Of a stretch of DNA of 64,000 nucleotides, positions 1-64,000 are shown in pieces (the first letter of the stretch is position 1; each line of letters opens with the position of its first letter). The notes beneath the pieces were generated by a model, which was not told where the DNA came from, did not search any database, and was given only the letters and a program-made list of their open reading frames with translations. The DNA comes from Flavobacterium sp. KJJ (lineage in GTDB: Bacteria > Bacteroidota > Bacteroidia > Flavobacteriales > Flavobacteriaceae). The position numbers and the translations under genes were made by a program. Location of the stretch: contig NZ_JARP01000003.1 of the NCBI RefSeq assembly GCF_000708595.2, forward strand, positions 310,001 to 374,000. Reading direction: 5' to 3'.

Positions 1-606
1 CTGAAAAAACGCCTTTCGGCAGAAGGATTTGCAGATCTTTATAAAGCATTTTTATCTGATGTAAACGAAATTGAAGAAATAATGCTTCGGTTTGCAAAAC
101 ATGTTTTATCAAGTTCAAAAAATGTGGAAGAAGATTTTAGCAACAATGCCGTTTGGGATCTCAGAAAAGCAACCCGATTGACCAGAAAAGAAGCACATAG
201 AATGGAAGCTTTTGTTCGTTTTAAGCTCACGAAAGATGAATTATATTATGCTATAATTGAGCCCGACTGTGATGTTTTGCCACTCATAGAAAATCATTTT
301 AAAAAACGCTACGCAGATCAGCGCTGGTTAATTTATGATACAAAACGCAAATACGGAATTTATTATGATCTTGAAAATACTTCAACAATACAGTTGCAGT
401 TTAATCCGGGAGCGAGTTCATCTAAATTTTTAACTGAGATATGCGATGAACAGGAAGAGTTTTTTCAGGAGCTGTGGCGACACTATTTTATCCATGTAAA
501 TATTGAATCGCGAAAAAATATGAAAGTTCATTTGCAGCATATGCCAAAACGTTATTGGAAATATTTGACAGAGAAAATTCCGAATATAAAGAAAGAGGCT
601 CGTTAA
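1..606 (+). CDS. DUF4130 (TIGR03915-type) putative DNA repair protein, 5' partial
   Basis: The frame is open from the first base, so the gene begins outside the window. The visible 201 residues match the C-terminal part of the TIGR03915/DUF4130 family: a block around EAHRMEAFVRF, then YADQRWLIYDTKRKYGIYYD. From family knowledge, these proteins are uracil-DNA-glycosylase-like and usually sit beside a radical SAM partner (TIGR03916), which would lie upstream and out of view. An internal ATG at 82 could be mistaken for the start, but the homology extends before it. The biochemical role is not established; DNA repair is a context-based guess for the family. Confidence 0.85.
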   Translation: MKKRLSAEGFADLYKAFLSDVNEIEEIMLRFAKHVLSSSKNVEEDFSNNAVWDLRKATRLTRKEAHRMEAFVRFKLTKDELYYAIIEPDCDVLPLIENHFKKRYADQRWLIYDTKRKYGIYYDLENTSTIQLQFNPGASSSKFLTEICDEQEEFFQELWRHYFIHVNIESRKNMKVHLQHMPKRYWKYLTEKIPNIKKEAR

Positions 607-623
607 GGCCTCTTTCTTTATTC
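588..623 (+). terminator. Intrinsic terminator overlapping the DUF4130 stop codon
   Basis: A perfect 12-bp stem (588-599 with 608-619) has an 8-nt loop and a T-rich tail. The stop codon TAA at 604-606 lies in the loop. The stem is symmetric enough to also serve the convergent NTF2-like gene. Confidence 0.75.
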
Positions 624-626
624 TAA

Positions 627-989
627 TTAATTATTTTCAACCAGTTCAATATCCATTGTTTTGATCAATCCATCTTTAAAAGTATAGATATGTTTTACTA
701 ATCCGTCAAACATTAATCCGCCTTGCAAATCTTTTACATTTTGATGCACCTTAACTTCTAAGCTTCCGTTTTCTCTTTCATTAAAACCAACAGGCTCAAC
801 TTTCGGGTTTATTTCAGTCCATTGTCTGGTCCAATATTCCTTAATTTCATTATGTCCGCTAATATAACCGCCCTCCCAAGCTTTAGACCATTGTACATCT
901 TCCTGCATTGTCGATAATGCGTTATCAATGTTTCTTTCATTAAAAGAATTATAGGCTTTCTTGATGGTATCTTCGAATTGATTTTTCAT
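627..989 (-). CDS. SnoaL/NTF2-like family protein
   Basis: A 120-residue protein with the alpha+beta cone layout of the nuclear transport factor 2/SnoaL superfamily. It has an N-terminal helix pair (AYNSFNERNIDNALSTM), then a Trp-rich strand around VQWSKAWEGGYISG, a HNEIKEYW helix, and C-terminal strands ending in YTFKDGLIKTMDIE. Such proteins bind small hydrophobic ligands or act as small hydrolases or isomerases; the substrate cannot be told here. No signal peptide is visible, so it is probably cytoplasmic. It is convergent with the DUF4130 gene and monocistronic. Confidence 0.75.
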   Translation of the reverse strand: MKNQFEDTIKKAYNSFNERNIDNALSTMQEDVQWSKAWEGGYISGHNEIKEYWTRQWTEINPKVEPVGFNERENGSLEVKVHQNVKDLQGGLMFDGLVKHIYTFKDGLIKTMDIELVENN

Positions 990-1090
990 TACTTTTTAAA
1001 TTGAATTAATAAAAGTCGTTTACAGATTAAGCTAATGTACAATCTTTTTAGTTTCTGTTTTGAAGAAAATTTTCTGAAATTATAATGCTT

Positions 1091-2200
1091 CTAGCTGCCA
1101 AGATCCGGAATATAAAATTTTGCTATTTCTTCAATTATGTCCTGTGGAGCACTTCCTGTAAGATTTGTAAAAAGTAGTATGGTGAGATTATCTTTAGTAT
1201 AAGTTACAAAAGCGGCACGGCCTCCACCAATAGGAGCAACTGCAGGATGTTTTTTTCTATTTATCACTGGCCAGCCCAATGCGTAGGCATTTAAAATTCC
1301 TCCAAAGCCATCAAAGGTTCCATTGTTTAATTTTACAGGGTTCCAGATTTCATTTATCTTTTCTTTGTCTTTTAGAAGTTTTCCCGACTGTAAAGCAAGA
1401 ATCCATTTTGTCATTTCTTCGGCTGTTGTAAAAGCACCAGCATCAGCTTTCATTTTTGTCGGAAATTCTTCGTGTGTCTCTACTAACTTATTGGTTTTAC
1501 TATATTCATTTGTTATTTTGTCTTGAAAATAATACGAATAAGTAGGACTTTTGTTTTTAATGACATCATAGGAATTTGCATAATATATTGAAGTCATTCC
1601 AGCCAAATCAAATTGATTTTTACGAACAAAAGTTTCAAAATCTAGTCCGCTGCATTTTTCAATAATATGCTGTAAAATGAAATAATTTGTGGCATTGTAA
1701 TAGAATTTTTCTCCTGCATTAGATAGTAAAGGCAGTTTTTTGACTTTAAACCAAGCCGAATCCTGACCCTTTCCTCCAATTAAATCTCTTTCATCTTCAA
1801 TATCAGGAAGGCCAGAAGTATGACTCAGTAATTGCTTGATTGTGATTTTATTCCAAGATGCTGGAATCGAATCTATGTAAAGAGAAATAGAATCCTGAAT
1901 ATTAAGTTTATTTTGTTCTTCTAATTGCATTATGGCTACGCTGGTAAAAACTTTTGCAATAGAATTTATTGAAAAAATGGTATTGGTTTTTACAGGTATT
2001 GAAAAGGATACGTTTGCAATACCAAATGCTTTTGAAAGAAGAATTTTTTTATCTTTAAGAATTACTAACTGACAGCCAGGAATTTTTTGTTTTTTCATTT
2101 CGGCTCCTAGATAATTTATCACTTTAGTCGTTTTATCTTGTGCTGAAATATAATTTTGACTAACAAAAAACATACAAAATATTAAAAATCTTATTTTCAT
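1091..2200 (-). CDS. Secreted serine hydrolase, class C beta-lactamase/PBP4* family
   Basis: I chose the ATG at 2200 because it starts a clean signal peptide (MKIRFLIFCMFFVSQNYISA, cleavage before Q21). The longer open frame to 2350 would run into the upstream VOC gene. The 369-residue protein carries the SxxK motif of the family (S80-I-A-K83, in FSINSIAKVF). The second motif is YNA in FYYNATNYF rather than the canonical YSN, a variant I recall among Bacteroidota serine hydrolases. A GGGR stretch stands in for the KTG/HxG box. It is probably an exported esterase, peptidase or amidase; true beta-lactamase activity is not implied. It starts 22 nt after the VOC gene and is probably co-transcribed with it. 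Confidence 0.85.
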   Translation of the reverse strand: MKIRFLIFCMFFVSQNYISAQDKTTKVINYLGAEMKKQKIPGCQLVILKDKKILLSKAFGIANVSFSIPVKTNTIFSINSIAKVFTSVAIMQLEEQNKLNIQDSISLYIDSIPASWNKITIKQLLSHTSGLPDIEDERDLIGGKGQDSAWFKVKKLPLLSNAGEKFYYNATNYFILQHIIEKCSGLDFETFVRKNQFDLAGMTSIYYANSYDVIKNKSPTYSYYFQDKITNEYSKTNKLVETHEEFPTKMKADAGAFTTAEEMTKWILALQSGKLLKDKEKINEIWNPVKLNNGTFDGFGGILNAYALGWPVINRKKHPAVAPIGGGRAAFVTYTKDNLTILLFTNLTGSAPQDIIEEIAKFYIPDLGS

Positions 2201-2222
2201 AACAGAGTAGTATTTTTTGAGT

Positions 2223-2618
2223 TTACATGCCTGGCCAATAAAGGAAATTGAATTTATGACCATCTGGATCTGCAAAACCAAATGTATATCCTTTTTCGAA
2301 TTTTTCTGGTTCAGAATAAATTTTTCCTCCAGCTTCTTTAACTTTAACATACCATTGATCTACTTCTTCTATGCTTTTGGCAGAAATTGAAAAAATTATT
2401 TCAGTTTCGTTTTCAAGATTGGCGGTTTTGCTTCTCGCACTTTCTTCAAATCTAGTTTTTATAAAGAAATTAATAACAAATTTACCTTTGCTAAATAAAA
2501 TACTAGATAGTTCATGCGTACGATTTCCGTTGGTTTTAAAACCCAAATCGGTGTAAAATTTGGTTGTTCTGTCTAAATCATTCGAGGCAAGATTTGCCCA
2601 TATCATTTCAGGTTCCAT
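2223..2618 (-). CDS. VOC (glyoxalase/bleomycin resistance/dioxygenase) superfamily protein
   Basis: A 131-residue single-module vicinal-oxygen-chelate protein. It begins IWANLASNDLDRTTKFYTDL, the usual first beta-alpha unit, and ends with the diagnostic FADPDGHKFNFLYW segment. The first metal position (usually His/Gln/Glu early in strand 1) is Asn or Ala here (WANLAS), so a lyase activity is uncertain; many such proteins bind rather than turn over ligands. It is the first gene of a probable two-gene unit with the serine hydrolase downstream. It is convergent with nothing and is preceded by about 270 bp shared with the divergent GNAT gene. Confidence 0.85.
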   Translation of the reverse strand: MEPEMIWANLASNDLDRTTKFYTDLGFKTNGNRTHELSSILFSKGKFVINFFIKTRFEESARSKTANLENETEIIFSISAKSIEEVDQWYVKVKEAGGKIYSEPEKFEKGYTFGFADPDGHKFNFLYWPGM

Positions 2619-2892
2619 AAGCTTAAATTTTAGATTATTTGCGATAACTAAGTTATGAATTAATGTTTTATATAGTTTTATATTGTAGGTATTTGCTTTT
2701 CTTTCAAAATGATAAAATCATATCATTTTGATAAGGAAACTGGTAAGTGCTAAACGATGCTTTTTCTGATTAAGTATTTGTTTGTAAGTATTTTGTGGTT
2801 TTGTAAAGTTTTGTTGATACCGTTGGTATATAATTTGGATAGAATGATTTTATACTTTCAAATTTACTAATAAATAGTAAGTACACTAAAAT

Positions 2893-3552
2893 ATGAAAAC
2901 GCAAAAACGTACTATAGATTTTTTGAGCAAAGATTTTCTATCGGGTAAACCAATTCAAAAAGAAACAACCATATTACTTAACAGTCAAACGAATGAAGAA
3001 CTTTTAGAGTTCACGATTGACGTTGCTAATTCTGAACATGTTTTTTGGGTAAAAGAGATTTGCGAAGTTACATTGTCATCTGCGTTAGCTCGCGGAACAG
3101 GCATTTCAGGTCGGTCAGCAGCATCGCTTGAGGAAAAAGTGAAAAAAGGCGAAGCTGTTATTGCTTTTGCATCAAATGGCAAATGGGCAGGATTCTCGTT
3201 TATCTCTTCTTGGGAAAATGGGCGATATGTTTCTAATTCCGGATTGATAGTCGCGCCTGAATTCAGACATACAGGTTTGGCAAAAAATATTAAAAGAAAA
3301 ATTTTTGAGCTGAGCCGTCAAAAATATCCAGAAGCAAGCATATTCAGTTTGACAACAGGCTCGGCAGTAATGAAAATGAATCATGAACTCGGTTTTGAGC
3401 CGGTTACTTACGCAGACTTAACTGCCGATGAACTTTTTTGGGAAGGATGTAAATCTTGTGTCAATTGCCCTATATTAATGAATAAAGAAAGGAAAAACTG
3501 TTTGTGTACAGCAATGCTGTTTAATCCAAAACAGAATAATCGTAATGTTTAA
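2893..3552 (+). CDS. GNAT N-acetyltransferase resembling the Bacteroidota arginine-cluster acetyltransferase
   Basis: A 219-residue protein. Residues from about 50 on have the GNAT fold: ARGTGISGRS near 67-76, a VAPEFRHTGLAKNIKRKIFE acetyl-CoA loop, and FSLTTGSAVMKMNHELGFEP. The C-terminus carries a Cys cluster (CKSCVNC, then KNCLCTAMLFNP). From memory this whole pattern, including the CKxC and CLCT parts, matches the small acetyltransferase that often heads arginine-biosynthesis clusters in Bacteroidota and is thought to replace ArgA. Here there is no arg gene nearby, and the protein has an extra N-terminal arm of about 45 residues. The assignment to GNAT is firm; N-acetylglutamate synthesis is inference. 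Confidence 0.8.
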   Translation: MKTQKRTIDFLSKDFLSGKPIQKETTILLNSQTNEELLEFTIDVANSEHVFWVKEICEVTLSSALARGTGISGRSAASLEEKVKKGEAVIAFASNGKWAGFSFISSWENGRYVSNSGLIVAPEFRHTGLAKNIKRKIFELSRQKYPEASIFSLTTGSAVMKMNHELGFEPVTYADLTADELFWEGCKSCVNCPILMNKERKNCLCTAMLFNPKQNNRNV

Positions 3553-3596
3553 ATTATATTTTCAATCAGTTGAATTTGAACGTCAATAACTTGCTG

Positions 3597-3851
3597 TTAT
3601 TCCTGTTCTAAATTATCAACAGCAGAAATCTGATCCAATATATTGGTTTGGTTTGGCGAAATGTAATTTTTTATTTCAGGAGTAGTTTCCTTCTTAAAAA
3701 GAATGTCTAATGCATTATAAAGTCGTAATAAAACCTCTCTATCCTCTTTTTCAATCTCTAAAGCCGTGTTGAAATTAAAAACATAATTATTCGAATTGCG
3801 TACTTCTACTTTTATCGTTTTAGATGTGATTTTGAATTTGACGATATCCAT
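3597..3851 (-). CDS. Small hypothetical protein
   Basis: An 84-residue protein of unrecognised family. It starts with a beta-rich segment (VKFKITSKTIKVEVRN), followed by a predicted helix (REVLLRLYNALDILFKK) and an Asn/Gln-rich tail. It has no signal peptide, TM segment or cysteine. It is convergent with the GNAT gene, and a run of T and A residues separates it from the DUF763 gene upstream. Length, start context and codon use look like a real gene, but nothing in the neighbourhood suggests a job. Confidence 0.55.
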   Translation of the reverse strand: MDIVKFKITSKTIKVEVRNSNNYVFNFNTALEIEKEDREVLLRLYNALDILFKKETTPEIKNYISPNQTNILDQISAVDNLEQE

Positions 3852-3993
3852 ATTATTATAAATTTATTAGTTTGCAAAAATGCTATTTTAATGGCAGTTA
3901 CTGCGGCTATTTTTTTGTTTTTTTTATTTGAATAAAAATTTGTCTTTGAATAATCAAAGCATTCAGAATATTTGCGGGAATCTGTAATCAAAC

Positions 3994-5214
3994 TTAAAAT
4001 AATTCCAGCTGATTATTGGGATTAATGGGTTTGTTTTTTTGAGGCTTTGCATCGCCAAAAATAGTTCGTCCGCCGTATTGATGTGATTCGTCTCTTTCTC
4101 TTTGAATCAGTGCATCAAAGTTAGCATTAGGCGTAAAGCTTTCTTCAGCTTTTCTTGAGATTTCAGATAACTTTTGAATCGCTTGAATTTTGTCACTGTT
4201 GCCTATTTTGGCACGATTAATTGCTCTTTGTAAAGTATCAATGGTCTCATCATAAATTTTTACCGGAACAGGAAATGGATGCCCGTCTTTTCCACCGTGA
4301 GCAAAAGAAAAACGCGCTGGATCTTCAAATCGGGTAGGAGTGCCGTAAATTATTTCACTTACCAATGCTAATGATTGCAGTGCTCTTGGCCCCATTCCTT
4401 TTAAAAGCAAAAGTTCTTCAAAATCTTCTGGTTTATTTTCGTGAGTTGCCCAAAGCATTGCGCCAAGTCTTTTCATATTAACATCTTCCATCCTGACATC
4501 GTGATGTGCGGGCATAGAAAGGTATTGCATCTCTTTCATAATTTTTGTGGGAGACTCTTTTGATAATTCTAAAATTCCTTCTCTCGATTTTGTTGCTGCC
4601 TGAGCGGTAAGATTTAAAATAGAACCTTGATTTTCACCATAAATAAAAGTATGCGGCTCATTTATAAAAGATTTTAAATCTTGTGAATGCCAATGATATC
4701 GTCGCGCAGTTTTAGAATTGGGATTCATGCCTTGCTGAATAACAGCCCATTGTCCTTTATTGTCAACGATAAAATTATGCTGGTACAATTGGAATCCGTC
4801 TTGAATTGCTGTATTGTCAACTTTAGCAGTAAGTTTGCTGCAATTCGCAAGATTGTTGCCGTCAAGACCTGTTTTTTCGCCTACAGCTAAAAGTTCTTGT
4901 GGAGTTAACATTGAATGTTTGCCTTTTCCTCCGCAGATATATATGCCAAGTTCTTTTGAATGCGGGTTTACTGATTTTTTTAATGCTCCAAGTACAGAAG
5001 TTGTAATTCCAGATGAATGCCAGTCCATTCCCATCACAGCGCCAAAACTCTGAAACCAGAAAGGATTACTAAGCTTGCTTATCACTTCAGAGGTTGAAAA
5101 CTCCAAAGCAATCGTTTCTACAATAGCGAAACCAAGCTTAGACATTCGTTCGGCAAGCCATAATGGAACATGTCCATAATGTAAAGGAAGGTCTGCTGTG
5201 CCGGAACGTTTCAT
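3994..5214 (-). CDS. DUF763 domain-containing protein
   Basis: A 406-residue protein beginning MKRSGTADLPLHYGHVPLWL, the hallmark start of DUF763 (PF05559). Family-like blocks continue through FQSFGAVMGMDWHSSGITTS, GGKGKHSM, YHWHSQDLKSF and MPAHHDVRMEDVNMKRLG. A stretch around LLLKGMGPRALQSLALVSEI resembles a helix-hairpin-helix, as in DNA-repair proteins (inference). The family is widespread in bacteria and archaea and its biochemical function is unknown. The gene is monocistronic, with its 3' end in an AT-rich spacer and its 5' end facing the tRNA-fragment region. Confidence 0.9.
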   Translation of the reverse strand: MKRSGTADLPLHYGHVPLWLAERMSKLGFAIVETIALEFSTSEVISKLSNPFWFQSFGAVMGMDWHSSGITTSVLGALKKSVNPHSKELGIYICGGKGKHSMLTPQELLAVGEKTGLDGNNLANCSKLTAKVDNTAIQDGFQLYQHNFIVDNKGQWAVIQQGMNPNSKTARRYHWHSQDLKSFINEPHTFIYGENQGSILNLTAQAATKSREGILELSKESPTKIMKEMQYLSMPAHHDVRMEDVNMKRLGAMLWATHENKPEDFEELLLLKGMGPRALQSLALVSEIIYGTPTRFEDPARFSFAHGGKDGHPFPVPVKIYDETIDTLQRAINRAKIGNSDKIQAIQKLSEISRKAEESFTPNANFDALIQRERDESHQYGGRTIFGDAKPQKNKPINPNNQLELF

Positions 5215-5639
5215 TTGTTAGATTTGTATTTACACAAAAATACGTAAAATACTTTTAAATGCTTTTTAGGATAATATTTTTACTTTTCAAGTTTTTATAC
5301 GGATGAAAAATAACTTTAAGCCTAATTGATTCAAATTTCCTGCCGGATTAGAAGTGAATTTTAAAAACAAACCCTTAAAAATTTCTGTTTAAGGGTTTGT
5401 TTTTTGTAGCGAGGACGTGAGTTGAACCATTAACCCGCTCCGCTAAGACTTCCTTTTGAAAAGCTGCGCAAATATCTTTGACTTTGCGAAATTTTTAGTT
5501 CTGTTTTTTATATAGAATCAACAAACTGTATTTTATAATTTATATTAAATTTTGGTTTAAACTCAGAGGCATTTCCGTGGCATTGCTGTTGAAGACTTTG
5601 CTTCTGATAGATTAAAAGTGGAATAGATTTTACAATGGA
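5215..5639. repeat. Intergenic repeat region with a degenerate tRNA-Met 3' fragment
   Basis: No gene is visible. Segment 5275-5406 (starting ttttcaagttttta and ending in a terminator hairpin) is a diverged copy of 6950-7083. Directly after it, 5407-5428 matches the 3' end of tRNA-Met (tagcgaggacgtgagttgaa) with one mismatch. Similarity to the tRNA then stops. Next, 5436-5500 (around ttccttttgaaaagctg) is a diverged copy of 6825-6890. The pattern suggests an old attachment site left by an insertion at tRNA-Met. Confidence 0.7.
5366..5406 (-). terminator. Hairpin copy of the tRNA-Met terminator
   Basis: An inverted repeat built on aaacccttaaa and tttaagggttt is flanked by A- and T-runs on both sides. 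The same hairpin lies beside the other two tRNA 3'-end copies (7041-7075 and 16066-16100), always on the 3' side of the tRNA. It probably descends from the native tRNA-Met terminator. Confidence 0.6.
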
Positions 5640-6245
5640 TTAATCAATTACAATACTGTCAATTGCATTTTCCATCGCAGTTTCTTTTATTCCCGGAACT
5701 TTTAGTCCTTCAGCTCGAATTGCTGTTAAATCGCTCATGCCCAAAAAGCCAAGAAAGGCTTGTAAATACGGAACTACAAAATCATTGGCTTTGCCGGGAC
5801 CTTCTGAATAGACACCACCAGAGGTCATAGCAACATATACTTTTTTATCTGTAACCATTCCAATAGGCCGCCCGTCTTCACCATATCCAAAAGTTACTCC
5901 GGGTCTGGTAATATGATCAATCCAGGCTTTTAAAGTTGAAGGTATTGTAAAATTGTAAAGAGGGGCTCCAATAACAATGATGTCGGCTTTAAATAATTGT
6001 TTTAATAAATCATCAGAAAAGCGGATAGATTCTTTTTGTTCTTCGTTTAATAAATTAGGAGGAGAAAATAAGCTGCGAAGAGAATCAGGATTAAGATGTG
6101 GAATTTCATTTTCTGCCAGATTAAGTTCTTCAACCGTGCTGCCGGGATACTTTTTCTGAATTTTTTCTACAATAAGCCGTCCAAGCTTAATACTATAAGA
6201 TTGATTTCCTTGAATGCTTGACATTAAGTGAAGAATGTGTTTCAT
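5640..6245 (-). CDS. azoR: FMN-dependent NADH-azoreductase (AzoR/AcpD family)
   Basis: A 201-residue flavodoxin-like protein with the AzoR layout. It has the FMN phosphate loop near SSIQGNQSYSIKLG, the flavin-contacting GAPLYNFTIPSTLKAWIDH block, FGYGEDGRPIGM and the MTSGGVYSEGP loop. AzoR reduces quinones and azo compounds with NAD(P)H and protects against electrophile stress; it is a cytoplasmic homodimer. It is divergently placed against an HxlR regulator across 187 bp that contain a tandem 18-bp repeat, so electrophile-responsive control by that regulator is likely. The pair is bracketed by tRNA-Met 3' fragments, which hints at acquisition as a cassette. Confidence 0.9.
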   Translation of the reverse strand: MKHILHLMSSIQGNQSYSIKLGRLIVEKIQKKYPGSTVEELNLAENEIPHLNPDSLRSLFSPPNLLNEEQKESIRFSDDLLKQLFKADIIVIGAPLYNFTIPSTLKAWIDHITRPGVTFGYGEDGRPIGMVTDKKVYVAMTSGGVYSEGPGKANDFVVPYLQAFLGFLGMSDLTAIRAEGLKVPGIKETAMENAIDSIVID

Positions 6246-6379
6246 AATTTAGAGATATAAAATTTAAAAATTAAAACCCGAATGTGTCAAAATCGTATGC
6301 TCATTTTGACTTAAAAGCATGACTTTGTTTTAAGGTTTACTTATGGCAAAGCTAAGAGTATCAGCTATGCAAAAGATAG

Positions 6380-6415
6380 CAGTTACCTAAAGGAAATCAG
6401 TTACTTTTAGGAAAG
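6380..6415. promoter_or_regulatory. Candidate HxlR operator: two abutting 18-bp direct repeats
   Basis: CAGTTACCTAAAGGAAAT (6380-6397) is immediately followed by CAGTTACTTTTAGGAAAG (6398-6415), 14 of 18 positions alike. A -7-like TATCTTTA lies at 6419-6426, just before the hxlR start, so the repeats cover the -35 to -18 region and would suit autorepression. The azoR start lies on the other side of the same spacer. Confidence 0.6.
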
Positions 6416-6432
6416 TTTGTATCTTTACAGCT

Positions 6433-6804
6433 ATGAAAACAATTGAAAAAGAAGTACTTCCAACACAAGATGAATGTGCAGGATCGCTTAAAAACATACT
6501 GGATGCTCTGTATGTTTTAAATGGCAAATGGAAAATTGCTTTGATTCTAAGTCTTGTGCAGTCTCCTAAACGGTTTAATGAAATTCGTAAAGAAATTGCA
6601 GGAATCTCTCCCAAAATACTGGCAAAAGAACTAAAAGATTTGGAACTAAATGATTTTATTAAACGTACTGTTTATCCAACAACCCCAGTAAGTATTATTT
6701 ATGAAGCAACAGATTACAGCCGAACTTTAAAAAGTGTAATTCGTGAACTCAGTGCGTGGGGTGAGCAGCACAGAGAAAAGGTGAAAGAAAGTATGAGAAA
6801 ATAA
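6433..6804 (+). CDS. HxlR-family winged-helix regulator with N-terminal cysteine
   Basis: A 123-residue HxlR protein. It reads LNGKWKIALILSLVQSPKRF for the first helices, then NEIRKEIAGISPKILAKELK for the recognition helix, with a C-terminal dimerisation helix. Cys15 (DECAG) lies ahead of the winged helix, where the redox-sensing Cys of YodB, CatR and HypR is found. In Bacillus subtilis YodB controls an azoreductase, and here the divergent neighbour is an azoreductase. Sensing of quinones or diamide through Cys15 is therefore a reasonable inference. The -7-like box is so close to the ATG that the mRNA may be nearly leaderless. Confidence 0.88.
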   Translation: MKTIEKEVLPTQDECAGSLKNILDALYVLNGKWKIALILSLVQSPKRFNEIRKEIAGISPKILAKELKDLELNDFIKRTVYPTTPVSIIYEATDYSRTLKSVIRELSAWGEQHREKVKESMRK

Positions 6805-7083
6805 TAAATTGATTCTATTTCCACGCTCCGTGAAGAGTTCCTTTTGAAAAGCTGTGCAAATGTCTCTGACTTTGCGCAATTTTTTTGCTTGTTAGAAATT
6901 GTAAACGTTATAAAAGTCTTGGCGATGAAGACTTTGTGGAATGGGGGGATCGTTTTGCTTTTCAAGTTTTTATGCAGATGAAAAACAATTTTAAGCTTAA
7001 CTAATTCAAATTTCCTGCTAGATAAGAAGTAAATTCCAATAAAAAACCCTTAAACAATTACTGTTTAAGGGTTTTGCCTTTTG
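6805..7083. repeat. Intergenic repeat region, second copy beside tRNA fragment
   Basis: Segments 6825-6890 (around ttccttttgaaaagctg) and 6950-7083 (ttttcaagttttta to the terminator) repeat 5436-5500 and 5275-5406 with many substitutions. Their relative order differs: here the first precedes the second, while at 5.3 kb it follows. No open frame of useful length is seen. The region lies 3' of hxlR and ends at the left attachment repeat of the island. Confidence 0.65.
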
Positions 7084-7129
7084 TAGCGAGGACGGGAGTT
7101 GAACCCGTGACCTCAGGGTTATGAATCCT
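7026..7129. repeat. Left direct repeat (att-like): terminator plus 46-nt tRNA-Met 3' fragment
   Basis: About 104 bp nearly identical to 16050-16153. Bases 7084-7129 are identical to the 3' 46 nt of tRNA-Met (discriminator to the 5' side of the anticodon loop); identity stops exactly there. The rest is the AAACCCTTAA hairpin. It marks the left edge of the 9-kb island. Confidence 0.85.
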
Positions 7130-7253
7130 ATAAATAAACACTTTACTATTTAGTAAAGGCTTAATTACAATGATTTTAAAAGCCAAAATCGTTTTGAAAC
7201 GTTTTTAGCTGTTTTCGTCACTCCCTTATTTATGTTGCAATTTAAGTCAAAGC

Positions 7254-7607
7254 TTAAATTTTATTAACTATTTTTACTTTATCACCAACTTTTATTTTGC
7301 TTAGTAAATCTTTTTCAACATCCAATTCTTTATAAATTTGCAATCCTATAAGAAAGTTTTTCTCTTTTCGTAGTTCCGAAACTAGTGTTGTCATACTGTC
7401 TTGAATGTGCATTATCTTAAAGAAACCTTTTGGGATTTCCAAATTACCTAAACTTTTATTAGTTGATGGGTCAATAATTTCATCTCCCTCTTCATAAACT
7501 AAAAATCTCATAGAACTATCAATAGAATCTTTTAGACCCTTATTTATAACAATTTGATAATCATCGATTTTAGAGGCAATCACTATATTTGATATTTGTT
7601 TATCCAT
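7254..7607 (-). CDS. Hypothetical beta-rich protein, third gene of the HEPN operon
   Basis: A 117-residue protein with no signal or TM segment. The segment VINKGLKDSIDSSMRFLVYE, then IDPSTNKSLGNLEIPKGFFK, resembles small beta-barrel domains with a KG..GI..GDRF.VY pattern, such as those near the FlgT C-terminus. A second KVGDKVKIV strand closes the fold. That resemblance is from memory and weak. Its ATG (7605-7607) overlaps the stop codon region of the two-TM gene by 8 bp, so translation is probably coupled. Function unknown; it may be the soluble partner of the membrane protein. Confidence 0.65.
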   Translation of the reverse strand: MDKQISNIVIASKIDDYQIVINKGLKDSIDSSMRFLVYEEGDEIIDPSTNKSLGNLEIPKGFFKIMHIQDSMTTLVSELRKEKNFLIGLQIYKELDVEKDLLSKIKVGDKVKIVNKI

Positions 7608-8118
7608 TATAACTTAAGTAATTTTTAATTAATATTGATAATAAAGCATTATTGTCATTATTAAGAATTCTTTCATAATCATCTTGATAGGAATTGACAA
7701 AACCATCATCGAAATTGATGATTTTTACTTGTACAAATTTTTCTTGAATGTTCTGTACATATCCATTGGCTAATAATAATTGGAAATTGTTCTTTATATA
7801 GTATATAGAAACGCTTTGCGAATACTCAAGATTGCCATTGTTCTCTACTAATAATAACAAATCAGCACTTGAAAATTGGATAACTTTATTGCTTTCATTA
7901 GCTAATGTTTTATTGGACATGTAGATATCGTATGTCAACTTTAGCGATATAATTAAAATAAATGAATAGGTTATCCATAAAACTGCAAACCATTTAATGC
8001 TGAGCTCAGTATTCCAATCAATGAAGATTGACATTATACCCAAAATGCCTCCTACAATTCCAATTAGAATTGAAATACCATTTAAGGATAAAATCTCTTC
8101 TAGTTTCTGTTTTATCAT
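7600..8118 (-). CDS. Hypothetical two-TM membrane protein, second gene of the HEPN operon
   Basis: A 172-residue protein with two hydrophobic helices, about residues 14-33 (ISILIGIVGGILGIMSIFI) and 43-62 (WFAVLWITYSFILIISL). They are separated by a short loop (DWNTELSIK), so it forms a hairpin in the inner membrane. The C-terminal ~110 residues are soluble and probably cytoplasmic, with alternating strands (KFVQVKIINFDDGFVNSYQD). No known family recognised. It lies 61 nt downstream of the AbiJ/HEPN gene and overlaps the next gene. Membrane hairpin partners are common in abortive defence systems, so a membrane-associated role in defence is plausible but unproven. Confidence 0.65.
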   Translation of the reverse strand: MIKQKLEEILSLNGISILIGIVGGILGIMSIFIDWNTELSIKWFAVLWITYSFILIISLKLTYDIYMSNKTLANESNKVIQFSSADLLLLVENNGNLEYSQSVSIYYIKNNFQLLLANGYVQNIQEKFVQVKIINFDDGFVNSYQDDYERILNNDNNALLSILIKNYLSYNG

Positions 8119-8179
8119 TTTCTAAATTATGACTTTTATAGTTAATAATGATTCGTTGTATTTGTAAGATTATTTTGTT

Positions 8180-9040
8180 CTATTTAAAAGTAATTCCTGC
8201 TTTGCTTGCTTTAACAATTAGATAATTTATAAACGAGCTACTAGAAACAAGCATATATTTTGCATCTTCAAAATCACAATTATGGTCATCCATTAGGGCA
8301 TGGCGGATTCCATCACTATCACTTGTATAGCCATATAATTGTTTAAAACCTCTTTCCAATGAAGCATGAAGTTTAATTTTCCCTTTAATCTTATCAAGAG
8401 CTCCACCTAAACTGTCTTTAGGATTTTCAGATATTGCCTTTGCCACTGATTCAATTGCTGAGATAGACTCTTTTATTGAATTTCTATAATCTGGAGATTT
8501 TCTGTCGGAAAGTTTTTCTAAAGCAGATTTTAAGTGAATATTTACACCCTTTAAAGCTGTAAAATGACCAGACTGATTTATTGCATTTTCAATTTCTTCG
8601 ATTTCATTCGGATTGCTAATGGCTGAAATTGTGTCACCAATAAATCTATAAGCTGAAAATTCTCTTTCTAATATTTCATTGCAAAATATTTTAAAGCCTT
8701 CTTTTTCAATATAAAAGGAGTCTGATTCAATATTAGCAAAAAATTCCAATAAGTCATAGGATTCAAACCACTGACCATTAAAAAAGCTATCTCTAATAAA
8801 CTTTTCTGATTGATAGCGATATTCTGGTATTATATCAATCGGTAATTTATAATGATTGTGCCAAAGTAGTATACAAAACGGATTAAATTCTTCATGTGTG
8901 TAAGCATCTCCGTCTTGCAGTGTGTCAATAACAAGAAGTTTTATTCCGTTCCAAAGTCCATTCTTTAAATCATTATCTAAAGACTCGATTTGCATTTGTT
9001 TGAATGTCGCTACTTTACCTATTCTTTGAGAAAATTTCAT
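8180..9040 (-). CDS. AbiJ-NTD4 / HEPN domain abortive-infection-like protein
   Basis: A 286-residue protein. The N-terminus (FSQRIGKV, then IQIESLDNDLKNGLWN) fits the AbiJ N-terminal domain 4 pattern. The C-terminal ~110 residues fit the HEPN domain seen at the end of AbiJ-like proteins: KESISAIESVAKAI near 190-203, GGALDKIKGKIKLHASLERG, KQLYGYTSDSDGIRHALM with R246-H247, then EDAKYMLVSSSSFINYLI. HEPN domains are commonly RNases in toxin and phage-abortive systems, and the conserved Arg-His is the likely active or structural site. It heads a probable three-gene operon with a two-TM protein and a small beta-rich protein. Family call is from memory; activity is inferred. Confidence 0.8.
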   Translation of the reverse strand: MKFSQRIGKVATFKQMQIESLDNDLKNGLWNGIKLLVIDTLQDGDAYTHEEFNPFCILLWHNHYKLPIDIIPEYRYQSEKFIRDSFFNGQWFESYDLLEFFANIESDSFYIEKEGFKIFCNEILEREFSAYRFIGDTISAISNPNEIEEIENAINQSGHFTALKGVNIHLKSALEKLSDRKSPDYRNSIKESISAIESVAKAISENPKDSLGGALDKIKGKIKLHASLERGFKQLYGYTSDSDGIRHALMDDHNCDFEDAKYMLVSSSSFINYLIVKASKAGITFK

Positions 9041-9238
9041 TTCTATAAATTAGTTTATATTTTGCATTTGATTAAGTCAGCAGTTATCTTTTATGTAACA
9101 GAATTTGAAAATCGCCTAACGCAAATATAAAGATATTCATGTTAATAATTTTATGGAAATTATGCTGTTCTAAGTTTCACATCGTTTTAAGCAAATGCAT
9201 GCGAAGTTGCTATAAACTTGCAGTCGCATGTTGACTTT

Positions 9239-10936
9239 TTATTCTGTTAAAATATCTTTAAAGATTTCAATTAATGTTTCAGATGGGAATTCATACCCTG
9301 TTAATCGGTAACTTATTGGACTCAGTTTTTCTCTTATGTTTCTATTAACTGAATCTTCAATTTCTAATTGTGTTTTTCCATTTGGCTTTTTTAAATTATT
9401 CATTTTCGACAGATGCTTGTCAATAATAGATTTAAAATTACATTCATTATTTTCAAGATATGGTAACCAATAAATTAATGTATCAATATCTATTATTATG
9501 AGATTTTTAATAAAATTAGGGTTGTATTTATCCCTTAGTTTTTCTTTTATTTTAGACAAATACCAATTATTCATAATATAATTAAGTCCTAATATTTCAA
9601 ATATTCTATCATTTACCAATAAGATTGGATATATTGTTAAATTTTTCTTTGAGTTTACATAATCATCGTATTTGAATTCATTTTCAACTATGTGATTTAT
9701 TGTAGTTACTAATTGACCAATCCCAATTGGTTTTTTCTTTTGTTCCAGGAATTTTTCTTTAAATGTTTTTAAGATAGTTTCTATATTTCCAGAACTTTTT
9801 ACTTCTTTAGCAATCAGAACGTCTTTATTTTCAAATAAAAATACCTGATTATTATGTCTTACATAATAGTCGGGTTCATTATCAGTTGTCTCTTTAACTT
9901 CTTTTTTTGTTAAATATTTTTTTGAAAAAACTCTATCAAGTATATGTTTCATTAAATATTCTTCGGAAAATTTGGTGTTATAAAAAGAAAAAAAAGTTCT
10001 ATCATTGGATGGTAAATCGTGTTTTTTATTAAAGCTATCTTTTAAAACAAATCTTACACTTTTATAAAATTTATCTACAACAAAAAAATAATCTATAATT
10101 GAATAAGTTTCATCATCGATTTTGTAGAGAGGATGATTTCGTAAGTTTAAGAAATCTTTGTCCTCTGTTATTTCATTTGAGACTAATGAATTTAAGAATA
10201 ATTTTGATTTCTCATCTTCAACCTTAAACTTAAAACCGTTTTTTTCTGTCTTAATTCTAAGTAATTGCAAAAGTAACATTTTAGTTTCGTTGATTAATTC
10301 TTCAGAATTTTCTAAATTAAAGTACTTAAACAAACTTATTTCTAGATATTCATAATCTTTATCTGATTTCAAAAAATCGATTAGTAATTCAAAACGTTTT
10401 AGTGTTGATACAATCAATTTAACTAATTCAACATCGTTTCCTTCAAATACTCCTAAATCCGCATTTGAAAAGGACATTGTAATTAACATTTCTGAAAATT
10501 TTTCAATATTATCATCTTTAGACATTGAAAAATTTTCTCTTTTATTTACTTGTTCATTTATTATTAAGAAAGATTTTAACAAGTTGATTTCATCTGAATC
10601 AATATCAACTATTTTATTTTTTACATTTTCAATTAATAAGTCTCGATTTGCTAATATTTTTTCAGCTAGTTTTAGACTCCCTTCTCTTGAAATTACACAA
10701 GGTTTAATTTTTATTTTATTATTCTCACAATATGAGTGAACTCTGTTAATAATATCATTCCTAATATCTATGTTTGAATTTATATTATCATAGTTGGGTT
10801 GAGGAAAACTATTGGAAAATCCAATAATATTTAAGAGCGACTCTGGAGAAATTAATTTTAAATATTCAATTATTTCTTTCTGCTTTTCGTCAGGGAAGAC
10901 CATTCCAAACTCTAATCTAATGATGGTTCTAATCAT
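9239..10936 (-). CDS. Large hypothetical protein with PD-(D/E)XK nuclease-like motif
   Basis: A 565-residue AT-rich protein with no signal peptide. The N-terminal ~320 residues are helical and unrecognised. In the C-terminal half, EPDYYVRHNNQVFLFENKDV gives D356 and E369-N370-K371, the D...ExK spacing of PD-(D/E)XK nucleases on two adjacent strands. It is followed by a helix and a GIGQL segment (Q408) at the position where many such nucleases carry a conserved Gln. This suggests a nuclease effector, perhaps guarding against phage DNA, in a defence island. Only the motif is seen; no named system is recognised. A recombinase relic lies about 105 bp upstream. Confidence 0.65.
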   Translation of the reverse strand: MIRTIIRLEFGMVFPDEKQKEIIEYLKLISPESLLNIIGFSNSFPQPNYDNINSNIDIRNDIINRVHSYCENNKIKIKPCVISREGSLKLAEKILANRDLLIENVKNKIVDIDSDEINLLKSFLIINEQVNKRENFSMSKDDNIEKFSEMLITMSFSNADLGVFEGNDVELVKLIVSTLKRFELLIDFLKSDKDYEYLEISLFKYFNLENSEELINETKMLLLQLLRIKTEKNGFKFKVEDEKSKLFLNSLVSNEITEDKDFLNLRNHPLYKIDDETYSIIDYFFVVDKFYKSVRFVLKDSFNKKHDLPSNDRTFFSFYNTKFSEEYLMKHILDRVFSKKYLTKKEVKETTDNEPDYYVRHNNQVFLFENKDVLIAKEVKSSGNIETILKTFKEKFLEQKKKPIGIGQLVTTINHIVENEFKYDDYVNSKKNLTIYPILLVNDRIFEILGLNYIMNNWYLSKIKEKLRDKYNPNFIKNLIIIDIDTLIYWLPYLENNECNFKSIIDKHLSKMNNLKKPNGKTQLEIEDSVNRNIREKLSPISYRLTGYEFPSETLIEIFKDILTE

Positions 10937-11042
10937 ATTTATTCAATTTATAAAAGTGGTTTAGCCTTTTTAGACAAATTCGAAAAATAGGGTTTGTGTC
11001 AAAATATATAATAATTCGTTACAATTCATCTGTTTTTACTTG

Positions 11043-11156
11043 TTATAATGCTTTATCAGTTAATATTTTTCTAATCTTTACGATTGTATTATTTGATAAG
11101 TTGGTAATTGATGCAAGTTTTCTAATTGAATAGTTTTTGTCTTTTATTAATTTCAC
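11043..11156 (-). pseudogene. Serine recombinase C-terminal HTH remnant
   Basis: This stretch encodes a 37-residue frame (GTG at 11156, TAA at 11043-11045) reading KDKNYSIRKLASITNLSNNT, then IVKIRKIL. That is the Hin/resolvase-type C-terminal helix-turn-helix. It aligns closely at DNA level with the 3' end of the recombinase relic at 15607-15700. The catalytic domain is absent. An AGGAG precedes the GTG, so a tiny peptide could be made, but the simplest reading is a 3' gene fragment marking an old cassette boundary. Confidence 0.75.
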
Positions 11157-11175
11157 TCCTTAATTAATAATTAAT

Positions 11176-11823
11176 TTATTCAAGGTCAAAATTCTTGCTA
11201 ACATCTTTATTGTCATTTTCTGCTATTTTAATTTTCTTAATATAAATTTTCCCATCATTTTCTACTACACTCAAATTATTAGTCCTGTTTTTTGATTTTA
11301 TAAAAACATAATAGATTCCTGGCTTAGTATTTATTACGTAATTTCCGTTGCCATCAACAGTTTTTTTAGGTAAATTATCATCAAGTTTTAATAACTGCAT
11401 GTATAAATCAGTAGATATTTTTGCAAACTTTTCAGGTGTTTCTGATTTATATAGTATTATTTGCTCCATATGACTGCTCATATCTCTTTGTGCATCTTCC
11501 ATTCCTTTTTTGAATGTTTCATTGTCTTGTGCATATTTTTTCTTTCCTTCTGTTTTTTTGAAAGCTACTAAATATTTATCATATCTCTCTTGAGCTTGAA
11601 AATACATATTTTGATAAAATTTACCATAATTGTAATTTTCATAGAGTTTGTAATCAAAGTTTTTAACTGTTAGGCTGTCAATCAATATTACTGATGCGCC
11701 AATATCCGCTTTGTTTCCTTGATATTGGTTGAAATAATAAGTTATAACACCACGAACAGTTGTTTGTGAATAACCTAGGATTGAAATGATAAATAAAAGA
11801 AGAGAAAATATAGTTTTTTTCAT
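11176..11823 (-). CDS. Secreted protein of unknown function with carboxypeptidase-regulatory-like C-terminus
   Basis: A 215-residue protein with a signal peptide (MKKTIFSLLLFIISILGYSQ). The middle is charged and helical (QERYDKYLVAFKKTEGKKK). The C-terminal part, VDGNGNYVINTKPGIYYVFI, resembles the transthyretin-like strands of carboxypeptidase-regulatory domains often found in Bacteroidota periplasmic proteins. It is probably periplasmic or on the outer membrane. It is the only exported protein in the island, which sets it apart from the cytoplasmic defence genes. It follows the 41-codon gene and the AlbA_2 gene on the same strand, but with a gap of 161 nt, so a separate promoter is likely. 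Confidence 0.6.
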   Translation of the reverse strand: MKKTIFSLLLFIISILGYSQTTVRGVITYYFNQYQGNKADIGASVILIDSLTVKNFDYKLYENYNYGKFYQNMYFQAQERYDKYLVAFKKTEGKKKYAQDNETFKKGMEDAQRDMSSHMEQIILYKSETPEKFAKISTDLYMQLLKLDDNLPKKTVDGNGNYVINTKPGIYYVFIKSKNRTNNLSVVENDGKIYIKKIKIAENDNKDVSKNFDLE

Positions 11824-12167
11824 TTGATAAATATTTTGATTTTATTGAATTGTTATTCTTATTAAGAATTGTTGATTAACTCGAATTGGTAGAGATTTTT
11901 GCAGTTCTTAAGGCATTAGTTGTTTATGATAACAAGATGTTTTTATTTACCGACTGAATTAGATTCATTTACAGCAATATTTTTTTACCTATTATTATGA
12001 TAAACCTCTGCTAATTTATAAAGTACATTTCTTATCATGAGTATTTCTTCATTAGTATAAAAAATTCCATTTTTGTTTAATTTCTTTTTGCATGTTGTAA
12101 GTGATAGCATTTTCAAAAATATGTTTGATTAATAAAACTTCAATTTCTCGAAGTGGATTTTATTGAA
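11824..12167. other. AT-rich spacer holding one tiny gene
   Basis: The only coding signal is the 41-residue frame at 11985-12110. The rest is AT-rich with no clear hairpin terminator or repeat. Confidence 0.5.
11985..12110 (-). CDS. 41-residue protein of a small family seen with Bacteroidota mobile elements
   Basis: The frame from ATG (12108-12110) to TAA (11985-11987) reads MLSLTTCKKKLNKNG, then FYTNEEILMIRNVLYKLAEV. From memory this matches a widespread tiny protein (pattern LS...CK..LNK.G..YT.EEI..IR..LY.LAE) found near recombinases and mobile DNA in this phylum. It is mostly helical with one Cys and no TM segment. No biochemical role is known to me; a small DNA-element accessory factor is a guess. 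It is too short for most gene callers. Confidence 0.6.
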   Translation of the reverse strand: MLSLTTCKKKLNKNGIFYTNEEILMIRNVLYKLAEVYHNNR

Positions 12168-13322
12168 TTATTTTATTTTCTTTTTTGATTTAGTTTGTAG
12201 CAATTTTCCAAAAATATTATTGTGATTATTTATTTCGTTGAGAGCTTCAACTATTGGTTGAACAGCATTTTCAGAAAAAACAATTTTATGTGTTTTGTCA
12301 AGTATTTCAACCCAAATAAATTGATTAAATGCTTTGTTTATTTTTGTTTCGTCTGGATTTTCGATTGGTAATTTTTCATCATCAATCCATTTTAGATGCT
12401 TAAAGACAAATTTTAATTGATTTGATGTGAAATTGTAATTACAATGATGTTTTATTTTTTCTAAAAGACTCGAAAAATAAATAAAATCCCTAGGTGTTTT
12501 GCTTTTCAATTCTCCAACTATTTTATAAATTGGTTTGCCTTCATCATTTGATATTTTTCCGATATCTCCAGCCGAAATCGCATTTAATATAATATTGAAA
12601 ACTCCGTTTTCAGTTTGGTCAATATCTATTTCACTACTTGAAAGTAAATTATCTTTTGAGTTGTAGCCATATACAGTATTGTTTTTTGGATTTAGTATTA
12701 GAACTTCTCTGGGATTTATATCAAAAATTTCGGGTAGTAATTTTGACCATATTTCCATAAACTCTTTGTTTTTTTCGTTTGCTTTTACTTGAATGAAACG
12801 ATTGAAATCTTGAGTAGTTGAATTTGCAGTTTCGTTTTTGCCTGAAACACGATAAATAATTTCACCTTTCTTTATGTTATAATCAGGGAAATCATTTATA
12901 GGAATTATTATCTGGTTTTGTTTTTCAATTAATATGTAAAAAAACTTTCTAGTGCCAGATTGAAAGTGTTGTAAATCTAAATCAACCCCAACTTTTGCTA
13001 TTTTGTCGAACTTTTGAGAAATTTTATTTAAATCAATTTTATTTAATAGTTCAAAATTTTTGTTATCTAAACCAGTATCATCAAGCTCACCACTTGATTT
13101 TTCTTCTTTTATTCCAATTAAGAGAATTCCCCCATTCGAATTTGAAAAAGATAAAATATCTTTAGTGAAATTTCGCATAAAAATCTCAACAGGGTCAGTT
13201 TGACCATAAAAATTTAGTTCAAGTTTGTAATCATATAAATTATTTTCTTTTGGAAACTTTCCATGGTTTTTTAGATTATCTATAGTTATTGAAACCTGCT
13301 CTTTTAATAATTTTAAATTCAT
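12168..13322 (-). CDS. AlbA_2/Schlafen-type ATP-binding domain protein
   Basis: A 384-residue protein. The N-terminal AlbA_2 (Schlafen AAA_4-like) domain is recognised from YDYKLELNFYG at 30-40, then FTKDILSFSNSNGGILLIGI at about 52-71. The NSNGG turn is the diagnostic motif. Further family-like strands include IIPINDFPDYNIKKGEIIYR and RVSGKNETAN. The C-terminal half is helical and unrecognised. AlbA_2 proteins occur as regulators, putative RNases or parts of phage defence; which applies here cannot be told. The gene is placed in the right half of the island, upstream of the 41-codon gene. Confidence 0.8.
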   Translation of the reverse strand: MNLKLLKEQVSITIDNLKNHGKFPKENNLYDYKLELNFYGQTDPVEIFMRNFTKDILSFSNSNGGILLIGIKEEKSSGELDDTGLDNKNFELLNKIDLNKISQKFDKIAKVGVDLDLQHFQSGTRKFFYILIEKQNQIIIPINDFPDYNIKKGEIIYRVSGKNETANSTTQDFNRFIQVKANEKNKEFMEIWSKLLPEIFDINPREVLILNPKNNTVYGYNSKDNLLSSSEIDIDQTENGVFNIILNAISAGDIGKISNDEGKPIYKIVGELKSKTPRDFIYFSSLLEKIKHHCNYNFTSNQLKFVFKHLKWIDDEKLPIENPDETKINKAFNQFIWVEILDKTHKIVFSENAVQPIVEALNEINNHNNIFGKLLQTKSKKKIK

Positions 13323-13411
13323 GGCTTTTAGTAATTAAAATTAGGTTTTTGAAAATATAGAATGCAATGTTTTTTCCAATTTTCGACTTTATATGACATC
13401 ATAAATGAATT

Positions 13412-13609
13412 TTAATCTGTGGAAATTCCTTGATTTTCAAAAATTGAACATAATGATTCAATTTCTTCTAAAGTACCGTCTAGAGTTATTAATCCTCCGT
13501 AAGTTTTTCTATTCATTCTAATAAGTAATTTGCCAGTATCTTCTATTTTTTGAAGAATAATAACAGCGGAATTAAATTCATCATTATTTAATGCAATTTC
13601 TTTAACCAT
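13412..13609 (-). CDS. Small hypothetical protein
   Basis: A 65-residue protein (MVKEIALNNDEFNSAVIILQ start) with alternating strands and a GGLITLDGTLEEIESLCSIF helix. No family recognised. It lies 89 nt upstream of the AlbA_2 gene on the same strand and could share its transcript. A purine-rich stretch precedes the ATG. It might be an accessory or antitoxin-sized partner of the AlbA_2 protein, but only size and placement suggest this. Confidence 0.5.
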   Translation of the reverse strand: MVKEIALNNDEFNSAVIILQKIEDTGKLLIRMNRKTYGGLITLDGTLEEIESLCSIFENQGISTD

Positions 13610-13951
13610 TTTAAATTTTATAATTCTGAAAAATATTATTTCTTTTCCAGGTAAATTTGATTAACTATTCTAGCTTTGTTAATAGTAGAATTGAAAAATG
13701 TTTATATTGTTTAAGCTATTTAGTTGGTTATCTTATGAGATGAATGAAAACAAATATATGTATAATCAGATTTGATTTTTAATTTTAGACAAAAACACGT
13801 ATTTATACGTGCTAGTTCTCATTTATTTAATTTAAAAATCAAATATCATTTTTTGTTTTATAAATTGATTACGGAAAACCATATTTTCTTGACATTAAGT
13901 AAAGGCTCTTAATGTTTTTTACTTTAAATATTACTTATAATTATTTCTACG
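13610..13951. promoter_or_regulatory. Divergent intergenic region upstream of the excisionase-like gene
   Basis: No gene is seen. It holds AGTAAAGGCTCTTAAT at 13898-13913, almost the same as AGTAAAGGCTTAAT at 7152-7165 near the left end of the island. It also holds an inverted repeat AAGTAAA (13897-13903) and TTTACTT (13918-13924). The HTH protein encoded just downstream is a candidate binder. Confidence 0.45.
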
Positions 13952-14230
13952 ATGGACAATACAACTATGTTGCATAATATATCACCAGAAAATTTAGAGC
14001 TAATAATTAAGGAAGCTGTTAAAAGTCAATTGGAAGAATTTTTTAAATATATCTCAATTGATAATTCTAATGAATTGCTAACTAGGGCTCAAGCATGTAG
14101 TTTGTTAAAAATTAATATGACCACATTGTGGAATTGGACAAAAAAGCAAAAAATTATTTCTTATGGAATCGGAAATAGAGTTTATTATAAAAAATCTGAA
14201 CTATTAGCGAGCTTAGTTAGATTAAATTGA
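13952..14230 (+). CDS. Excisionase-like helix-turn-helix protein (HTH_17/MerR-type)
   Basis: A 92-residue protein. The C-terminal half is a MerR/excisionase-type winged helix: ELLTRAQACSLLKINMTTLW, then NWTKKQKIISYGIGNRVYYK for the wing, then KKSELLASLV. The N-terminal ~40 residues form an acidic helix usual for Bacteroidota mobile-element HTH_17 proteins. It is the only plus-strand gene of the island. It may act as a recombination directionality factor or repressor; candidate sites are the repeated AGTAAAGGCT motifs at 7152 and 13898. Confidence 0.8.
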   Translation: MDNTTMLHNISPENLELIIKEAVKSQLEEFFKYISIDNSNELLTRAQACSLLKINMTTLWNWTKKQKIISYGIGNRVYYKKSELLASLVRLN

Positions 14231-14269
14231 AAAACATTATATTCTAGTACTAATTTTAGTGAAGCGAAT

Positions 14270-15544
14270 TTATGTCAAGGGCTCACAGTATTCTTTATTT
14301 ACTACCTTATCTCTCAAGACTGCTTTATTACTAAAGTTCCTTGTGATATTTCTTACTATTTCACTGTAGTTATCATCATTTTCTCTTTTATGATAAAATG
14401 GTTTTATAGAGACACAATTTTTATGTTCAAAAAGTGTACTTAAGAGTGTTCGGTCTGAATTTCCGCAAGAATGCCCAAAAATGAATATTTGGTAGTCGCC
14501 ACTATTTAAAAACTCTAATAATTTTTTGTAGTTATCGGTTTCGAAATATTTAGTTGATTTAATATTTTCAAGATAGCTATTTTCATTTAGATTTTCAATT
14601 GATTTGTAGTCTTCATCTATTTCATCTCCAAAGCCAAATATAACATTGTTATTATCTTTCTCGTTGGTAGTTCCATGAATATGAATTACACTTTTTTCTA
14701 GATTTTTATTAACTTCTCTAGGAAGGTCAAACCAAGTCATATCATAATATAATCTCTCAGTAAATGTATAATTAAAATTTAAAAATAGTATTTCTTCTGG
14801 TTGTAAATCAAAATAATCAGATGAAGATTGATATAACAGTCTTGCTCTTATATCCTTTAAAGGTGCATTATTTCCTATTGCTGATATCAGTCTATTTTGT
14901 TTATCATTCGCAATTTTTTGTGGGTGAACCATTGCTGAATCATGGAATTTAAGATGTTCTCGTATGTTTTGAAATTCCAATTCAGCTTTTTTATTTATAG
15001 CAGACTCCGTGAAATCCTTGAATTTAAAATCGGCGTAAATTTTATAAGCGATAGAATTTCTTAGATGTTTATTAGCAACATTTTTATCAAAGTTTTCTTT
15101 GAAATAGTTTTCGGTTTCTCGTAGATAATTTTCGAGTAGTTTTTGTATTCCAGTGAAATCAGAATTTAGTTGAGAAATTGTATATGTGCAGTTTTCATTT
15201 TTGAATGATTCTTTTAAAAGCAAATAATATTCATTTTCAATATCAACCCAATTTTGAATTTGTCTTTTGTTGTTAATATATTCAAGAAATTTATTTTTAA
15301 AAATTAATTCACTTCCATTCCTTTCTAAAGTTTCATGTAATTCCTCAAATTTGATAATTGTAGAAAAATATACGGGTCGTGGTAATCGAGTAATTATTAT
15401 TTCTGTATTTTCAAATAATCTCTCTTTAGTTGACTTAATATCAGATATTATTTTATACCAATAATAACTAATAAAATCATTATAGCTTGTTCTCATTCCA
15501 TGAGCTAAATCAAATCCATTTCCAATAAGTATAATTCTATTCAT
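14270..15544 (-). CDS. AbiH-family abortive infection protein
   Basis: A 424-residue protein that opens with MNRIILIGNGFDLAHGMRTS, the signature start of the AbiH family (PF14253), with GNGFD at 8-12 suggesting a nucleotide-binding loop. Other family-like blocks are ILFLNFNYTFTERLY, VIHIHGTTNEKDNNNVIFGF and YQIFIFGHSCGNSDRTLLST. AbiH was first described as a lactococcal phage abortive infection factor; its mechanism is not clear. It is full length and lies directly downstream of the recombinase relic. It is convergent with the HTH gene. Confidence 0.88.
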   Translation of the reverse strand: MNRIILIGNGFDLAHGMRTSYNDFISYYWYKIISDIKSTKERLFENTEIIITRLPRPVYFSTIIKFEELHETLERNGSELIFKNKFLEYINNKRQIQNWVDIENEYYLLLKESFKNENCTYTISQLNSDFTGIQKLLENYLRETENYFKENFDKNVANKHLRNSIAYKIYADFKFKDFTESAINKKAELEFQNIREHLKFHDSAMVHPQKIANDKQNRLISAIGNNAPLKDIRARLLYQSSSDYFDLQPEEILFLNFNYTFTERLYYDMTWFDLPREVNKNLEKSVIHIHGTTNEKDNNNVIFGFGDEIDEDYKSIENLNENSYLENIKSTKYFETDNYKKLLEFLNSGDYQIFIFGHSCGNSDRTLLSTLFEHKNCVSIKPFYHKRENDDNYSEIVRNITRNFSNKAVLRDKVVNKEYCEPLT

Positions 15545-15606
15545 GATTTTATTTTAATCAAATATATAGAATATTTTTTCTTACAATATTGAAAGGTAGA
15601 ATTAAT

Positions 15607-16082
15607 TTATGATAACATTTTTCTAATTTTAACTATTGTATTATTTAATAAGTTGGTAATTGACGCAAGTTTTCTAATTGAATAATTTTATCCTTAATCA
15701 ATTCTAAATGTGATTGATTGTATTTTGACAAGAATTGTTGAGGTGTTTCAATAGTGTTTAATAGTCTGCCTTTATAAGTTCCTTTTGCTTTAGCAATTAA
15801 GATACCTTCTTTTTGTCTTTCTAATAAAGACGCTCTTTCCATTTCAGCAACATTACTTAAAACATCGGTAATCATTTTGAAGATAGAATTAGGTTTGTTG
15901 TCAATCATAGAATAAAAGCCAATGTTTTCTACATAAACATTTATATTAAGAGTGCTTAGTAAGTTTAAGATACTTTGAATATCAAAAGCATTTCTTCCAA
16001 GTCTATCTATAAAATAATATTGAATAAAATATTTAATAGAAGCCTTTTTGAAGATAAATTCCAATAAAAAACCCTTAAACAT
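15607..16082 (-). pseudogene. Serine recombinase (Hin/resolvase type), 5'-truncated and frameshifted
   Basis: The open frame 15645-16082 covers FIDRLGRNAFDIQSILNLL and EMERASLLERQKEGILIAKA, the middle and E-helix of a small serine recombinase. The first ~60-65 residues, including the catalytic Ser (expected YxRVS), are missing. The upstream sequence is instead the right att repeat from 16050. Near the 3' end one base is lost relative to the relic at 11043-11156 (GATAAAATTATTC versus GACAAAAACTATTC). The frame therefore ends early at 15645; the corrected frame would run to TAA at 15607-15609. The gene is dead by two lesions. Confidence 0.85.
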
Positions 16083-16153
16083 TTCTGTTTAAGGGTTTTG
16101 CCTTTTGTAGCGAGGACGGGAGTTGAACCCGTGACCTCAGGGTTATGAATCCT
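16050..16153. repeat. Right direct repeat (att-like)
   Basis: The partner of 7026-7129. It spans the AAACCCTTAA hairpin and the 3' 46 nt of the intact tRNA-Met. The terminator loops differ (catttctg here, caattactg on the left), so the two copies are not freshly duplicated. Confidence 0.85.
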
Positions 16154-16181
16154 GCGCTCTAACCAACTGAGCTACCTCGCC
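16108..16181 (-). tRNA. tRNA-Met (anticodon CAT)
   Basis: A 74-nt cloverleaf on the minus strand. The acceptor is GGCGAGG/CCTCGCT, the D arm is GCTC..GAGC, the anticodon loop is TTCATAA, the variable loop is AGGTC and the T arm is ACGGG-TTCAACT-CCCGT. CCA is not encoded. The anticodon stem CAGGA/CCCTG leaves an A31-C39 mismatch next to the loop. The layout matches elongator tRNA-Met; tRNA-Ile2 (lysidine-modified CAT) is less likely but not excluded. Its 3' half is the integration target of the island. Confidence 0.95.
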
Positions 16182-16332
16182 TGGACTGCTATCAATGAAT
16201 TCCTGATTGCGGGTGCAAAGATAGAAATAATATTAAAGCTTACAAGAATAAAATGAAGAAAAAAAAATATTTTTAAAAACGCATTGTTTTTGGACATATA
16301 TTCTTATATTTCGAAAAAATTTAAAGTAGCAC

Positions 16333-16725
16333 ATGGATCCAAAAATACGTTACGAAATCGAGTTTCCTATAAATTCTTCGCCACAATTATTATATCAATA
16401 TATATCAACGCCGTCAGGTTTGTCAGAATGGTTTGCAGACAATGTAAACTCAAGAGGCGAATTTTTTACTTTCATCTGGAATGACTCGCAAGAAAAAGCG
16501 CGTTTGGCTTCTAAAAAAACGGGAGAAAAAGTTAAATTTAAATGGGTTGACGAAAGCAGTAAGGATACTGAATATTTTTTTGAACTTCATATCTTAGTCG
16601 ATGAATTGACGAAAGATGTGTCGTTAATGGTTGTCGATTTCGCTGAAAAAGAAGAAGTAGGAGAGGCTAAACAATTGTGGGAGAATCAGATCTCTGACCT
16701 GAAACATCTTATAGGATCTGTTTAG
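16333..16725 (+). CDS. START-like (SRPBCC superfamily) domain protein
   Basis: A 130-residue protein. It starts with an IRYEIEFPINSSPQLLYQYI strand-helix and STPSGLSEWFADNV, the usual opening of AHSA1/START-like small proteins. It then has FTFIWNDSQEKARL strands and a long C-terminal helix (EAKQLWENQISDLKHLIG). These proteins form a hydrophobic ligand pocket; no partner is known here. A hairpin terminator follows at 16755-16779 and overlaps the next gene's promoter. It is transcribed away from the tRNA-Met. Confidence 0.85.
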   Translation: MDPKIRYEIEFPINSSPQLLYQYISTPSGLSEWFADNVNSRGEFFTFIWNDSQEKARLASKKTGEKVKFKWVDESSKDTEYFFELHILVDELTKDVSLMVVDFAEKEEVGEAKQLWENQISDLKHLIGSV

Positions 16726-16745
16726 TAAATCTCTATTTTATACCT

Positions 16746-16779
16746 TATATTTGCCCTGAACAAAATTCAGGGTTTTTTT
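16746..16779 (+). promoter_or_regulatory. pabC-like promoter merged with upstream terminator
   Basis: TATATTTG at 16746-16753 is an exact -7 box. CCCTGAA...TTCAGGG plus seven T's (16755-16779) forms an intrinsic terminator for the START-like gene. The T tract touches the ATG at 16780. Transcription from this -7 box would begin inside the hairpin, leaving a leader of about 20 nt. Confidence 0.65.
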
Positions 16780-17619
16780 ATGATCAATTTTAACGGAAAC
16801 ATAGTAGCGCAGGACGAGAATATATTAACTCAAAATCGTGCTTTTTTGTATGGAGATGGTGTTTTTGAAACACTAAAAATAATCAACAGCAAAATATTGT
16901 TTCTCGAAGATCATTATTTCAGGCTAATGGCTTCAATGCGTGTTGTCAGAATGGAAATCCCCATGAACTTTACCATGGAATTCTTTGAAGAACAAGTTTT
17001 AAATCTTGTAAAACAAAACGGAATTTCGGACTCAGCAAGAGCAAGGATTACCGTTTTTAGAAATGATGGCGGTTTGTATCTTCCTACAACAAATGAAGTT
17101 TCGTATTTAATTCACGCAACTGCTCTTGAAAACGCTTCTTACGGTTTAAATACGGCTGAATATGAAGTTGATTTGTACAAAGATTTCTATGTAACCAAAC
17201 AATTATTATCGTCGATTAAAACGACAAATAAAATGATAAACGTAACCGGAAGCATTTTTGCTCACGAAAACGGTTTGGCTAACTGCCTTTTAGTAAATGA
17301 TACTAAAAATGTTGTTGAAGGCTTACAAGGCAATCTATTTATGCTGACAGGCAAAAAATTAATTACACCTCCAATTTCTGAAGGCTGTCTAAACGGAATT
17401 ATGCGTAAGCAGATTCTAGCCATAGCTAAAAAAGTAGAAGGCATAGAAGTAGCTGAAGAAGTAATTTCGCCTTTTGATCTTCAAAAAGCAGACGAATTAT
17501 TCTTGACAAATGTAATCACAGGGATACAGCCGATAAGTAAATATCGAAAAAAGGAGTTTACAAGCAATCTGGCTCATTTATTAGTGCAGAAACTAAATGA
17601 ATCCATTTCTGAAAATTAA
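16780..17619 (+). CDS. Class IV PLP aminotransferase family (aminodeoxychorismate lyase-like)
   Basis: A 279-residue fold-type IV PLP enzyme: NRAFLYGDGVFETLK at 18-32, then the Lys region SSIKTTNKMINVTGSIFA, where the first Lys is the probable PLP lysine. VEGLQGNLFML is the phosphate/cofactor loop, and LFLTNVITGIQPI near the end is a further family block. The family covers PabC (4-amino-4-deoxychorismate to p-aminobenzoate, for folate), branched-chain and D-amino-acid aminotransferases. Length and the short C-terminus favour PabC-like, but substrate cannot be proved. Its stop overlaps the stop of the convergent yqgE-type gene. Confidence 0.82.
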   Translation: MINFNGNIVAQDENILTQNRAFLYGDGVFETLKIINSKILFLEDHYFRLMASMRVVRMEIPMNFTMEFFEEQVLNLVKQNGISDSARARITVFRNDGGLYLPTTNEVSYLIHATALENASYGLNTAEYEVDLYKDFYVTKQLLSSIKTTNKMINVTGSIFAHENGLANCLLVNDTKNVVEGLQGNLFMLTGKKLITPPISEGCLNGIMRKQILAIAKKVEGIEVAEEVISPFDLQKADELFLTNVITGIQPISKYRKKEFTSNLAHLLVQKLNESISEN

Positions 17620-18176
17620 TTCAGATATGGATTTTCAGGTGCATTAGACCAAATAAGATAATCGCCACCGAGCTCAATAATTTGCTCTTTCCAAAAATGA
17701 GTGGTCGATTTGCCGATAATCTTGTTTTTGTAATTATTATCAGCAATGATCCAGGAGTTTCCCTGCATTTCACTTTCAAGCTGGTTTTCGTCCCAACCGG
17801 TATATCCTAAGAAAAAACGAATGTTATTTTTACTGATAGATCCGTCGTTAATTAAGTCTTTAGTTGATTCAAAATCACCTCCCCAATAAATTCCATTAGA
17901 AATCTCTACGCTATTCGGGATCAATTCAGGAATATTGTGAATGAAATATAGATTGTCCTGTTCCACAGGGCCTCCATTATATATCTTAAACGAAGCATCG
18001 ATCTCAGGTATCAAATCATTAATAGTGTACTTTAATGGCTTGTTAATGATAAAACCTATTGATCCTTCTTTGTTGTGGTCTGCTAATAAAATTACCGATC
18101 TATTAAATGATAAATCTCCAATTATCGAAGGCTCGGCAATAAGCAGGTGTCCTTTTTTTAATTTTTCTGAAATCAT
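17616..18176 (-). CDS. YqgE/AlgH family protein
   Basis: From the ATG at 18176, this is a 186-residue protein with the UPF0301 (YqgE/AlgH) landmarks: KKGHLLIAEPSIIGDLSFNR, SVILLADHNKEGSIGFIINK, YNGGPVEQDNLYFIH and FFLGYTGWDENQLESEM. The longer frame to 18260 would run over the HU terminator hairpin and is rejected. The family's exact function is unknown; AlgH was linked to alginate control in Pseudomonas. It lies downstream of HU but after a terminator, so it probably has its own promoter. Confidence 0.9.
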   Translation of the reverse strand: MISEKLKKGHLLIAEPSIIGDLSFNRSVILLADHNKEGSIGFIINKPLKYTINDLIPEIDASFKIYNGGPVEQDNLYFIHNIPELIPNSVEISNGIYWGGDFESTKDLINDGSISKNNIRFFLGYTGWDENQLESEMQGNSWIIADNNYKNKIIGKSTTHFWKEQIIELGGDYLIWSNAPENPYLN

Positions 18177-18245
18177 ACGGCTACAATTTTTATTAAATTT
18201 AATCATAAAATTTTTAAAAACCCAAATAAAATCGTTAAACCGCAC

Positions 18246-18275
18246 AAAAAAACCCTCCATAAGGAGGGTTTTGAT
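18246..18275 (-). terminator. HU gene terminator
   Basis: AACCCTCC/GGAGGGTT stem with an ATAA loop. On the minus strand it is followed by a T run, fitting the end of the hup transcript. Confidence 0.8.
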
Positions 18276-18304
18276 TATATTATAAGTTTAGAGAACTTTC
18301 TTAC

Positions 18305-18577
18305 TTAGTTCACTGCACCTTCTAACTCAGCTCCAGCTTTGAATTTTACAACATTCTTAGCAGCGATTTGAATAGTTTTTCCTGTTTGAGGGTTTCTACC
18401 GTCTCTAGCAGCTCTAGCAGATACTGACCAAGATCCAAAACCTACTAATGAAACTCTACCACCTTTTTTCAAAGTAGCTCCTACGTTTCCTAAAAATGAT
18501 TCTAAAGCCAATTTTGCCGCAGCTTTTGTGATTCCTGCATCAGCAGCGATAGCATCGATTAATTCTGATTTGTTCAT
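18305..18577 (-). CDS. hup: HU family DNA-binding protein
   Basis: A 90-residue histone-like HU/IHF subunit: MNKSELIDAIAADAGITKAA, GGRVSLVGFGSWSVSARAAR and GRNPQTGKTIQIAAKNVVKF carry the helical dimer core and the DNA-bending arm with RNPQTG. The protein is a homodimer on the nucleoid. A strong promoter (TAAATTTG with TTG 19 nt upstream) and a good terminator fit high expression as a single-gene unit. Confidence 0.96.
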   Translation of the reverse strand: MNKSELIDAIAADAGITKAAAKLALESFLGNVGATLKKGGRVSLVGFGSWSVSARAARDGRNPQTGKTIQIAAKNVVKFKAGAELEGAVN

Positions 18578-18621
18578 AATAATTAGTTATTAATTGTTGG
18601 TTAAAAAAAATTGTTAATACA

Positions 18622-18651
18622 CAAATTTAGTAGGAAATCCGTTCCTTGCAA
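18622..18651 (-). promoter_or_regulatory. hup promoter
   Basis: On the minus strand, TTG (18649-18651) and TAAATTTG (18622-18629) are 19 nt apart, matching the Bacteroidota -33/-7 consensus. Confidence 0.75.
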
Positions 18652-18757
18652 GTGTTTTCTTTATTTTTAGTAAAAATTGTTAATAACTTGCTTTTTTTGT
18701 TCATAACGCAGGTTGTTCGTCGATCAAAAACAGGTAGAAACCCCTGTTTTACTGACC

Positions 18758-19705
18758 TTAATAGACCTTTGCCGTATCAGAAAAAGTTATCCCATTTAGC
18801 AATTCTGCAACCTGCATTCTCTTTTTTCCAGGTAATTGCAAACTTAAAAGCTGTAAAAAGCCATCTTGAACTGCAACTTTGATTTCTTTTTTGCTGCAAA
18901 TCAAGCTTCCAGTCTCAAAAGAATGCGATTCTAAAACGAGTTTTGCTTCATATATTTTGATGTTTTGTTCTTCATTTTTGTCTTTTAAAAAGCACCAAGA
19001 AGCCGGATACGGACTTAAGCCCCGAATCAAATTATTGATTTCTGCTCCAGATTTTGACCAATCGATCTTACAATTTTCCTTGTTGAGTTTGTATGCCGTT
19101 TTAATTTCAGCATTATCTTCTTGAATTGTTGTAGTTACGTTTCTGTTTTCAATTACTTTTAAGGTATCAATTACAGTTTTACTTCCCAATAACATTAATC
19201 TGTCATGCAATTGTCCAGCATTTTCTTCCGGTTCAATAGCAATTTCCGAATTTAAGATCATGGCTCCAGTATCAATTTTATCATCAATAAAGAAAGTAGT
19301 AACTCCAGTTTTGGTTTCACCATTAATGATGGCCCAATTTATTGGTGCCGCACCGCGATAATTTGGCAATAAAGAAGCATGAAGATTAAAAGTTCCTAAA
19401 CTTGGCATTTCCCAAACAACTTTTGGCAACATTCTAAACGCAACGACAATTTGCAAATTTGCATTCAAAGCTTTTAATTCGGCTAAAAAACTTTCGTCTT
19501 TTAAATTGGTTGGCTGTAATAGAGTAAGATTGTTTGCAAGCGCATATTCCTTTACTGCCGAATATTTTATTTTTTGTCCGCGTCCAGCTGGTTTATCTGC
19601 AGCTGTAATAACGCTAACAACATCGTAATTGTTTTTAATAATGGTATCCAAAATGCCGACAGCAAATTCTGGGGTTCCCATAAAAATAATTCTCAATTTT
19701 TCCAT
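18758..19705 (-). CDS. fmt: Methionyl-tRNA formyltransferase
   Basis: A 315-residue enzyme that formylates initiator Met-tRNA with 10-formyl-THF. It reads RIIFMGTPEFAVGILDTI at the N-terminus, then NLHASLLPNYRGAAPINWAI with the Asn-His-Ser formyltransferase site, and TGVTTFFIDDKIDTG with the catalytic Asp. The C-terminal OB-like tRNA-binding part is also present. Its ATG shares a base with the recQ stop (TAATG), so the two genes are translationally coupled with recQ first. Length matches the family. Confidence 0.97.
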   Translation of the reverse strand: MEKLRIIFMGTPEFAVGILDTIIKNNYDVVSVITAADKPAGRGQKIKYSAVKEYALANNLTLLQPTNLKDESFLAELKALNANLQIVVAFRMLPKVVWEMPSLGTFNLHASLLPNYRGAAPINWAIINGETKTGVTTFFIDDKIDTGAMILNSEIAIEPEENAGQLHDRLMLLGSKTVIDTLKVIENRNVTTTIQEDNAEIKTAYKLNKENCKIDWSKSGAEINNLIRGLSPYPASWCFLKDKNEEQNIKIYEAKLVLESHSFETGSLICSKKEIKVAVQDGFLQLLSLQLPGKKRMQVAELLNGITFSDTAKVY

Positions 19706-21600
19706 TATGATTTTAAAGTGTATTTATTATTCGCTTGTATGATGATATAATTGTTCTCTAATAATTCCTGAAGTGCCAATATAACATCATTGGTGTCCAG
19801 CTTTATTTTGGTCTGAATTTCTCTGGAAGTCAAAGCAGCTGTTTTTAATAAAGAGAGAATTTTATCTGCAATAGAATCAGCTTCGGTAATTTTTCCTTTT
19901 TGTGTAATACAATAAGAGCAGACACCGCAATTAGAAGTAGTTTCTTCTCCAAAATAATCCAAAATTAATCGGTTCTTGCAGGTTTTTTTATCCTTTATAT
20001 AATGTAGTACAGATAAAAGCTGATCTTTTTTAAGCTGATTTTGTTTTTCAAGATATTTTGAAACTCTATTTATAGTTCGGTCATCTTCACGAACTTCATT
20101 AAATAATATTGTAGCGTCGTTATTTTTAGCTTTATAATCGATGATTTCCTTTTCTCTTAATTTTTCTAAAACTGCCGAAACTTGCTCTTCGTTATGATTT
20201 GATTTTTTTGCAATCAATGAAATATTAAAAGGTGTTTTCATTTCATAAACTCCAGGATAAGTTCTCAAAATGGCCAAAATAATTTCTTCGTCATTCGGAT
20301 TTAAACTCATATACCGAATCACTTCTTTCGACTCAATTAAAAACTGCATCGTAATTTTTTCTGAGAATTCCTGCGACATTGTAATGATTCCCTGCTGGTT
20401 TAAAAACTGCAAAGCATTATATGTTTTAAGAGTAGGAAAATCGTATTTCTGGCAAAAATGATTCAGTTTAAAAGAAAATGAATCGTCTAAGCCTTCGCCA
20501 TAAGCAATCTGAAAATAGTTGCAAAGCTTGACGTACATTATATTCAGAAACTTTTTATCTGGCAGAATACTTAAAAATTGCTGTTCAGATTGATTGCTGT
20601 CTGAAGAATTGGTCAAAACAACAGAAAAAGATTTTTCACCATTTCGTCCCGCTCTTCCAGATTCCTGATAATAATTTTCGATGTTTTCAGGAAGCTGTGT
20701 ATGAATAACTGTTTTTACATTGTCTTTGTCAATTCCCATTCCGAATGCATTTGTGGCTACAATAACCTGTGCTTGTTCAGACATCCACAATTGCATGTTT
20801 TTGTCTTTTTCTTTAGCCGAAAGTCCACCGTGATAATACGTTGCACTAAAACCTAATGATTGCAATTGCGTCGACATGTTCAGGCACGATTTTCTATTTC
20901 GGACATATATAATAGAAGGCTGTGGGTTTTTCTTTAAAATTTGCTCAACTCGGTACAATTTATCTTCGACTTCAAAAACCATGTAGGCAATATTTTTTCT
21001 TTCGAATGATTGCTGAAAAAAAGTTGGATCTTTTAATCCCACTTCTGTTTTAATATCTTCAATAACTCTTGGAGTTGCCGTAGCGGTCAAAGCTAGAAAC
21101 GGAATTTTAGGGAAGTATTTTTTTAGTTCTGAAATTTTCAAATAAGCCGGACGAAAATCGTGTCCCCATTGCGAGACACAATGCGCTTCATCGATAGCAA
21201 TTAAGTTGATAGGAAGATTTTTGATGCGTTCTAAAATCCAGTCAGATTGAAGTCGTTCAGGAGAAAGATATAGAAACTTGTAATTTCCGTATTGGCAATT
21301 GTCTAGCAGATCAATAATTTCTTCAGTATGAATTCCTCCCGTAAGTGCAATGGCTTTAATTTCTCGCTTTTGCAAATTGGCAACCTGATCTTTCATTAAA
21401 GCAATTAAAGGCGAAATTACTAAGCAAATTCCATCCTTCATCATGGCAGGAACCTGAAAACAAATCGACTTTCCGCCACCAGTAGGAAGCAGGGCAAAAG
21501 TATCCTGACCATCCAAAACCGAGTCAATAATCTCCTTTTGCAACGGTCTAAAACTGTCGTGTTTCCAGTATTTTAAAAGAATTTCTTGCGCTTCTGGCAT
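19705..21600 (-). CDS. recQ: ATP-dependent DNA helicase RecQ
   Basis: A 631-residue superfamily 2 helicase: LPTGGGKSICFQVPAM is Walker A, IDEAHCVSQWGHDFR is the DEAH/aromatic loop, LALTATATPRV is motif III, and YYQESGRAGRNGE is motif VI. It is followed by the zinc cysteines CKNRLILDYFGE, then CGVCSYC, and an RQC winged helix. The length leaves little room for a full HRDC domain; the last ~70 residues (TAALTSREIQTKI) look like a winged-helix segment instead. It works in recombination and fork repair. It is the first gene of a recQ-fmt unit. Confidence 0.95.
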   Translation of the reverse strand: MPEAQEILLKYWKHDSFRPLQKEIIDSVLDGQDTFALLPTGGGKSICFQVPAMMKDGICLVISPLIALMKDQVANLQKREIKAIALTGGIHTEEIIDLLDNCQYGNYKFLYLSPERLQSDWILERIKNLPINLIAIDEAHCVSQWGHDFRPAYLKISELKKYFPKIPFLALTATATPRVIEDIKTEVGLKDPTFFQQSFERKNIAYMVFEVEDKLYRVEQILKKNPQPSIIYVRNRKSCLNMSTQLQSLGFSATYYHGGLSAKEKDKNMQLWMSEQAQVIVATNAFGMGIDKDNVKTVIHTQLPENIENYYQESGRAGRNGEKSFSVVLTNSSDSNQSEQQFLSILPDKKFLNIMYVKLCNYFQIAYGEGLDDSFSFKLNHFCQKYDFPTLKTYNALQFLNQQGIITMSQEFSEKITMQFLIESKEVIRYMSLNPNDEEIILAILRTYPGVYEMKTPFNISLIAKKSNHNEEQVSAVLEKLREKEIIDYKAKNNDATILFNEVREDDRTINRVSKYLEKQNQLKKDQLLSVLHYIKDKKTCKNRLILDYFGEETTSNCGVCSYCITQKGKITEADSIADKILSLLKTAALTSREIQTKIKLDTNDVILALQELLENNYIIIQANNKYTLKS

Positions 21601-21665
21601 TGGTGTCGTTTTAAAGTTAAAAAATTTAGAAAGCAGTTTCTAGTTTTGCAACTTTAAACAAACGC

Positions 21666-22199
21666 CTAAATTTTATCTAAGATATAAAGAATTCTGTTCT
21701 CAACCGTATCTTTAGGTACTTCAATTAAGTCGTAGCCGTATTTCTTATAGGTTTCGATAAGATGTTTCTGAATAGTTTCTGCCTGTTCGAAATTTTCGTA
21801 GCGTTCAGTATCGCTTTCGTAAATTTCTTCCCAAGGCGGTAAAATAAAAGTTTTAGAATATTTAAAATCTACGCAGGCTTTTGTAAAATGTTCTGGATAA
21901 TCATCACCAATATAATCCATATAAGCTACAACATCTGGAATACCGCGATCAATAAAAACTACATTTTCAGGCTCTTCAAGTGCATCTTCAAATTGTTTAA
22001 TGCGTCCCTGCAGCAACATTTCGCTAAACAATAAAGGCTGTTCTAAAAACAATTGATCGATACCGCGCTGTTGTGCTTCGAGTGTAACTTGTCTTGAAAT
22101 TTCAGGGTAACAGCAATAGCCACGAGCGACTAATTCGTTGATAAGAGTAGATTTTCCCGTTCCCGGGCCACCAATGAGAACTATGATTTCTTTTTGCAC
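21666..22199 (-). CDS. P-loop ATPase, AAA_28/nucleoside-kinase-like
   Basis: A 177-residue P-loop protein. IIVLIGGPGTGKSTLINELV holds Walker A (GGPGTGKST, residues 9-17), and VVFIDRGIPDVVAYMDYI the Asp-Arg block of the AAA_28 family. It also has YPEISRQVTLEAQQ and a C-terminal ENRILYILDKI helix. AAA_28 proteins resemble nucleoside/nucleotide kinases such as the NadR C-terminal domain, but this one has no known substrate. A TAAATTTG -7 box lies at 22217-22224 on the minus strand, with no recognisable -33. Confidence 0.8.
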   Translation of the reverse strand: MQKEIIVLIGGPGTGKSTLINELVARGYCCYPEISRQVTLEAQQRGIDQLFLEQPLLFSEMLLQGRIKQFEDALEEPENVVFIDRGIPDVVAYMDYIGDDYPEHFTKACVDFKYSKTFILPPWEEIYESDTERYENFEQAETIQKHLIETYKKYGYDLIEVPKDTVENRILYILDKI

Positions 22200-22618
22200 T
22201 TTCGTAAAATAAAGCGCAAATTTACCTAAAGTTATTGTATTTAAAAAGATTATTTTGCCTTGAGCGAATGATTTCGCAATTTTAGGAGATTTGGGTTCGT
22301 GCTTTCGGCTATATCTTTTGGCTCCCGATAGCTATCGGGACGGCCAAAAAAGGATATCACCTCAATCAGGGCTATTAGAAACATGATTTTGGTTTTGGAA
22401 TTATTTTAAAGCAACGATTTCCTTAAAGGTTTCAAAAACGTTGTAGGTTTGTTGACAAATATACTTAGCTGAAGTTCAAATTAAAACACTGAAACTCTAA
22501 TAAATATTGATGCAACTTTACTAAAAGCCAGCGCTGCAAAGTAGATTGTCCCTGCGGAACTAAAAATGATAAAGAGTCGTAGGCTTAAATTTTTAAATTT
22601 CGGCTTTAGCAAATGTTA
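22200..22618. repeat. Intergenic region with TCCCGATAG/CTATCGGGA palindrome
   Basis: No gene is visible in about 420 bp. It contains an 18-bp perfect palindrome at 22323-22340, nested in a longer imperfect inverted repeat (atatcttttggc and gccaaaaaaggatat, 22308-22355). Part of the region (22480-22600) looks like degraded coding DNA but no frame is convincing. Confidence 0.6.
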
Positions 22619-23536
22619 TTACTCACAAAATAAATACTTTCCAGAATCTTTACCTTTTTTGTCAGAAGGAATAATAATATGCGATTCAAACTTTTTTTCT
22701 TTCAAAACATCATTCACAAAGTCCAAAACATATTGCTGTCCTTGATGAAAAAGATAACCCGAGAATTCATGTCCGCCACCGCAAAAGGTGATCAGTTCAA
22801 CATCTTTGTGTAAATCAGTCATATGATTGTAAACAGCATAAGATCCGAAAAGAATCAGCCAGCCCGAGGCATTTGTTGGGCAAGAACGATGCGAGCCTGC
22901 GCTGTACGGAACCGTTTCGTCACTATTTCCGTGCGACAATAACATTGGCATTGCTTTTTCTTTAGTAATTAAATTTATATCCTGAATCGCGCCAGAACCT
23001 CCTATAAAACCTTTGTATTTAAAATTTTCAGGAAGATTATTTTTGTACAAATTCATCAGTTTATAATCCCAAAACGAAGCTTGAAAACCAATTTCGGCAC
23101 CAGCACTTATTCCAGAAATAAATACTTTTGAAGCGTCTAGATTGTATTTATTTGCATTTTCGATCAAAAACGAAGTCGCTTGCCACATATCGCTCACGCC
23201 AATCTGAATTGCTTTTATTTTTTCGGTTAAAGTTCCTTTGCATCCAAAATCTTTTCCTTTCATATAAAGGCTGTATGAAATGCTCGCAACCGCATATCCG
23301 TTTTTCGTCATAAATATTCCGAAGTCTTTTTCGCTTGTGCGTTCTCCGCCAGAAAATCCTCCACCAAAAGCAAAAATAATTAACGGAATTTTTTCATTCA
23401 TTTTTTTCTGAGGCAAATACAAATCTAAATCCAGTTTTAGTGTGTCGTTCTGGAAATAAGTTAGCGTTTTAACTTCTTGGGCATTCGTAACGGTGAAAGA
23501 AATAGTGAAGAGAAGTAAAAAAAAGATTTTTTTCAT
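22619..23536 (-). CDS. Secreted alpha/beta hydrolase (esterase/lipase-like)
   Basis: I place the start at ATG 23536, giving a 305-residue protein with a signal peptide (MKKIFFLLLFTISFTVTNAQ). The longer frame begins inside a repeat. Landmarks are the oxyanion IFAFGGGFSGGER, the nucleophile elbow KVFISGISAGAEIGF (GISAG), LLSHGNSDETVPYSAG with the acid Asp, and CGGGHEFSGY with the His. The fold matches the BD-FAE/carboxylesterase group that removes acyl groups from sugars or peptides in the periplasm. Substrate is unknown. It is monocistronic. Confidence 0.85.
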   Translation of the reverse strand: MKKIFFLLLFTISFTVTNAQEVKTLTYFQNDTLKLDLDLYLPQKKMNEKIPLIIFAFGGGFSGGERTSEKDFGIFMTKNGYAVASISYSLYMKGKDFGCKGTLTEKIKAIQIGVSDMWQATSFLIENANKYNLDASKVFISGISAGAEIGFQASFWDYKLMNLYKNNLPENFKYKGFIGGSGAIQDINLITKEKAMPMLLSHGNSDETVPYSAGSHRSCPTNASGWLILFGSYAVYNHMTDLHKDVELITFCGGGHEFSGYLFHQGQQYVLDFVNDVLKEKKFESHIIIPSDKKGKDSGKYLFCE

Positions 23537-23550
23537 TGCAGTATGTTTTA

Positions 23551-23627
23551 ATCTCGCAAAGTCGCGAAGGCGCAAAGTTTTTAAGTTTAATGAATTTTCT
23601 TTGCGGCTCTGCGACTTTGCGCGAGAT
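23551..23627. repeat. CGCAAAG-type inverted repeat
   Basis: Arms at 23551-23577 (atctcgcaaagtcgcg start) and 23599-23627 are near reverse complements around a ~21-nt centre. The same cgcaaag words occur in the inverted repeat at 50641-50780, so this is a dispersed intergenic element. Confidence 0.7.
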
Positions 23628-23782
23628 TTCCGCAGATTATTTTCTCAAATATAAGAGGAAATTTTACAAAGAAATAATCTTCTATTGCTTTTTTCTCTGC
23701 ATCTTTGCCCATAAGCGTCGCGATTGTAACTTTGTGCCTTTTTTCTAAAAGAAAAAATCTAAAAAATCTGAAATCAAAACCG

Positions 23783-23790
23783 TATATTTG
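23783..23790 (+). promoter_or_regulatory. -7 box of the DUF493 operon
   Basis: An exact TATATTTG lies 19 nt before the ATG at 23810. No clear TTG is found at the expected spacing. The leader would be very short. Confidence 0.5.
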
Positions 23791-23809
23791 CCTTTATTTT
23801 TAATTACGA

Positions 23810-24106
23810 ATGGAGAACGATAAAGAAAAAAACACCGCCGAATTTTACGAAAGATTAAAGGTTGAGTTAGATAATTCAAACACTTGGCCAGCAGAATATT
23901 TGTATAAATTTATTGTGCCAACGGTAGCTGACAATGTGGATCGTGTAGAGAAAGCTTTTGACAGTATGGGTGCGGTTATCAAAACAACAAAATCGAAAAC
24001 GGGTAAATTTACCAGTGTTTCTATAGATGTTACAATGAATAGTGCTGACGAAGTAATCAGCAAATACAAAGAAGTTTCTACTATAGAAGGTATAGTTTCA
24101 TTATAA
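23810..24106 (+). CDS. DUF493 (YbeD-like) protein
   Basis: A 98-residue ferredoxin-fold protein of the DUF493/YbeD family: EFYERLKVELDNSNTWPAEY, LYKFIVPTVADNVDRVEKAF, and KTGKFTSVSIDVTMNSADEV. The first helix and VSI strand are family marks. YbeD has an ACT-like regulatory fold; its ligand is not known. It sits 3 nt before the DUF4290 gene, and murA follows, an arrangement I recall from other Flavobacteriia. Confidence 0.9.
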   Translation: MENDKEKNTAEFYERLKVELDNSNTWPAEYLYKFIVPTVADNVDRVEKAFDSMGAVIKTTKSKTGKFTSVSIDVTMNSADEVISKYKEVSTIEGIVSL

Positions 24107-24109
24107 CTT

Positions 24110-24832
24110 ATGAACGAAAAATATAAAAAAGAAGTCGCGAATGACGTTGTTTTTAATTTAGAATATAATTCTGAAAGACAACGTTTGCTTATTCCGGAAT
24201 ACGGTCGTCATTTGCAAAAACTGATCGATCAGGCCACTATTATTGAAGATGCTGAAACGCGTAACAAAGCCGCGAAATACATTATTCAGGTTATGGGAAG
24301 CTTAAACCCGCATTTGCGTGATGTGCCAGATTTTCAGCATAAATTATGGGATCAGCTTTTTATTATGTCTGATTTTAAATTAGATGTAGAATCACCATAT
24401 CCAATTCCGTCTCGCGATGTATTGCAGTTAAAACCAGATGTTTTGCAATATCCGCAAAACTTTCCAAAATATAGATTTTACGGTAACAACATCAAATATA
24501 TGATTGATGTTGCCAATAAATGGGAAGAAGGCGAAATGAAAAATGCGTTGGTTTTAGTGATCGCAAATCACATGAAAAAATCGTATTTGAGCTGGAATAA
24601 AGACACAGTAAAAGACGATGTGATATTTGAACATTTATTTGAATTGTCTGGAGGAAAAATCAATTTATTGCAAAGCACAGAAGAGCTTTTAAATACAACT
24701 GATTTATTGCGTACCAACAAACGTATGTCAAATAAAATTACGCCGCCGGGACAGCCTAAAATTCAAAGTAATAAAAATAATAAAGGACCAGGAAAGCCAA
24801 AGCCTTTTCAAAAAAACAATAATCAGAAATAA
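24110..24832 (+). CDS. DUF4290 domain-containing protein
   Basis: A 240-residue Bacteroidota-specific protein. Its DUF4290 core reads FNLEYNSERQRLLIPEYGRH, LNPHLRDVPDFQHKLWDQLF and FYGNNIKYMIDVANKWEEGE. The tail is basic and Gln/Asn/Lys-rich (residues ~205-240) and looks disordered, perhaps nucleic-acid binding. Function is unknown. Its placement between DUF493 and murA suggests co-expression with cell-wall synthesis, but a repeat of about 80 bp separates it from murA. Confidence 0.88.
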   Translation: MNEKYKKEVANDVVFNLEYNSERQRLLIPEYGRHLQKLIDQATIIEDAETRNKAAKYIIQVMGSLNPHLRDVPDFQHKLWDQLFIMSDFKLDVESPYPIPSRDVLQLKPDVLQYPQNFPKYRFYGNNIKYMIDVANKWEEGEMKNALVLVIANHMKKSYLSWNKDTVKDDVIFEHLFELSGGKINLLQSTEELLNTTDLLRTNKRMSNKITPPGQPKIQSNKNNKGPGKPKPFQKNNNQK

Positions 24833-24835
24833 GAA

Positions 24836-24914
24836 AGGGGCTAAGATCCTAAGGAGCTAAGATGCTAAGACTTTTAGCTTAGAGCCGCAGAATCTCAGAA
24901 CCTTAGAACCTAAA
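24836..24914. repeat. CTAAG-type dispersed repeat
   Basis: Multiple ctaag and cttag words (for example gctaagatgctaag, then agaatctcagaacctt) form an imperfect inverted repeat between DUF4290 and murA. The words agaatct, ctcagaacctta also occur at 43852-44005. Confidence 0.65.
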
Positions 24915-24922
24915 CAAGATCT

Positions 24923-26236
24923 ATGGGAATTTTTAAAATCGAAGGAGGAACTCCTTTAAAAGGAGAAATCACTCCGCAAGGAGCAAAAAATGAGGCATTA
25001 CAAATTTTATGTGCCGTGCTTCTAACGGGGGATAAAGTAAAAATTAATAATATTCCCGATATTATTGACATCAATAAATTAATCACTTTACTGGGTAATT
25101 TAGGTGTAAAAATTCAACGCAATGAACCGGGTTCGATTACGTTTCAGGCAGATGAGGTTAATGTTGGATATTTAGAAACAGAAGCTTTTAAAAAAGAAGG
25201 TGGAGCACTTCGTGGTTCTATTATGATTGTTGGACCGCTTTTGGCTCGTTTCGGAAAAGGATACATCCCAAAACCAGGAGGAGATAAAATTGGCCGTCGA
25301 AGATTAGATACTCACTTTGAAGGTTTTATTAACCTGGGAGCAAAATTTAGATACAACAGAGAAGATCATTTTTACGGAGTAGAATCTCCAGAAGAAGGAC
25401 TTAAAGGAACAGATATGCTGCTTGATGAAGCTTCTGTAACTGGAACTGCAAATATTGTAATGGCTGCTGTTTTGGCAAAAGGAAAAACTACAGTTTATAA
25501 CGCTGCTTGTGAGCCTTACTTGCAACAATTGTGTAAAATGTTGAACTCAATGGGAGCAAACATTACAGGCGTTGGATCTAACTTGTTGACTATCGAAGGT
25601 GTTGAAAGCCTTGGAGGATGTGAGCACAGAATTCTTCCTGATATGATCGAAATTGGTTCTTGGATTGGTCTTGCGGCTATGACAAAAAGTGAAATTACGA
25701 TCAAAAATGTAAGCTGGGAAAATTTAGGTTTGATTCCGAATACATTCAGAAAACTTGGAATTACAATCGAAAAACGCAACGACGATATCTACATTCCTGC
25801 TCACAAAGATGGTTACGAAGTAAAAACAGATATTGACGGTTCTATTTTAACCATTGCAGATGCGCCATGGCCAGGATTTACACCAGATTTATTAAGCATC
25901 GTTTTGGTTGTGGCAACACAAGCAAAAGGTGATGTTTTAATTCACCAAAAAATGTTCGAAAGCCGTTTGTTTTTCGTAGACAAATTAATCGATATGGGAG
26001 CAAAAATTATGTTATGCGATCCGCACAGAGCGGTAGTTATGGGGCATAATTTTGAATCTCAATTAAAAGCGACAACAATGTCATCTCCAGATATTCGTGC
26101 TGGAATTTCGTTATTGATTGCTGCGCTTTCAGCGAAGGGAACAAGTACAATTCAAAATATCGAACAAATTGACCGTGGATACGAGCGCATCGACGAGCGT
26201 TTAAGAGCAATTGGAGCAAAAATCGTGAGAGCGTAA
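24923..26236 (+). CDS. murA: UDP-N-acetylglucosamine 1-carboxyvinyltransferase
   Basis: A 437-residue EPSP-synthase-like enzyme that adds enolpyruvate from PEP to UDP-GlcNAc, the first committed step of peptidoglycan synthesis. The N-terminal GGTPLKGEITPQGAKNEAL, the MIVGPLLARFGKGYIPKPGG loop and SPDIRAGISLLIAAL are family blocks. The flexible-loop Cys (Cys115 in E. coli) is Asp121 here (PGGDKIG). Asp at this site is known from mycobacterial and chlamydial MurA and gives intrinsic fosfomycin insensitivity, so the same is expected. Otherwise full length. Confidence 0.96.
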   Translation: MGIFKIEGGTPLKGEITPQGAKNEALQILCAVLLTGDKVKINNIPDIIDINKLITLLGNLGVKIQRNEPGSITFQADEVNVGYLETEAFKKEGGALRGSIMIVGPLLARFGKGYIPKPGGDKIGRRRLDTHFEGFINLGAKFRYNREDHFYGVESPEEGLKGTDMLLDEASVTGTANIVMAAVLAKGKTTVYNAACEPYLQQLCKMLNSMGANITGVGSNLLTIEGVESLGGCEHRILPDMIEIGSWIGLAAMTKSEITIKNVSWENLGLIPNTFRKLGITIEKRNDDIYIPAHKDGYEVKTDIDGSILTIADAPWPGFTPDLLSIVLVVATQAKGDVLIHQKMFESRLFFVDKLIDMGAKIMLCDPHRAVVMGHNFESQLKATTMSSPDIRAGISLLIAALSAKGTSTIQNIEQIDRGYERIDERLRAIGAKIVRA

Positions 26237-26321
26237 AAAAAGTCAGCCACCAATTCACGAATTATTTTGATGATTTTTGAAGATTTAAATTCGTGAATTT
26301 GTGGCAAAAAAAATAGTCTAA

Positions 26322-27200
26322 ATGACAGATGAACAAAAAGCTGTAAAAGCTACTATATTTAGTATAGTTGGAAACACCTGCCTAGCCTTAGTAAAAGGTC
26401 TGGCAGGTTTTTTTGGCAATTCATATGCCTTAATTGCAGATGCGATAGAATCAACAGCGGATATATTTTCGTCTTTTCTGGTTTTATTCGGAATCAAATA
26501 TTCTAATAAACCGCCTGATGAAAATCATCCTTACGGACATGGGCGTGCAGAACCTTTAATCACTTTTTTGGTAGTTGGTTTTTTAATTACTTCGGCAACG
26601 ATTATTGGTTACGAAAGTATTTCTAATATTCAGACTTCCCACGGTTTGCCAAAATCATGGACTCTGTATATTTTGGGAGCTATAATTATATGGAAAGAAT
26701 ATTCTTTTCGTTTGGTAATGAAACGAAGCAAAGAAACAAACAGTTCTTCTCTTGCCGCCGATGCGTGGCACCATCGCAGTGATGCCTTAACCTCTATTGC
26801 AGCATTTATTGGAATTTCGATTGCGCTGATAATGGGAAAAGGCTACGAATCTGCAGATGATTGGGCGGCACTTTTTGCTGCTTTTTTTATCTTATACAAC
26901 AGCTATAAGATTTTCAGGCCCGCACTAGGCGAAATTATGGATGAAAATCTAAACGACGACTTAGTCGAAGAAATTAGAATTCAATCCCTAACAGTGAGTG
27001 GTATTTTGGGAACTGAAAAATGTTTCATTCGTAAAGCCGGAATGAAATATCACGTCGATCTTCATGCCATTGTTTCAGCAGCAATTTCAGTTAAAGAAGG
27101 ACACGATTTGTCTCATAGACTGCAAGATACTTTAAAAGAAAAAATACCTCAATTAGGCAATGTTCTGATTCATATTGAGCCAGATGATTATCACTGTTAA
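26322..27200 (+). CDS. Cation diffusion facilitator (CDF) family metal exporter
   Basis: A 292-residue inner-membrane transporter. It has about six TM helices and the CDF metal sites: ALIADAIESTADIFSSFLVL in TM2 (D, with Ser/Asp pattern), HPYGHGRAEPL in the loop, and DAWHHRSDALTSIAAF in TM5 (HxxxD). The C-terminal cytoplasmic domain ends in LIHIEPDDYHC. CDF proteins export Zn, Fe, Mn or Co by proton antiport. The TM2/TM5 pattern with Asp/His/Asp leaves the metal open. It is preceded by an imperfect repeat and is probably monocistronic. Confidence 0.92.
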   Translation: MTDEQKAVKATIFSIVGNTCLALVKGLAGFFGNSYALIADAIESTADIFSSFLVLFGIKYSNKPPDENHPYGHGRAEPLITFLVVGFLITSATIIGYESISNIQTSHGLPKSWTLYILGAIIIWKEYSFRLVMKRSKETNSSSLAADAWHHRSDALTSIAAFIGISIALIMGKGYESADDWAALFAAFFILYNSYKIFRPALGEIMDENLNDDLVEEIRIQSLTVSGILGTEKCFIRKAGMKYHVDLHAIVSAAISVKEGHDLSHRLQDTLKEKIPQLGNVLIHIEPDDYHC

Positions 27201-27281
27201 AGGTTTCAAAGTTTAGAGGTTTAAAGGAACAAAGGTTTTTGTATAAATCTTTGTTCTTTTGAGCCTTTTTTTCTCTGTATC

Positions 27282-29771
27282 TTAATCTAATACATTCAAA
27301 ATCTTTAAGCCAAACACAACACCGTTTTGCTGCGTTCCTCCTTGATAAGAATGAACATAATCTAATCGGAAAACTTTAAATTTTCCAAATCCAAGGTTGT
27401 CTAAACCAACCGTAAATTCAGAATAAGGTTTTCTGTCTGGAATTGCCAAAGAATGAAAACCTAAATTCATTGTTGATTTTAATAAATTCAATAACGGAAT
27501 TTTATTCATAATAAATCCAGTGTCATTATATTCTGAATGTATTTCCAGATAACTGTCGTTTGTGCTGTTGTCGTAATACGGCATTAAGTTAAAGACGTTC
27601 AAATAACGATCGCTTGTTCCTATATGGGTTTGATTTCCGTTAAAATGTCTGTAATCTATGAAGGATATATTTTCTGCATTAAAGAATTTTCCAGCTCTAA
27701 AATTCATCCCTAAAAGTCCTTTATTGTCTAATGATAAATCATATTGTACAGAAGCACCAATTCTTTCAAATTCATATTTCTTTTCGCTCGCGGCAAAAGC
27801 TTTTTCAAATGCTAGAAGTATGGTTGGATACTTTTCATTTTTAACATTATATCTCCCATCAGGTCTAGAAATGTATTTGTTTCCGAAGTTAATTCGCGCG
27901 CTCAAAGATGTTTTAAATAAATGATGCTGTGTAAAAGCAGGAGTCGTAAAATCGTCTGGAGCCAAAGGATTATTTGACAAATAAAGATCATCTCTTTTAA
28001 AGAAAGAATAGTCAGTTGTATTAAAAAGCGGTTTTCGTTGCTCATAACCTAATTTAGCATTCAAATTTATCCCATTTAAAATGTCTTGAGAATAGTTGAT
28101 TTGAGCAAATTCTAAATTATAAAGCTTCATATAATTGTCTTTAAAAAACAATGAACTGATCGAATTGACAATTTTGCTTATCGGTTCTGCGCCATTAAAT
28201 TGAGCTGTTTTTGTACCTCCAGAAACCCAAATTGTGGCGTAGTTGATGTTGTTAAATCGATGGCTGAATTCACCAGTAGCACGAAAACGCTGATCTGAAA
28301 AACCATAATTAAAAGTGGTACTTATCGAAGTGTTTTTTCCTTCCTCTTCATTCCATTTTCTAAATGAAAAACCCGAATCAAAATTAAAACCTTGAACAGT
28401 ATTGAAACTTAATGAAGTTAGATTTAGTAAACCTTTATAGTCAAAAGAATATTTTTTGAAAGTGTTTTTGTAATCATAACCCATTAAAATATCCCATACT
28501 TTAAACTTATTATTTTTTGTATCTATTGAATCGGTATATTTTTGAGATTTTCGAATCGTTTGAAGACTGTCTTTTTTAGTATAATCAGTACTTTCTTCAA
28601 TTGTTAACGGAATGGGACGAATCTGATTCCAAAAAGCATCATCTTTTTTATTGGAATTCGCTTCAAAAGCTACAATTTCATTTCCGAAAGTTTTCTTTTC
28701 AAAAGAAGCTGGAAACTCGTAATTAGAATATACGTAATTGAACTTTCCAGAGAATTTAATTCCAAAAATGCCGGCATTGAAAGAAAGCGTCTGCGCATTT
28801 TTAGTCCAGATTTTATTTTTAGAATTATAACTGAAACTCTGTTTTAGATTCATAACCTCAGTAAATTCATTTTTCATTCGATAACCTTTTATGTCTAAAT
28901 CAATGGCATAAATAGCAAAGCTGTCATCAATAATATAAATATAACCTTCAAAAACAGGTTCTTTATCACGTTTTGGTATTACCTTAATTTTATTGATTTG
29001 CTGATTGTTATCATCAAAAAAAGTACCTTCAAGTTTATATTTATAATAATTGAAAGCATTGTCAGCGATAGGTGAGATGAGCTTAATGTCAAAGTCTAAT
29101 GTGTTATCGTAAAAATCATAAGTCGACAAAGACGCTGTATTGTAGCTGTAGCCTTTATTGTTTCCGGAGATTTTAGAAGCAATGATTTTCTCTTTTAGTT
29201 TATTAGGTTTTTCAAAAGTAATCTTCGAAATTGTTTCAGATAAATATAAGATACCAGTTCCGGTCGAATCTAAATTAGATGACATGTCTTCGCCAAGATC
29301 GACTTTTTGTCCCAGAATTTTTTTAGGCAAATCTTTGACTTTAAACATTCCTTTCGAATAGAAATCAGCGGTATATCGTGCCGTTTTATCTGAATTTTCT
29401 TTTTTATTTGCAATGGCGCTTCTGATAATAGCGTTCGCTGGATTGTTTTTAGGATCGATAACCACTTCGTTTAATGCAAAGCTTTCTTCTAGCATTACAA
29501 CATCTAAAGTAACCGATTTTGAATCTCGAGAAACAACTATTTTTTGAGTTTTAAATCCTAAATACTGAAAAATAATTTTGTTTTTGCCAACCTCTTTTAC
29601 GTTAAGCTGATAATTTCCCTGCTCATTTGAGGTTGTGCTGCTATAAGTGTTTTCTTCAAGAACAGAAACAAATGGCAAAGGATTTCCTTTTTCATCAGTA
29701 ATTGTTCCTTTGATTTGAGCAAAGTTTGAAATTGAAAAAAATAAAAAGGCAAGTAAAGTATAGTTTTTCAT
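27282..29771 (-). CDS. DUF5686 outer-membrane protein with carboxypeptidase-regulatory domain
   Basis: An 829-residue protein. After a signal peptide (MKNYTLLAFLFFSISNFAQI) comes a carboxypeptidase-regulatory-like domain (GTITDEKGNPLPFVSVLEEN, residues ~20-100). A DUF5686 region follows (NPANAIIRSAIANKKENSDK, then VFEGYIYIIDDSFAIYAIDL) and a C-terminal beta-barrel-like part rich in alternating aromatic strands. The family is common in Bacteroidota outer membranes; substrate and partner are unknown. A -7-like TATTTTTG is at 29789-29796 on the minus strand. Confidence 0.87.
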   Translation of the reverse strand: MKNYTLLAFLFFSISNFAQIKGTITDEKGNPLPFVSVLEENTYSSTTSNEQGNYQLNVKEVGKNKIIFQYLGFKTQKIVVSRDSKSVTLDVVMLEESFALNEVVIDPKNNPANAIIRSAIANKKENSDKTARYTADFYSKGMFKVKDLPKKILGQKVDLGEDMSSNLDSTGTGILYLSETISKITFEKPNKLKEKIIASKISGNNKGYSYNTASLSTYDFYDNTLDFDIKLISPIADNAFNYYKYKLEGTFFDDNNQQINKIKVIPKRDKEPVFEGYIYIIDDSFAIYAIDLDIKGYRMKNEFTEVMNLKQSFSYNSKNKIWTKNAQTLSFNAGIFGIKFSGKFNYVYSNYEFPASFEKKTFGNEIVAFEANSNKKDDAFWNQIRPIPLTIEESTDYTKKDSLQTIRKSQKYTDSIDTKNNKFKVWDILMGYDYKNTFKKYSFDYKGLLNLTSLSFNTVQGFNFDSGFSFRKWNEEEGKNTSISTTFNYGFSDQRFRATGEFSHRFNNINYATIWVSGGTKTAQFNGAEPISKIVNSISSLFFKDNYMKLYNLEFAQINYSQDILNGINLNAKLGYEQRKPLFNTTDYSFFKRDDLYLSNNPLAPDDFTTPAFTQHHLFKTSLSARINFGNKYISRPDGRYNVKNEKYPTILLAFEKAFAASEKKYEFERIGASVQYDLSLDNKGLLGMNFRAGKFFNAENISFIDYRHFNGNQTHIGTSDRYLNVFNLMPYYDNSTNDSYLEIHSEYNDTGFIMNKIPLLNLLKSTMNLGFHSLAIPDRKPYSEFTVGLDNLGFGKFKVFRLDYVHSYQGGTQQNGVVFGLKILNVLD

Positions 29772-29895
29772 GTAGGCAGTTTCTCTTACAAAAATAGAAT
29801 AAGTTAAAAGTCAGCCTATTAATAATTTGTTAAATTCTATGTTAAGCTAAGCGAACTCGAAGCCTTTTATTAAAATATCTCTATCTTGATATTAA

Positions 29896-30309
29896 TTATA
29901 AAAATGACTGAATCGCCAGCTCATAGCTTTTAAGTCCAAAACCTAAAATAACACCTTTTGCGTTTCCAGATAAATACGATTGATGTCTAAAGCTTTCGCG
30001 CGCATACGTATTCGAAATATGAACTTCGATAACTGGAGTTGTAATTGCTTTTATGGCATCACCCAAACCAATCGAAGTATGTGTATAAGCGCCCGCATTT
30101 AAAATAATTCCGTCATATGTAAAACCAACTTCCTGAATTTTTCCAATCAATTCGCCTTCAATATTACTTTGATAATAGGATAGTTCAACATTTTGAAATT
30201 TTTGCTTCAACGTTTCAAAATAATCTTCAAAAGTTTGGCTTCCATAAACTTCAGGTTCTCTTTTTCCTAAAAGATTTAAATTAGGCCCGTTGATAATGCA
30301 GATTTTCAT
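29896..30309 (-). CDS. aroQ: 3-dehydroquinate dehydratase, type II
   Basis: A 137-residue enzyme converting 3-dehydroquinate to 3-dehydroshikimate in the shikimate pathway; it forms a dodecamer. Seen are INGPNLNLLGKREPEVYG (Tyr22 and Arg17 of the lid), ILNAGAYTHTSIGLGDAI, and EVHISNTYARESFRHQSYLS with His of the active site and the substrate-gripping Ser-Asn. Length is normal. It is monocistronic, between the DUF5686 gene and a terminator shared with the next barrel gene. Confidence 0.97.
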   Translation of the reverse strand: MKICIINGPNLNLLGKREPEVYGSQTFEDYFETLKQKFQNVELSYYQSNIEGELIGKIQEVGFTYDGIILNAGAYTHTSIGLGDAIKAITTPVIEVHISNTYARESFRHQSYLSGNAKGVILGFGLKSYELAIQSFL

Positions 30310-30385
30310 GTGTTAGGTTTATTAAGATTTAAATAGTTTATTCAATTAAGGTACTTGATTTTGCAATTGAACATTGTAAAAATAA

Positions 30386-30416
30386 AAAAACCGTTCTAAT
30401 TATTAGAACGGTTTTT
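30386..30416 (-). terminator. Terminator of the 30.4-kb barrel gene
   Basis: AAAAACCGTTCTAAT and ATTAGAACGGTTTTT form a nearly perfect hairpin with A/T runs on both sides, downstream of the minus-strand barrel gene. Confidence 0.8.
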
Positions 30417-30437
30417 AGAAAACTATGTGATATTATC

Positions 30438-30998
30438 TTAGAACATGAATCCAGCAGAAAGTTGGAATACAGAGTTCTTAAGATCTGCGTGAGAAGAAAC
30501 TTCAGTTAAACCAAACCCATAACGGCCTTGGATAAAGATTCCTTCAGTAATTTTTAATCCCAGACCTGCATTAATAGCAAAGTCAAAAGTTTTAGGATCT
30601 TGCGCATCAAATTCTTCCTTATTGCTTAATAAAAATGAAGCTTGTGGTCCAACCTCTAAACTCAGTGACTTAGTTACATAAATTTTAGCCATTACAGGGA
30701 TAGATAAATATCCTAATTCATTTTTAAATTCTTCGACAGCATTTTTGTAAGTAGCACCTTGAGTAGAATATAAAAGCTCAGGCTGAATAGAGAATTTTTC
30801 TAAAAGTTTAATTTCAGCGACTAAACCTGCGTGATAGCTAGTAATTCCATCTTTGCTGTAATCTATTCCATCAAAACTAGCATCTCCAGTTTGATTTGCA
30901 AAGTTAACCCCAGCTTTAACCCCGATTTTTAATAATTGTGCTTGTATTGTAGCTGATGTTGCAAGGAACAATACAGCTGCTAAAAGTATTTTTTTCAT
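30438..30998 (-). CDS. Small outer-membrane beta-barrel (porin-like family) protein
   Basis: A 186-residue protein with a signal peptide (MKKILLAAVLFLATSATIQA). Its repeated amphipathic strands include IGVKAGVNFANQTGDASF, EIKLLEKFSIQPELLYSTQG and LSLEVGPQASFLLSNKEEF, and it ends in aromatic F. This is the small porin-family/OMP_b-brl_2 type of Bacteroidota. It is clearly paralogous to the plus-strand genes at 32171 and 33018, with shared words such as EAGPQ.GFL and QPELL.STQG. No channel activity is known. TAGTTTTG at 31044-31051 (minus strand) may be its -7 box. Confidence 0.9.
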   Translation of the reverse strand: MKKILLAAVLFLATSATIQAQLLKIGVKAGVNFANQTGDASFDGIDYSKDGITSYHAGLVAEIKLLEKFSIQPELLYSTQGATYKNAVEEFKNELGYLSIPVMAKIYVTKSLSLEVGPQASFLLSNKEEFDAQDPKTFDFAINAGLGLKITEGIFIQGRYGFGLTEVSSHADLKNSVFQLSAGFMF

Positions 30999-31411
30999 AA
31001 AATTGTTTTTAAAAATTGGTATTATTTAATGTTATCTATAAGTCAAAACTACAGAATTATGATTTTATTGTTTTCTATTTTAGATTAAATAATTAATAAT
31101 TTTCCCATGTTTTTTTATTTTGATCTTTTAAAATGCTCTATTTAAAGCCGTTATTTCTTGTTTGTTTGCGTTTTCGAATTTAATATTTAATAAGAATTAG
31201 ATTTCAAATTAATTTTCATTATGTAAAAATTTAATAAGGTTATTATTATATTGTGTTTCAATTTTTTAAGGACAACTTAATTGAAATGTTATACGAGATC
31301 CTGATATTGACTAAATTTTTTTGTCTTATTTTGATATTCAATAAACTTATATTGAGTATTTTTAGTAAGAAAAGACTTTAATTTTGTTGCTCTAACAAAA
31401 TTTAAATTAAA
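30999..31411. promoter_or_regulatory. Divergent AT-rich promoter region between two barrel genes
   Basis: No gene is found in 413 bp. TAGTTTTG (31044-31051, minus) and TAATTTTG (31379-31386, plus) are good -7 boxes for the two barrel genes. The -33 elements are weak or badly spaced. Confidence 0.55.
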
Positions 31412-31969
31412 ATGAAAAAGATTTTTTTAACTGCTATTGCAGTATTAGGTTTCACATTTGCTAACGCGCAAACAACTGGATTTACTAAAGGAGACACATT
31501 TATTTCTGGAGCTTTTAACATAGGTTCTGAAAAAACAGGCGATGCAAAATCTAGTGGATTTGAAATTGAGCCAAGTGTTGGCTACTTCGTATCTGAAAAC
31601 ATTGCACTTGGAGGAAAATTAGGTTTTGGTTCAGTTAAAGTTGGTGATAATAAAGCAAATTCATTTACAGCCGGAGCTTTTGGTAGATACTATTTTACTC
31701 CTGCTTCTCAATTTTCAGTATACGGTCAGGCTGGACTTGATTTTACTAACAGTAAATCTGGGGATTTTAAAACAAATGAATTTGGTGTAAATGTTGGATT
31801 AGGTTTAAGCTATTTCTTATCTAACCATTTCGCTATCGAAGCTACTTGGGCTGGTTTAGGATACAGTGTAAACAACAATGGTGGTCATGGTGCCGATAAA
31901 ACAAATTCTTTCGGTATTGGTACTGACTTAAGAAACGTAAGTTTTGGAGTAGTATATAAGTTTAAATAA
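31412..31969 (+). CDS. Outer-membrane beta-barrel protein
   Basis: A 185-residue protein with signal peptide (MKKIFLTAIAVLGFTFANAQ). Strands such as TFISGAFNIGSEKTGDAKSS, FEIEPSVGYFVSENIALGGK and FAIEATWAGLGYSVNNNGGH point to an eight-stranded OmpA/OmpX-like barrel, ending VSFGVVYKFK. It differs from its neighbours at 32171 and 33018 and belongs to the OMP_b-brl type without the KGG motif. TAATTTTG lies 26 nt before the ATG. It probably has its own transcript, ending at the hairpin near 31990. Confidence 0.87.
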   Translation: MKKIFLTAIAVLGFTFANAQTTGFTKGDTFISGAFNIGSEKTGDAKSSGFEIEPSVGYFVSENIALGGKLGFGSVKVGDNKANSFTAGAFGRYYFTPASQFSVYGQAGLDFTNSKSGDFKTNEFGVNVGLGLSYFLSNHFAIEATWAGLGYSVNNNGGHGADKTNSFGIGTDLRNVSFGVVYKFK

Positions 31970-31991
31970 AATTATTAGTTAGTTTTTTTTT

Positions 31992-32024
31992 GGCCTTCCT
32001 AAATTGCAGGGGAGGCCTTTTTTG
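31992..32024 (+). terminator. Terminator after the 31.4-kb barrel gene
   Basis: GGCCTTCCT and GGGGAGGCC pair around an AAATTGCA loop, followed by TTTTTT. Confidence 0.75.
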
Positions 32025-32170
32025 TATATAATCTAAATGCTAATTTATTTCTCTATATGAGATTGATTTCTATTGAAATGCTGTTTTGGCTTATTTTAAT
32101 AGTATAATTTCTTTTGGAGATAATTTTTTTTTGACAATTAAGTTTGTTTTGCGCTTATAAATAAAATATT

Positions 32171-32803
32171 ATGAAGAAAAATATTGTAGTTGCCTTAGCA
32201 CTAATAACATTTGGTTTTGCAAATGCACAAAATGTGAAGTTTGGAGTAAAAGGAGGATTTAACTTATCTAGTTTAAAAGGAAATATTGAAAATGAAACGC
32301 CAAAGTTTGGTTTTCAATTAGGAGGTCTTGCGGAATTTAAGCTTACAGATAAATTTTATATCCAGCCAGAACTTTTGTTTTCTACTCAGGGTGGAAAATA
32401 TCAACAGTCTGGAGTTGATTATTTGTATAAACAGGAATTAAATTCGAGTTATCTGAATATTCCAATTATGGCTAAGTATTATATTATAGATAAATTGAGT
32501 CTTGAGGCAGGGCCGCAAGTTGGTTTTTTACTATCGGCTAAAGGCAAATATGAAGTAAGAAACGGAACAGAATTTCTTTCTGGAAGCGGGAATGCTAAAG
32601 ATACCTATCAAAAACAAAATATTGGCTTAAATATTGGAGCTGGTTATGATTTAACAAAAAATATAACAGCCGGAATGAGATATCATTTTGGTATGTCCAA
32701 TGAAATAAGATACTATCCAAGTATAACTAATGTTTTTGAAGGCGAAAGACAAATTAGAATGCGCAATGATGTTCTTTCGATCTCTGTTGGATATAAATTT
32801 TAA
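32171..32803 (+). CDS. Small outer-membrane beta-barrel (porin-like family) protein
   Basis: A 210-residue protein with signal peptide (MKKNIVVALALITFGFANAQ). Barrel-type strands are NVKFGVKGGFNLSSLKGNIE, EFKLTDKFYIQPELLFSTQG and DKLSLEAGPQVGFLLSAKGK; the last strand is VLSISVGYKF, with C-terminal Phe for BAM insertion. It is a paralogue of 30438 and 33018. TAAGTTTG at 32139-32146 is the likely -7 box. A hairpin at 32827-32857 closes the unit. Function unknown. Confidence 0.9.
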   Translation: MKKNIVVALALITFGFANAQNVKFGVKGGFNLSSLKGNIENETPKFGFQLGGLAEFKLTDKFYIQPELLFSTQGGKYQQSGVDYLYKQELNSSYLNIPIMAKYYIIDKLSLEAGPQVGFLLSAKGKYEVRNGTEFLSGSGNAKDTYQKQNIGLNIGAGYDLTKNITAGMRYHFGMSNEIRYYPSITNVFEGERQIRMRNDVLSISVGYKF

Positions 32804-32826
32804 AAATAAACTTTAATGTTTTTATA

Positions 32827-32857
32827 AAGCCTTCTTCATTTAGAGAAGGCTTTTCTG
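32827..32857 (+). terminator. Terminator after the 32.2-kb barrel gene
   Basis: AAGCCTTCTTC and GAGAAGGCTT form a stem around an ATTTA loop, with a T-rich tail. Confidence 0.75.
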
Positions 32858-33017
32858 TTTTTATAATATTATCGGTAATTAATATTTTCTCTTTAAATTG
32901 TTTGTTTTGGTAAGATTTTGGCTCTAATTACTATTTTATTTATTAAAATGCAAATAATTTTTTAATAAGTATATATTTATATTTACTCAATTAATTTTTA
33001 ACCAAAACAAATTAAAA

Positions 33018-33593
33018 ATGAAAAGAATTATTTTAACTGTACTTGCAATTATGGCATTTGGATTTGCGAATGCACAGCAAACAAGATTTGGAGTAAAAGG
33101 AGGTCTTAACGTAACTACTTTTGCTGGAGGAAATTATTGGGATGCTAAATCTTTAGTGGGTTTTCAACTTGGAGGTTTTGCTGAAATTAAAATTATTGAA
33201 AGATTATCTATTCAGCCAGAGGTTTTGTTTTCGACTCAAGGTGCTAAATTGGAAGATTCTTTTGGTGACTTTGATACTAAATTAAATTATATAAATGTTC
33301 CTGTTTTAGCTAAGTTTTATATCACAAAACAATTTACAGTTGAGGCTGGTCCGCAATTAGGATTTTTAGTGTCAGCTAAACAAGAAGGAAATGATGTTAA
33401 GGACAGCTTTAAATCTGTAGATACAGGATTTAATTTTGGAGCGGGTTATAATTTTACAGACAATGTTTCTGTTGATCTTCGTTATACTGTTGGTTTGTCA
33501 AATATCGCAGATTACGATGTTAATGATACAGAAGAATATTTTGATAGTCCGAAAAATAGTGTTTTAGCTTTGACTTTAGCTTATAAATTCTAA
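33018..33593 (+). CDS. Small outer-membrane beta-barrel (porin-like family) protein
   Basis: A 191-residue protein with signal peptide (MKRIILTVLAIMAFGFANAQ). It has TRFGVKGGLNVTTFAGGNYW, EIKIIERLSIQPEVLFSTQG and FTVEAGPQLGFLVSAKQEGN strands, and ends LALTLAYKF. Its sequence is very close in layout to 32171, which suggests tandem duplication. The region before it is AT-rich with no clear -33/-7 pair. A short hairpin (33616-33641) lies between it and xerD. Function unknown, but probably an abundant envelope protein like its neighbours. Confidence 0.9.
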   Translation: MKRIILTVLAIMAFGFANAQQTRFGVKGGLNVTTFAGGNYWDAKSLVGFQLGGFAEIKIIERLSIQPEVLFSTQGAKLEDSFGDFDTKLNYINVPVLAKFYITKQFTVEAGPQLGFLVSAKQEGNDVKDSFKSVDTGFNFGAGYNFTDNVSVDLRYTVGLSNIADYDVNDTEEYFDSPKNSVLALTLAYKF

Positions 33594-33615
33594 TATTTTA
33601 GAAATAAAACAAACT

Positions 33616-33645
33616 AAACCTTTCTAATTCAGGAAGGTTTTTTTA
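33616..33645 (+). terminator. Terminator before xerD
   Basis: AACCTT...AAGGTT hairpin followed by TTTTTTA, downstream of the 33.0-kb barrel gene. Confidence 0.65.
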
Positions 33646-33672
33646 TGCCTAAAAATTCCTTACTTTGTAGCT

Positions 33673-34569
33673 ATGAATTGGAGCAAGTATATAAAAGATT
33701 TTCAGTCGTATTTACGAATCGAGAGAGGTTTGTCTAAAAATACGATTGAAAATTATAGTTTTGATATTGAGCGCTTGTGCCTTTTTTTGGAAACTAATAA
33801 TATTGAAATTTCACCAGTAAAAATTACGGATGAAATTTTACAGCAATTTATTTACGATGTTTCCAAACAAGTAAATCCGCGTTCGCAGGCTCGGATAATT
33901 TCTGGCTTGAAAAGTTTTTTTTCTTATTTAGTTTTTGAAGATTATAGAAATGATAGTCCGCTCGAATTAATTGAAACACCAAAAACAGGACGAAAGCTTC
34001 CTGATACTTTAGCGGTTCAGGAAATAGATGCTCTAATTGCTGCAATAGATTTAAGCAGTAATGAAGGAGAGCGTAATCGCGCAATGCTGGAAACTCTGTA
34101 CGGTTGTGGTCTTCGTGTTTCAGAATTGGTTTCTCTTAAAATATCGGATTTGTTTTTTGATGAAGGTTTTATTAAAATAACCGGAAAAGGAAATAAAGAA
34201 CGCTTCGTTCCAATCGGAAAATTAACGCAAAAATATATTAAGATTTATCAAAATAATGTGCGTGTAAATCTTACCATAAAAAAAGGTTTTGAAGATACTT
34301 TGTTTTTAAACCGAAGAGGAAATCAATTAACGCGTGCGATGATTTTTACGATTATAAAAGATCTGGCAGTAAAAATTAATTTAAACAAAAATATTAGTCC
34401 GCATACACTGCGTCATTCCTTCGCTACACACCTGCTGGAGAATGGTGCAGACTTAAGATCTATTCAATTAATGCTGGGTCACGAATCAATAACTACTACA
34501 GAGATTTATGTGCATTTGGATAGAAGTTTTTTAAAAGAAGTTATGCATTCTTTTCATCCTAGGAAATGA
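33673..34569 (+). CDS. xerD: Tyrosine site-specific recombinase XerD
   Basis: A 298-residue tyrosine recombinase with the SAM-like N-terminal domain (FQSYLRIERGLSKNTIENYS) and catalytic residues in order: LYGCGLRVSELVSLKIS (Arg), GKGNKERFVPIGK (Lys), HTLRHSFATHLLENG (His-xx-Arg), LMLGHESITTTEIYVHLD (His and Tyr). XerD works with XerC at dif to resolve chromosome dimers. The length and full active site fit the housekeeping enzyme, not the island integrase, which lies 17 kb away. Its stop is 148 bp before the kinase gene. Confidence 0.93.
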   Translation: MNWSKYIKDFQSYLRIERGLSKNTIENYSFDIERLCLFLETNNIEISPVKITDEILQQFIYDVSKQVNPRSQARIISGLKSFFSYLVFEDYRNDSPLELIETPKTGRKLPDTLAVQEIDALIAAIDLSSNEGERNRAMLETLYGCGLRVSELVSLKISDLFFDEGFIKITGKGNKERFVPIGKLTQKYIKIYQNNVRVNLTIKKGFEDTLFLNRRGNQLTRAMIFTIIKDLAVKINLNKNISPHTLRHSFATHLLENGADLRSIQLMLGHESITTTEIYVHLDRSFLKEVMHSFHPRK

Positions 34570-34716
34570 TTTTTTTGCTTGATACTGTGTGTTTTATCTT
34601 TAAAAGTAATATATTGTATTATGTTTTCTGTTAAAGGTAAATAAAATCGATGAACGACGTTTTTTTTGCTTTTAATGTTATTTTGATCATTCAATTTGCG
34701 TAAATAAGGTAGTTAT

Positions 34717-36237
34717 ATGGTTTTTGATTTATACGGAAATGAAGATTGTTTAGAAGTGAATAATTTTTACAAAAAATTATTGGCAGAAATGCCCAGTTTG
34801 CTTTTTCAGTTTGTCATTGATGAGGGCAATAATTACTCTTTTCCTCTGGTCAGTAAATCAGTCGAAGATGTTTTTGAGCTTTCAGTTTCAGATTTTAAAA
34901 ATGATATATCCCCAATTATATACAACCGAATTTTTCCTCAAGATCAAGAACTATTTTTTCAATCCTTAGTCAAAGCACGCAGAGAAATAAAACCTTGGGA
35001 AATTGAGTTTAGAGCCATTTTGCCTAAAAAAGGATTGCGGTGGTTTAAAGTTTGCTGTAAAACCGAATTATCTCCAAAAGGCTGTGTCAGCTTTTTTGGA
35101 CATGTTTCTGATATTACCCATTTAAAAGAGAAAGAAGAAAAACTGCAAATTTCTGAAGAGCGCTTTCAGTTTGCGCTGGATGCCTCTACAGTTGGTATTT
35201 GGGATTGGGATATGGTTACAAATCGTGTTTTTTATTCTTCATTGTCACTTAAAATTTTAGAAGTAGAATCAACAGATATTTTTGATGATCCGGAGCGTTG
35301 GGATAAAATTGTTCATCCTGATGATCTTCCTAAATATTATTCAGATATTCACGAGCATTTCGATAATAAGATTCCGTATTACGAAAATTACCATCGTGTA
35401 ATGACTTCCAGCGGTAATTATAAATGGATACTCGATCGGGGAAAAGTGATCAAAAGAGATGAAAGAGGTAAACCATTGCGTGTTATAGGAACGCATACGG
35501 ATGTTTCTTTGCAGAAAGAAAAAGAATTAGAATTAATGAAAACAATGAAATTGTACAGTGAGCAAAATAGCCGATTACTGAACTTTTCGCATATTGTTTC
35601 ACATAACTTAAATACTCAGGCGGGTAATATTAAATCGATTTTAGATTTTATTGACGCCGATATCGATAAAACAACTGTCAGCGAAATGCTGGAGCACTTA
35701 AGAACCGTTTCTAACGATCTTAATGATACAATTTCAAATCTAACGCAAATTGTTAAAACGCAAAGCAATCTTAATATTGCAGTTGTTCCTTTAAAGCTTT
35801 GCGAATATATCGAAAAAACAATTTCGACCATCAAAGGATATGATAAGCGCAAGAATGTTAAGATAATAAATAACGTACCAAATTATCTAACGATTAATTT
35901 TAATCCTGCTTATCTTGAAAGTGTTTTGCTGAATTTTACAACAAATGCAATAAAATATGCGCATCCAAATCGTGATCCGTTGATTGTATTCGATTTTGCA
36001 ATTGAACCCGAAGGACATAAGTCATTAAAGATTACCGATAACGGTTTAGGCATCGATTTGGCTATTCATGGCGATCTTTTATTCGGAATGTATAAAACCT
36101 TTCACAAACACGAAGAAGCACGTGGAATTGGCTTGTATATTACAAGAAATCAAATAGAAGCGATGAAGGGAAGTATTTGTGTAGAAAGCCAAGTAGGAGT
36201 AGGAACAAGTTTTAAAATTATCTTTGGTGATATTTAA
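34717..36237 (+). CDS. Soluble PAS-PAS sensor histidine kinase
   Basis: A 506-residue protein without TM segments. PAS/PAC 1 covers ~15-135 (FRAILPKKGLRWFKVCCKTE), PAS_3-type domain 2 ~140-270 (ALDASTVGIWDWDMVTNRVF), the phosphorylation helix ~285-340 (FSHIVSHNLNTQAGN, His296 by analogy to SHELRTP), and the ATPase domain ~390-505 (NFTTNAIKYAHPN, KITDNGLGIDLA). The H box is SHNLN rather than SHELR, a variant of Bacteroidota kinases. No response regulator gene is next to it, so its partner is elsewhere. It is probably a cytoplasmic sensor; the signal is unknown. Confidence 0.9.
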   Translation: MVFDLYGNEDCLEVNNFYKKLLAEMPSLLFQFVIDEGNNYSFPLVSKSVEDVFELSVSDFKNDISPIIYNRIFPQDQELFFQSLVKARREIKPWEIEFRAILPKKGLRWFKVCCKTELSPKGCVSFFGHVSDITHLKEKEEKLQISEERFQFALDASTVGIWDWDMVTNRVFYSSLSLKILEVESTDIFDDPERWDKIVHPDDLPKYYSDIHEHFDNKIPYYENYHRVMTSSGNYKWILDRGKVIKRDERGKPLRVIGTHTDVSLQKEKELELMKTMKLYSEQNSRLLNFSHIVSHNLNTQAGNIKSILDFIDADIDKTTVSEMLEHLRTVSNDLNDTISNLTQIVKTQSNLNIAVVPLKLCEYIEKTISTIKGYDKRKNVKIINNVPNYLTINFNPAYLESVLLNFTTNAIKYAHPNRDPLIVFDFAIEPEGHKSLKITDNGLGIDLAIHGDLLFGMYKTFHKHEEARGIGLYITRNQIEAMKGSICVESQVGVGTSFKIIFGDI

Positions 36238-36264
36238 GAAATAAAATTTTAAATTGATATATAA

Positions 36265-36302
36265 AACAACAAAGGCTATCTTTTCGGATAGCCTTTGTTG
36301 TT
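36265..36302. terminator. Bidirectional terminator between the kinase and rny
   Basis: AACAACAAAGGCTATC and GATAGCCTTTGTTGTT make a perfect 16-bp stem with a TTTTCG loop. It serves the convergent ends of both genes. Confidence 0.85.
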
Positions 36303-36317
36303 ATTTAAATAGAGGGA

Positions 36318-37880
36318 TTACTTAGCGATATTAACCGCTCTTGTTTCTCTAATTACAGTTACTTTTACTTGACCTGGGTAGGTCATTTCAGTTTGAATTT
36401 TTTGTGAAATTTCAAAAGATAAATTCGCAGCATTATCATCAGAAACTTTTTCGCTTTCAACAATAACACGAAGTTCTCTACCAGCTTGGATTGCATAAGC
36501 ATTTTTTACGCCAGAAAATCCGTAAGCTACTTCTTCAAGATCTTTTAAACGCTGAATGTATGAATCTAAAACCTGACGTCTAGCGCCTGGTCTAGCGCCT
36601 GAAATAGCATCGCAAACCTGAATGATAGGTGATAATAATGACTTCATTTCAATCTCGTCGTGGTGAGCTCCAATTGCATTGCAAACTTCTTCTTTTTCAC
36701 CATATTTCTCAGCCCATTGCATACCTAACAGTGCGTGAGGCAAGTCGCTTTCAGTATCTGGAACTTTACCAATATCGTGAAGTAAACCAGCTCGTTTAGC
36801 TAATTTTACATTTAAGCCTAATTCGGCAGCCATGATACCACAAAGTTTAGACACTTCTCTCGAGTGCTGTAATAAGTTTTGTCCGTAAGAAGAACGGTAT
36901 TTCATTCTACCCACAACTTTAATTAACTCTGGATGTAGACCGTGAATTCCTAAGTCAATAACAGTACGTTTACCAACCTCGATAATTTCATCATCAATTT
37001 GTTTTGCTGTTTTAGCAACAACTTCTTCAATTCTAGCTGGGTGAATACGTCCGTCAGTTACTAATTTGTGCAATGACAAACGAGCAATTTCTCTACGAAC
37101 AGGGTCAAAACAAGAAAGAATGATTGCTTCTGGTGTATCATCAACAATGATTTCAACTCCAGTTGCCGCTTCAAGAGCTCTAATGTTACGTCCTTCACGG
37201 CCAATAATTCTACCTTTTACATCATCAGATTCGATATTGAAAACAGATACACAGTTTTCGACTGCTTCTTCTGTTCCAACTCTTTGAATAGTGTTGATGA
37301 TAATTTTCTTAGCTTCTTGCTGTGCAGTAAGTTTAGCCTCTTCAATAGTGTCTTGAATGTGCGACATTGCTTTGCTTTTAGCTTCAGCTTTTAAGCCTTC
37401 AACCAATTGCTCTTTTGCTTCTTCTGCAGAAAGTCCTGAAATTACTTCTAATTGTTGTAACTGGCTTTTGTGCAATTTGTCAACTTCACTTTGTTTTTTG
37501 TCTAAAATCTCAATTTTATTAGCATATTCTTGTGTTTTAGCTTCAAAATCATCGTTTACTTTTTTAGCTTTAGAAAGCTCATTTGAGATTTGTGATTCTT
37601 TATCGCGTACTCTTTTTTCTACTTCAGCTACTTTTTTGTCCCTAGCTAAAATAACTTGTTCGTGTTCTGATTTTAATTCTATAAAACGTTCTTTTGCTTG
37701 AAGAATTTTATCTTTTTTGATATTTTCAGCTTCCAAATTAGCATCTTTTAAAATTGAAGCTGCTTCTTTTTTTGCATTTTTGATTAGATTAGAAATATTG
37801 CTTTTTTCGATAATTTTAGCTATTCCAAAACCTGCTGCAATACCTATAATACCTGAAATAATGATCGTTATTATGTCCAT
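36318..37880 (-). CDS. rny: Ribonuclease Y
   Basis: A 520-residue membrane-anchored endoribonuclease that starts bulk mRNA decay. The N-terminal TM helix is residues ~2-22 ([20 protein letters not shown]), followed by a long Lys/Glu-rich coiled coil to ~195. The KH domain has GxxG at 227-230 ([18 protein letters not shown]), and the HD domain has LLHDIGK at 366-372 (H368-D369), with [20 protein letters not shown] after. Length matches the family. Antisense frames in the coiled coil are codon-bias artefacts. It lies downstream of the 6S RNA, which ends in its own U tract. Confidence 0.97.
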
Positions 37881-37901
37881 GTTTGTTAAAATTTATATAT
37901 A

Positions 37902-38066
37902 AAAAAAGCCTACATTAATTGCTTGAATAAACTCGTAAAGACAAGTTTTGAGCTAACTCACTGTTCAAGTTTTCCCAATAAAATCGGGACGTACTATAGT
38001 AGCGACGATTCACTCACTTTAATTTGTTAGTGTTGAGTTTACCAATTGTGAACTAATGTAGGCAGT
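37902..38066 (-). ncRNA. ssrS: 6S RNA (6S-Flavo type), candidate
   Basis: Between zapA and rny, GCCTACATTA (minus 38063-38054) pairs perfectly with TAATGTAGGC (37917-37908), followed by a T7 tract on the minus strand. TAAACTC and GAGTTTA (37928-37934 with 38035-38041) form a second stem inside. The long closed rod with a central open region and the position next to zapA match what is known of 6S RNAs. 6S RNA binds the main RNA polymerase holoenzyme as a promoter mimic. Fold and position are seen; family membership is inferred. Confidence 0.65.
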
Positions 38067-38089
38067 ATCTTAGTTTCTGTAAAGAACGT

Positions 38090-38383
38090 TTAATTTTCGA
38101 GATATTGATCTAATAGCGAATTTAATCTTTTAATCCTTTCGATGGTATCTTCGCCATCAATTGCGTTATCAATTTGTTTTTGTTCGACCTGTGATGCAAA
38201 TTGCAATGCGCACATCGCCAATACATCTTGTTTGTCACGAACCGCGTAATTTTCTTCGAATTGCTTAATCATAGCATCGATTTTTTTAGAAGCACTCCTA
38301 AGGCCTTCTTCCTGAGCAGGTTCAACCGTTAACGGATAAACGCGGTCTGCAATCGATATTTTGATTCTAAGCTTTCCGTCCAT
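38090..38383 (-). CDS. zapA: Cell division protein ZapA
   Basis: A 97-residue protein: KLRIKISIADRVYPLTVEPA for the globular head, EEGLRSASKKIDAMIKQFEE and a coiled coil toward the C-terminus. ZapA bundles FtsZ filaments at the division ring. It begins 6 nt after the upstream coiled-coil gene and is followed by the 6S candidate. The two-gene unit is driven by a good promoter at 38709-38738. Confidence 0.9.
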   Translation of the reverse strand: MDGKLRIKISIADRVYPLTVEPAQEEGLRSASKKIDAMIKQFEENYAVRDKQDVLAMCALQFASQVEQKQIDNAIDGEDTIERIKRLNSLLDQYLEN

Positions 38384-38389
38384 ATTTTA

Positions 38390-38680
38390 CTAGTCTGATA
38401 GTTGTGCTATACAGTAATCAATTTCGCGAATTAATGAATTTATTTTAAGCTTTGTCTCTCTCTTGTTATTGTCGCTGCCGAGCAACGAATTGGCTATTTT
38501 AAGTGTATCATATTGCTTCTTCAAAGCTTCAATTTCTTCAGATTGTTTCTGGATAATTTGCACAGCTTTGGCTAATTCTAATCGTAAAACCTGATTGTTT
38601 TTCTCCAACCCTTTTGATTTCTCAAAAAGCTTCTCGACTTTATATTCAAGAGTATCAATTATTTCGGCAATTACACTCAT
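38390..38680 (-). CDS. Coiled-coil protein upstream of zapA (ZapB-like)
   Basis: A 96-residue protein that is almost wholly heptad-patterned: IIDTLEYKVEKLFEKSKGLE, NNQVLRLELAKAVQIIQKQS, EEIEALKKQYDTLKIANSLL. It has no TM segment or signal peptide. Its length, coiled coil and operon with zapA suggest a ZapB- or FtsB-like division accessory; the sequence is not similar enough to call it ZapB. The pairing is, as I recall, conserved in Bacteroidota. It starts at ATG 38680 after a consensus promoter. Confidence 0.75.
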   Translation of the reverse strand: MSVIAEIIDTLEYKVEKLFEKSKGLEKNNQVLRLELAKAVQIIQKQSEEIEALKKQYDTLKIANSLLGSDNNKRETKLKINSLIREIDYCIAQLSD

Positions 38681-38708
38681 TATAAATCCTATTCATTACT
38701 TAATCATA

Positions 38709-38738
38709 CAAAGTTAGTATTCCTTTTTATTAATGCAA
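38709..38738 (-). promoter_or_regulatory. Promoter of the zapB-like/zapA operon
   Basis: On the minus strand TTG (38736-38738) lies 19 nt from TAACTTTG (38709-38716), a full consensus match. Confidence 0.75.
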
Positions 38739-38859
38739 TTTTTTATCGATTTTTTTGCATTAAAAATAGACAAATAAATGAATTTCAATCAATTGTATTT
38801 TTGTAGCTTTTTACTCGTTTTTGGCGTCATATTTTTTTATCTTAGCAAAAATGTTGCTT

Positions 38860-40554
38860 ATGAGATTTTCAATACTTACCTTGTTTTTTTGTCATTTTGT
38901 TTTTGCTCAAACTCAATATCCTACAGATTATTTTCGTTCTCCGCTTGATATTCCAATGCAGCTTTCGGGTAATTTTGGCGAGTTGAGACCGAATCATTTT
39001 CATGCAGGTTTCGATTTAAAAACGAATCAAAGAGAAGGTTTAAATGTTTACGCAGTTGCAGATGGTTACGTTTCGAGAATAAAGATTTCGACTTTTGGAA
39101 ATGGCAAATGCATCTATATAACGCATCCAAATGGTTACACTTCCGTATACGGACATTTGCAAACCACAATTGGTCCAATTCAAGATTGTGTCTTAAAAAC
39201 ACATTATAAAGAAAAAGCATATGAAATTGAAATGTTCCTAAAACCTGGAGAATTACCCGTAACAAAAGGACAGCTAATTGCGCTTTCGGGAAATACTGGG
39301 TCTTCTGAAGGTCCGCATTTGCATTTTGAATTTCGTGATACCAAAACAGAATTTGTGATCAATCCGATCTTTTTTGGATTTGATAAAAACATAAAAGATA
39401 CTAAAAAGCCTACAATATCTAGCGTTTTTGTTTATCCTTTAGAGGGTACAACTGCGAATCAATCCAAACAGCCTTTATTATTGAATCTTGCACTTCAAAA
39501 AGACGGAACTTATTTAGCAAGCAAGGTAAAAGCAAATGGAAAAATTGGTTTTGGAATTAATGCAGTTGACTTTGATGACGTTTCAGGAAATAAAAACGGA
39601 GTCTTTAATGTTTCTACTTTTTTAAACGGAAATCAAAATTACAATTACCAATTTAATACCTATTCATTCGATGAAATGCGATTTATAAATGCTTTGATCG
39701 ATTATCCTCGATATAAAAAGTCAGGTCAGCGTGTGCAAAAGCTTTTTATGAAAACGCCTTATGCGCTGAGTATTATTAAAACAGATTCACTTCGCGGTAT
39801 TGTGCCGGTCGACCCAAATTTAGCTTCGACTTACCGAATCGAAGTTTCTGATTTTTTTGGAAATTTGAGTTCGATTACAGTTCCCATTGAATACGATGCA
39901 GCGGCGTCAGTTGTAAGCGAAGAACCTGTAACTTCAAAGTATTTTATTAAAGTGAATAAAGATTCTAATTTCGAAAAAGATAATATGTCTGTATTTTTTC
40001 CGGCAGGTACTTTTTACGATGATTTTAATTTGAATTTTGATGTAAAAAATAACCGAATCTATATTCACGACGATGTTGTTCCAGTGCATTCGAATTTCAC
40101 CATAACGATTAAAGACAGTAGTTATTCTGAAAGTTTGAGAGATAAGCTTTTCATTGGAAGAATCAGCGGAAAAAGCAGCAGTTATAATGGCACAACTCGG
40201 AAAGGAGATGTTTTTACTGCCAAATCTAAAACGTTAGGCCAATTCGGATTGGTGCTTGATACTATTCCGCCAGTAATTACAATAACAAAACCTATTCAAG
40301 ATAAAGTGATTGACGATATGAAAAAAATTCAATTTACAATTGGAGATTCTTTATCGGGAATTAAATCTTACAATGGATATCTAAACGGAAATTGGATTTT
40401 ATTGGAGTACGATAATAAAACTCGAAAAATTACACATAATTTCGATGATGGAGTAGTAGCAGAAGGTCCAAATGATTTAAAAATTGAAGTGGTTGATAAT
40501 GTTGGCAATGTTGCTATCTTTGAAACTCATTTTTTTAGAAGTCAACAAAAATAA
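38860..40554 (+). CDS. Secreted M23 family metallopeptidase
   Basis: I start at ATG 38860 (MRFSILTLFFCHFVFA signal peptide); the frame is open back to 38821 but only with a TTG. ATG 38851 is a close alternative. The 564-residue protein has an M23 (LytM) domain early: RPNHFHAGFDLKTN (HxxxD zinc pair) and SSEGPHLHFEFRDTK (HLH), with a long C-terminal part of beta-sandwich repeats. Such enzymes cut peptidoglycan cross-bridges; the arrangement with a large C-terminal region is frequent in Bacteroidota. The TonB receptor gene starts 12 nt downstream, so the pair is one operon. Confidence 0.88.
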   Translation: MRFSILTLFFCHFVFAQTQYPTDYFRSPLDIPMQLSGNFGELRPNHFHAGFDLKTNQREGLNVYAVADGYVSRIKISTFGNGKCIYITHPNGYTSVYGHLQTTIGPIQDCVLKTHYKEKAYEIEMFLKPGELPVTKGQLIALSGNTGSSEGPHLHFEFRDTKTEFVINPIFFGFDKNIKDTKKPTISSVFVYPLEGTTANQSKQPLLLNLALQKDGTYLASKVKANGKIGFGINAVDFDDVSGNKNGVFNVSTFLNGNQNYNYQFNTYSFDEMRFINALIDYPRYKKSGQRVQKLFMKTPYALSIIKTDSLRGIVPVDPNLASTYRIEVSDFFGNLSSITVPIEYDAAASVVSEEPVTSKYFIKVNKDSNFEKDNMSVFFPAGTFYDDFNLNFDVKNNRIYIHDDVVPVHSNFTITIKDSSYSESLRDKLFIGRISGKSSSYNGTTRKGDVFTAKSKTLGQFGLVLDTIPPVITITKPIQDKVIDDMKKIQFTIGDSLSGIKSYNGYLNGNWILLEYDNKTRKITHNFDDGVVAEGPNDLKIEVVDNVGNVAIFETHFFRSQQK

Positions 40555-40565
40555 AATCAAAACGT

Positions 40566-43034
40566 TTGAATAATAGTAAGTTAATATTCGTTTTTCTTTT
40601 TTTATGCATTGGTTATTTTTCATTTGCTCAAAATGCTCATGTTAAAGGTGTTATTTTAGATAACGAAAATCGCCCTGTTGCAGATGTAAATATTGCTTGT
40701 TTGGGTATTGTAACTCAATCAAATTCTGATGGTTTTTTTGAAATTGATGTTCCTTCAAATAAAAAAGCTTCCTTAATTTTTACCCATATTTCTTTAAAAA
40801 TGATGAGCCTTTCGGTAAGCTTAAAACCGAATGAAGTTTTCATTTTTAATCCGAGAATGAACAACTCTGAAGAACAAATGGGAGAAGTTTTTGTTTCTTC
40901 TAAAAACAGAAAACGCGTTCAGGGAATTGTAACAGTTGATGCCGCAACAATTAAAAAGATTCCGGGCGCAAATGCGGGGATAGAAAATATTCTGAAAACA
41001 TTGCCCGGTGTAAATTCAAACAATGAATTAAGCACACAATATGCAGTTCGAGGAGGAAATTATGATGAAAATTTAGTGTATGTAAATGAAGTCGAAGTTT
41101 ATCGCCCATTTTTAATTCGTTCCGGACAACAAGAAGGTTTAAGTTTTACCAATACAGATTTAGTTCAAAATGTTGATTTTTCAGCTGGAGGATTTCAGGC
41201 TAAATTTGGAGATAAATTATCATCTGTACTAGATATTACCTATCGAAAACCAACTGAATTCGGTGCTGCTTTTGAAGCAAGTTTATTAGGTGGCAGTGCC
41301 GCTGTCGATCTCGTTTCTAAAAATAAAAAATGGTCTGCAGTAACTGGAGTTCGCTATAGAAATAATAGTTTGCTGGTAAATAGCCAAGATACAGAAACGA
41401 ATTACACGCCAACTTTTGCAGATGTTCAAACCAATATCAATTATGATATATCTGAAAAATGGCAAATTAGCTTTTTAGGAAATGTTTCTCAAAATAAATA
41501 TTTGTACCAGCCTTTGACGCGTCAGACAAAATTTGGAACGATTGATCAGCCAATGGCGCTTGCGGTGTATTACGAAGGTCAGGAAAAAGATAAATATGAT
41601 ACTTATTTTGGAGCGTTAAAAACAACTTATAAAGTCTCTCCAGATTTTACTTTAAAATTGATCGGTTCATTATTTCATACTACAGAACAGGAACATTTTG
41701 ACATTTTAGCGCAATATCGATTAGGAAATGTAAACGATGAAGAATCAACAACGGCTGATAATATTGATTTTACGCGCGGAATTGGTTCTCAGCTTAATCA
41801 CGCGCGAAATGATTTAGATGCCTTAATTGCAAATATTGAAATTAAAGGAATCAAAGAATGGAAAAACGACAGTCAGTTAGAATTTGCTTTAAAATATACC
41901 AGAGAATCAATTCGGGATCGAGTAGTAGAATGGGAAGCAATTGATTCAGCTGGATTTTCTATTAATCCGCCAATCGTTATTTTGCCAATGAATAATCAGC
42001 CGTATCAGCCTTATACTGGTCCGCTATTGCCGTATCAAGATGTTCGCGCAACAAATTATAATACGATAAACAGGTTTTCTGGGTATACTCAATTTAATAA
42101 AAAAACAGAGCTTGGCTCGAGTCAGGTTTGGTATCATCTTGGAGCGCGTTTTCAGAGCTGGAATGTGTCTGGAGCAACGGTTGAGGGCAAAGATCAAATC
42201 GTCGTTAGTCCGCGTGCTCAATTTGCCATTCAGCCTGATTGGGATATGGATATGGTTTTTCGAATTTCTGGAGGATTGTATCATCAGCCTCCTTTTTATA
42301 GAGAACTTCGTGATTTGGATGGAGTAGTGAATCCGAATGTAAAAGCTCAGGAATCGGTTCATATAGTTCTGGGAAATGATTATAATTTTAAAATGTGGAA
42401 TCGTCCTTTTAAATGGGTTACAGAAATTTATTATAAATCACTTTCAGACGTTAATGTATATTCGATTGATAATGTCCGAATTCGTTATGTTGCTAATAAC
42501 AATACAAAAGCGTATGCCCAAGGTGTTGATTTTAGATTGAATGGAGAATTTGTACCAGGAACTGAATCATGGGTGAGTTTTGGTTATTTGAAAACCGAAG
42601 AAAACTATGAAAATAAAGGTTACATCGCCAGACCAACAGATCAGCGTTTGAAATTTGCCATGCTTTTTCAAGATTATATGCCAAATATTCCGAGTGTGAA
42701 ATTGTATCTGAATTTAGTTTATAATACAGGTTTGCCAGGCGGTGCACCAGCTTATTCTGATCCGTATGTATATCAAAACAGATTGAATGATTACCGCAGA
42801 GTAGATGTGGGTTTTGCAAAAGTTTTTGTAGACAGCAGTACTAAGATTGCGAAAACAAACTGGCTAAAAAATTTCAAAGAATTATCTGTAGGACTAGAGA
42901 TTTTTAATCTTTTCAATAATCAAAATGCAATAACCAATACTTGGGTTCGCGATGTGTATTCTAAAAATGAATATGCGATTCCCAATTATATGACTTCAAG
43001 AGTTTTTAATGTAAAAATTAATGCAAGGCTTTAA
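40566..43034 (+). CDS. TonB-dependent receptor with N-terminal carboxypeptidase-regulatory domain
   Basis: An 822-residue outer-membrane receptor that begins at TTG (40566-40568); no ATG is near and the stop of the M23 gene is 12 nt away. The signal peptide (NNSKLIFVFLFLCIGYFSFA) is followed by a carboxypeptidase-regulatory domain (~25-100), the plug (VQGIVTVDAATIKKIPGANA, NILKTLPGVNSNNELSTQYA, RGGNYDENLVYVNEVE) and a 22-strand barrel. The last strand has NYMTSRVFNVKINARL. No SusD gene follows, so a metal chelate, vitamin or small molecule substrate is as likely as a glycan. Co-expressed with the M23 peptidase and the next lipoprotein. Confidence 0.92.
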   Translation: MNNSKLIFVFLFLCIGYFSFAQNAHVKGVILDNENRPVADVNIACLGIVTQSNSDGFFEIDVPSNKKASLIFTHISLKMMSLSVSLKPNEVFIFNPRMNNSEEQMGEVFVSSKNRKRVQGIVTVDAATIKKIPGANAGIENILKTLPGVNSNNELSTQYAVRGGNYDENLVYVNEVEVYRPFLIRSGQQEGLSFTNTDLVQNVDFSAGGFQAKFGDKLSSVLDITYRKPTEFGAAFEASLLGGSAAVDLVSKNKKWSAVTGVRYRNNSLLVNSQDTETNYTPTFADVQTNINYDISEKWQISFLGNVSQNKYLYQPLTRQTKFGTIDQPMALAVYYEGQEKDKYDTYFGALKTTYKVSPDFTLKLIGSLFHTTEQEHFDILAQYRLGNVNDEESTTADNIDFTRGIGSQLNHARNDLDALIANIEIKGIKEWKNDSQLEFALKYTRESIRDRVVEWEAIDSAGFSINPPIVILPMNNQPYQPYTGPLLPYQDVRATNYNTINRFSGYTQFNKKTELGSSQVWYHLGARFQSWNVSGATVEGKDQIVVSPRAQFAIQPDWDMDMVFRISGGLYHQPPFYRELRDLDGVVNPNVKAQESVHIVLGNDYNFKMWNRPFKWVTEIYYKSLSDVNVYSIDNVRIRYVANNNTKAYAQGVDFRLNGEFVPGTESWVSFGYLKTEENYENKGYIARPTDQRLKFAMLFQDYMPNIPSVKLYLNLVYNTGLPGGAPAYSDPYVYQNRLNDYRRVDVGFAKVFVDSSTKIAKTNWLKNFKELSVGLEIFNLFNNQNAITNTWVRDVYSKNEYAIPNYMTSRVFNVKINARL

Positions 43035-43116
43035 ATTGATGCTTTACTAAAATTCAATAAAATAAAAAAATACAATCAAAAATACTATATTTGATATTCT
43101 AATTTAATTAGCATAC

Positions 43117-43839
43117 ATGAAAAATTCCTTAAAATATATAGCCTTAGTAATCATCGGAACATTAGCAAGTTGTAAAGATGAAGCTCAAAAACCCAAAGTA
43201 ATTTATGATGCTTCAAATAAAACAAATGTTGTTTCGAAGACTGATTCTACGCAGATTGAAGTTGCTGATTTGCCAATTCAGATGGAAGGAACAAATTATT
43301 TAATTCATCCGGTTGGAGATTTACGTGTTTTTGAAAAAGGAACTAAGTCACGTTATGGTTCTTCGAGCGTGAACGATGTGAGTTTTACGATTTCGAATTT
43401 AGGAGAATATGAAATTACAGGTTACCTGCAAAATTTGAAATTCCAAAAAGTAGATTCAGATTCAATTCGACCTTTGACAGATAAACCAGCTTTGATTTTA
43501 ACGGCGACTTATTTAAAACCGGTTGCAGACAAAACTCAAAATCAAATTATGGTGTACACTTTAGCGGATGCAGACACCAATAAAGATGGTAAGATCGATA
43601 CCAGCGATATTAAAACTTTGTATTTGAGTAATATCAGCGGAGAAAACTTTACTAAAGTTTCTGAAGATTTTCAGGAATTAGTAGATTGGAGCTTAATCGA
43701 ATCTAAAAACAGATTATACTTTAGAACTATTGAAGATACTAATCAAAATGGTCAATTCGATAAAAACGATGTTTTGCATTATAACTACATTGATTTGATT
43801 GCTAAAAAATGGGAAGTTAAAAGTTATAAGCCTATTTAG
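43117..43839 (+). CDS. Lipoprotein with two EF-hand-like calcium loops
   Basis: A 240-residue lipoprotein with lipobox LASC (Cys19). Two loops resemble EF-hand/dockerin calcium sites: DADTNKDGKIDTSD at 151-164 and DTNQNGQFDKND at 207-218. The rest is beta-rich (VNDVSFTISNLGEYEITGYL). No enzyme motif is recognised. Located 82 nt after the TonB receptor and in the same direction, it could be its surface or periplasmic partner. Expected to be anchored to the outer membrane or inner leaflet. Confidence 0.75.
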   Translation: MKNSLKYIALVIIGTLASCKDEAQKPKVIYDASNKTNVVSKTDSTQIEVADLPIQMEGTNYLIHPVGDLRVFEKGTKSRYGSSSVNDVSFTISNLGEYEITGYLQNLKFQKVDSDSIRPLTDKPALILTATYLKPVADKTQNQIMVYTLADADTNKDGKIDTSDIKTLYLSNISGENFTKVSEDFQELVDWSLIESKNRLYFRTIEDTNQNGQFDKNDVLHYNYIDLIAKKWEVKSYKPI

Positions 43840-43851
43840 TATTTTTTAAGT

Positions 43852-44005
43852 TTCTAAGAAGCTGAGTTACTAAGATTCTAAGGTTTTTTATAGATTGTAC
43901 AGAGAAAAAAATAAAAGCCCTTTAAAAATTAACTGAAATTAATTTTTAAAGGGCTTTTTATAAAATTTTAGAATCTTATTACCTCAGAACCTTAGCAGCT
44001 TTTAA
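43852..44005. repeat. CTAAG-type inverted repeat around a terminator
   Basis: Arms 43859-43882 (aagctgagttactaagattc) and 43969-43990 (tagaatcttattacctcag) are near reverse complements, 18 of 20 in the core. They flank the terminator hairpin at 43913-43958. Words are shared with the repeat at 24836-24914. Confidence 0.7.
43913..43958. terminator. Bidirectional terminator between lipoprotein and DUF2971 genes
   Basis: AAAAGCCCTTTAAAAATTAA and its complement form a perfect 20-bp stem with a CTGAAA loop. Confidence 0.85.
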
Positions 44006-44015
44006 AAGAAAAACT

Positions 44016-44717
44016 CTAAATCAAAATATCGCTTTCTAGATCTGATTTTTCTATTTCAAAACCAAATCCAAGTCGCTCTACCAATTGAATTACCAGTTTT
44101 TTATACCAGTTTTCTGATTTTGGATGAATGTATATTTTTTCAATCAATTGCGTAATATCAACATTAATTTTTAATCCATCATTAAGTTTAATAGTGCTTT
44201 TTGAAGTGTCTGTAATGATACGGACTTCGCGTTCGTACTGAAAACTTTTTCTTTTAAACAAAAAAGGAAAGAACAAATCATCAAACGGAATATATTCTTT
44301 CTTGTAATCAATGTAATTTACTTCACCTATATATTGATCAAAATTGTTTTCTGGATTCAGGGCTTTCTGTAATCTGCCAACTGTGGATTGAATGGCTAAT
44401 CCTTCGCTGTTTTGAGTAAAAATTTGCCACATAGCAAACGATTCATATTCGTTAATATGCCAGCTGCTTATGGCAACTTGTTCGCGTTGTGTTTTATAGT
44501 ATTTTAAAAAGTCAGGATTGTCGATCGCAAGCTTCTTTATCTCTTCAAAAGTGGGTTCGCTAAAAGTACCTTCGTACTGATCTTCAAATTTATCAGAACG
44601 AGACATAAAGAGTTTCTTTGATAGTAATAAATCAAGAAACTTAGATAGGTCTAAGTATTTCCAAACAATTGTATCTGGATCATCTGGAAGCTTTATGTTC
44701 GGATTGTTGAGATACAT
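44016..44717 (-). CDS. DUF2971 domain-containing protein
   Basis: A 233-residue protein with the DUF2971 start: VWKYLDLSKFLDLLLSKKLF, MSRSDKFEDQYEGTFSEPTF, then ISSWHINEYESFAMWQIFTQ and a KSFQYEREVRII strand. The family is widespread and unknown; some members cluster with mobile DNA or defence genes, which is not the case here. It has no signal peptide. A start at ATG 44717 is preceded by an A-rich sequence. It is downstream of no gene and separated from the ABC exporter by 57 nt, on the same strand, so co-transcription with that gene is possible. Confidence 0.85.
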   Translation of the reverse strand: MYLNNPNIKLPDDPDTIVWKYLDLSKFLDLLLSKKLFMSRSDKFEDQYEGTFSEPTFEEIKKLAIDNPDFLKYYKTQREQVAISSWHINEYESFAMWQIFTQNSEGLAIQSTVGRLQKALNPENNFDQYIGEVNYIDYKKEYIPFDDLFFPFLFKRKSFQYEREVRIITDTSKSTIKLNDGLKINVDITQLIEKIYIHPKSENWYKKLVIQLVERLGFGFEIEKSDLESDILI

Positions 44718-44774
44718 TTTTTCTTTTTTTAAGATTCAAAGAGGCAAAGTTACAAAGGTTCTACACTTGGTAAA

Positions 44775-46604
44775 TTACGACTCAAAAGATTGCATTGATA
44801 CCAACTTATTGTAAGTGCCATTATGAGCAATTAATTCGTCGTGTGTTCCTTTTTCAACGATTTTTCCTTTTTGCATTACCACAATTACATCTGCTTTTTG
44901 AATAGTCGAAAGACGGTGTGCAATTACAATTGAAGTCCTGTTTTGCATCATGTTTTCTAATGCAACCTGAACAAATTTTTCACTTTCGGTATCCAATGCT
45001 GATGTTGCTTCATCTAAAATCATAATTGGAGGATTTTTCAATACGGCGCGCGCAATAGATAAACGTTGTTTTTGGCCTCCAGAAAGTTTGTTTCCGCTGT
45101 CACCAATATTTGTGTAAATTCCTAAAGGCAATTCTTTTACAAATTCAAAAGCATTGGCAATTTTAAGTGCGTCAATAATTTCATCGTCGGTAGCATCTAA
45201 TTTTCCTAAAGCAATATTGGCTTTTATTGTGTCATTAAATAAAATACTGTCTTGAGTAACGAGTCCCATCAAACTGCGAAGCGATTGCAGATTCATGTCT
45301 TTAATGTTGATTCCGTCAATAGAAATTGTTCCGTCGTTAACATCGTAAAAACGAGTCAATAAATTGGCAATTGTACTTTTTCCGCTTCCAGATTGTCCAA
45401 CAAGTGCAACAGTTTGGCCTTTTTTAATTTCAAGAGAAAAGTCTTTTAAAACCGTTTCGTCTTCATATTTAAAGTTTATATTTTGTACAGTTATATTGTT
45501 GTCAAAAGTTGTTTTTTCGATTGCATTTTCTTTAGAAGTAATTGTGTTTTCGTGTTCTAAAATTTCAAGAACACGTTCTGCAGCGGCGTTTCCTCTTTTA
45601 ACTCCGTAAGAGGCCTTCGAAATCGCTTTTGCGGGAGTAAGAATGTTATACGCTAAACCCATATAAGCTATAAATGAAGCTCCTGCCAAGGTTTTGTCAA
45701 TCAGAACCATCTGACCACCATACCAAAGCAAAATTGCAATTACAGTGATTCCCATAAATTCACTCGCAGGCGAAGCTAAGTTCTGGCGGTTCCCGATACT
45801 ATTTGATAATTTGAAAAAACGTTCGGTCGAATTTTTAAAAACATTATTAAAGTAATTCTCAGAATTATAACCCTTTACCACTTTTAGTCCGCCAATAGTT
45901 TCTTCAATAGTTGATAGAAACAAACCTTGTTCCTGCTGTGCTTTTGAAGATTGTTTTTTAAGCTGTTTTCCAATCAATGAAATTAAATATCCCGAAATCG
46001 GAATAAAAATGAAAACAAATAGTGTCAATTTTGCACTGATCGCAAACATAGTAGCAATTGTAAAAATAATAGTTAATGGTTCTTTTACGATAAGCTCTAA
46101 AATGGCTAAAAATGAAGTTTGAACCTCATTAACATCGGCAGAAATTCTTGAAATAACATCACCTTTTCTTTTTTCAGAATAAAAAGCCAAGGGCAATTCT
46201 AAGGTTTTTTTGTACATCGCATTTCGCATGTCTCTTAAAATTCCGTTTCTCAGAAAATTAATAAAAAACATTGCCATGTAATCGGCTACGTTTTTCAATA
46301 AAAAAATAGCGATAATACCGCCAACCATTATAGATAAAGTATATCCAACACCAAAAGTATCTGTAGTATGGGTAATAAAATAGCTTAAATAATTTTCGGC
46401 ATATGTTTTAACTTCCCAAATTCCGGTGTAAACCGGTTTAATTGTATTTCTTTTGGTTTGATCAAATAAAACCTGAATCATCGGAATTAACGAAACAAAA
46501 GAAAGTGTGCTGAAAAGTGCATACAAAACATTAAAAAAGATGTTTAAGTAGGCATATTTTTTATACGGATATATAAAAGGAACTATTTTTTTGAAATTAC
46601 TCAT
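44775..46604 (-). CDS. ABC transporter with fused permease and ATPase (MsbA-like)
   Basis: A 609-residue half-transporter. Six TM helices occupy ~15-330. The nucleotide domain has Walker A ALVGQSGSGKSTIANLL, signature LSGGQKQRLSIAR, Walker B PPIMILDEATSALD and the H-loop AHRLSTIQKADV. It works as a homodimer in the inner membrane. Sequence pattern (YSEKRKGDVISRISADVNEV, ELIVKEPLTIIF) is of the lipid A/lipid flippase MsbA type, but the substrate cannot be fixed. The gene starts 82 bp after the phosphosugar mutase stop, beyond a terminator, so it has its own promoter. Confidence 0.93.
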   Translation of the reverse strand: MSNFKKIVPFIYPYKKYAYLNIFFNVLYALFSTLSFVSLIPMIQVLFDQTKRNTIKPVYTGIWEVKTYAENYLSYFITHTTDTFGVGYTLSIMVGGIIAIFLLKNVADYMAMFFINFLRNGILRDMRNAMYKKTLELPLAFYSEKRKGDVISRISADVNEVQTSFLAILELIVKEPLTIIFTIATMFAISAKLTLFVFIFIPISGYLISLIGKQLKKQSSKAQQEQGLFLSTIEETIGGLKVVKGYNSENYFNNVFKNSTERFFKLSNSIGNRQNLASPASEFMGITVIAILLWYGGQMVLIDKTLAGASFIAYMGLAYNILTPAKAISKASYGVKRGNAAAERVLEILEHENTITSKENAIEKTTFDNNITVQNINFKYEDETVLKDFSLEIKKGQTVALVGQSGSGKSTIANLLTRFYDVNDGTISIDGINIKDMNLQSLRSLMGLVTQDSILFNDTIKANIALGKLDATDDEIIDALKIANAFEFVKELPLGIYTNIGDSGNKLSGGQKQRLSIARAVLKNPPIMILDEATSALDTESEKFVQVALENMMQNRTSIVIAHRLSTIQKADVIVVMQKGKIVEKGTHDELIAHNGTYNKLVSMQSFES

Positions 46605-46628
46605 TATGGGTTGTTATTTTTACCATTA

Positions 46629-46663
46629 AAACCCGGCAATTTATTTTAAAAATTGCCGGGTTT
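46629..46663 (-). terminator. Terminator of the phosphosugar mutase gene
   Basis: AAACCCGGCAATTT and AAATTGCCGGGTTT form a perfect 14-bp stem with a short A/T loop, just downstream of the mutase stop on the minus strand. Confidence 0.85.
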
Positions 46664-46686
46664 ATAAAAAGGTATTTTAATTCTGT

Positions 46687-48414
46687 TTATTTCAACTGCA
46701 TTCCTGCAATGATATTTTGTATTTTTTCGTCTAAGAAACTTTCCGCGGCGTCAAAATTTTCAACTGAATCTAATGCTGCATTAACACTAATATAGAATTT
46801 GATTTTTGGTTCAGTTCCGCTTGGTCTTGCACAAATTTTAGAGCCGTCTTCTGTATAATAAATCAATACATTCGATTTCGGAATATCCATTGCAGATTCT
46901 TCACCAGTCAATAAATTCAAAGCAATTGATGATTGATAATCTTCAACCATAATTACGCGTTGTCCGTTGATTTCTTTTAAAGGATTTTGACGTAAATTAA
47001 CCATCATCTGATTGATTTCTTCTAAACCTTGCATTCCTTTTTTAGTCAATGAAACTAAAAATTCTTTATAAAAACCATTTTCAACATAAAGCTGTAAAAG
47101 TTCTTTGTAGACACTGCTTCCTGCTGCTTTTGCCTGTGCAGCCACTTCGCATATTAATAAAGTTGCTGCAACAGCATCTTTGTCTCTAACAGCATCGCCA
47201 ACCATAAAACCAAAACTTTCTTCTCCGCCGCCAATGAATTGAAGTTCTGGAAAATCTTTAATCATTTTGGCAATCCATTTAAAGCCGGTCAAACCAACTT
47301 TGCATTCTACGCCATAACTTGTCGCTAGTTCCATTATCATTGGAGTCGAAACAATTGTAGAACCCACAAATTGTTTTCCGTTAATTTTGCCTGCTTTTTT
47401 CCATTGTTTCAATAAGAAAGAAGTCATCAAAACCATAGTTTGGTTTCCGTTAAGCAAAATCAGTTTGCCATCGTTGTTTCTAACGGCAACACCAAGACGG
47501 TCGCAATCAGGATCAGTTCCGACTACAATATCCGAGTTTGTTTTATCGGCCAATGCCAATGCCATAGTCAAAGCTTCAGGTTCTTCTGGATTTGGAGATT
47601 TTACAGTTGGGAAATCTCCATTTGGTTCAGCTTGTTCAGGTACAATATGTACATTTTTATAACCTGCTTGTGATAAAGTATCAGGAATCGATTTTATAGA
47701 CGTTCCGTGCAATGAAGTAAAAACGATTTGTAAGTTATCTTTCGCTTCAGCCGGCGTATTAAAACTAGCATTTTCGATAGATGATTTTATGAAAGCCTTA
47801 TCGATTTCGGTATCGATATATTCAATCAGACTTTCGTTTGCGTCAAATTTAATTTTATCGTATCCTAAGTTTTCGATTACTTTAATAATAGCAGCATCTT
47901 CTGGCGGTACTATTTGTCCTCCGTCTTGCCAATACACTTTATACCCGTTGTATTCCGGCGGATTATGTGAAGCTGTAAGAACAATTCCGCATTGGCAGCC
48001 TAAAAATTTAAGAGCAAAAGATAATTCTGGAGTTGGTCGTAAATCAGAAAACAAATAAACATGGATTCCGTTTGCAGAAAAAACATCTGCAACAACTTTT
48101 GCTAAAGTATTACTGTTATGACGGCAATCATAAGCAATAACTACTTTTATAGGTTGATTAGGAAAAACTTCGTGTAAGTAATCAGATAATCCCTGAGTAT
48201 TTTTTCCTAGCGTATATTTGTTGATTCTGTTGTTTCCAACGCCCATAACACCGCGCATTCCGCCAGTTCCAAATTCAAGATTTTTATAAAAACTTTCTTC
48301 AAGTTCTTTTGGCGAAGTTGTCATTAATTCTTTAACTGCCGCTTGTGTTTCTTTGTCAAATGTTGGTGTTAACCATTCGTTTACAGCATTCAAAATATTA
48401 GGTGCTATATTCAT
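46687..48414 (-). CDS. Phosphosugar mutase (phosphoglucomutase/phosphomannomutase)
   Basis: A 575-residue alpha-D-phosphohexomutase. It has the phosphoserine loop LTASHNPPEYNGYKVYW (S149), the magnesium loop DIVVGTDPDCDRLGV, the sugar-binding GGGEESFGFM and the phosphate-binding RPSGTEPKIKFYI. Length exceeds the classic 450-460-residue PMM/PGM and fits the long Bacteroidota/Firmicutes PgcA-type enzyme. It interconverts glucose-1-P and glucose-6-P (or the mannose pair) for sugar nucleotide supply. Followed by the ABC exporter and preceded by a glycosyltransferase, so a surface glycan role is plausible. Confidence 0.93.
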   Translation of the reverse strand: MNIAPNILNAVNEWLTPTFDKETQAAVKELMTTSPKELEESFYKNLEFGTGGMRGVMGVGNNRINKYTLGKNTQGLSDYLHEVFPNQPIKVVIAYDCRHNSNTLAKVVADVFSANGIHVYLFSDLRPTPELSFALKFLGCQCGIVLTASHNPPEYNGYKVYWQDGGQIVPPEDAAIIKVIENLGYDKIKFDANESLIEYIDTEIDKAFIKSSIENASFNTPAEAKDNLQIVFTSLHGTSIKSIPDTLSQAGYKNVHIVPEQAEPNGDFPTVKSPNPEEPEALTMALALADKTNSDIVVGTDPDCDRLGVAVRNNDGKLILLNGNQTMVLMTSFLLKQWKKAGKINGKQFVGSTIVSTPMIMELATSYGVECKVGLTGFKWIAKMIKDFPELQFIGGGEESFGFMVGDAVRDKDAVAATLLICEVAAQAKAAGSSVYKELLQLYVENGFYKEFLVSLTKKGMQGLEEINQMMVNLRQNPLKEINGQRVIMVEDYQSSIALNLLTGEESAMDIPKSNVLIYYTEDGSKICARPSGTEPKIKFYISVNAALDSVENFDAAESFLDEKIQNIIAGMQLK

Positions 48415-48512
48415 GTAAATGTCTTTTTAATGTTTTAAATTAAAGATAAGGTTTTTTCAGGACTTAATCCAATATGCTAGTAATTATTGGACACTATATC
48501 TTTTGCGTTCCC

Positions 48513-48530
48513 ATCCCGAAGCTTCGGGAT
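48513..48530. repeat. Perfect palindrome ATCCCGAAG/CTTCGGGAT
   Basis: An 18-bp perfect palindrome in the spacer between GT2 and the mutase. It shares the TCCCGA..TCGGGA design with 22323-22340. It has no T tract, so it is unlikely to be a terminator. Confidence 0.7.
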
Positions 48531-48576
48531 CGAGACCACCATAAAATGTGTCTTTTTATAAAGACTGATCTTAATG

Positions 48577-49533
48577 TTAAAAATTAACTTCGCGGGCTAC
48601 TTTATAACGTGCTTCATTGTTTTTAGTTCTCAAAATAATCTCACCAAGAAAGCCTGCCAAGAATAATTGAGTACCTAAAATCATAGTTGTTAAAGCAATG
48701 AAAAACCATGGATTGCTGGTAATTAAGCTATATTTCATTCCGTTATACATATGGTATAACTTCGAAATTCCGATATAACCCGCCAATAAAAATCCGATAA
48801 TAAACATTAACGAACCCATTGCTCCAAATAAATGCATTGGTCTTTTGCCGAAACGTGATAAAAACCAAATTGTAATCAAGTCTAGGAAACCGTTTATAAA
48901 ACGTTCCATTCCAAATTTGGTTTCACCATATTTACGAGCTTGGTGAATTACAACTTTTTCCCCAATTTTATTAAAACCGGCATTTTTTGCCAAAACCGGA
49001 ATGTATCTGTGCATTTCTCCAGATACTTCGATGTTTTTTACAACTGTATTTTTGTATGCTTTTAACCCGCAGTTAAAATCATTCAATTCAACTCCAGAAG
49101 TTTTTCTTGCAGCCCAGTTAAATAATTTAGAAGGCAGGTTTTTTGCCACAACAGAGTCATAGCGTTTCTTTTTCCAGCCTGAAACTAAATCAAATTTTTG
49201 AGCTGTAATCATTTCATACAATCCCGGAATTTCATCTGGACTGTCTTGTAAATCAGCATCCATAGTGATGATAACATCACCTTTTGCTTTTGCAAAACCA
49301 GCATGCAAAGCCTGCGATTTTCCAAAATTTTTCATGAAACGAATTCCTTTTACATTTGGATTTTCATTCGAAAAACTTTCAATAATATTCCAAGAATCAT
49401 CTGTACTTCCATCATCTACAAAAATGATTTCATAAGAGTAATTGTTAGATTGCATCACTTTAATAATCCACGAATAGAGTTCTTTAAGCGATTCCTCCTC
49501 GTTTAGAAGCGGTATAAGTATAGATAAATTCAT
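48577..49533 (-). CDS. Glycosyltransferase family 2, DPM1/GtrB-like with two TM segments
   Basis: A 318-residue membrane GT2 enzyme. The N-terminal GT-A domain has SILIPLLNEEESLKELYSWI, YEIIFVDDGSTDDSWN, VIITMDADLQDSPDEI (DAD) and NDFNCGLKAYKN. Two C-terminal TM helices are LFGAMGSLMFIIGFLLAGYI and FFIALTTMILGTQLFLAGFL. Such enzymes move glucose, mannose or Ara4N from nucleotide sugar to undecaprenyl phosphate. Acceptor and sugar cannot be told. It starts 9 nt after the DUF4199 gene stop and is cotranscribed with it. Confidence 0.92.
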   Translation of the reverse strand: MNLSILIPLLNEEESLKELYSWIIKVMQSNNYSYEIIFVDDGSTDDSWNIIESFSNENPNVKGIRFMKNFGKSQALHAGFAKAKGDVIITMDADLQDSPDEIPGLYEMITAQKFDLVSGWKKKRYDSVVAKNLPSKLFNWAARKTSGVELNDFNCGLKAYKNTVVKNIEVSGEMHRYIPVLAKNAGFNKIGEKVVIHQARKYGETKFGMERFINGFLDLITIWFLSRFGKRPMHLFGAMGSLMFIIGFLLAGYIGISKLYHMYNGMKYSLITSNPWFFIALTTMILGTQLFLAGFLGEIILRTKNNEARYKVAREVNF

Positions 49534-49542
49534 TTATTTTTT

Positions 49543-50073
49543 TTATTCTTGAGTAGTTCTGCTTTTAAAAAACGCTGCGAAAATTAATCCAAAAACTGCA
49601 CTGATTACAATTGCAAAAACAGATCCTTTTAATAATTCTACAGTAGAATAAGGATTACTAAGTTTCATTTTTTCAATAGTTTCATTAATAACTGAAGCAG
49701 GTGATCCGAATTTTTGCATCATTCCAACCGTATATTTGATCATTAATTCGCTTAAAGTATCTTTTGCGCTTGGATCAATAACGTTAAATAAAAGAATGTT
49801 GAAAAAAGTAGAAATTAATATTCCGATTACTGCAGCAATAAAGTAGGTAGTAAATGCATCTTTAAATGAAAAAACACCATTTAATTCTTTTTTCGTTTTA
49901 GAAAGTAAAATGATGCTTATAGTAAGACTTATTGCTATACCTATTAAGCCCATCCACCAAGCAGTGAACAAATTTAAATCAACCGCATATATTGTAGCGG
50001 TAATTAAAGCAGATGCAATTCCTATCATTACACCATAAGTAATACCATTCTTTTTTATAACTTCATTGATCAT
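49543..50073 (-). CDS. DUF4199 membrane protein
   Basis: A 176-residue protein with four TM helices (~14-31, 37-57, 73-95 and 150-170). It has the DUF4199 marks FSFKDAFTTYFIAAVIGILI and NEVIKKNGITYGVMIGIASA. The family is mostly Bacteroidota and often precedes a GT2 of the DPM1 type, as here. Function unknown; perhaps a partner for the polyprenyl-glycosyltransferase. A TATATTTG -7 box lies at 50100-50107 (minus strand), with no recognisable -33 element. Confidence 0.88.
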   Translation of the reverse strand: MINEVIKKNGITYGVMIGIASALITATIYAVDLNLFTAWWMGLIGIAISLTISIILLSKTKKELNGVFSFKDAFTTYFIAAVIGILISTFFNILLFNVIDPSAKDTLSELMIKYTVGMMQKFGSPASVINETIEKMKLSNPYSTVELLKGSVFAIVISAVFGLIFAAFFKSRTTQE

Positions 50074-50176
50074 ATCTATATATGTTTAGAATTAATCCAC
50101 AAATATAGCAATTCCCAATATAATCGGAGATAAAAAAAGCTTTTTGAATTTAACTAAAAAAAAGTGTGCTAAACAT

Positions 50177-50205
50177 TTGTATATTAAAAAAGAATTGTAA
50201 ATTTG
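50177..50205 (+). promoter_or_regulatory. rpmE2 promoter
   Basis: TTG (50177-50179) and TAAATTTG (50198-50205) are 18 nt apart, close to consensus. The expected transcript start near 50212 gives a leader of about 110 nt, which contains a 13-codon frame at 50271-50312. Confidence 0.65.
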
Positions 50206-50270
50206 CAAACTCAAAATAATTAAAAGTTTAAACAAAAAAGAGTATCCTTTGTTTACACCTTTTTCTAACC

Positions 50271-50312
50271 ATGAAAAAGCTTCAAAATAAAAATGCTCTA
50301 AACAATAAATAA
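50271..50312 (+). CDS. Possible 13-codon leader peptide upstream of rpmE2
   Basis: ATG at 50271 opens MKKLQNKNALNNK and stops 9 nt before the rpmE2 ATG. It is Lys/Asn-rich. The short gap would let the same ribosome reinitiate, so it may be a leader peptide. It may equally be chance in an AT-rich leader. Confidence 0.3.
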   Translation: MKKLQNKNALNNK

Positions 50313-50321
50313 AAAGAAAAG

Positions 50322-50576
50322 ATGAAAAAAGGAATTCACCCAGAAAATTACAGATTAGTTGCATTTAAAGACATGTCTAATGACGAAGTTTTTATCACTA
50401 AATCTACTGCAGATACAAAAGAAACAATTGAAGTTGACGGAGTTGAGTATCCAGTTGTAAAAATGGAGATTTCTAGAACATCTCACCCTTTTTATACTGG
50501 TAAATCTAAACTTATCGATACTGCAGGACGTATTGATAAATTCAAAACTAAATATGCAAAACACGTTAAAAACTAA
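50322..50576 (+). CDS. rpmE2: 50S ribosomal protein L31, type B
   Basis: An 84-residue L31 with the start [20 protein letters not shown] and [20 protein letters not shown], ending [11 protein letters not shown]. It lacks the CxxC zinc ligands of type A L31, so it is the zinc-free type B (YkgM-like) form. It sits on the large subunit surface near the central protuberance. Monocistronic with promoter and hairpin terminator. An antisense frame on the opposite strand (50092-50364) is not real. Confidence 0.97.
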
Positions 50577-50597
50577 TAACTGTTTTTATTCATATAA

Positions 50598-50626
50598 AAG
50601 CCTTCCAATTCGGAAGGCTTTTTTTA
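50598..50626 (+). terminator. rpmE2 terminator
   Basis: AAGCCTTCC and GGAAGGCTT stem with AATTC loop and a T6 tail. Confidence 0.85.
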
Positions 50627-50640
50627 TGCTTTGTAAATTT

Positions 50641-50780
50641 AACGCAAAGTGCGCAAAGATATTACTATGAGGTTTTTATAATAACACAAAGTTTGAGAAG
50701 CTAAATCTACACAAAAGCTTTGCGAACTTTGTGTTTTCTAAACATACTGCAGAATAAAAATCTTTGCGCACTTTGCGGTT
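50641..50780. repeat. Long nested inverted repeat of the CGCAAAG type
   Basis: Outer arms AACGCAAAGTGCGCAAAGA (50641-50659) and TCTTTGCGCACTTTGCGGTT (50761-50780) differ by one inserted base. Inner arms AACACAAAGTT (around 50694) and AACTTTGTGTT (near 50730) pair as well. No gene is seen in the 368-bp gap apart from the terminator and this element. Confidence 0.75.
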
Positions 50781-50943
50781 AAATAATTTATGAATATAAG
50801 ATCATGTTCTCGCACTATTTAACATTTCTGTAAAAAAGAATTATTTTCTTAATTTGAATAAAAGCCTATTTAATCGGACACATAAATATTTGTAACTTTG
50901 GTCTCGGTAACCAAACAAATTTTAACAATATTAAATCTATTTT

Positions 50944-52119
50944 ATGAACTACATTCTTTTTGACGGTCCCGTCCGGAATGCTTTATTGCCTTTTACATTT
51001 ACAAGACCAGTCGCAGATATTTTAATCGGGATTATGACGATTCGTCAAAAATGGGAAGCGCGTTTAGGTTCTACTATAACAACAATTACCGAAGATTATT
51101 TGTCTGTCAAATTTCCGATGGTAGAAATGGAAGAAAATGTCATGATCAACGCCGCGTATTTGCCAAATGATACGCTTGCTGAAATGGTTTCTGATTTAAA
51201 AGAAAATCAGGCAATCTTTAAAGGTGATGATGTAATTGCTTTTTTTACAACTGAAAATCAAGAAGAAGTCGATTTTGATTCTTATGAAATTATTCAGTAC
51301 AATGATGAATGTTTGACAATAGAACATACTTGGGATATTTTCTCAAAAAATGATGCTGCAATTCGTGCCGATTTTGCGTATTTGACTGAAGACAGAAAAT
51401 CACAGCCAATTCCGAAAAGTGTTAATACAATTACGCCTGAAAATATTTTTATTGAAGAAGGAGCAAAACTTGAATTTGTTACACTAAATGCTTCTAGCGG
51501 TCCTATATATATTGGTAAAAATACTGAAATTATGGAAGGAACCGTAATCCGTGGACCTTTCGCCTTATGTGAAAATGCCATGGTAAAAATGTCGGCTAAA
51601 GTGTACGGAGCGACAACCGTTGGTCCTGGATCACGAATAGGAGGTGAGGTTAAAAATTCAGTTCTTTTTGCAAATTCAAATAAAGGTCATGAAGGGTTTC
51701 TTGGAGATTCGGTTTTAGGAGAATGGTGTAATATTGGAGCAGATTCTAATAACTCAAACTTAAAAAATAATTACGAAGAAGTAAAATTGTGGAGCTACGA
51801 AACAGAAGGTTTTGCTAAAACTGGACTTCAGTTTTGCGGTTTAATGATGGGAGATCACAGTAAGTGTGGTATCAATACCATGTTTAATACTGGAACTGTA
51901 GTAGGCGTGAGTGCTAATATTTTTGGAAGTGGTTTTCCGCGTAATTTTGTTCCGAGCTTTTCTTGGGGCGGTGCAGCCGGATTTACAACTTATGTTACTA
52001 AAAAAGCTTTTGAAACGGCAAGATTGGTTTTGTCAAGAAGAAATATAGATTTTGATGAAACAGAACAAGCGATTCTGGAACATGTTTTTGAAGAAACTAA
52101 AAAGTGGAGAAAAGACTGA
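50944..52119 (+). CDS. GlmU-family sugar nucleotidyltransferase-like protein
   Basis: A 391-residue protein of the GlmU-like family seen in Bacteroidota. The N-terminus (YILFDGPVRNALLPFTFTRP, DILIGIMTIRQKWEARLG) is a shortened nucleotidyltransferase-like domain. The C-terminal part is a left-handed beta-helix (PIYIGKNTEIMEGTVIRGPF, ALCENAMVKMSAKVYGATTV, GEWCNIGADSNNSNLKNNYE). Classic GlmU motifs such as LAAGxGTRM are absent, so it is probably a regulator or an atypical acyltransferase for a nucleotide sugar. A -7 box TAACTTTG lies at 50893-50900. Monocistronic. Confidence 0.85.
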   Translation: MNYILFDGPVRNALLPFTFTRPVADILIGIMTIRQKWEARLGSTITTITEDYLSVKFPMVEMEENVMINAAYLPNDTLAEMVSDLKENQAIFKGDDVIAFFTTENQEEVDFDSYEIIQYNDECLTIEHTWDIFSKNDAAIRADFAYLTEDRKSQPIPKSVNTITPENIFIEEGAKLEFVTLNASSGPIYIGKNTEIMEGTVIRGPFALCENAMVKMSAKVYGATTVGPGSRIGGEVKNSVLFANSNKGHEGFLGDSVLGEWCNIGADSNNSNLKNNYEEVKLWSYETEGFAKTGLQFCGLMMGDHSKCGINTMFNTGTVVGVSANIFGSGFPRNFVPSFSWGGAAGFTTYVTKKAFETARLVLSRRNIDFDETEQAILEHVFEETKKWRKD

Positions 52120-52122
52120 TTT

Positions 52123-52361
52123 AATTAGATAATTAGTCAATTTGACAATGAGATAATTTTTTTTAGCAAACCCGACAGGTTTCAAAAACCTGTCGGGTTT
52201 GGCTTTTACATGTCTTTATATATTAAACGGACTAAAGTCAAGTTAAAAAACAGAATAAAAACATTTTTTTGCATAGAATTTTAAAATTATCTCATTATCA
52301 AATTGCCACATTTGCTAATTAAGAAAATTATCAAATTGCCACATTTTCTAATTACCTAATT
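52123..52361. repeat. AATTTGACAA-type inverted repeat with extra direct copy
   Basis: Left arm 52123-52157 (aattagtcaatttgacaatg) and right arm 52284-52320 (ttatcaaattgccacatttg) are near reverse complements. A second, partial right copy follows at 52325-52361 (attatcaaattgccacattt). Between the arms lies a terminator-like hairpin (52168-52200). The element fills most of the gap before the ABC-F gene; no coding frame is present. Confidence 0.7.
52168..52200 (+). terminator. Terminator of the GlmU-like gene
   Basis: AAACCCGACAGGTTT and AACCTGTCGGGTTT pair nearly perfectly around a short A loop, with T-rich flanks. The sequence also resembles dispersed palindromes of the genus. Confidence 0.7.
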
Positions 52362-52440
52362 AAAATCTATCTTTGCAGCTTCAAAAAAATACTTGCTTTG
52401 AAATGTAAAAATCTAAGCAGTCTAAAAATCTAAAATCTAA

Positions 52441-54075
52441 ATGATTACAGTTAACGATATTTCGGTTCAGTTTGGTGGAACTACATTATTTAGCGATGTT
52501 TCTTTTGCTATAAATGAAAATGATAAAATTGCCCTTATGGGTAAAAATGGTGCGGGAAAATCTACACTTTTAAAAATAATTGCGGGTCAAAGCAAACCTT
52601 CTACCGGAAGTATCTCAACTCCAAAAGATGCTGTTGTGGCTTATTTGCCTCAGCATTTATTAACCAAAGATGGTTCGACTGTAATGGAAGAAGCATCAAA
52701 AGCATTTGGTGAAATCTTCAAAATGAAAGCCGAAATTGACGAAATCAATGAACAATTAACCGTTCGTACAGATTACGAAAGTGATGCTTATATGAAATTA
52801 ATCGAAAGAGTTTCTGACTTAAGCGAAAAATTCTATGCAATTGAAGAAGTAAATTACGAAGCCGAAGTCGAGAAAATCTTAATTGGTTTAGGTTTTGAGC
52901 GCGAGGATTTTACGCGTCAGACTTCTGAATTTTCTGGAGGATGGAGAATGCGTATTGAACTTGCTAAAATCTTACTGCAAAAACCAGATTTAATTTTATT
53001 GGATGAGCCAACCAACCACATGGATATCGAAAGTATTCAGTGGTTAGAGGAATTTTTGCTGACTTCAGCAAAAGCGGTTGTGGTAATCTCACACGATAGA
53101 GCGTTTGTAGATAATATTACAAACCGTACAATCGAAGTTACAATGGGAAGAATTTACGATTACAAAGCAAAATATTCTCATTATTTAGAACTTAGAAAAG
53201 ATCGTCGTGTACACCAGCAAAAAGCATACGATGAACAACAAAAAATGATTGCTGACAACAGAGCATTTATTGATCGTTTTAAAGGAACTTTTTCTAAAAC
53301 AGATGCGGTTCAGTCTCGTGTAAAAATGCTTGAGAAACTTGTAATTGTACAAGTTGATGAAGTTGATAACTCAGCATTAAAATTAAAATTTCCGCCTGCC
53401 GCACGTTCGGGTCAATATCCTGTTGTGGTTAAAGATCTTTCTAAATCATACGGAGATCATGTTGTTTTTAAAGATGCTAATATCGTGATCGAAAGAGGAC
53501 AAAAAGTTGCTTTCGTTGGTAAAAATGGTGAAGGTAAATCTACGATGATTAAAGCCATTATGAAAGAAATTGGTATTGATGAAGGAAGTGTAGAGATTGG
53601 TCACAATTCTCAAATTGGATATTTTGCTCAAAATCAGGCTTCTTTATTAGATGAAAATGCTACCATTTTTGAAACAATTGACAATATTGCGGTTGGTGAT
53701 GTCAGAACTCAAATTAAAAATATTTTAGGAGCATTTATGTTTCATGGTGATGATATTACCAAAAAAGTAAAAGTGCTTTCAGGTGGAGAAAAAACCCGTT
53801 TGGCAATGATTAAATTATTGCTAGAACCTGTTAATTTGCTGATTCTGGATGAGCCTTCAAATCACCTTGATATGAAAACCAAAGACATTATTAAAGATGC
53901 CTTGCGTGATTTCGACGGAACTTTGATCTTAGTTTCTCACGATCGTGATTTCCTTGACGGATTAGCAACTAAGGTTTTTGAATTTGGAAACAAACGTGTG
54001 AAAGAACATTTTGAAGATGTTGCAGGTTTCCTTGCGCACAAAAAAATGGATTCTATGAGAGAGATCGAAAAGTAA
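52441..54075 (+). CDS. ABC-F family ATPase (Uup/EttA-like)
   Basis: A 544-residue protein with two ABC domains and no TM segments. Domain 1 has Walker A GKNGAGKSTLLK, signature FSGGWRMRIELAK and Walker B LILLDEPTNHMD; domain 2 has GKNGEGKSTMIK, LSGGEKTRLAMIK and LLILDEPSNHLD. Between them is the linker with RRVHQQKAYDEQQKM, the P-site tRNA interacting motif region. ABC-F proteins act on ribosomes to relieve stalls or antibiotics. The length and absence of a C-terminal extension are typical of translation-factor ABC-Fs rather than Uup. Single gene with terminator downstream. Confidence 0.92.
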   Translation: MITVNDISVQFGGTTLFSDVSFAINENDKIALMGKNGAGKSTLLKIIAGQSKPSTGSISTPKDAVVAYLPQHLLTKDGSTVMEEASKAFGEIFKMKAEIDEINEQLTVRTDYESDAYMKLIERVSDLSEKFYAIEEVNYEAEVEKILIGLGFEREDFTRQTSEFSGGWRMRIELAKILLQKPDLILLDEPTNHMDIESIQWLEEFLLTSAKAVVVISHDRAFVDNITNRTIEVTMGRIYDYKAKYSHYLELRKDRRVHQQKAYDEQQKMIADNRAFIDRFKGTFSKTDAVQSRVKMLEKLVIVQVDEVDNSALKLKFPPAARSGQYPVVVKDLSKSYGDHVVFKDANIVIERGQKVAFVGKNGEGKSTMIKAIMKEIGIDEGSVEIGHNSQIGYFAQNQASLLDENATIFETIDNIAVGDVRTQIKNILGAFMFHGDDITKKVKVLSGGEKTRLAMIKLLLEPVNLLILDEPSNHLDMKTKDIIKDALRDFDGTLILVSHDRDFLDGLATKVFEFGNKRVKEHFEDVAGFLAHKKMDSMREIEK

Positions 54076-54093
54076 TTTTTATCTTAAATAACT

Positions 54094-54128
54094 AAAAAGG
54101 CACAAGTTATAATTCTTGTGCCTTTTTT
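54094..54128. terminator. Bidirectional terminator between ABC-F and GNAT genes
   Basis: AAAAAGGCACAAG and CTTGTGCCTTTTT stem with TTATAATT loop; A/T tracts suit both convergent genes. Confidence 0.85.
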
Positions 54129-54146
54129 ATTTTAGATTAGTAAAAA

Positions 54147-54455
54147 TTAAATTCTAATTCCCGGCGGAAGTAATTCTTTGTACTTTGGATTTTTTTTGAT
54201 GAACAGCACAATTTTTGGGTGAATCGGCATTAATCTAAATTTTTTCTCAACAATAATTTCCATTATGCTTTTAAGTAGTGTGTCAATTACAGCTTGATTT
54301 TCAAAACCTTCGGGCACATTAATTTTAGTTAGGAAAATTTTCTTCTCTTGAAATGAATATTCAACAGAAATCAATCCTTCAGGGACTATGGTTTCAAACT
54401 GTCTTGCAAACGTGTTGTCTTTGATCTCCATAGTAGTAGTTTCAATAGGTTCCAT
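54147..54455 (-). CDS. Small GNAT-like N-acetyltransferase (YjdJ type)
   Basis: A 102-residue protein. It has IKDNTFARQFETIVPEGLIS, VEYSFQEKKIFLTKINVPEG and IVEKKFRLMPIHPKIVLFI, the short YjdJ/acetyltransf_CG form of the GNAT fold. The family usually carries RG(L/I)G at the CoA loop; here GFENQAV takes that place, so acetyl-CoA binding may differ. Role unknown. It is convergent with the ABC-F gene across the terminator. No signal peptide. Confidence 0.7.
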   Translation of the reverse strand: MEPIETTTMEIKDNTFARQFETIVPEGLISVEYSFQEKKIFLTKINVPEGFENQAVIDTLLKSIMEIIVEKKFRLMPIHPKIVLFIKKNPKYKELLPPGIRI

Positions 54456-54751
54456 AATTTGTCATGTTTTAGTAGGTTGAACGTATAATATAGATTGAGG
54501 GGCTAAATACTCGCTCTAAAAACTCCTTAAAGAATATCTAAACACGAGTAATTGGTTTTACAAAGTTAATCATTTGATTCTCAATATAAAATTATTTTTT
54601 AAAGATGTATTCTACGGCTGGTAGTGCGGTCTTTTTGTAATTTTATTTGTTTTAATATAGAATTAAGGTGTAAGATTTGCTGTGCCTATTCGTAAATGAA
54701 GTAATTTTAGCTTGAAATTGAAAACTGTAATTAAAATTCCTTTTCTAACAA

Positions 54752-55411
54752 ATGAGTAAAATTCCTGTTTATTTTATGCCTGGTTTGGCAGCAAGTCCAA
54801 CCATTTTTGAAAGAATCAAATTAGATGAAACTATTTTTGAGATGTGTCTGCTGGAATGGGAAATTCCAAAACCTAAGGAATCACTATCTGATTATGCACT
54901 TCGAATCACAAAAAATATAAAACATGAAAATCCTGTTTTAATTGGAGTTTCCTTTGGTGGAATTCTGGTTCAGGAAATGTCAAAACATATTAAGACCCGA
55001 AAAGTAATTATTATTTCGAGTGTGAAAAGCAATGCTGAATTTCCGAGGAGAATGAAAATTGGAAAAACTACAAAAGCCTACAAATTAATTCCGATGAAAT
55101 TAATTTTGAATATCGAAAATCTTGCAAAATATTCTTTTGGACAAAAAATCAACAAACGTATTCAGTTATATGAGAAGTTCCTGGCGGTTCGCGATCTCAA
55201 TTATTTGCAATGGGCAGTAGAATCTGTTATTTTATGGGATAGGAGCCAAATTGACGAAAATGTAATTCATATTCACGGCGATCAGGATGAAGTTTTTCCT
55301 ATAAAGTATATTGATAAGTGTATTGTGGTAAAGGGCGGTACTCATATTATGATTCTGAATAAGTACAAATGGCTGAATAAGAATTTGCCTTCTATTATAT
55401 TGGAGGATTAA
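54752..55411 (+). CDS. Alpha/beta hydrolase
   Basis: A 219-residue hydrolase: IPVYFMPGLAASPTIFERIK for the first strand and oxyanion region, PVLIGVSFGGILVQEMSKHI for the nucleophile elbow (GVSFGG, Ser in GxSxG), VIHIHGDQDEVFPIKYI for the Asp region, and KGGTHIMILNKYKW for the His. There is no signal peptide, so cytoplasmic. Substrate not evident. It lies 6 nt before a lipoprotein gene and is probably co-transcribed with it. Confidence 0.85.
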   Translation: MSKIPVYFMPGLAASPTIFERIKLDETIFEMCLLEWEIPKPKESLSDYALRITKNIKHENPVLIGVSFGGILVQEMSKHIKTRKVIIISSVKSNAEFPRRMKIGKTTKAYKLIPMKLILNIENLAKYSFGQKINKRIQLYEKFLAVRDLNYLQWAVESVILWDRSQIDENVIHIHGDQDEVFPIKYIDKCIVVKGGTHIMILNKYKWLNKNLPSIILED

Positions 55412-55417
55412 AATAAT

Positions 55418-55918
55418 ATGAGAAACTTGACTATAGCTCTGATTCTAATCTTAACAGGATGTAATAAGCCTCCTAAAAAGGATTTTGATTTTACTTTTTT
55501 TAAATGGAATATTCATGAATCCTATTATTTAAAATTTAATTCTTCAGACACTCTTTATTATATAAATAGTTATGGTTTTAAAGAAGAGACATTTTTTACA
55601 ATCCTAAATAAAGAAGAAAAAGAAAATATTCAAAATATATTGGATACCATAACTTTTCCAAAGAATGATTCCTATGATAGTTTGGTTGATGATGGAGAAA
55701 CTAACGCTTTTATTTTAAAGAATAAAAATCAAGAGAAGAAGCTTAAAATTCATGGGCATAATGGACCTAATCGATTTTGGCTTTTTGGAAAATCGTTGGA
55801 AAAGATTAAAATTGATCATGAATTTACTAAAACAAATAAAAAAATTGACTTAAGTAAAATCAATAAAATGGTTTTAATGCCAATACCACCAACGTTTATT
55901 GTTGATACTTTAAAATAA
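55418..55918 (+). CDS. Hypothetical lipoprotein
   Basis: A 166-residue protein with a short lipoprotein signal (MRNLTIALILILTGCNKPPK, lipobox LTGC). The mature part is Lys/Asn-rich with YYLKFNSSDTLYYINSYGFK and KEEKENIQNILDTITFPKND. It resembles small Bacteroidota lipoproteins of the DUF6438 type, but this is a weak impression. It starts 6 nt after the hydrolase stop, which suggests coupling. Function unknown. Confidence 0.65.
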   Translation: MRNLTIALILILTGCNKPPKKDFDFTFFKWNIHESYYLKFNSSDTLYYINSYGFKEETFFTILNKEEKENIQNILDTITFPKNDSYDSLVDDGETNAFILKNKNQEKKLKIHGHNGPNRFWLFGKSLEKIKIDHEFTKTNKKIDLSKINKMVLMPIPPTFIVDTLK

Positions 55919-55955
55919 AAAAATCCCAAACTCTTTTTTAGAATTTGGGATTTAA
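55919..55955. terminator. Bidirectional terminator
   Basis: AAATCCCAAACTC/GAATTTGGGATTT stem around a TTTTTTA loop between the lipoprotein and the DUF2892/TPR gene. Confidence 0.75.
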
Positions 55956-55974
55956 ATAGTATGATTTGAAAAAA

Positions 55975-56490
55975 TTAGATTTTCTTCATTTGATCTTTCA
56001 TCATCGTGATTTGCTCTTTCAGCATGCCTTGTTTGTCTAATTTCTTCGCTTCGTTCAATAAATTAGTAGCTTCAAGTTTTCTTCTGCGTGACATTGCAAC
56101 TCCAGCAAGGTTTAATTTAGCAACTGCTAAATCCATATCCATTGATAGTCCAAGTTCGATTGCTTTTTTAAAATGTTTCTCAGCTTGGTTGATATTTGTT
56201 TGCGATAACATAATTCCGTGTAGGTAATTAAAGTATCCTTGTTGTTTTCTTACTAAGGCCGTTTCAGGATTTTTAATGTATGCCAGCCATTTTTTAGCAC
56301 CTTCGAAGTCTTGTTTTCTTAATTTAAGGAAAGCTAAAAGGATAAATTCATTTTTAAAGTAAAGAAAAATTGGAATTGCAGTCAGTAATATAAGGAAAAT
56401 ACCATTCCCGATATTACTCTCTGTAAATTGATAAATGCCTGCAACTACAAGAAGTCCGGCCAAAATAAGTTTAATATTTTTATGAAACAT
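55975..56490 (-). CDS. DUF2892/TPR membrane protein
   Basis: A 171-residue protein. Two TM helices are at ~7-25 (KLILAGLLVVAGIYQF) and ~30-46 (GIFLILLTAIPIFLYF), similar to DUF2892. They are followed by a cytoplasmic helix-turn-helix solenoid typical of TPR (RKQDFEGAKKWLAYIKNPET, NQAEKHFKKAIELGLSMDMD, AKLNLAGVAMSRRRKLEATN). The combination may be a scaffold for envelope proteins; no specific partner is known. Divergent from rpmH with a spacer that includes the rpmH promoter. Confidence 0.75.
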   Translation of the reverse strand: MFHKNIKLILAGLLVVAGIYQFTESNIGNGIFLILLTAIPIFLYFKNEFILLAFLKLRKQDFEGAKKWLAYIKNPETALVRKQQGYFNYLHGIMLSQTNINQAEKHFKKAIELGLSMDMDLAVAKLNLAGVAMSRRRKLEATNLLNEAKKLDKQGMLKEQITMMKDQMKKI

Positions 56491-56554
56491 AATAGATGTA
56501 TATTTGTGATTGCAAATATAGTAAAATGAATTAAAAATATTTTTATTAAAGTAC

Positions 56555-56584
56555 TTGCCAGAAAAAAAAGTCTTTGTATATTTG
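56555..56584 (+). promoter_or_regulatory. rpmH promoter
   Basis: TTG (56555-56557) and TATATTTG (56577-56584) are separated by exactly 19 nt, the textbook Bacteroidota promoter. The leader would be about 65 nt. Confidence 0.8.
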
Positions 56585-56656
56585 CACTCGGTTTTAGAAT
56601 AACGATATTCAAAAACAGAAAAGAGATATTAGATACCATTTTAAAGATACAAAGCA

Positions 56657-56818
56657 ATGAGCAAAAGAACATTTCAACCATCGAAAAGAAAAAGAAGAAA
56701 TAAGCACGGATTTATGGACAGAATGGCTTCTGCGAATGGAAGAAAAGTTCTAGCGCGTAGAAGAGCAAAAGGAAGACATAAATTAACTGTTTCTAGCGAG
56801 CCTAGACACAAAAAATAA
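56657..56818 (+). CDS. rpmH: 50S ribosomal protein L34
   Basis: A 53-residue frame: [20 protein letters not shown], then [20 protein letters not shown] and [13 protein letters not shown]. This is L34, whose basic N-terminus threads into the 23S rRNA core. It is shorter than 60 codons, so it is easily missed. It has a consensus promoter and a terminator. In many bacteria rpmH lies next to rnpA at the origin; here it is followed by carB instead. Confidence 0.97.
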
Positions 56819-56838
56819 TGTTTGTATAAACATAAATA

Positions 56839-56870
56839 AGGCGTTACTTTTTTTAGTATCGCCTTTTTTT
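56839..56870 (+). terminator. rpmH terminator
   Basis: AGGCGTTAC and GTATCGCCT pair with one mismatch, followed by T7. Confidence 0.75.
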
Positions 56871-56962
56871 ATACCTTGTCGGTAAAAAATTCTCAACATT
56901 CTAGTTTAGAATACACTAGAATGTTTTTTAAAGCACTTATATAACTACACAATACAAATAAA

Positions 56963-59818
56963 ATGCCTAAAGACACATCAATAAAATCAGTTTTAATAAT
57001 AGGTTCAGGACCTATTGTTATTGGTCAAGCTTGCGAATTCGATTATGCAGGATCTCAATCTGCACGCTCGATTCGTGAAGAAGGAATTGAAGTTATTTTG
57101 ATAAACTCAAATCCAGCAACTATTATGACCGACCCAACTATGGCCGATCATGTATATTTGAAACCATTAACTACAAAATCGATTATTGAAATTCTAAAAG
57201 CGCATCCACAAATTGATGCTGTTTTGCCTACAATGGGAGGACAGACAGCTTTGAACTTGTGCTTGGAAGCTGAAGAAAAAGGAATATGGCAAGATTTTGG
57301 AGTAAAATTAATTGGAGTTGATGTAAACGCAATTAATATTACCGAAGACAGAGAGCAGTTTAAACAGCTTTTAGAAAGAATAAATGTGCCAACTGCACCG
57401 GCAAAAACAGCTACTTCTTACTTAGAAGGAAAAGAAATTGCTCAAGAATTTGGTTTCCCGCTTGTAATTCGTCCTTCATTTACACTTGGAGGAACTGGAG
57501 CAGCAATTGTTTACAAAAAAGAAGATTTTGATGAGCTTTTAACCCGCGGACTTGAAGCTTCTCCAATTCACGAAGTTTTAATTGATAAAGCTTTGATGGG
57601 ATGGAAAGAGTACGAGTTAGAACTTTTAAGAGATAAAAATGATAATGTTGTGATCATCTGTTCGATCGAAAATATGGATCCAATGGGAATTCATACCGGA
57701 GATTCGATCACAGTTGCGCCTGCAATGACATTATCTGATTCAACTTTCCAAAAATTACGTGACTACGCCATCTTGATGATGCGCAGTATCGGAAATTTTG
57801 CGGGAGGATGTAACGTACAATTCGCAGTTTCGCCAGACGAAAAAGAAGATATCGTAGCGATCGAGATTAATCCTCGTGTATCTCGTTCATCTGCTTTAGC
57901 ATCAAAAGCAACGGGTTATCCAATTGCTAAAATTGCTTCTAAACTGGCTTTAGGATACAATCTTGATGAATTGCAAAACCAAATTACAAAATCGACTTCG
58001 GCTCTTTTTGAACCGACTTTGGATTATGTGATTGTGAAAATACCACGTTGGAACTTCGATAAATTTGAAGGTGCTGACAGAACTTTAGGACTTCAAATGA
58101 AATCTGTTGGTGAAGTAATGGGAATTGGACGTTCGTTCCAAGAAGCTTTACATAAAGCAACTCAATCTTTAGAAATTAAAAGAAACGGTTTAGGAGCTGA
58201 CGGAAAAGGATATAAAAACTACGAACAAATTATCGAGAAACTAACTTTTGCAAGTTGGGATCGTGTTTTTGTAATTTATGATGCAATTGCAATGGGAATT
58301 CCGTTGAGCCGTATTCATGAAATTACAAAAATTGATATGTGGTTCTTAAAACAATACGAAGAACTTTATACTTTAGAGAAAGAAATTTCGAACTATAAAA
58401 TATCTAATCTTCCAAAAGAACTTTTGCTTGAAGCGAAACAAAAAGGTTTTGCCGACAGACAAATTGCTCACATGATGAATTGTTTAGAAAGTGAAGTACA
58501 CACTTTACGTATGGATCAAAATATCAATCGTGTGTTTAAATTGGTTGACACTTGTGCTGCGGAGTTTAAAGCAAAAACGCCTTATTACTACTCCACTTTT
58601 GAAGCTGAAATCGAAAAAGCAAACGGCGAACGTTATGTAGATAACGAAAGCATTGTAACAGATAAAAAGAAAATTATTGTTCTAGGTTCTGGACCAAACA
58701 GAATTGGACAAGGAATTGAATTCGATTATTCTTGTGTACACGGAGTTTTGGCAGCAAAAGAATGTGGCTACGAAACGATCATGATCAACTGTAACCCTGA
58801 AACGGTTTCGACAGATTTTGATACAGCTGATAAATTATACTTCGAACCGGTTTTCTGGGAGCATATTTACGACATCATTCAGCATGAAAAACCAGAAGGT
58901 GTTATTGTACAGTTAGGTGGACAAACAGCTTTGAAGTTAGCTGAAAAATTATCTAAATACGGAGTAAAAATCATCGGAACTAGTTTTGATGCACTGGATT
59001 TGGCAGAAGACAGAGGTCGTTTCTCTGATTTATTGAGAGAACTTCATATTCCTTTCCCACAATTCGGAATTGCTGAAACCGCTGATGAAGCTTCTGCACT
59101 TGCAGATACTTTAGATTTTCCATTACTGATTCGTCCTTCTTATGTATTAGGAGGTCAGGGAATGAAAATTGTAATCAACAAAAAAGAATTGGAAGAACAC
59201 GTTATCAATTTATTGAAAACGATTCCAGGAAATAAATTGCTTTTAGATCATTATTTAGCCGGAGCAATCGAAGCAGAAGCAGATGCCATTTGTGATGCTG
59301 ATGGTAATGTTTACATCATCGGGATTATGGAGCATATCGAACCTTGCGGTGTTCACTCTGGAGATAGCAACGCTACTTTGCCTCCTTTTAACTTAGGAGA
59401 ATTTGTAATGCAGCAGATAAAAGATCATACTTATAAAATTGCAAGAGCGCTGAAAACAGTTGGTTTAATCAACATTCAGTTTGCGATAAAAGATGATACA
59501 GTTTATATTATCGAGGCAAACCCTAGAGCTTCTAGAACGGTACCGTTTATTGCAAAAGCTTACGGAGAGCCTTATGTAAATTATGCAACGAAAGTAATGT
59601 TAGGTCACAATAAAGTAACGGATTTTGATTTTAACCCGCAATTGAAAGGTTATGCGATTAAACAACCCGTTTTCTCTTTCAGCAAATTCCATAATGTAAA
59701 TAAAGCATTAGGACCAGAAATGAAATCGACAGGAGAAAGCATCTTGTTTATTGATGATTTAAAAGACGATCAATTCTACGAATTGTACTCTAGAAGAAAA
59801 ATGTATTTGAGTAAATAA
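56963..59818 (+). CDS. carB: Carbamoyl phosphate synthase, large subunit
   Basis: A 951-residue ATP-grasp enzyme making carbamoyl phosphate from bicarbonate, glutamine-derived ammonia and two ATP, for arginine and pyrimidines. Two halves repeat: VLIIGSGPIVIGQACEFDYA with PLVIRPSFTLGGTGAAIVYK, then VLGSGPNRIGQGIEFDYSCV with PLLIRPSYVLGGQGMKIVIN. The typical enzyme has about 1070 residues with a C-terminal MGS-like allosteric domain of ~130 residues. This copy ends shortly after the second ATP-grasp domain, so the regulatory domain is absent or very short, a form I recall in Bacteroidota. The small subunit carA is not in view. Confidence 0.95.
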   Translation: MPKDTSIKSVLIIGSGPIVIGQACEFDYAGSQSARSIREEGIEVILINSNPATIMTDPTMADHVYLKPLTTKSIIEILKAHPQIDAVLPTMGGQTALNLCLEAEEKGIWQDFGVKLIGVDVNAINITEDREQFKQLLERINVPTAPAKTATSYLEGKEIAQEFGFPLVIRPSFTLGGTGAAIVYKKEDFDELLTRGLEASPIHEVLIDKALMGWKEYELELLRDKNDNVVIICSIENMDPMGIHTGDSITVAPAMTLSDSTFQKLRDYAILMMRSIGNFAGGCNVQFAVSPDEKEDIVAIEINPRVSRSSALASKATGYPIAKIASKLALGYNLDELQNQITKSTSALFEPTLDYVIVKIPRWNFDKFEGADRTLGLQMKSVGEVMGIGRSFQEALHKATQSLEIKRNGLGADGKGYKNYEQIIEKLTFASWDRVFVIYDAIAMGIPLSRIHEITKIDMWFLKQYEELYTLEKEISNYKISNLPKELLLEAKQKGFADRQIAHMMNCLESEVHTLRMDQNINRVFKLVDTCAAEFKAKTPYYYSTFEAEIEKANGERYVDNESIVTDKKKIIVLGSGPNRIGQGIEFDYSCVHGVLAAKECGYETIMINCNPETVSTDFDTADKLYFEPVFWEHIYDIIQHEKPEGVIVQLGGQTALKLAEKLSKYGVKIIGTSFDALDLAEDRGRFSDLLRELHIPFPQFGIAETADEASALADTLDFPLLIRPSYVLGGQGMKIVINKKELEEHVINLLKTIPGNKLLLDHYLAGAIEAEADAICDADGNVYIIGIMEHIEPCGVHSGDSNATLPPFNLGEFVMQQIKDHTYKIARALKTVGLINIQFAIKDDTVYIIEANPRASRTVPFIAKAYGEPYVNYATKVMLGHNKVTDFDFNPQLKGYAIKQPVFSFSKFHNVNKALGPEMKSTGESILFIDDLKDDQFYELYSRRKMYLSK

Positions 59819-59840
59819 TCTCAAATTCTAATATAAAAAA

Positions 59841-59866
59841 AAGCTCCAATTAATTGGAGCTTTTTT
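59841..59866 (+). terminator. carB terminator
   Basis: AAGCTCCAAT-TA-ATTGGAGCTT: a perfect palindrome of 22 nt with a T tail. Confidence 0.8.
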
Positions 59867-59919
59867 AGTTTAATCAATTTGGAAGTTATTCTTGTTTATT
59901 ATAATTTTAATGTATTAAT

Positions 59920-60594
59920 TTATTTGTATTTAGAAAAAATTCCTGAATCAGTAGCTGTCCACAAACAGCATTTTTGTCCGCTTGCTTTTAGGCCGCTGTT
60001 TGCCCAGCTATTACAAGTATGAAATAAACTGTAACTTCCATTCGCTTCATAAAAAGCATCTGTTTTTCCGTAGACGGCATCTGTTTTTATGTTTAAAAAA
60101 TTACCTGAAGCATCTTTTTGAAAACTGTCATTTATGTATTGTATCAGACGATTGTACTGGTCCTTGCTGATCATCATTTTTTTGCAGTCTTCGCCTTCTC
60201 TTAAACTTTTGTAGTAAGTCGCATGAATCGCTGTTGTGCTTAAACCAGACGCGGCTTTAAAAGCAACCGAAGCTTTTAAGTCAGACCATTCAGGAGTTTC
60301 TAAGTAAAAACCTTTATCGCCCCAGCCCATTGCAATATATTTATAAGTAGAATCGGCTGTTTTTGTGTTTTCGAATCTTACTTTCTGGCTCCAGTCAATT
60401 TGGTCGTTTTTAGTTGGCATTACAATATCGGTATGAACGCCATTTGTTAGAATGTATAGTTCAATTTCAGGTTTGGTATTGGGTTCTTGATCGATTGTGA
60501 TTTTAGAAAGGGAGAATGCTGCAACTAGGTAAATTAAAATAAATCCAATGAAAATTAGAACTATTTTAAGCGCAATTTTTAATGCTTTTTTCAA
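59920..60594 (-). CDS. TIGR02117/DUF2459 membrane-anchored protein
   Basis: A 224-residue protein with an N-terminal TM anchor (LKIVLIFIGFILIYLVAAFS). The periplasmic domain has YILTNGVHTDIVMPTKND, MGWGDKGFYLETPEWSDLKA and SLFHTCNSWANSGLKASGQK, with Cys in TCNSW, the DUF2459/TIGR02117 signature. The Cys/His pattern hints at a papain-like (NlpC/P60-type) fold, an inference. Function unknown, widely found in Proteobacteria and Bacteroidota. Monocistronic. Confidence 0.9.
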   Translation of the reverse strand: MKKALKIALKIVLIFIGFILIYLVAAFSLSKITIDQEPNTKPEIELYILTNGVHTDIVMPTKNDQIDWSQKVRFENTKTADSTYKYIAMGWGDKGFYLETPEWSDLKASVAFKAASGLSTTAIHATYYKSLREGEDCKKMMISKDQYNRLIQYINDSFQKDASGNFLNIKTDAVYGKTDAFYEANGSYSLFHTCNSWANSGLKASGQKCCLWTATDSGIFSKYK

Positions 60595-60751
60595 TGATTG
60601 TAATTTTAGGTTTTCGGGTTAATAGCGTATCAAATTTTAAATTTCAATAAAAAAGTTTATTTGATTCTTTACAAATATAATTAAATTCGGTTCAGATCAA
60701 AATAATATAAATATCTATTATTCAGTAAAATCTTTCAAATGATTATAAGAA

Positions 60752-60784
60752 AAAAAGCCCCAAATATTGGGGCTTTTTCTTTTT
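60752..60784. terminator. Terminator of the sigma/DUF4252 operon
   Basis: AAAAAGCCCC and GGGGCTTTTT stem with AAATATT loop. It lies downstream of the last minus-strand gene (60803). Confidence 0.85.
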
Positions 60785-60802
60785 AAAGTAAGCAAAGATG
60801 TA

Positions 60803-61339
60803 TTATTTAACCAATTGCTGCAATGGCTTTAATTGTTCCATGTCTATTTTAGATTGCTTTAAAACAGTCATTAAAGTCATAATGTTGTTGGGATTCATGT
60901 TTTTGCCTAAAACGCGAACAACTGCAAAACCGTTTTCTTTTCTGTTGGCAAAAACTACAAACTCTTCGATGTTTTCATCAGTGCCAACATAACTTATCGA
61001 GGCGCCGTCTTTTCCAGAACCAACTTTCATTAATTCCTGATACTTTGGATCTTTTAATATTGCTTTGACTTTTGCGCGTTCTGTTTCAAATTGAGCCTGA
61101 TTTTTATCGTTTGCTTTAAAAGCCAGAATGTTAATTTTGTCAAATGATTTCAATGCTTCATTTTGCTCTGCTGACAGTTTTGCTTTATCTAAATTTAAAA
61201 TATCAGACGAAACATCAAGTGCAATAAAATCCTTTTTTTCTGTATTTTCTACAAAATACTTTTGCAATGAAGGTTCAGAATTACAACTAACTAAAGTTAG
61301 TAGTACTATAATGGCTGAGGTAAAAACGTTTGCTTTCAT
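60803..61339 (-). CDS. DUF4252 lipoprotein
   Basis: A 178-residue protein with lipobox LVSC (Cys19 in SAIIVLLTLVSCNSEP). The mature part follows the DUF4252 pattern: FIALDVSSDILNLDKAKLSA, KINILAFKANDKNQAQFETE, KDGASISYVGTDENIEEFVV and FAVVRVLGKNMNPNNIMTLM. It is a tandem paralogue of the next upstream gene (61341), 1 nt apart. DUF4252 proteins are common behind ECF sigma genes in Flavobacteriia; function unknown. Membrane-anchored. Confidence 0.88.
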   Translation of the reverse strand: MKANVFTSAIIVLLTLVSCNSEPSLQKYFVENTEKKDFIALDVSSDILNLDKAKLSAEQNEALKSFDKINILAFKANDKNQAQFETERAKVKAILKDPKYQELMKVGSGKDGASISYVGTDENIEEFVVFANRKENGFAVVRVLGKNMNPNNIMTLMTVLKQSKIDMEQLKPLQQLVK

Positions 61340-61340
61340 G

Positions 61341-61868
61341 TTATCTTTTGCCTTTTGAGGCTTTTTTTAGGTCAGTACCGCCAGGAAGCTGCATTTTGTC
61401 TGTAAGTACTGAAATTTCATTTAAATCAAAATTACCAGTTAGAGAAAGCAAAACGGTTTCGTCGTTTTTTGCACCTTCAACAAACATCAGTAATTCTTTT
61501 ATTTGTGTATCTGTAGCGCCTGATTTTACTAATATTTTTACATTTTTGCCACCGTCGTTTACTCGCATTAATTCTTCTAAACCTGCTGTTTTAATGTATT
61601 TTTCAGCAGAAGCTTTCATGTCAGCTTCGATTTTGGCATTCTTAGTTGTAAATACTTTTAAGTAATCTAATTTTTTAATAAGATTGATGTATTGCTGTGT
61701 TTCTTTATCCGAAGCATCAACTTTTACTTTGCTCATTAAATCGAACATTTTTTTGTTTACAATTACTGATGTTACGTCATCTTGACCATCAAATTTGTCA
61801 AACGCACCTTGTGCATAAAATGAATGTGTGAAAAAGGCGAAAACTAATGTTATGATGAAATTTTTCAT
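61341..61868 (-). CDS. DUF4252 secreted protein
   Basis: A 175-residue protein with a signal peptide (MKNFIITLVFAFFTHSFYAQ) but no lipobox Cys, unlike its neighbour. DUF4252 marks are DDVTSVIVNKKMFDLMSKVK, LDYLKVFTTKNAKIEADMKA and VLLSLTGNFDLNEISVLTDK. It is the first of two tandem paralogues and follows the anti-sigma-like gene by 16 nt. The two could be the target genes, or effectors, of the sigma factor; this is inferred from gene order alone. Confidence 0.88.
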   Translation of the reverse strand: MKNFIITLVFAFFTHSFYAQGAFDKFDGQDDVTSVIVNKKMFDLMSKVKVDASDKETQQYINLIKKLDYLKVFTTKNAKIEADMKASAEKYIKTAGLEELMRVNDGGKNVKILVKSGATDTQIKELLMFVEGAKNDETVLLSLTGNFDLNEISVLTDKMQLPGGTDLKKASKGKR

Positions 61869-61884
61869 TTTTGATTGAATTTAA

Positions 61885-62352
61885 TTACTGTTTAAAAATT
61901 TTGTTTTTTGATTGTTCATATTCTTGAATGTATTGTACACTTTCAATACCTACATTCACATTGTTTGACAATAGAGCCAAAGCTTTTTGCGTTGCCGCAA
62001 GGGCTTCTTCAGGATTGTCATAGGTTCCTAATTCTGATTGCGCTACAGGCTGAGCTGCAGGTTTTTCGCTAGCAAAGAAATAAGTTCCAATTCCGAGTAA
62101 AACAACTATCGAAGCTGCAATCGATAACCACGCTACATTTCGTTTCTTGTCCCGAGACTTTGGGAGTGGGATTTCCTGCATCGATTTTTGTTGTTTTACT
62201 TGAGAGAAATAACCAAACATTGGTTTGTATTGCTCTAAATGCTGCGCAACATTTGATGAAGAAAAGTATTCTTTTAATTGGTTTTCTTCTGCAATAGTAG
62301 TTTCTCCCTGAAAGTATTTTTCTAATATATTTTCTATTTTATCTAATTCCAT
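61885..62352 (-). CDS. Probable anti-sigma factor-like membrane protein
   Basis: A 155-residue protein. The N-terminal ~75 residues are cytoplasmic and helical (ENILEKYFQGETTIAEENQL, KEYFSSSNVAQHLEQYKPMF), as in anti-sigma domains. A single TM helix (VAWLSIAASIVVLLGIGTYF, residues ~74-93) and a periplasmic tail (QSELGTYDNPEEALAATQKA) follow. No zinc-finger (HxxxCxxC) is seen. It overlaps the sigma gene by 14 bp, so translation is coupled and an anti-sigma role is likely. Confidence 0.75.
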   Translation of the reverse strand: MELDKIENILEKYFQGETTIAEENQLKEYFSSSNVAQHLEQYKPMFGYFSQVKQQKSMQEIPLPKSRDKKRNVAWLSIAASIVVLLGIGTYFFASEKPAAQPVAQSELGTYDNPEEALAATQKALALLSNNVNVGIESVQYIQEYEQSKNKIFKQ

Positions 62353-62848
62353 AACTGTGTGTATTAACCATTGATTCTCTTATTTTTTTTCTCGCTCTCG
62401 AAAGTGCTACCCGAATAGCAGTTTCATTCATGTTGACAATTTTCGCAATTTCATCAAATTCATATTGCTCAACATCGCGAAGCTGAATTAATATTTGAAG
62501 CTGTTCGGGCAACTGACTTATAATTTTTTCTACCCAATCAAGACTATCAGCATCTTCTAATTTTTTATCTAATTGCGGTTCGCGGTCGGTATAATTATTA
62601 TGAACTATTTTTAGATTTCCGGCTCTTTTCGATTTTAACTGATCCAGACAATAATTTTTGGTCATTGTCATTGCTACTGCTTCAATATTATTATAAGCGT
62701 CTAAATTGTCTTTTTTGTTCCATAATTTTACCATTACTTCCTGAGTGGCATCTTCTGCTTCCTCAGTACTTGTGAGTAATCGTTTTGCAAGACGAAAAAC
62801 TTTGTCTTTAAAAGGATTAATCAATTCTATAAACACAACTTGATTCAT
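62339..62848 (-). CDS. ECF sigma factor (sigma-70 family)
   Basis: A 169-residue two-domain sigma factor. Region 2 is FRLAKRLLTSTEEAEDATQE and VMVKLWNKKDNLDAYNNIEA; region 4 is LPEQLQILIQLRDVEQYEFD, then EIAKIVNMNETAIRVALSRA. It directs RNA polymerase to a specific promoter set, most likely its own operon (anti-sigma and two DUF4252 genes) as the overlap and gene order suggest. The stimulus is unknown. Divergent to the S41 peptidase gene. Confidence 0.93.
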   Translation of the reverse strand: MNQVVFIELINPFKDKVFRLAKRLLTSTEEAEDATQEVMVKLWNKKDNLDAYNNIEAVAMTMTKNYCLDQLKSKRAGNLKIVHNNYTDREPQLDKKLEDADSLDWVEKIISQLPEQLQILIQLRDVEQYEFDEIAKIVNMNETAIRVALSRARKKIRESMVNTHSYGIR

Positions 62849-63102
62849 AATTGGTTATTTGTTGGTTTTTGGTTGGTTATAAGTTTTTCCTAATTATTAT
62901 GATCAATGTTTTTAAGAACATTTTACGGTTCTTTTTATTTTTAAATCAAAATGTATAAGTGAGCTTATATAATCAAGACGAGGCACTATTATTTTTGTTA
63001 CAAGCAATTTAAAAGTTTTTTTAGAAAAATTTCTATAAACTTACAGCAGTTAAAACTAAAGGTGTTATTTTTACGTTAATACTTATACTGAAACCTACAT
63101 AT

Positions 63103-64000
63103 ATGAAAACAATATTAAAGAGTTTATTACTAATTTTCCTGCTGGCTTTTTCTTTGCAGTCATGTGAAGATCAGGATGATGTTGAATCTCCATCAGATTT
63201 GCAGGTAAATGATTTTATCTGGAAAGGATTAAATCAGTTTTATTTATGGCAGCCGGATGTTGCTAATTTAGCTGATAACCGTTTTGCAACACAAGATGCA
63301 CTTAATTCTTTTCTAAGAGGATATTCTAAACCAGAAGATTTATTTCAGGATTTATTAAATAAACCGATCAGTAAATTTCCTAAAGGACAAGCTGTTGATC
63401 GTTTTAGCTGGATTGTTGACGATTATACGGTTTTAGAACAAGAACTTCAAGGTACAAGCAAAAATGACGGAGTTGACTTTAGATTGAGTTATAAGCCAGG
63501 AAGTACAACAGATCTGGTTGGTTTTGTACGTTATATTATTCCGAATTCTGATGCATCAACAAAAGATATCAAGCGCGGAGATTTATTTACAGGAGTAAAC
63601 GGTACACAGCTTACAGTTTCTAACTATCAATCACTTTTAAATGCCGATAGTTATACCTTAAATATGGCTACTTATAACGGAAGTACTGTTGCCACAAATG
63701 GCAAAACAGTTGCTTTAGTGAAAACAACTTTAGATGAAAATCCAATTCTAATTAATAAAGTGATAGTTTCTGGAGGTCATAAAATTGGTTATTTAATGTA
63801 TAACGGATTTTATCCAAATTATGATGCACAATTAAATAGCGCTTTTGGAGCATTAAAAGCAGAAGGAATTACTGATTTTGTTTTGGATTTAAGATATAAT
63901 GGCGGAGGTTCTATACAAACATCAGCGCGATTGGCCAGTATGATTACAGGTCAATTTACAGATAAGATTTTTGCAAAAGAAAAATGGAATCCAAAAGTAA
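63103..64000 (+). CDS. S41 peptidase lipoprotein, 3' partial
   Basis: The frame from ATG 63103 is open to the window end, so the C-terminus is missing. The lipoprotein signal is MKTILKSLLLIFLLAFSLQS followed by CEDQDD (Cys21). An N-terminal helical region (VNDFIWKGLNQFYLWQPDVA) and a PDZ-like domain (STKDIKRGDLFTGVNGTQLT) precede the start of the tail-protease domain (ITDFVLDLRYNGGGSIQTSA). S41 (C-terminal processing) peptidases use Ser/Lys; those residues lie beyond or near the end. Anchored in the envelope; substrate unknown. Confidence 0.88.
   Translation, partial: MKTILKSLLLIFLLAFSLQSCEDQDDVESPSDLQVNDFIWKGLNQFYLWQPDVANLADNRFATQDALNSFLRGYSKPEDLFQDLLNKPISKFPKGQAVDRFSWIVDDYTVLEQELQGTSKNDGVDFRLSYKPGSTTDLVGFVRYIIPNSDASTKDIKRGDLFTGVNGTQLTVSNYQSLLNADSYTLNMATYNGSTVATNGKTVALVKTTLDENPILINKVIVSGGHKIGYLMYNGFYPNYDAQLNSAFGALKAEGITDFVLDLRYNGGGSIQTSARLASMITGQFTDKIFAKEKWNPKV

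Follow-up and report, generated by a model that had tools for sequence, protein, structure and literature searches.

A segment of two genes, azoR and hxlR, was found in the analysed window (the whole 64,000-nt stretch, located on contig C3 of the 4.6-Mb Flavobacterium genome) and was very probably inserted next to a tRNA-Met gene before the 9-kb island that lies between them. An older insertion, with at least two rounds at tRNA-Met, is well supported, and the number of insertion layers on the 3' side of the tRNA is at least two and probably three. The original prediction of such an older round was borne out by 17 relatives with an empty site and by the lower identity of the outer repeats compared with the inner ones (86.8% vs. 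99.0%). The reading that we prefer for the arrival of azoR-hxlR, namely recombination at the tRNA end, is held with appreciably less confidence than the insertion itself. The features of the site are listed in Table 1.

Table 1. Organization of the tRNA-Met site in the order of position in the window
Feature	Position	Strand	Basis or remark
Left chromosomal flank gene, 84 aa, conserved	3600..3851	-	Found in 33/121 genus genomes
Empty-site intergenic remnant	3852..3939		BLAST homology to relatives to 3892-3928, rest by eye
DUF763 gene, outermost layer	3994..5214	-	Pfam PF05559
Arm A and terminator hairpin	5275..5405		Repeat alignment to arm B/hairpin
tRNA-Met 3' fragment A, 23 nt, 1 mismatch	5406..5428	-	22/23 bases
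X repeat copy A, internally deleted	5432..5607		5434-5496 and 5497-5577 match near-full C4 copies; ends by eye
azoR	5640..6245	-	Pfam PF02525 Flavodoxin_2, E 9.1e-46
hxlR, HxlR-type regulator	6433..6804	+	Pfam PF01638, E 1.1e-24
X repeat copy B, internally deleted	6820..6946		Orientation as copy A; ends by eye
Arm B and terminator hairpin	6950..7082		Repeat alignment
tRNA-Met 3' fragment B, 47 nt, perfect	7083..7129	-	Distal repeat of the 9-kb island
Younger 9-kb island	7130..16049		AbiJ_NTD4/PDC-S32, SLFN_AlbA_2 and AbiH genes, truncated resolvase
Hairpin copy adjoining the intact tRNA	16050..16106		Repeat comparison
Intact tRNA-Met (CAT)	16107..16181	-	Only intact copy at the site
Right chromosomal flank gene, 130 aa	16333..16725	+	Found in 116/121 genus genomes

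Fragment B is identical to the intact tRNA-Met at 47 of 47 bases and fragment A at 22 of 23, the latter match being reached by none of 1000 dinucleotide shuffles. Both fragments are in the places where they had been predicted, except that each had been drawn one base short of the limits in Table 1. As in accretion at a tRNA gene, the copies are in direct orientation, with the intact tRNA at one end and the 3' fragments beyond it. The terminator hairpin is common to all three tRNA 3' copies, and a further arm of ~85 bp was found only in the outer two. The hairpin and arm shared by the fragments, also predicted, were confirmed by alignment of the outer units (5278-5428 vs. 6953-7105), which gave 131 identities, 20 mismatches and 2 gap positions, or 86.8% identity over 151 aligned bases (84.5% for arms A and B alone); in a BLAST search of the genome against itself, the E-value of the arm/hairpin/fragment repeat was 5.5e-43. 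The inner pair (7026-7129 vs. 16050-16153) showed 102 identities, 1 mismatch and 2 gap positions, or 99.0%. Given this difference, the azoR-hxlR layer looks older than the island, and the site has the layers of different age that accretion produces. A third decayed tRNA fragment was not detectable between the 84-aa gene and DUF763, where 220 of 1000 shuffles scored equally.

The site was compared in samples of 121 and 398 Flavobacterium genomes taken from a larger group, in which absences are incomplete. The left flank gene was found in 33 of the 121 genomes, and in 17 of these the flank genes are 339-783 bp apart, which corresponds to an empty site. Since such a gap is too small for the 1.2-kb pair, azoR-hxlR is absent from all 17, and genomes lacking the pair at this position thus exist, as had been anticipated. 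Relative to them, everything from ~3940 to 16106, DUF763 included, is inserted; the intergenic remnant in the window stops about where the terminator hairpin would be expected to begin. In 11 of the 33 genomes, including this one, 2.8-47 kb separate the flank genes and the site is occupied, and the other five, with flank genes far apart or on different contigs, were left unplaced and scored as neither. The pattern that would speak against an insertion, with both fragments and azoR-hxlR present in relatives free of the island, was unseen in the 27 other genomes whose flank genes are close together on one contig.

This genome is the only one among the 11 occupied to have two extra tRNA 3' fragments. 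One second 3' copy was found in six of the other ten (G125, G113, G004, G085, G099 and G017); it differs at 6 of 24 bases in G004 and G085 and is located beyond the left flank gene in G017. No extra copy was detected at up to 6 mismatches in G101, G088, G082 and G065, and G101 has one lone extra hairpin. A gene located 65-109 bp from the tRNA in G125, G004 and G113, chosen by eye among the tRNA-near ORFs of 12 genomes, matches PHROG integrase profiles; Pfam Phage_integrase was confirmed for the genes of G125 and G004 and is unconfirmed for that of G113. The islands of these three genomes are like the window in using the same tRNA-Met and in having a tRNA 3' fragment with the hairpin at the far end, but differ in the integrase-profile gene by the tRNA and in having no hairpin match beside the intact tRNA. 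The repeat in G125 and G113 comprises ~43-51 nt of the tRNA end only; G099 and G017 have the hairpin at both ends, as in the window. In G125, the stretch from the left flank gene to the distal fragment holds a relative of AbiH (L040:10489-13381), 75.7% identical to the gene of the window island, and this site with its integrase-bearing island is possibly a second case of layering.

No match to the arm was found in the compared islands of the relatives, including those of G099 and G017. The expectation that the arms would be single copy in relatives failed: with two candidates scored per genome, the arm was hardly found at all, and the search of 397 other genus genomes gave just three weak matches of 31-45 nt, two of which fall within one gene (by eye). 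The arm had no match in phage records, nor did an exact-pattern search of viral contigs find it. The sole plasmid match was 47 nt spanning the tRNA 3' end, and the phage and viral searches were otherwise uninformative. Intergenic DNA of the chromosome itself was considered as the origin of the arms and rejected: the window retains such DNA beside the 84-aa gene, and the arms align poorly to relatives beyond ~20 bases from the hairpin (by eye).

The azoR and hxlR genes are divergently oriented, and they keep this adjacent, divergent arrangement in 78 of the 80 loci compared from named genomes (the best 80 of 99 relatives, Bacteroidota by their titles). The matching records are from F. sp. Leaf82, F. 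aquidurense and F. pectinovorum, among others. The name azoR, with a putative azoreductase-like function, comes from the original prediction, and the Pfam assignment points to a flavodoxin-like fold. At E <= 1e-80, azoR was found in 21 of the 398 genus genomes, this one included, with up to 8 candidates scored per genome. Homology to the relatives spans 5635-6806, that is, the two genes alone. In flanks of ~10 kb or up to the contig end, no match to tRNA-Met or the hairpin was found near azoR in 18 of the 20 other genus carriers, whose flanks were compared, or around azoR-hxlR in the 80 loci of named genomes. By these comparisons, azoR-hxlR is a travelling pair. In a quick tree of 38 rows (38 of 82 remaining, picked by genus together with nine outgroup loci), the window pair and the F. 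cerinum pair cluster together (SH-aLRT 94). The tree omitted 15 loci as copies of loci with G handles, L170 and L171 among them, which had no fetched counterpart of this kind, being left out needlessly. A clade of the window pair with those of G136, G097 and G267 was rejected by the AU test (p-AU 0.0154); this clade had been fixed from synteny before the tree, yet after the identity matrix (18 chosen loci of 98).

No recombinase or integrase was found in 5275-7129 by Pfam analysis of azoR and hxlR; the ORFs of at least 80 aa there are these two genes and one overlapping 83-aa frame. Without a recombinase, the azoR-hxlR segment resembles a remnant rather than a functional element. The claim that only azoR and hxlR lie between the fragments was right about both genes but overlooked two decayed copies of a ~325-nt repeat, here called X, one between fragment A and azoR and the other between hxlR and arm B. 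The X repeat has inverted ends and four near-full copies on contig C4. The stretch 6820-6920 is 92-95% identical to three of them, and 6800-6919 is 88% identical to the fourth. When a full copy was folded as single-stranded DNA, the energy was -69.4 kcal/mol against a shuffle mean of -30.5 (n = 100, z -10.9). The idea that X beside the fragments is a decayed tRNA promoter was rejected: the copies on contig C4 reveal a dispersed repeat. Those four copies (L025:4004-11045) share 93-100% identity with one of their number and are interspersed with ORFs, and the array adjoins a long ORF that seems RHS-like by eye. The window copies may have inserted later by chance or have played a part in the arrival of the pair.

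The stretch 3983-5275, with the DUF763 gene, shows 86.6% identity with a segment of G143 located across the 84-aa flank gene; DUF763 lies there (L073:9481-13308) 2.3 kb from this gene, on the opposite side. Other relatives carry DUF763 elsewhere. Since its neighbours vary among G143, G136/G097 and G006, DUF763 may move, and its position outside fragment A possibly represents a still older, third layer. In G136, G097 and G267, azoR-hxlR is located 2 kb from DUF763, in the order and orientation of the window and at a different locus, and the window DUF763 is 94.6-95.8% identical to theirs. The two genes lying between DUF763 and azoR-hxlR in these three relatives have homologues on contig C1 here, which adjoin a gene also found near the DUF763/azoR-hxlR block in G097. 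A single moved DUF763-azoR-hxlR block, an idea that came from this synteny, is unsupported by the azoR-hxlR tree; DUF763 alone could still have moved as part of such a block.

Given the synteny in three relatives, an independent arrival of azoR-hxlR next to DUF763 would make their proximity here a coincidence. It is conceivable, although unlikely, that azoR-hxlR never integrated separately and that ordinary recombination or slippage during replication doubled the arm-hairpin-fragment unit near a resident DUF763/azoR-hxlR block, with deletions later. Such a history would agree with the gene order shared by the window and the three relatives, with the homologues of the two intervening genes on contig C1 and with the presence of non-tRNA DNA in the repeats, but it requires multiple steps, and the histories of the genes differ, azoR-hxlR standing apart from the pairs of G136, G097 and G267 in the AU test while the DUF763 genes are closely similar. 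We find it improbable that azoR-hxlR moved as a cassette bounded by the two X copies, through X recombination or transposition, between copies of the arm-hairpin-fragment unit that already existed, the fragments being older scars. Although X lies at both edges of the pair in the same orientation, ~3-6 bases from fragment A and arm B (ends by eye), alternates with ORFs on contig C4, and has terminal inverted repeats and folding far beyond that of shuffles, no transposase is assigned to it, contigs C1 and C8 carry partial matches as well, and X leaves the arm-hairpin duplication unexplained. It is very doubtful that foldback X repeats generally bound movable Flavobacterium gene cassettes (the C4 gene groups and azoR-hxlR), dropped into scars of the tRNA-terminator hotspot without a recombinase borne by the element.

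Recombination at the tRNA end, the preferred reading, ranks below the insertion itself because of the scarce arm matches, the absent recombinase and the synteny of DUF763 and azoR-hxlR in three relatives; the X repeats at both edges of the pair, the non-tRNA arm within the repeat and the short tRNA-only repeats of G125 and G113 also count against it. In its favour are the empty sites, the second tRNA 3' copies in six of the other occupied genomes, the integrase-profile genes in three of these, the order of divergence of the repeats, and the occurrence of azoR-hxlR as a travelling pair that groups with that of F. cerinum. The proposal of an older insertion at the same tRNA holds as regards insertion and age; site-specific recombination at the tRNA would be the putative carrier of azoR-hxlR, and no integrase remains in the segment. 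In the preferred reading, the tRNA-Met gene with its terminator is an insertion hotspot in Flavobacterium, with layers stacked on the tRNA 3' side. The newest layer is the 9-kb island of defence genes, from fragment B to the intact tRNA, and azoR-hxlR with the X repeats is what is left, in worn form, of an insertion made earlier, with its outer boundary at fragment A. The integrase that catalysed this arrival at the tRNA end would since have been lost or have acted in trans, and the element carrying the pair may have had the arm as its tRNA-proximal end.

The island genes with AbiJ_NTD4/PDC-S32, SLFN_AlbA_2 and AbiH domains (8180-15544) are likely anti-phage genes by their profile matches. Of the 145 profile positions, the resolvase (15645-16082) is missing the first 69, and its match begins ~34 bases inside the direct-repeat edge at 16050. 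No intact integrase was found near the att site, where the truncated resolvase is the only candidate, so the site does not have the makeup of a functional tRNA island. A 77-nt piece in the middle of the island (11061-11137) is 91% identical to the 3' end of the resolvase gene and the sequence downstream; this suggests that the 9-kb island is itself composite.

In Dehalococcoides, several islands are stacked 3' of one small stable-RNA gene, ssrA, and bounded by 20-bp direct repeats of the gene 3' end; an integration module that includes a serine recombinase is present in sixteen of the islands, and some have no integration genes (PMC3146451). The window is similar in the stacking on the 3' side, the direct repeats of the gene end and the layers without integration genes, but differs in its repeats, which comprise 23-47 nt of tRNA with the hairpin (and arm) rather than 20 bp, and in having no intact recombinase instead of a serine recombinase (PMC3146451). 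The build-up of islands in tandem at tRNA hotspots is already known, and the present case is at most a new instance; a literature search on integration sites at tRNA-Met in Flavobacterium found no paper. In Klebsiella pneumoniae, tRNA-Asn genes with their islands reportedly act as insertion hotspots; this role is alike here, while the host and the tRNA differ. The window records a layered insertion history at a Flavobacterium tRNA-Met hotspot that is empty in about half (17/33) of the sampled genomes in which the left flank gene was found, and it suggests that a gene pair of ordinary metabolism can outlast lost mobility genes as a fossil of an earlier insertion. Elsewhere in the window (32171-33121), two adjacent, apparently paralogous genes share a 104-nt repeat with 72% identity.
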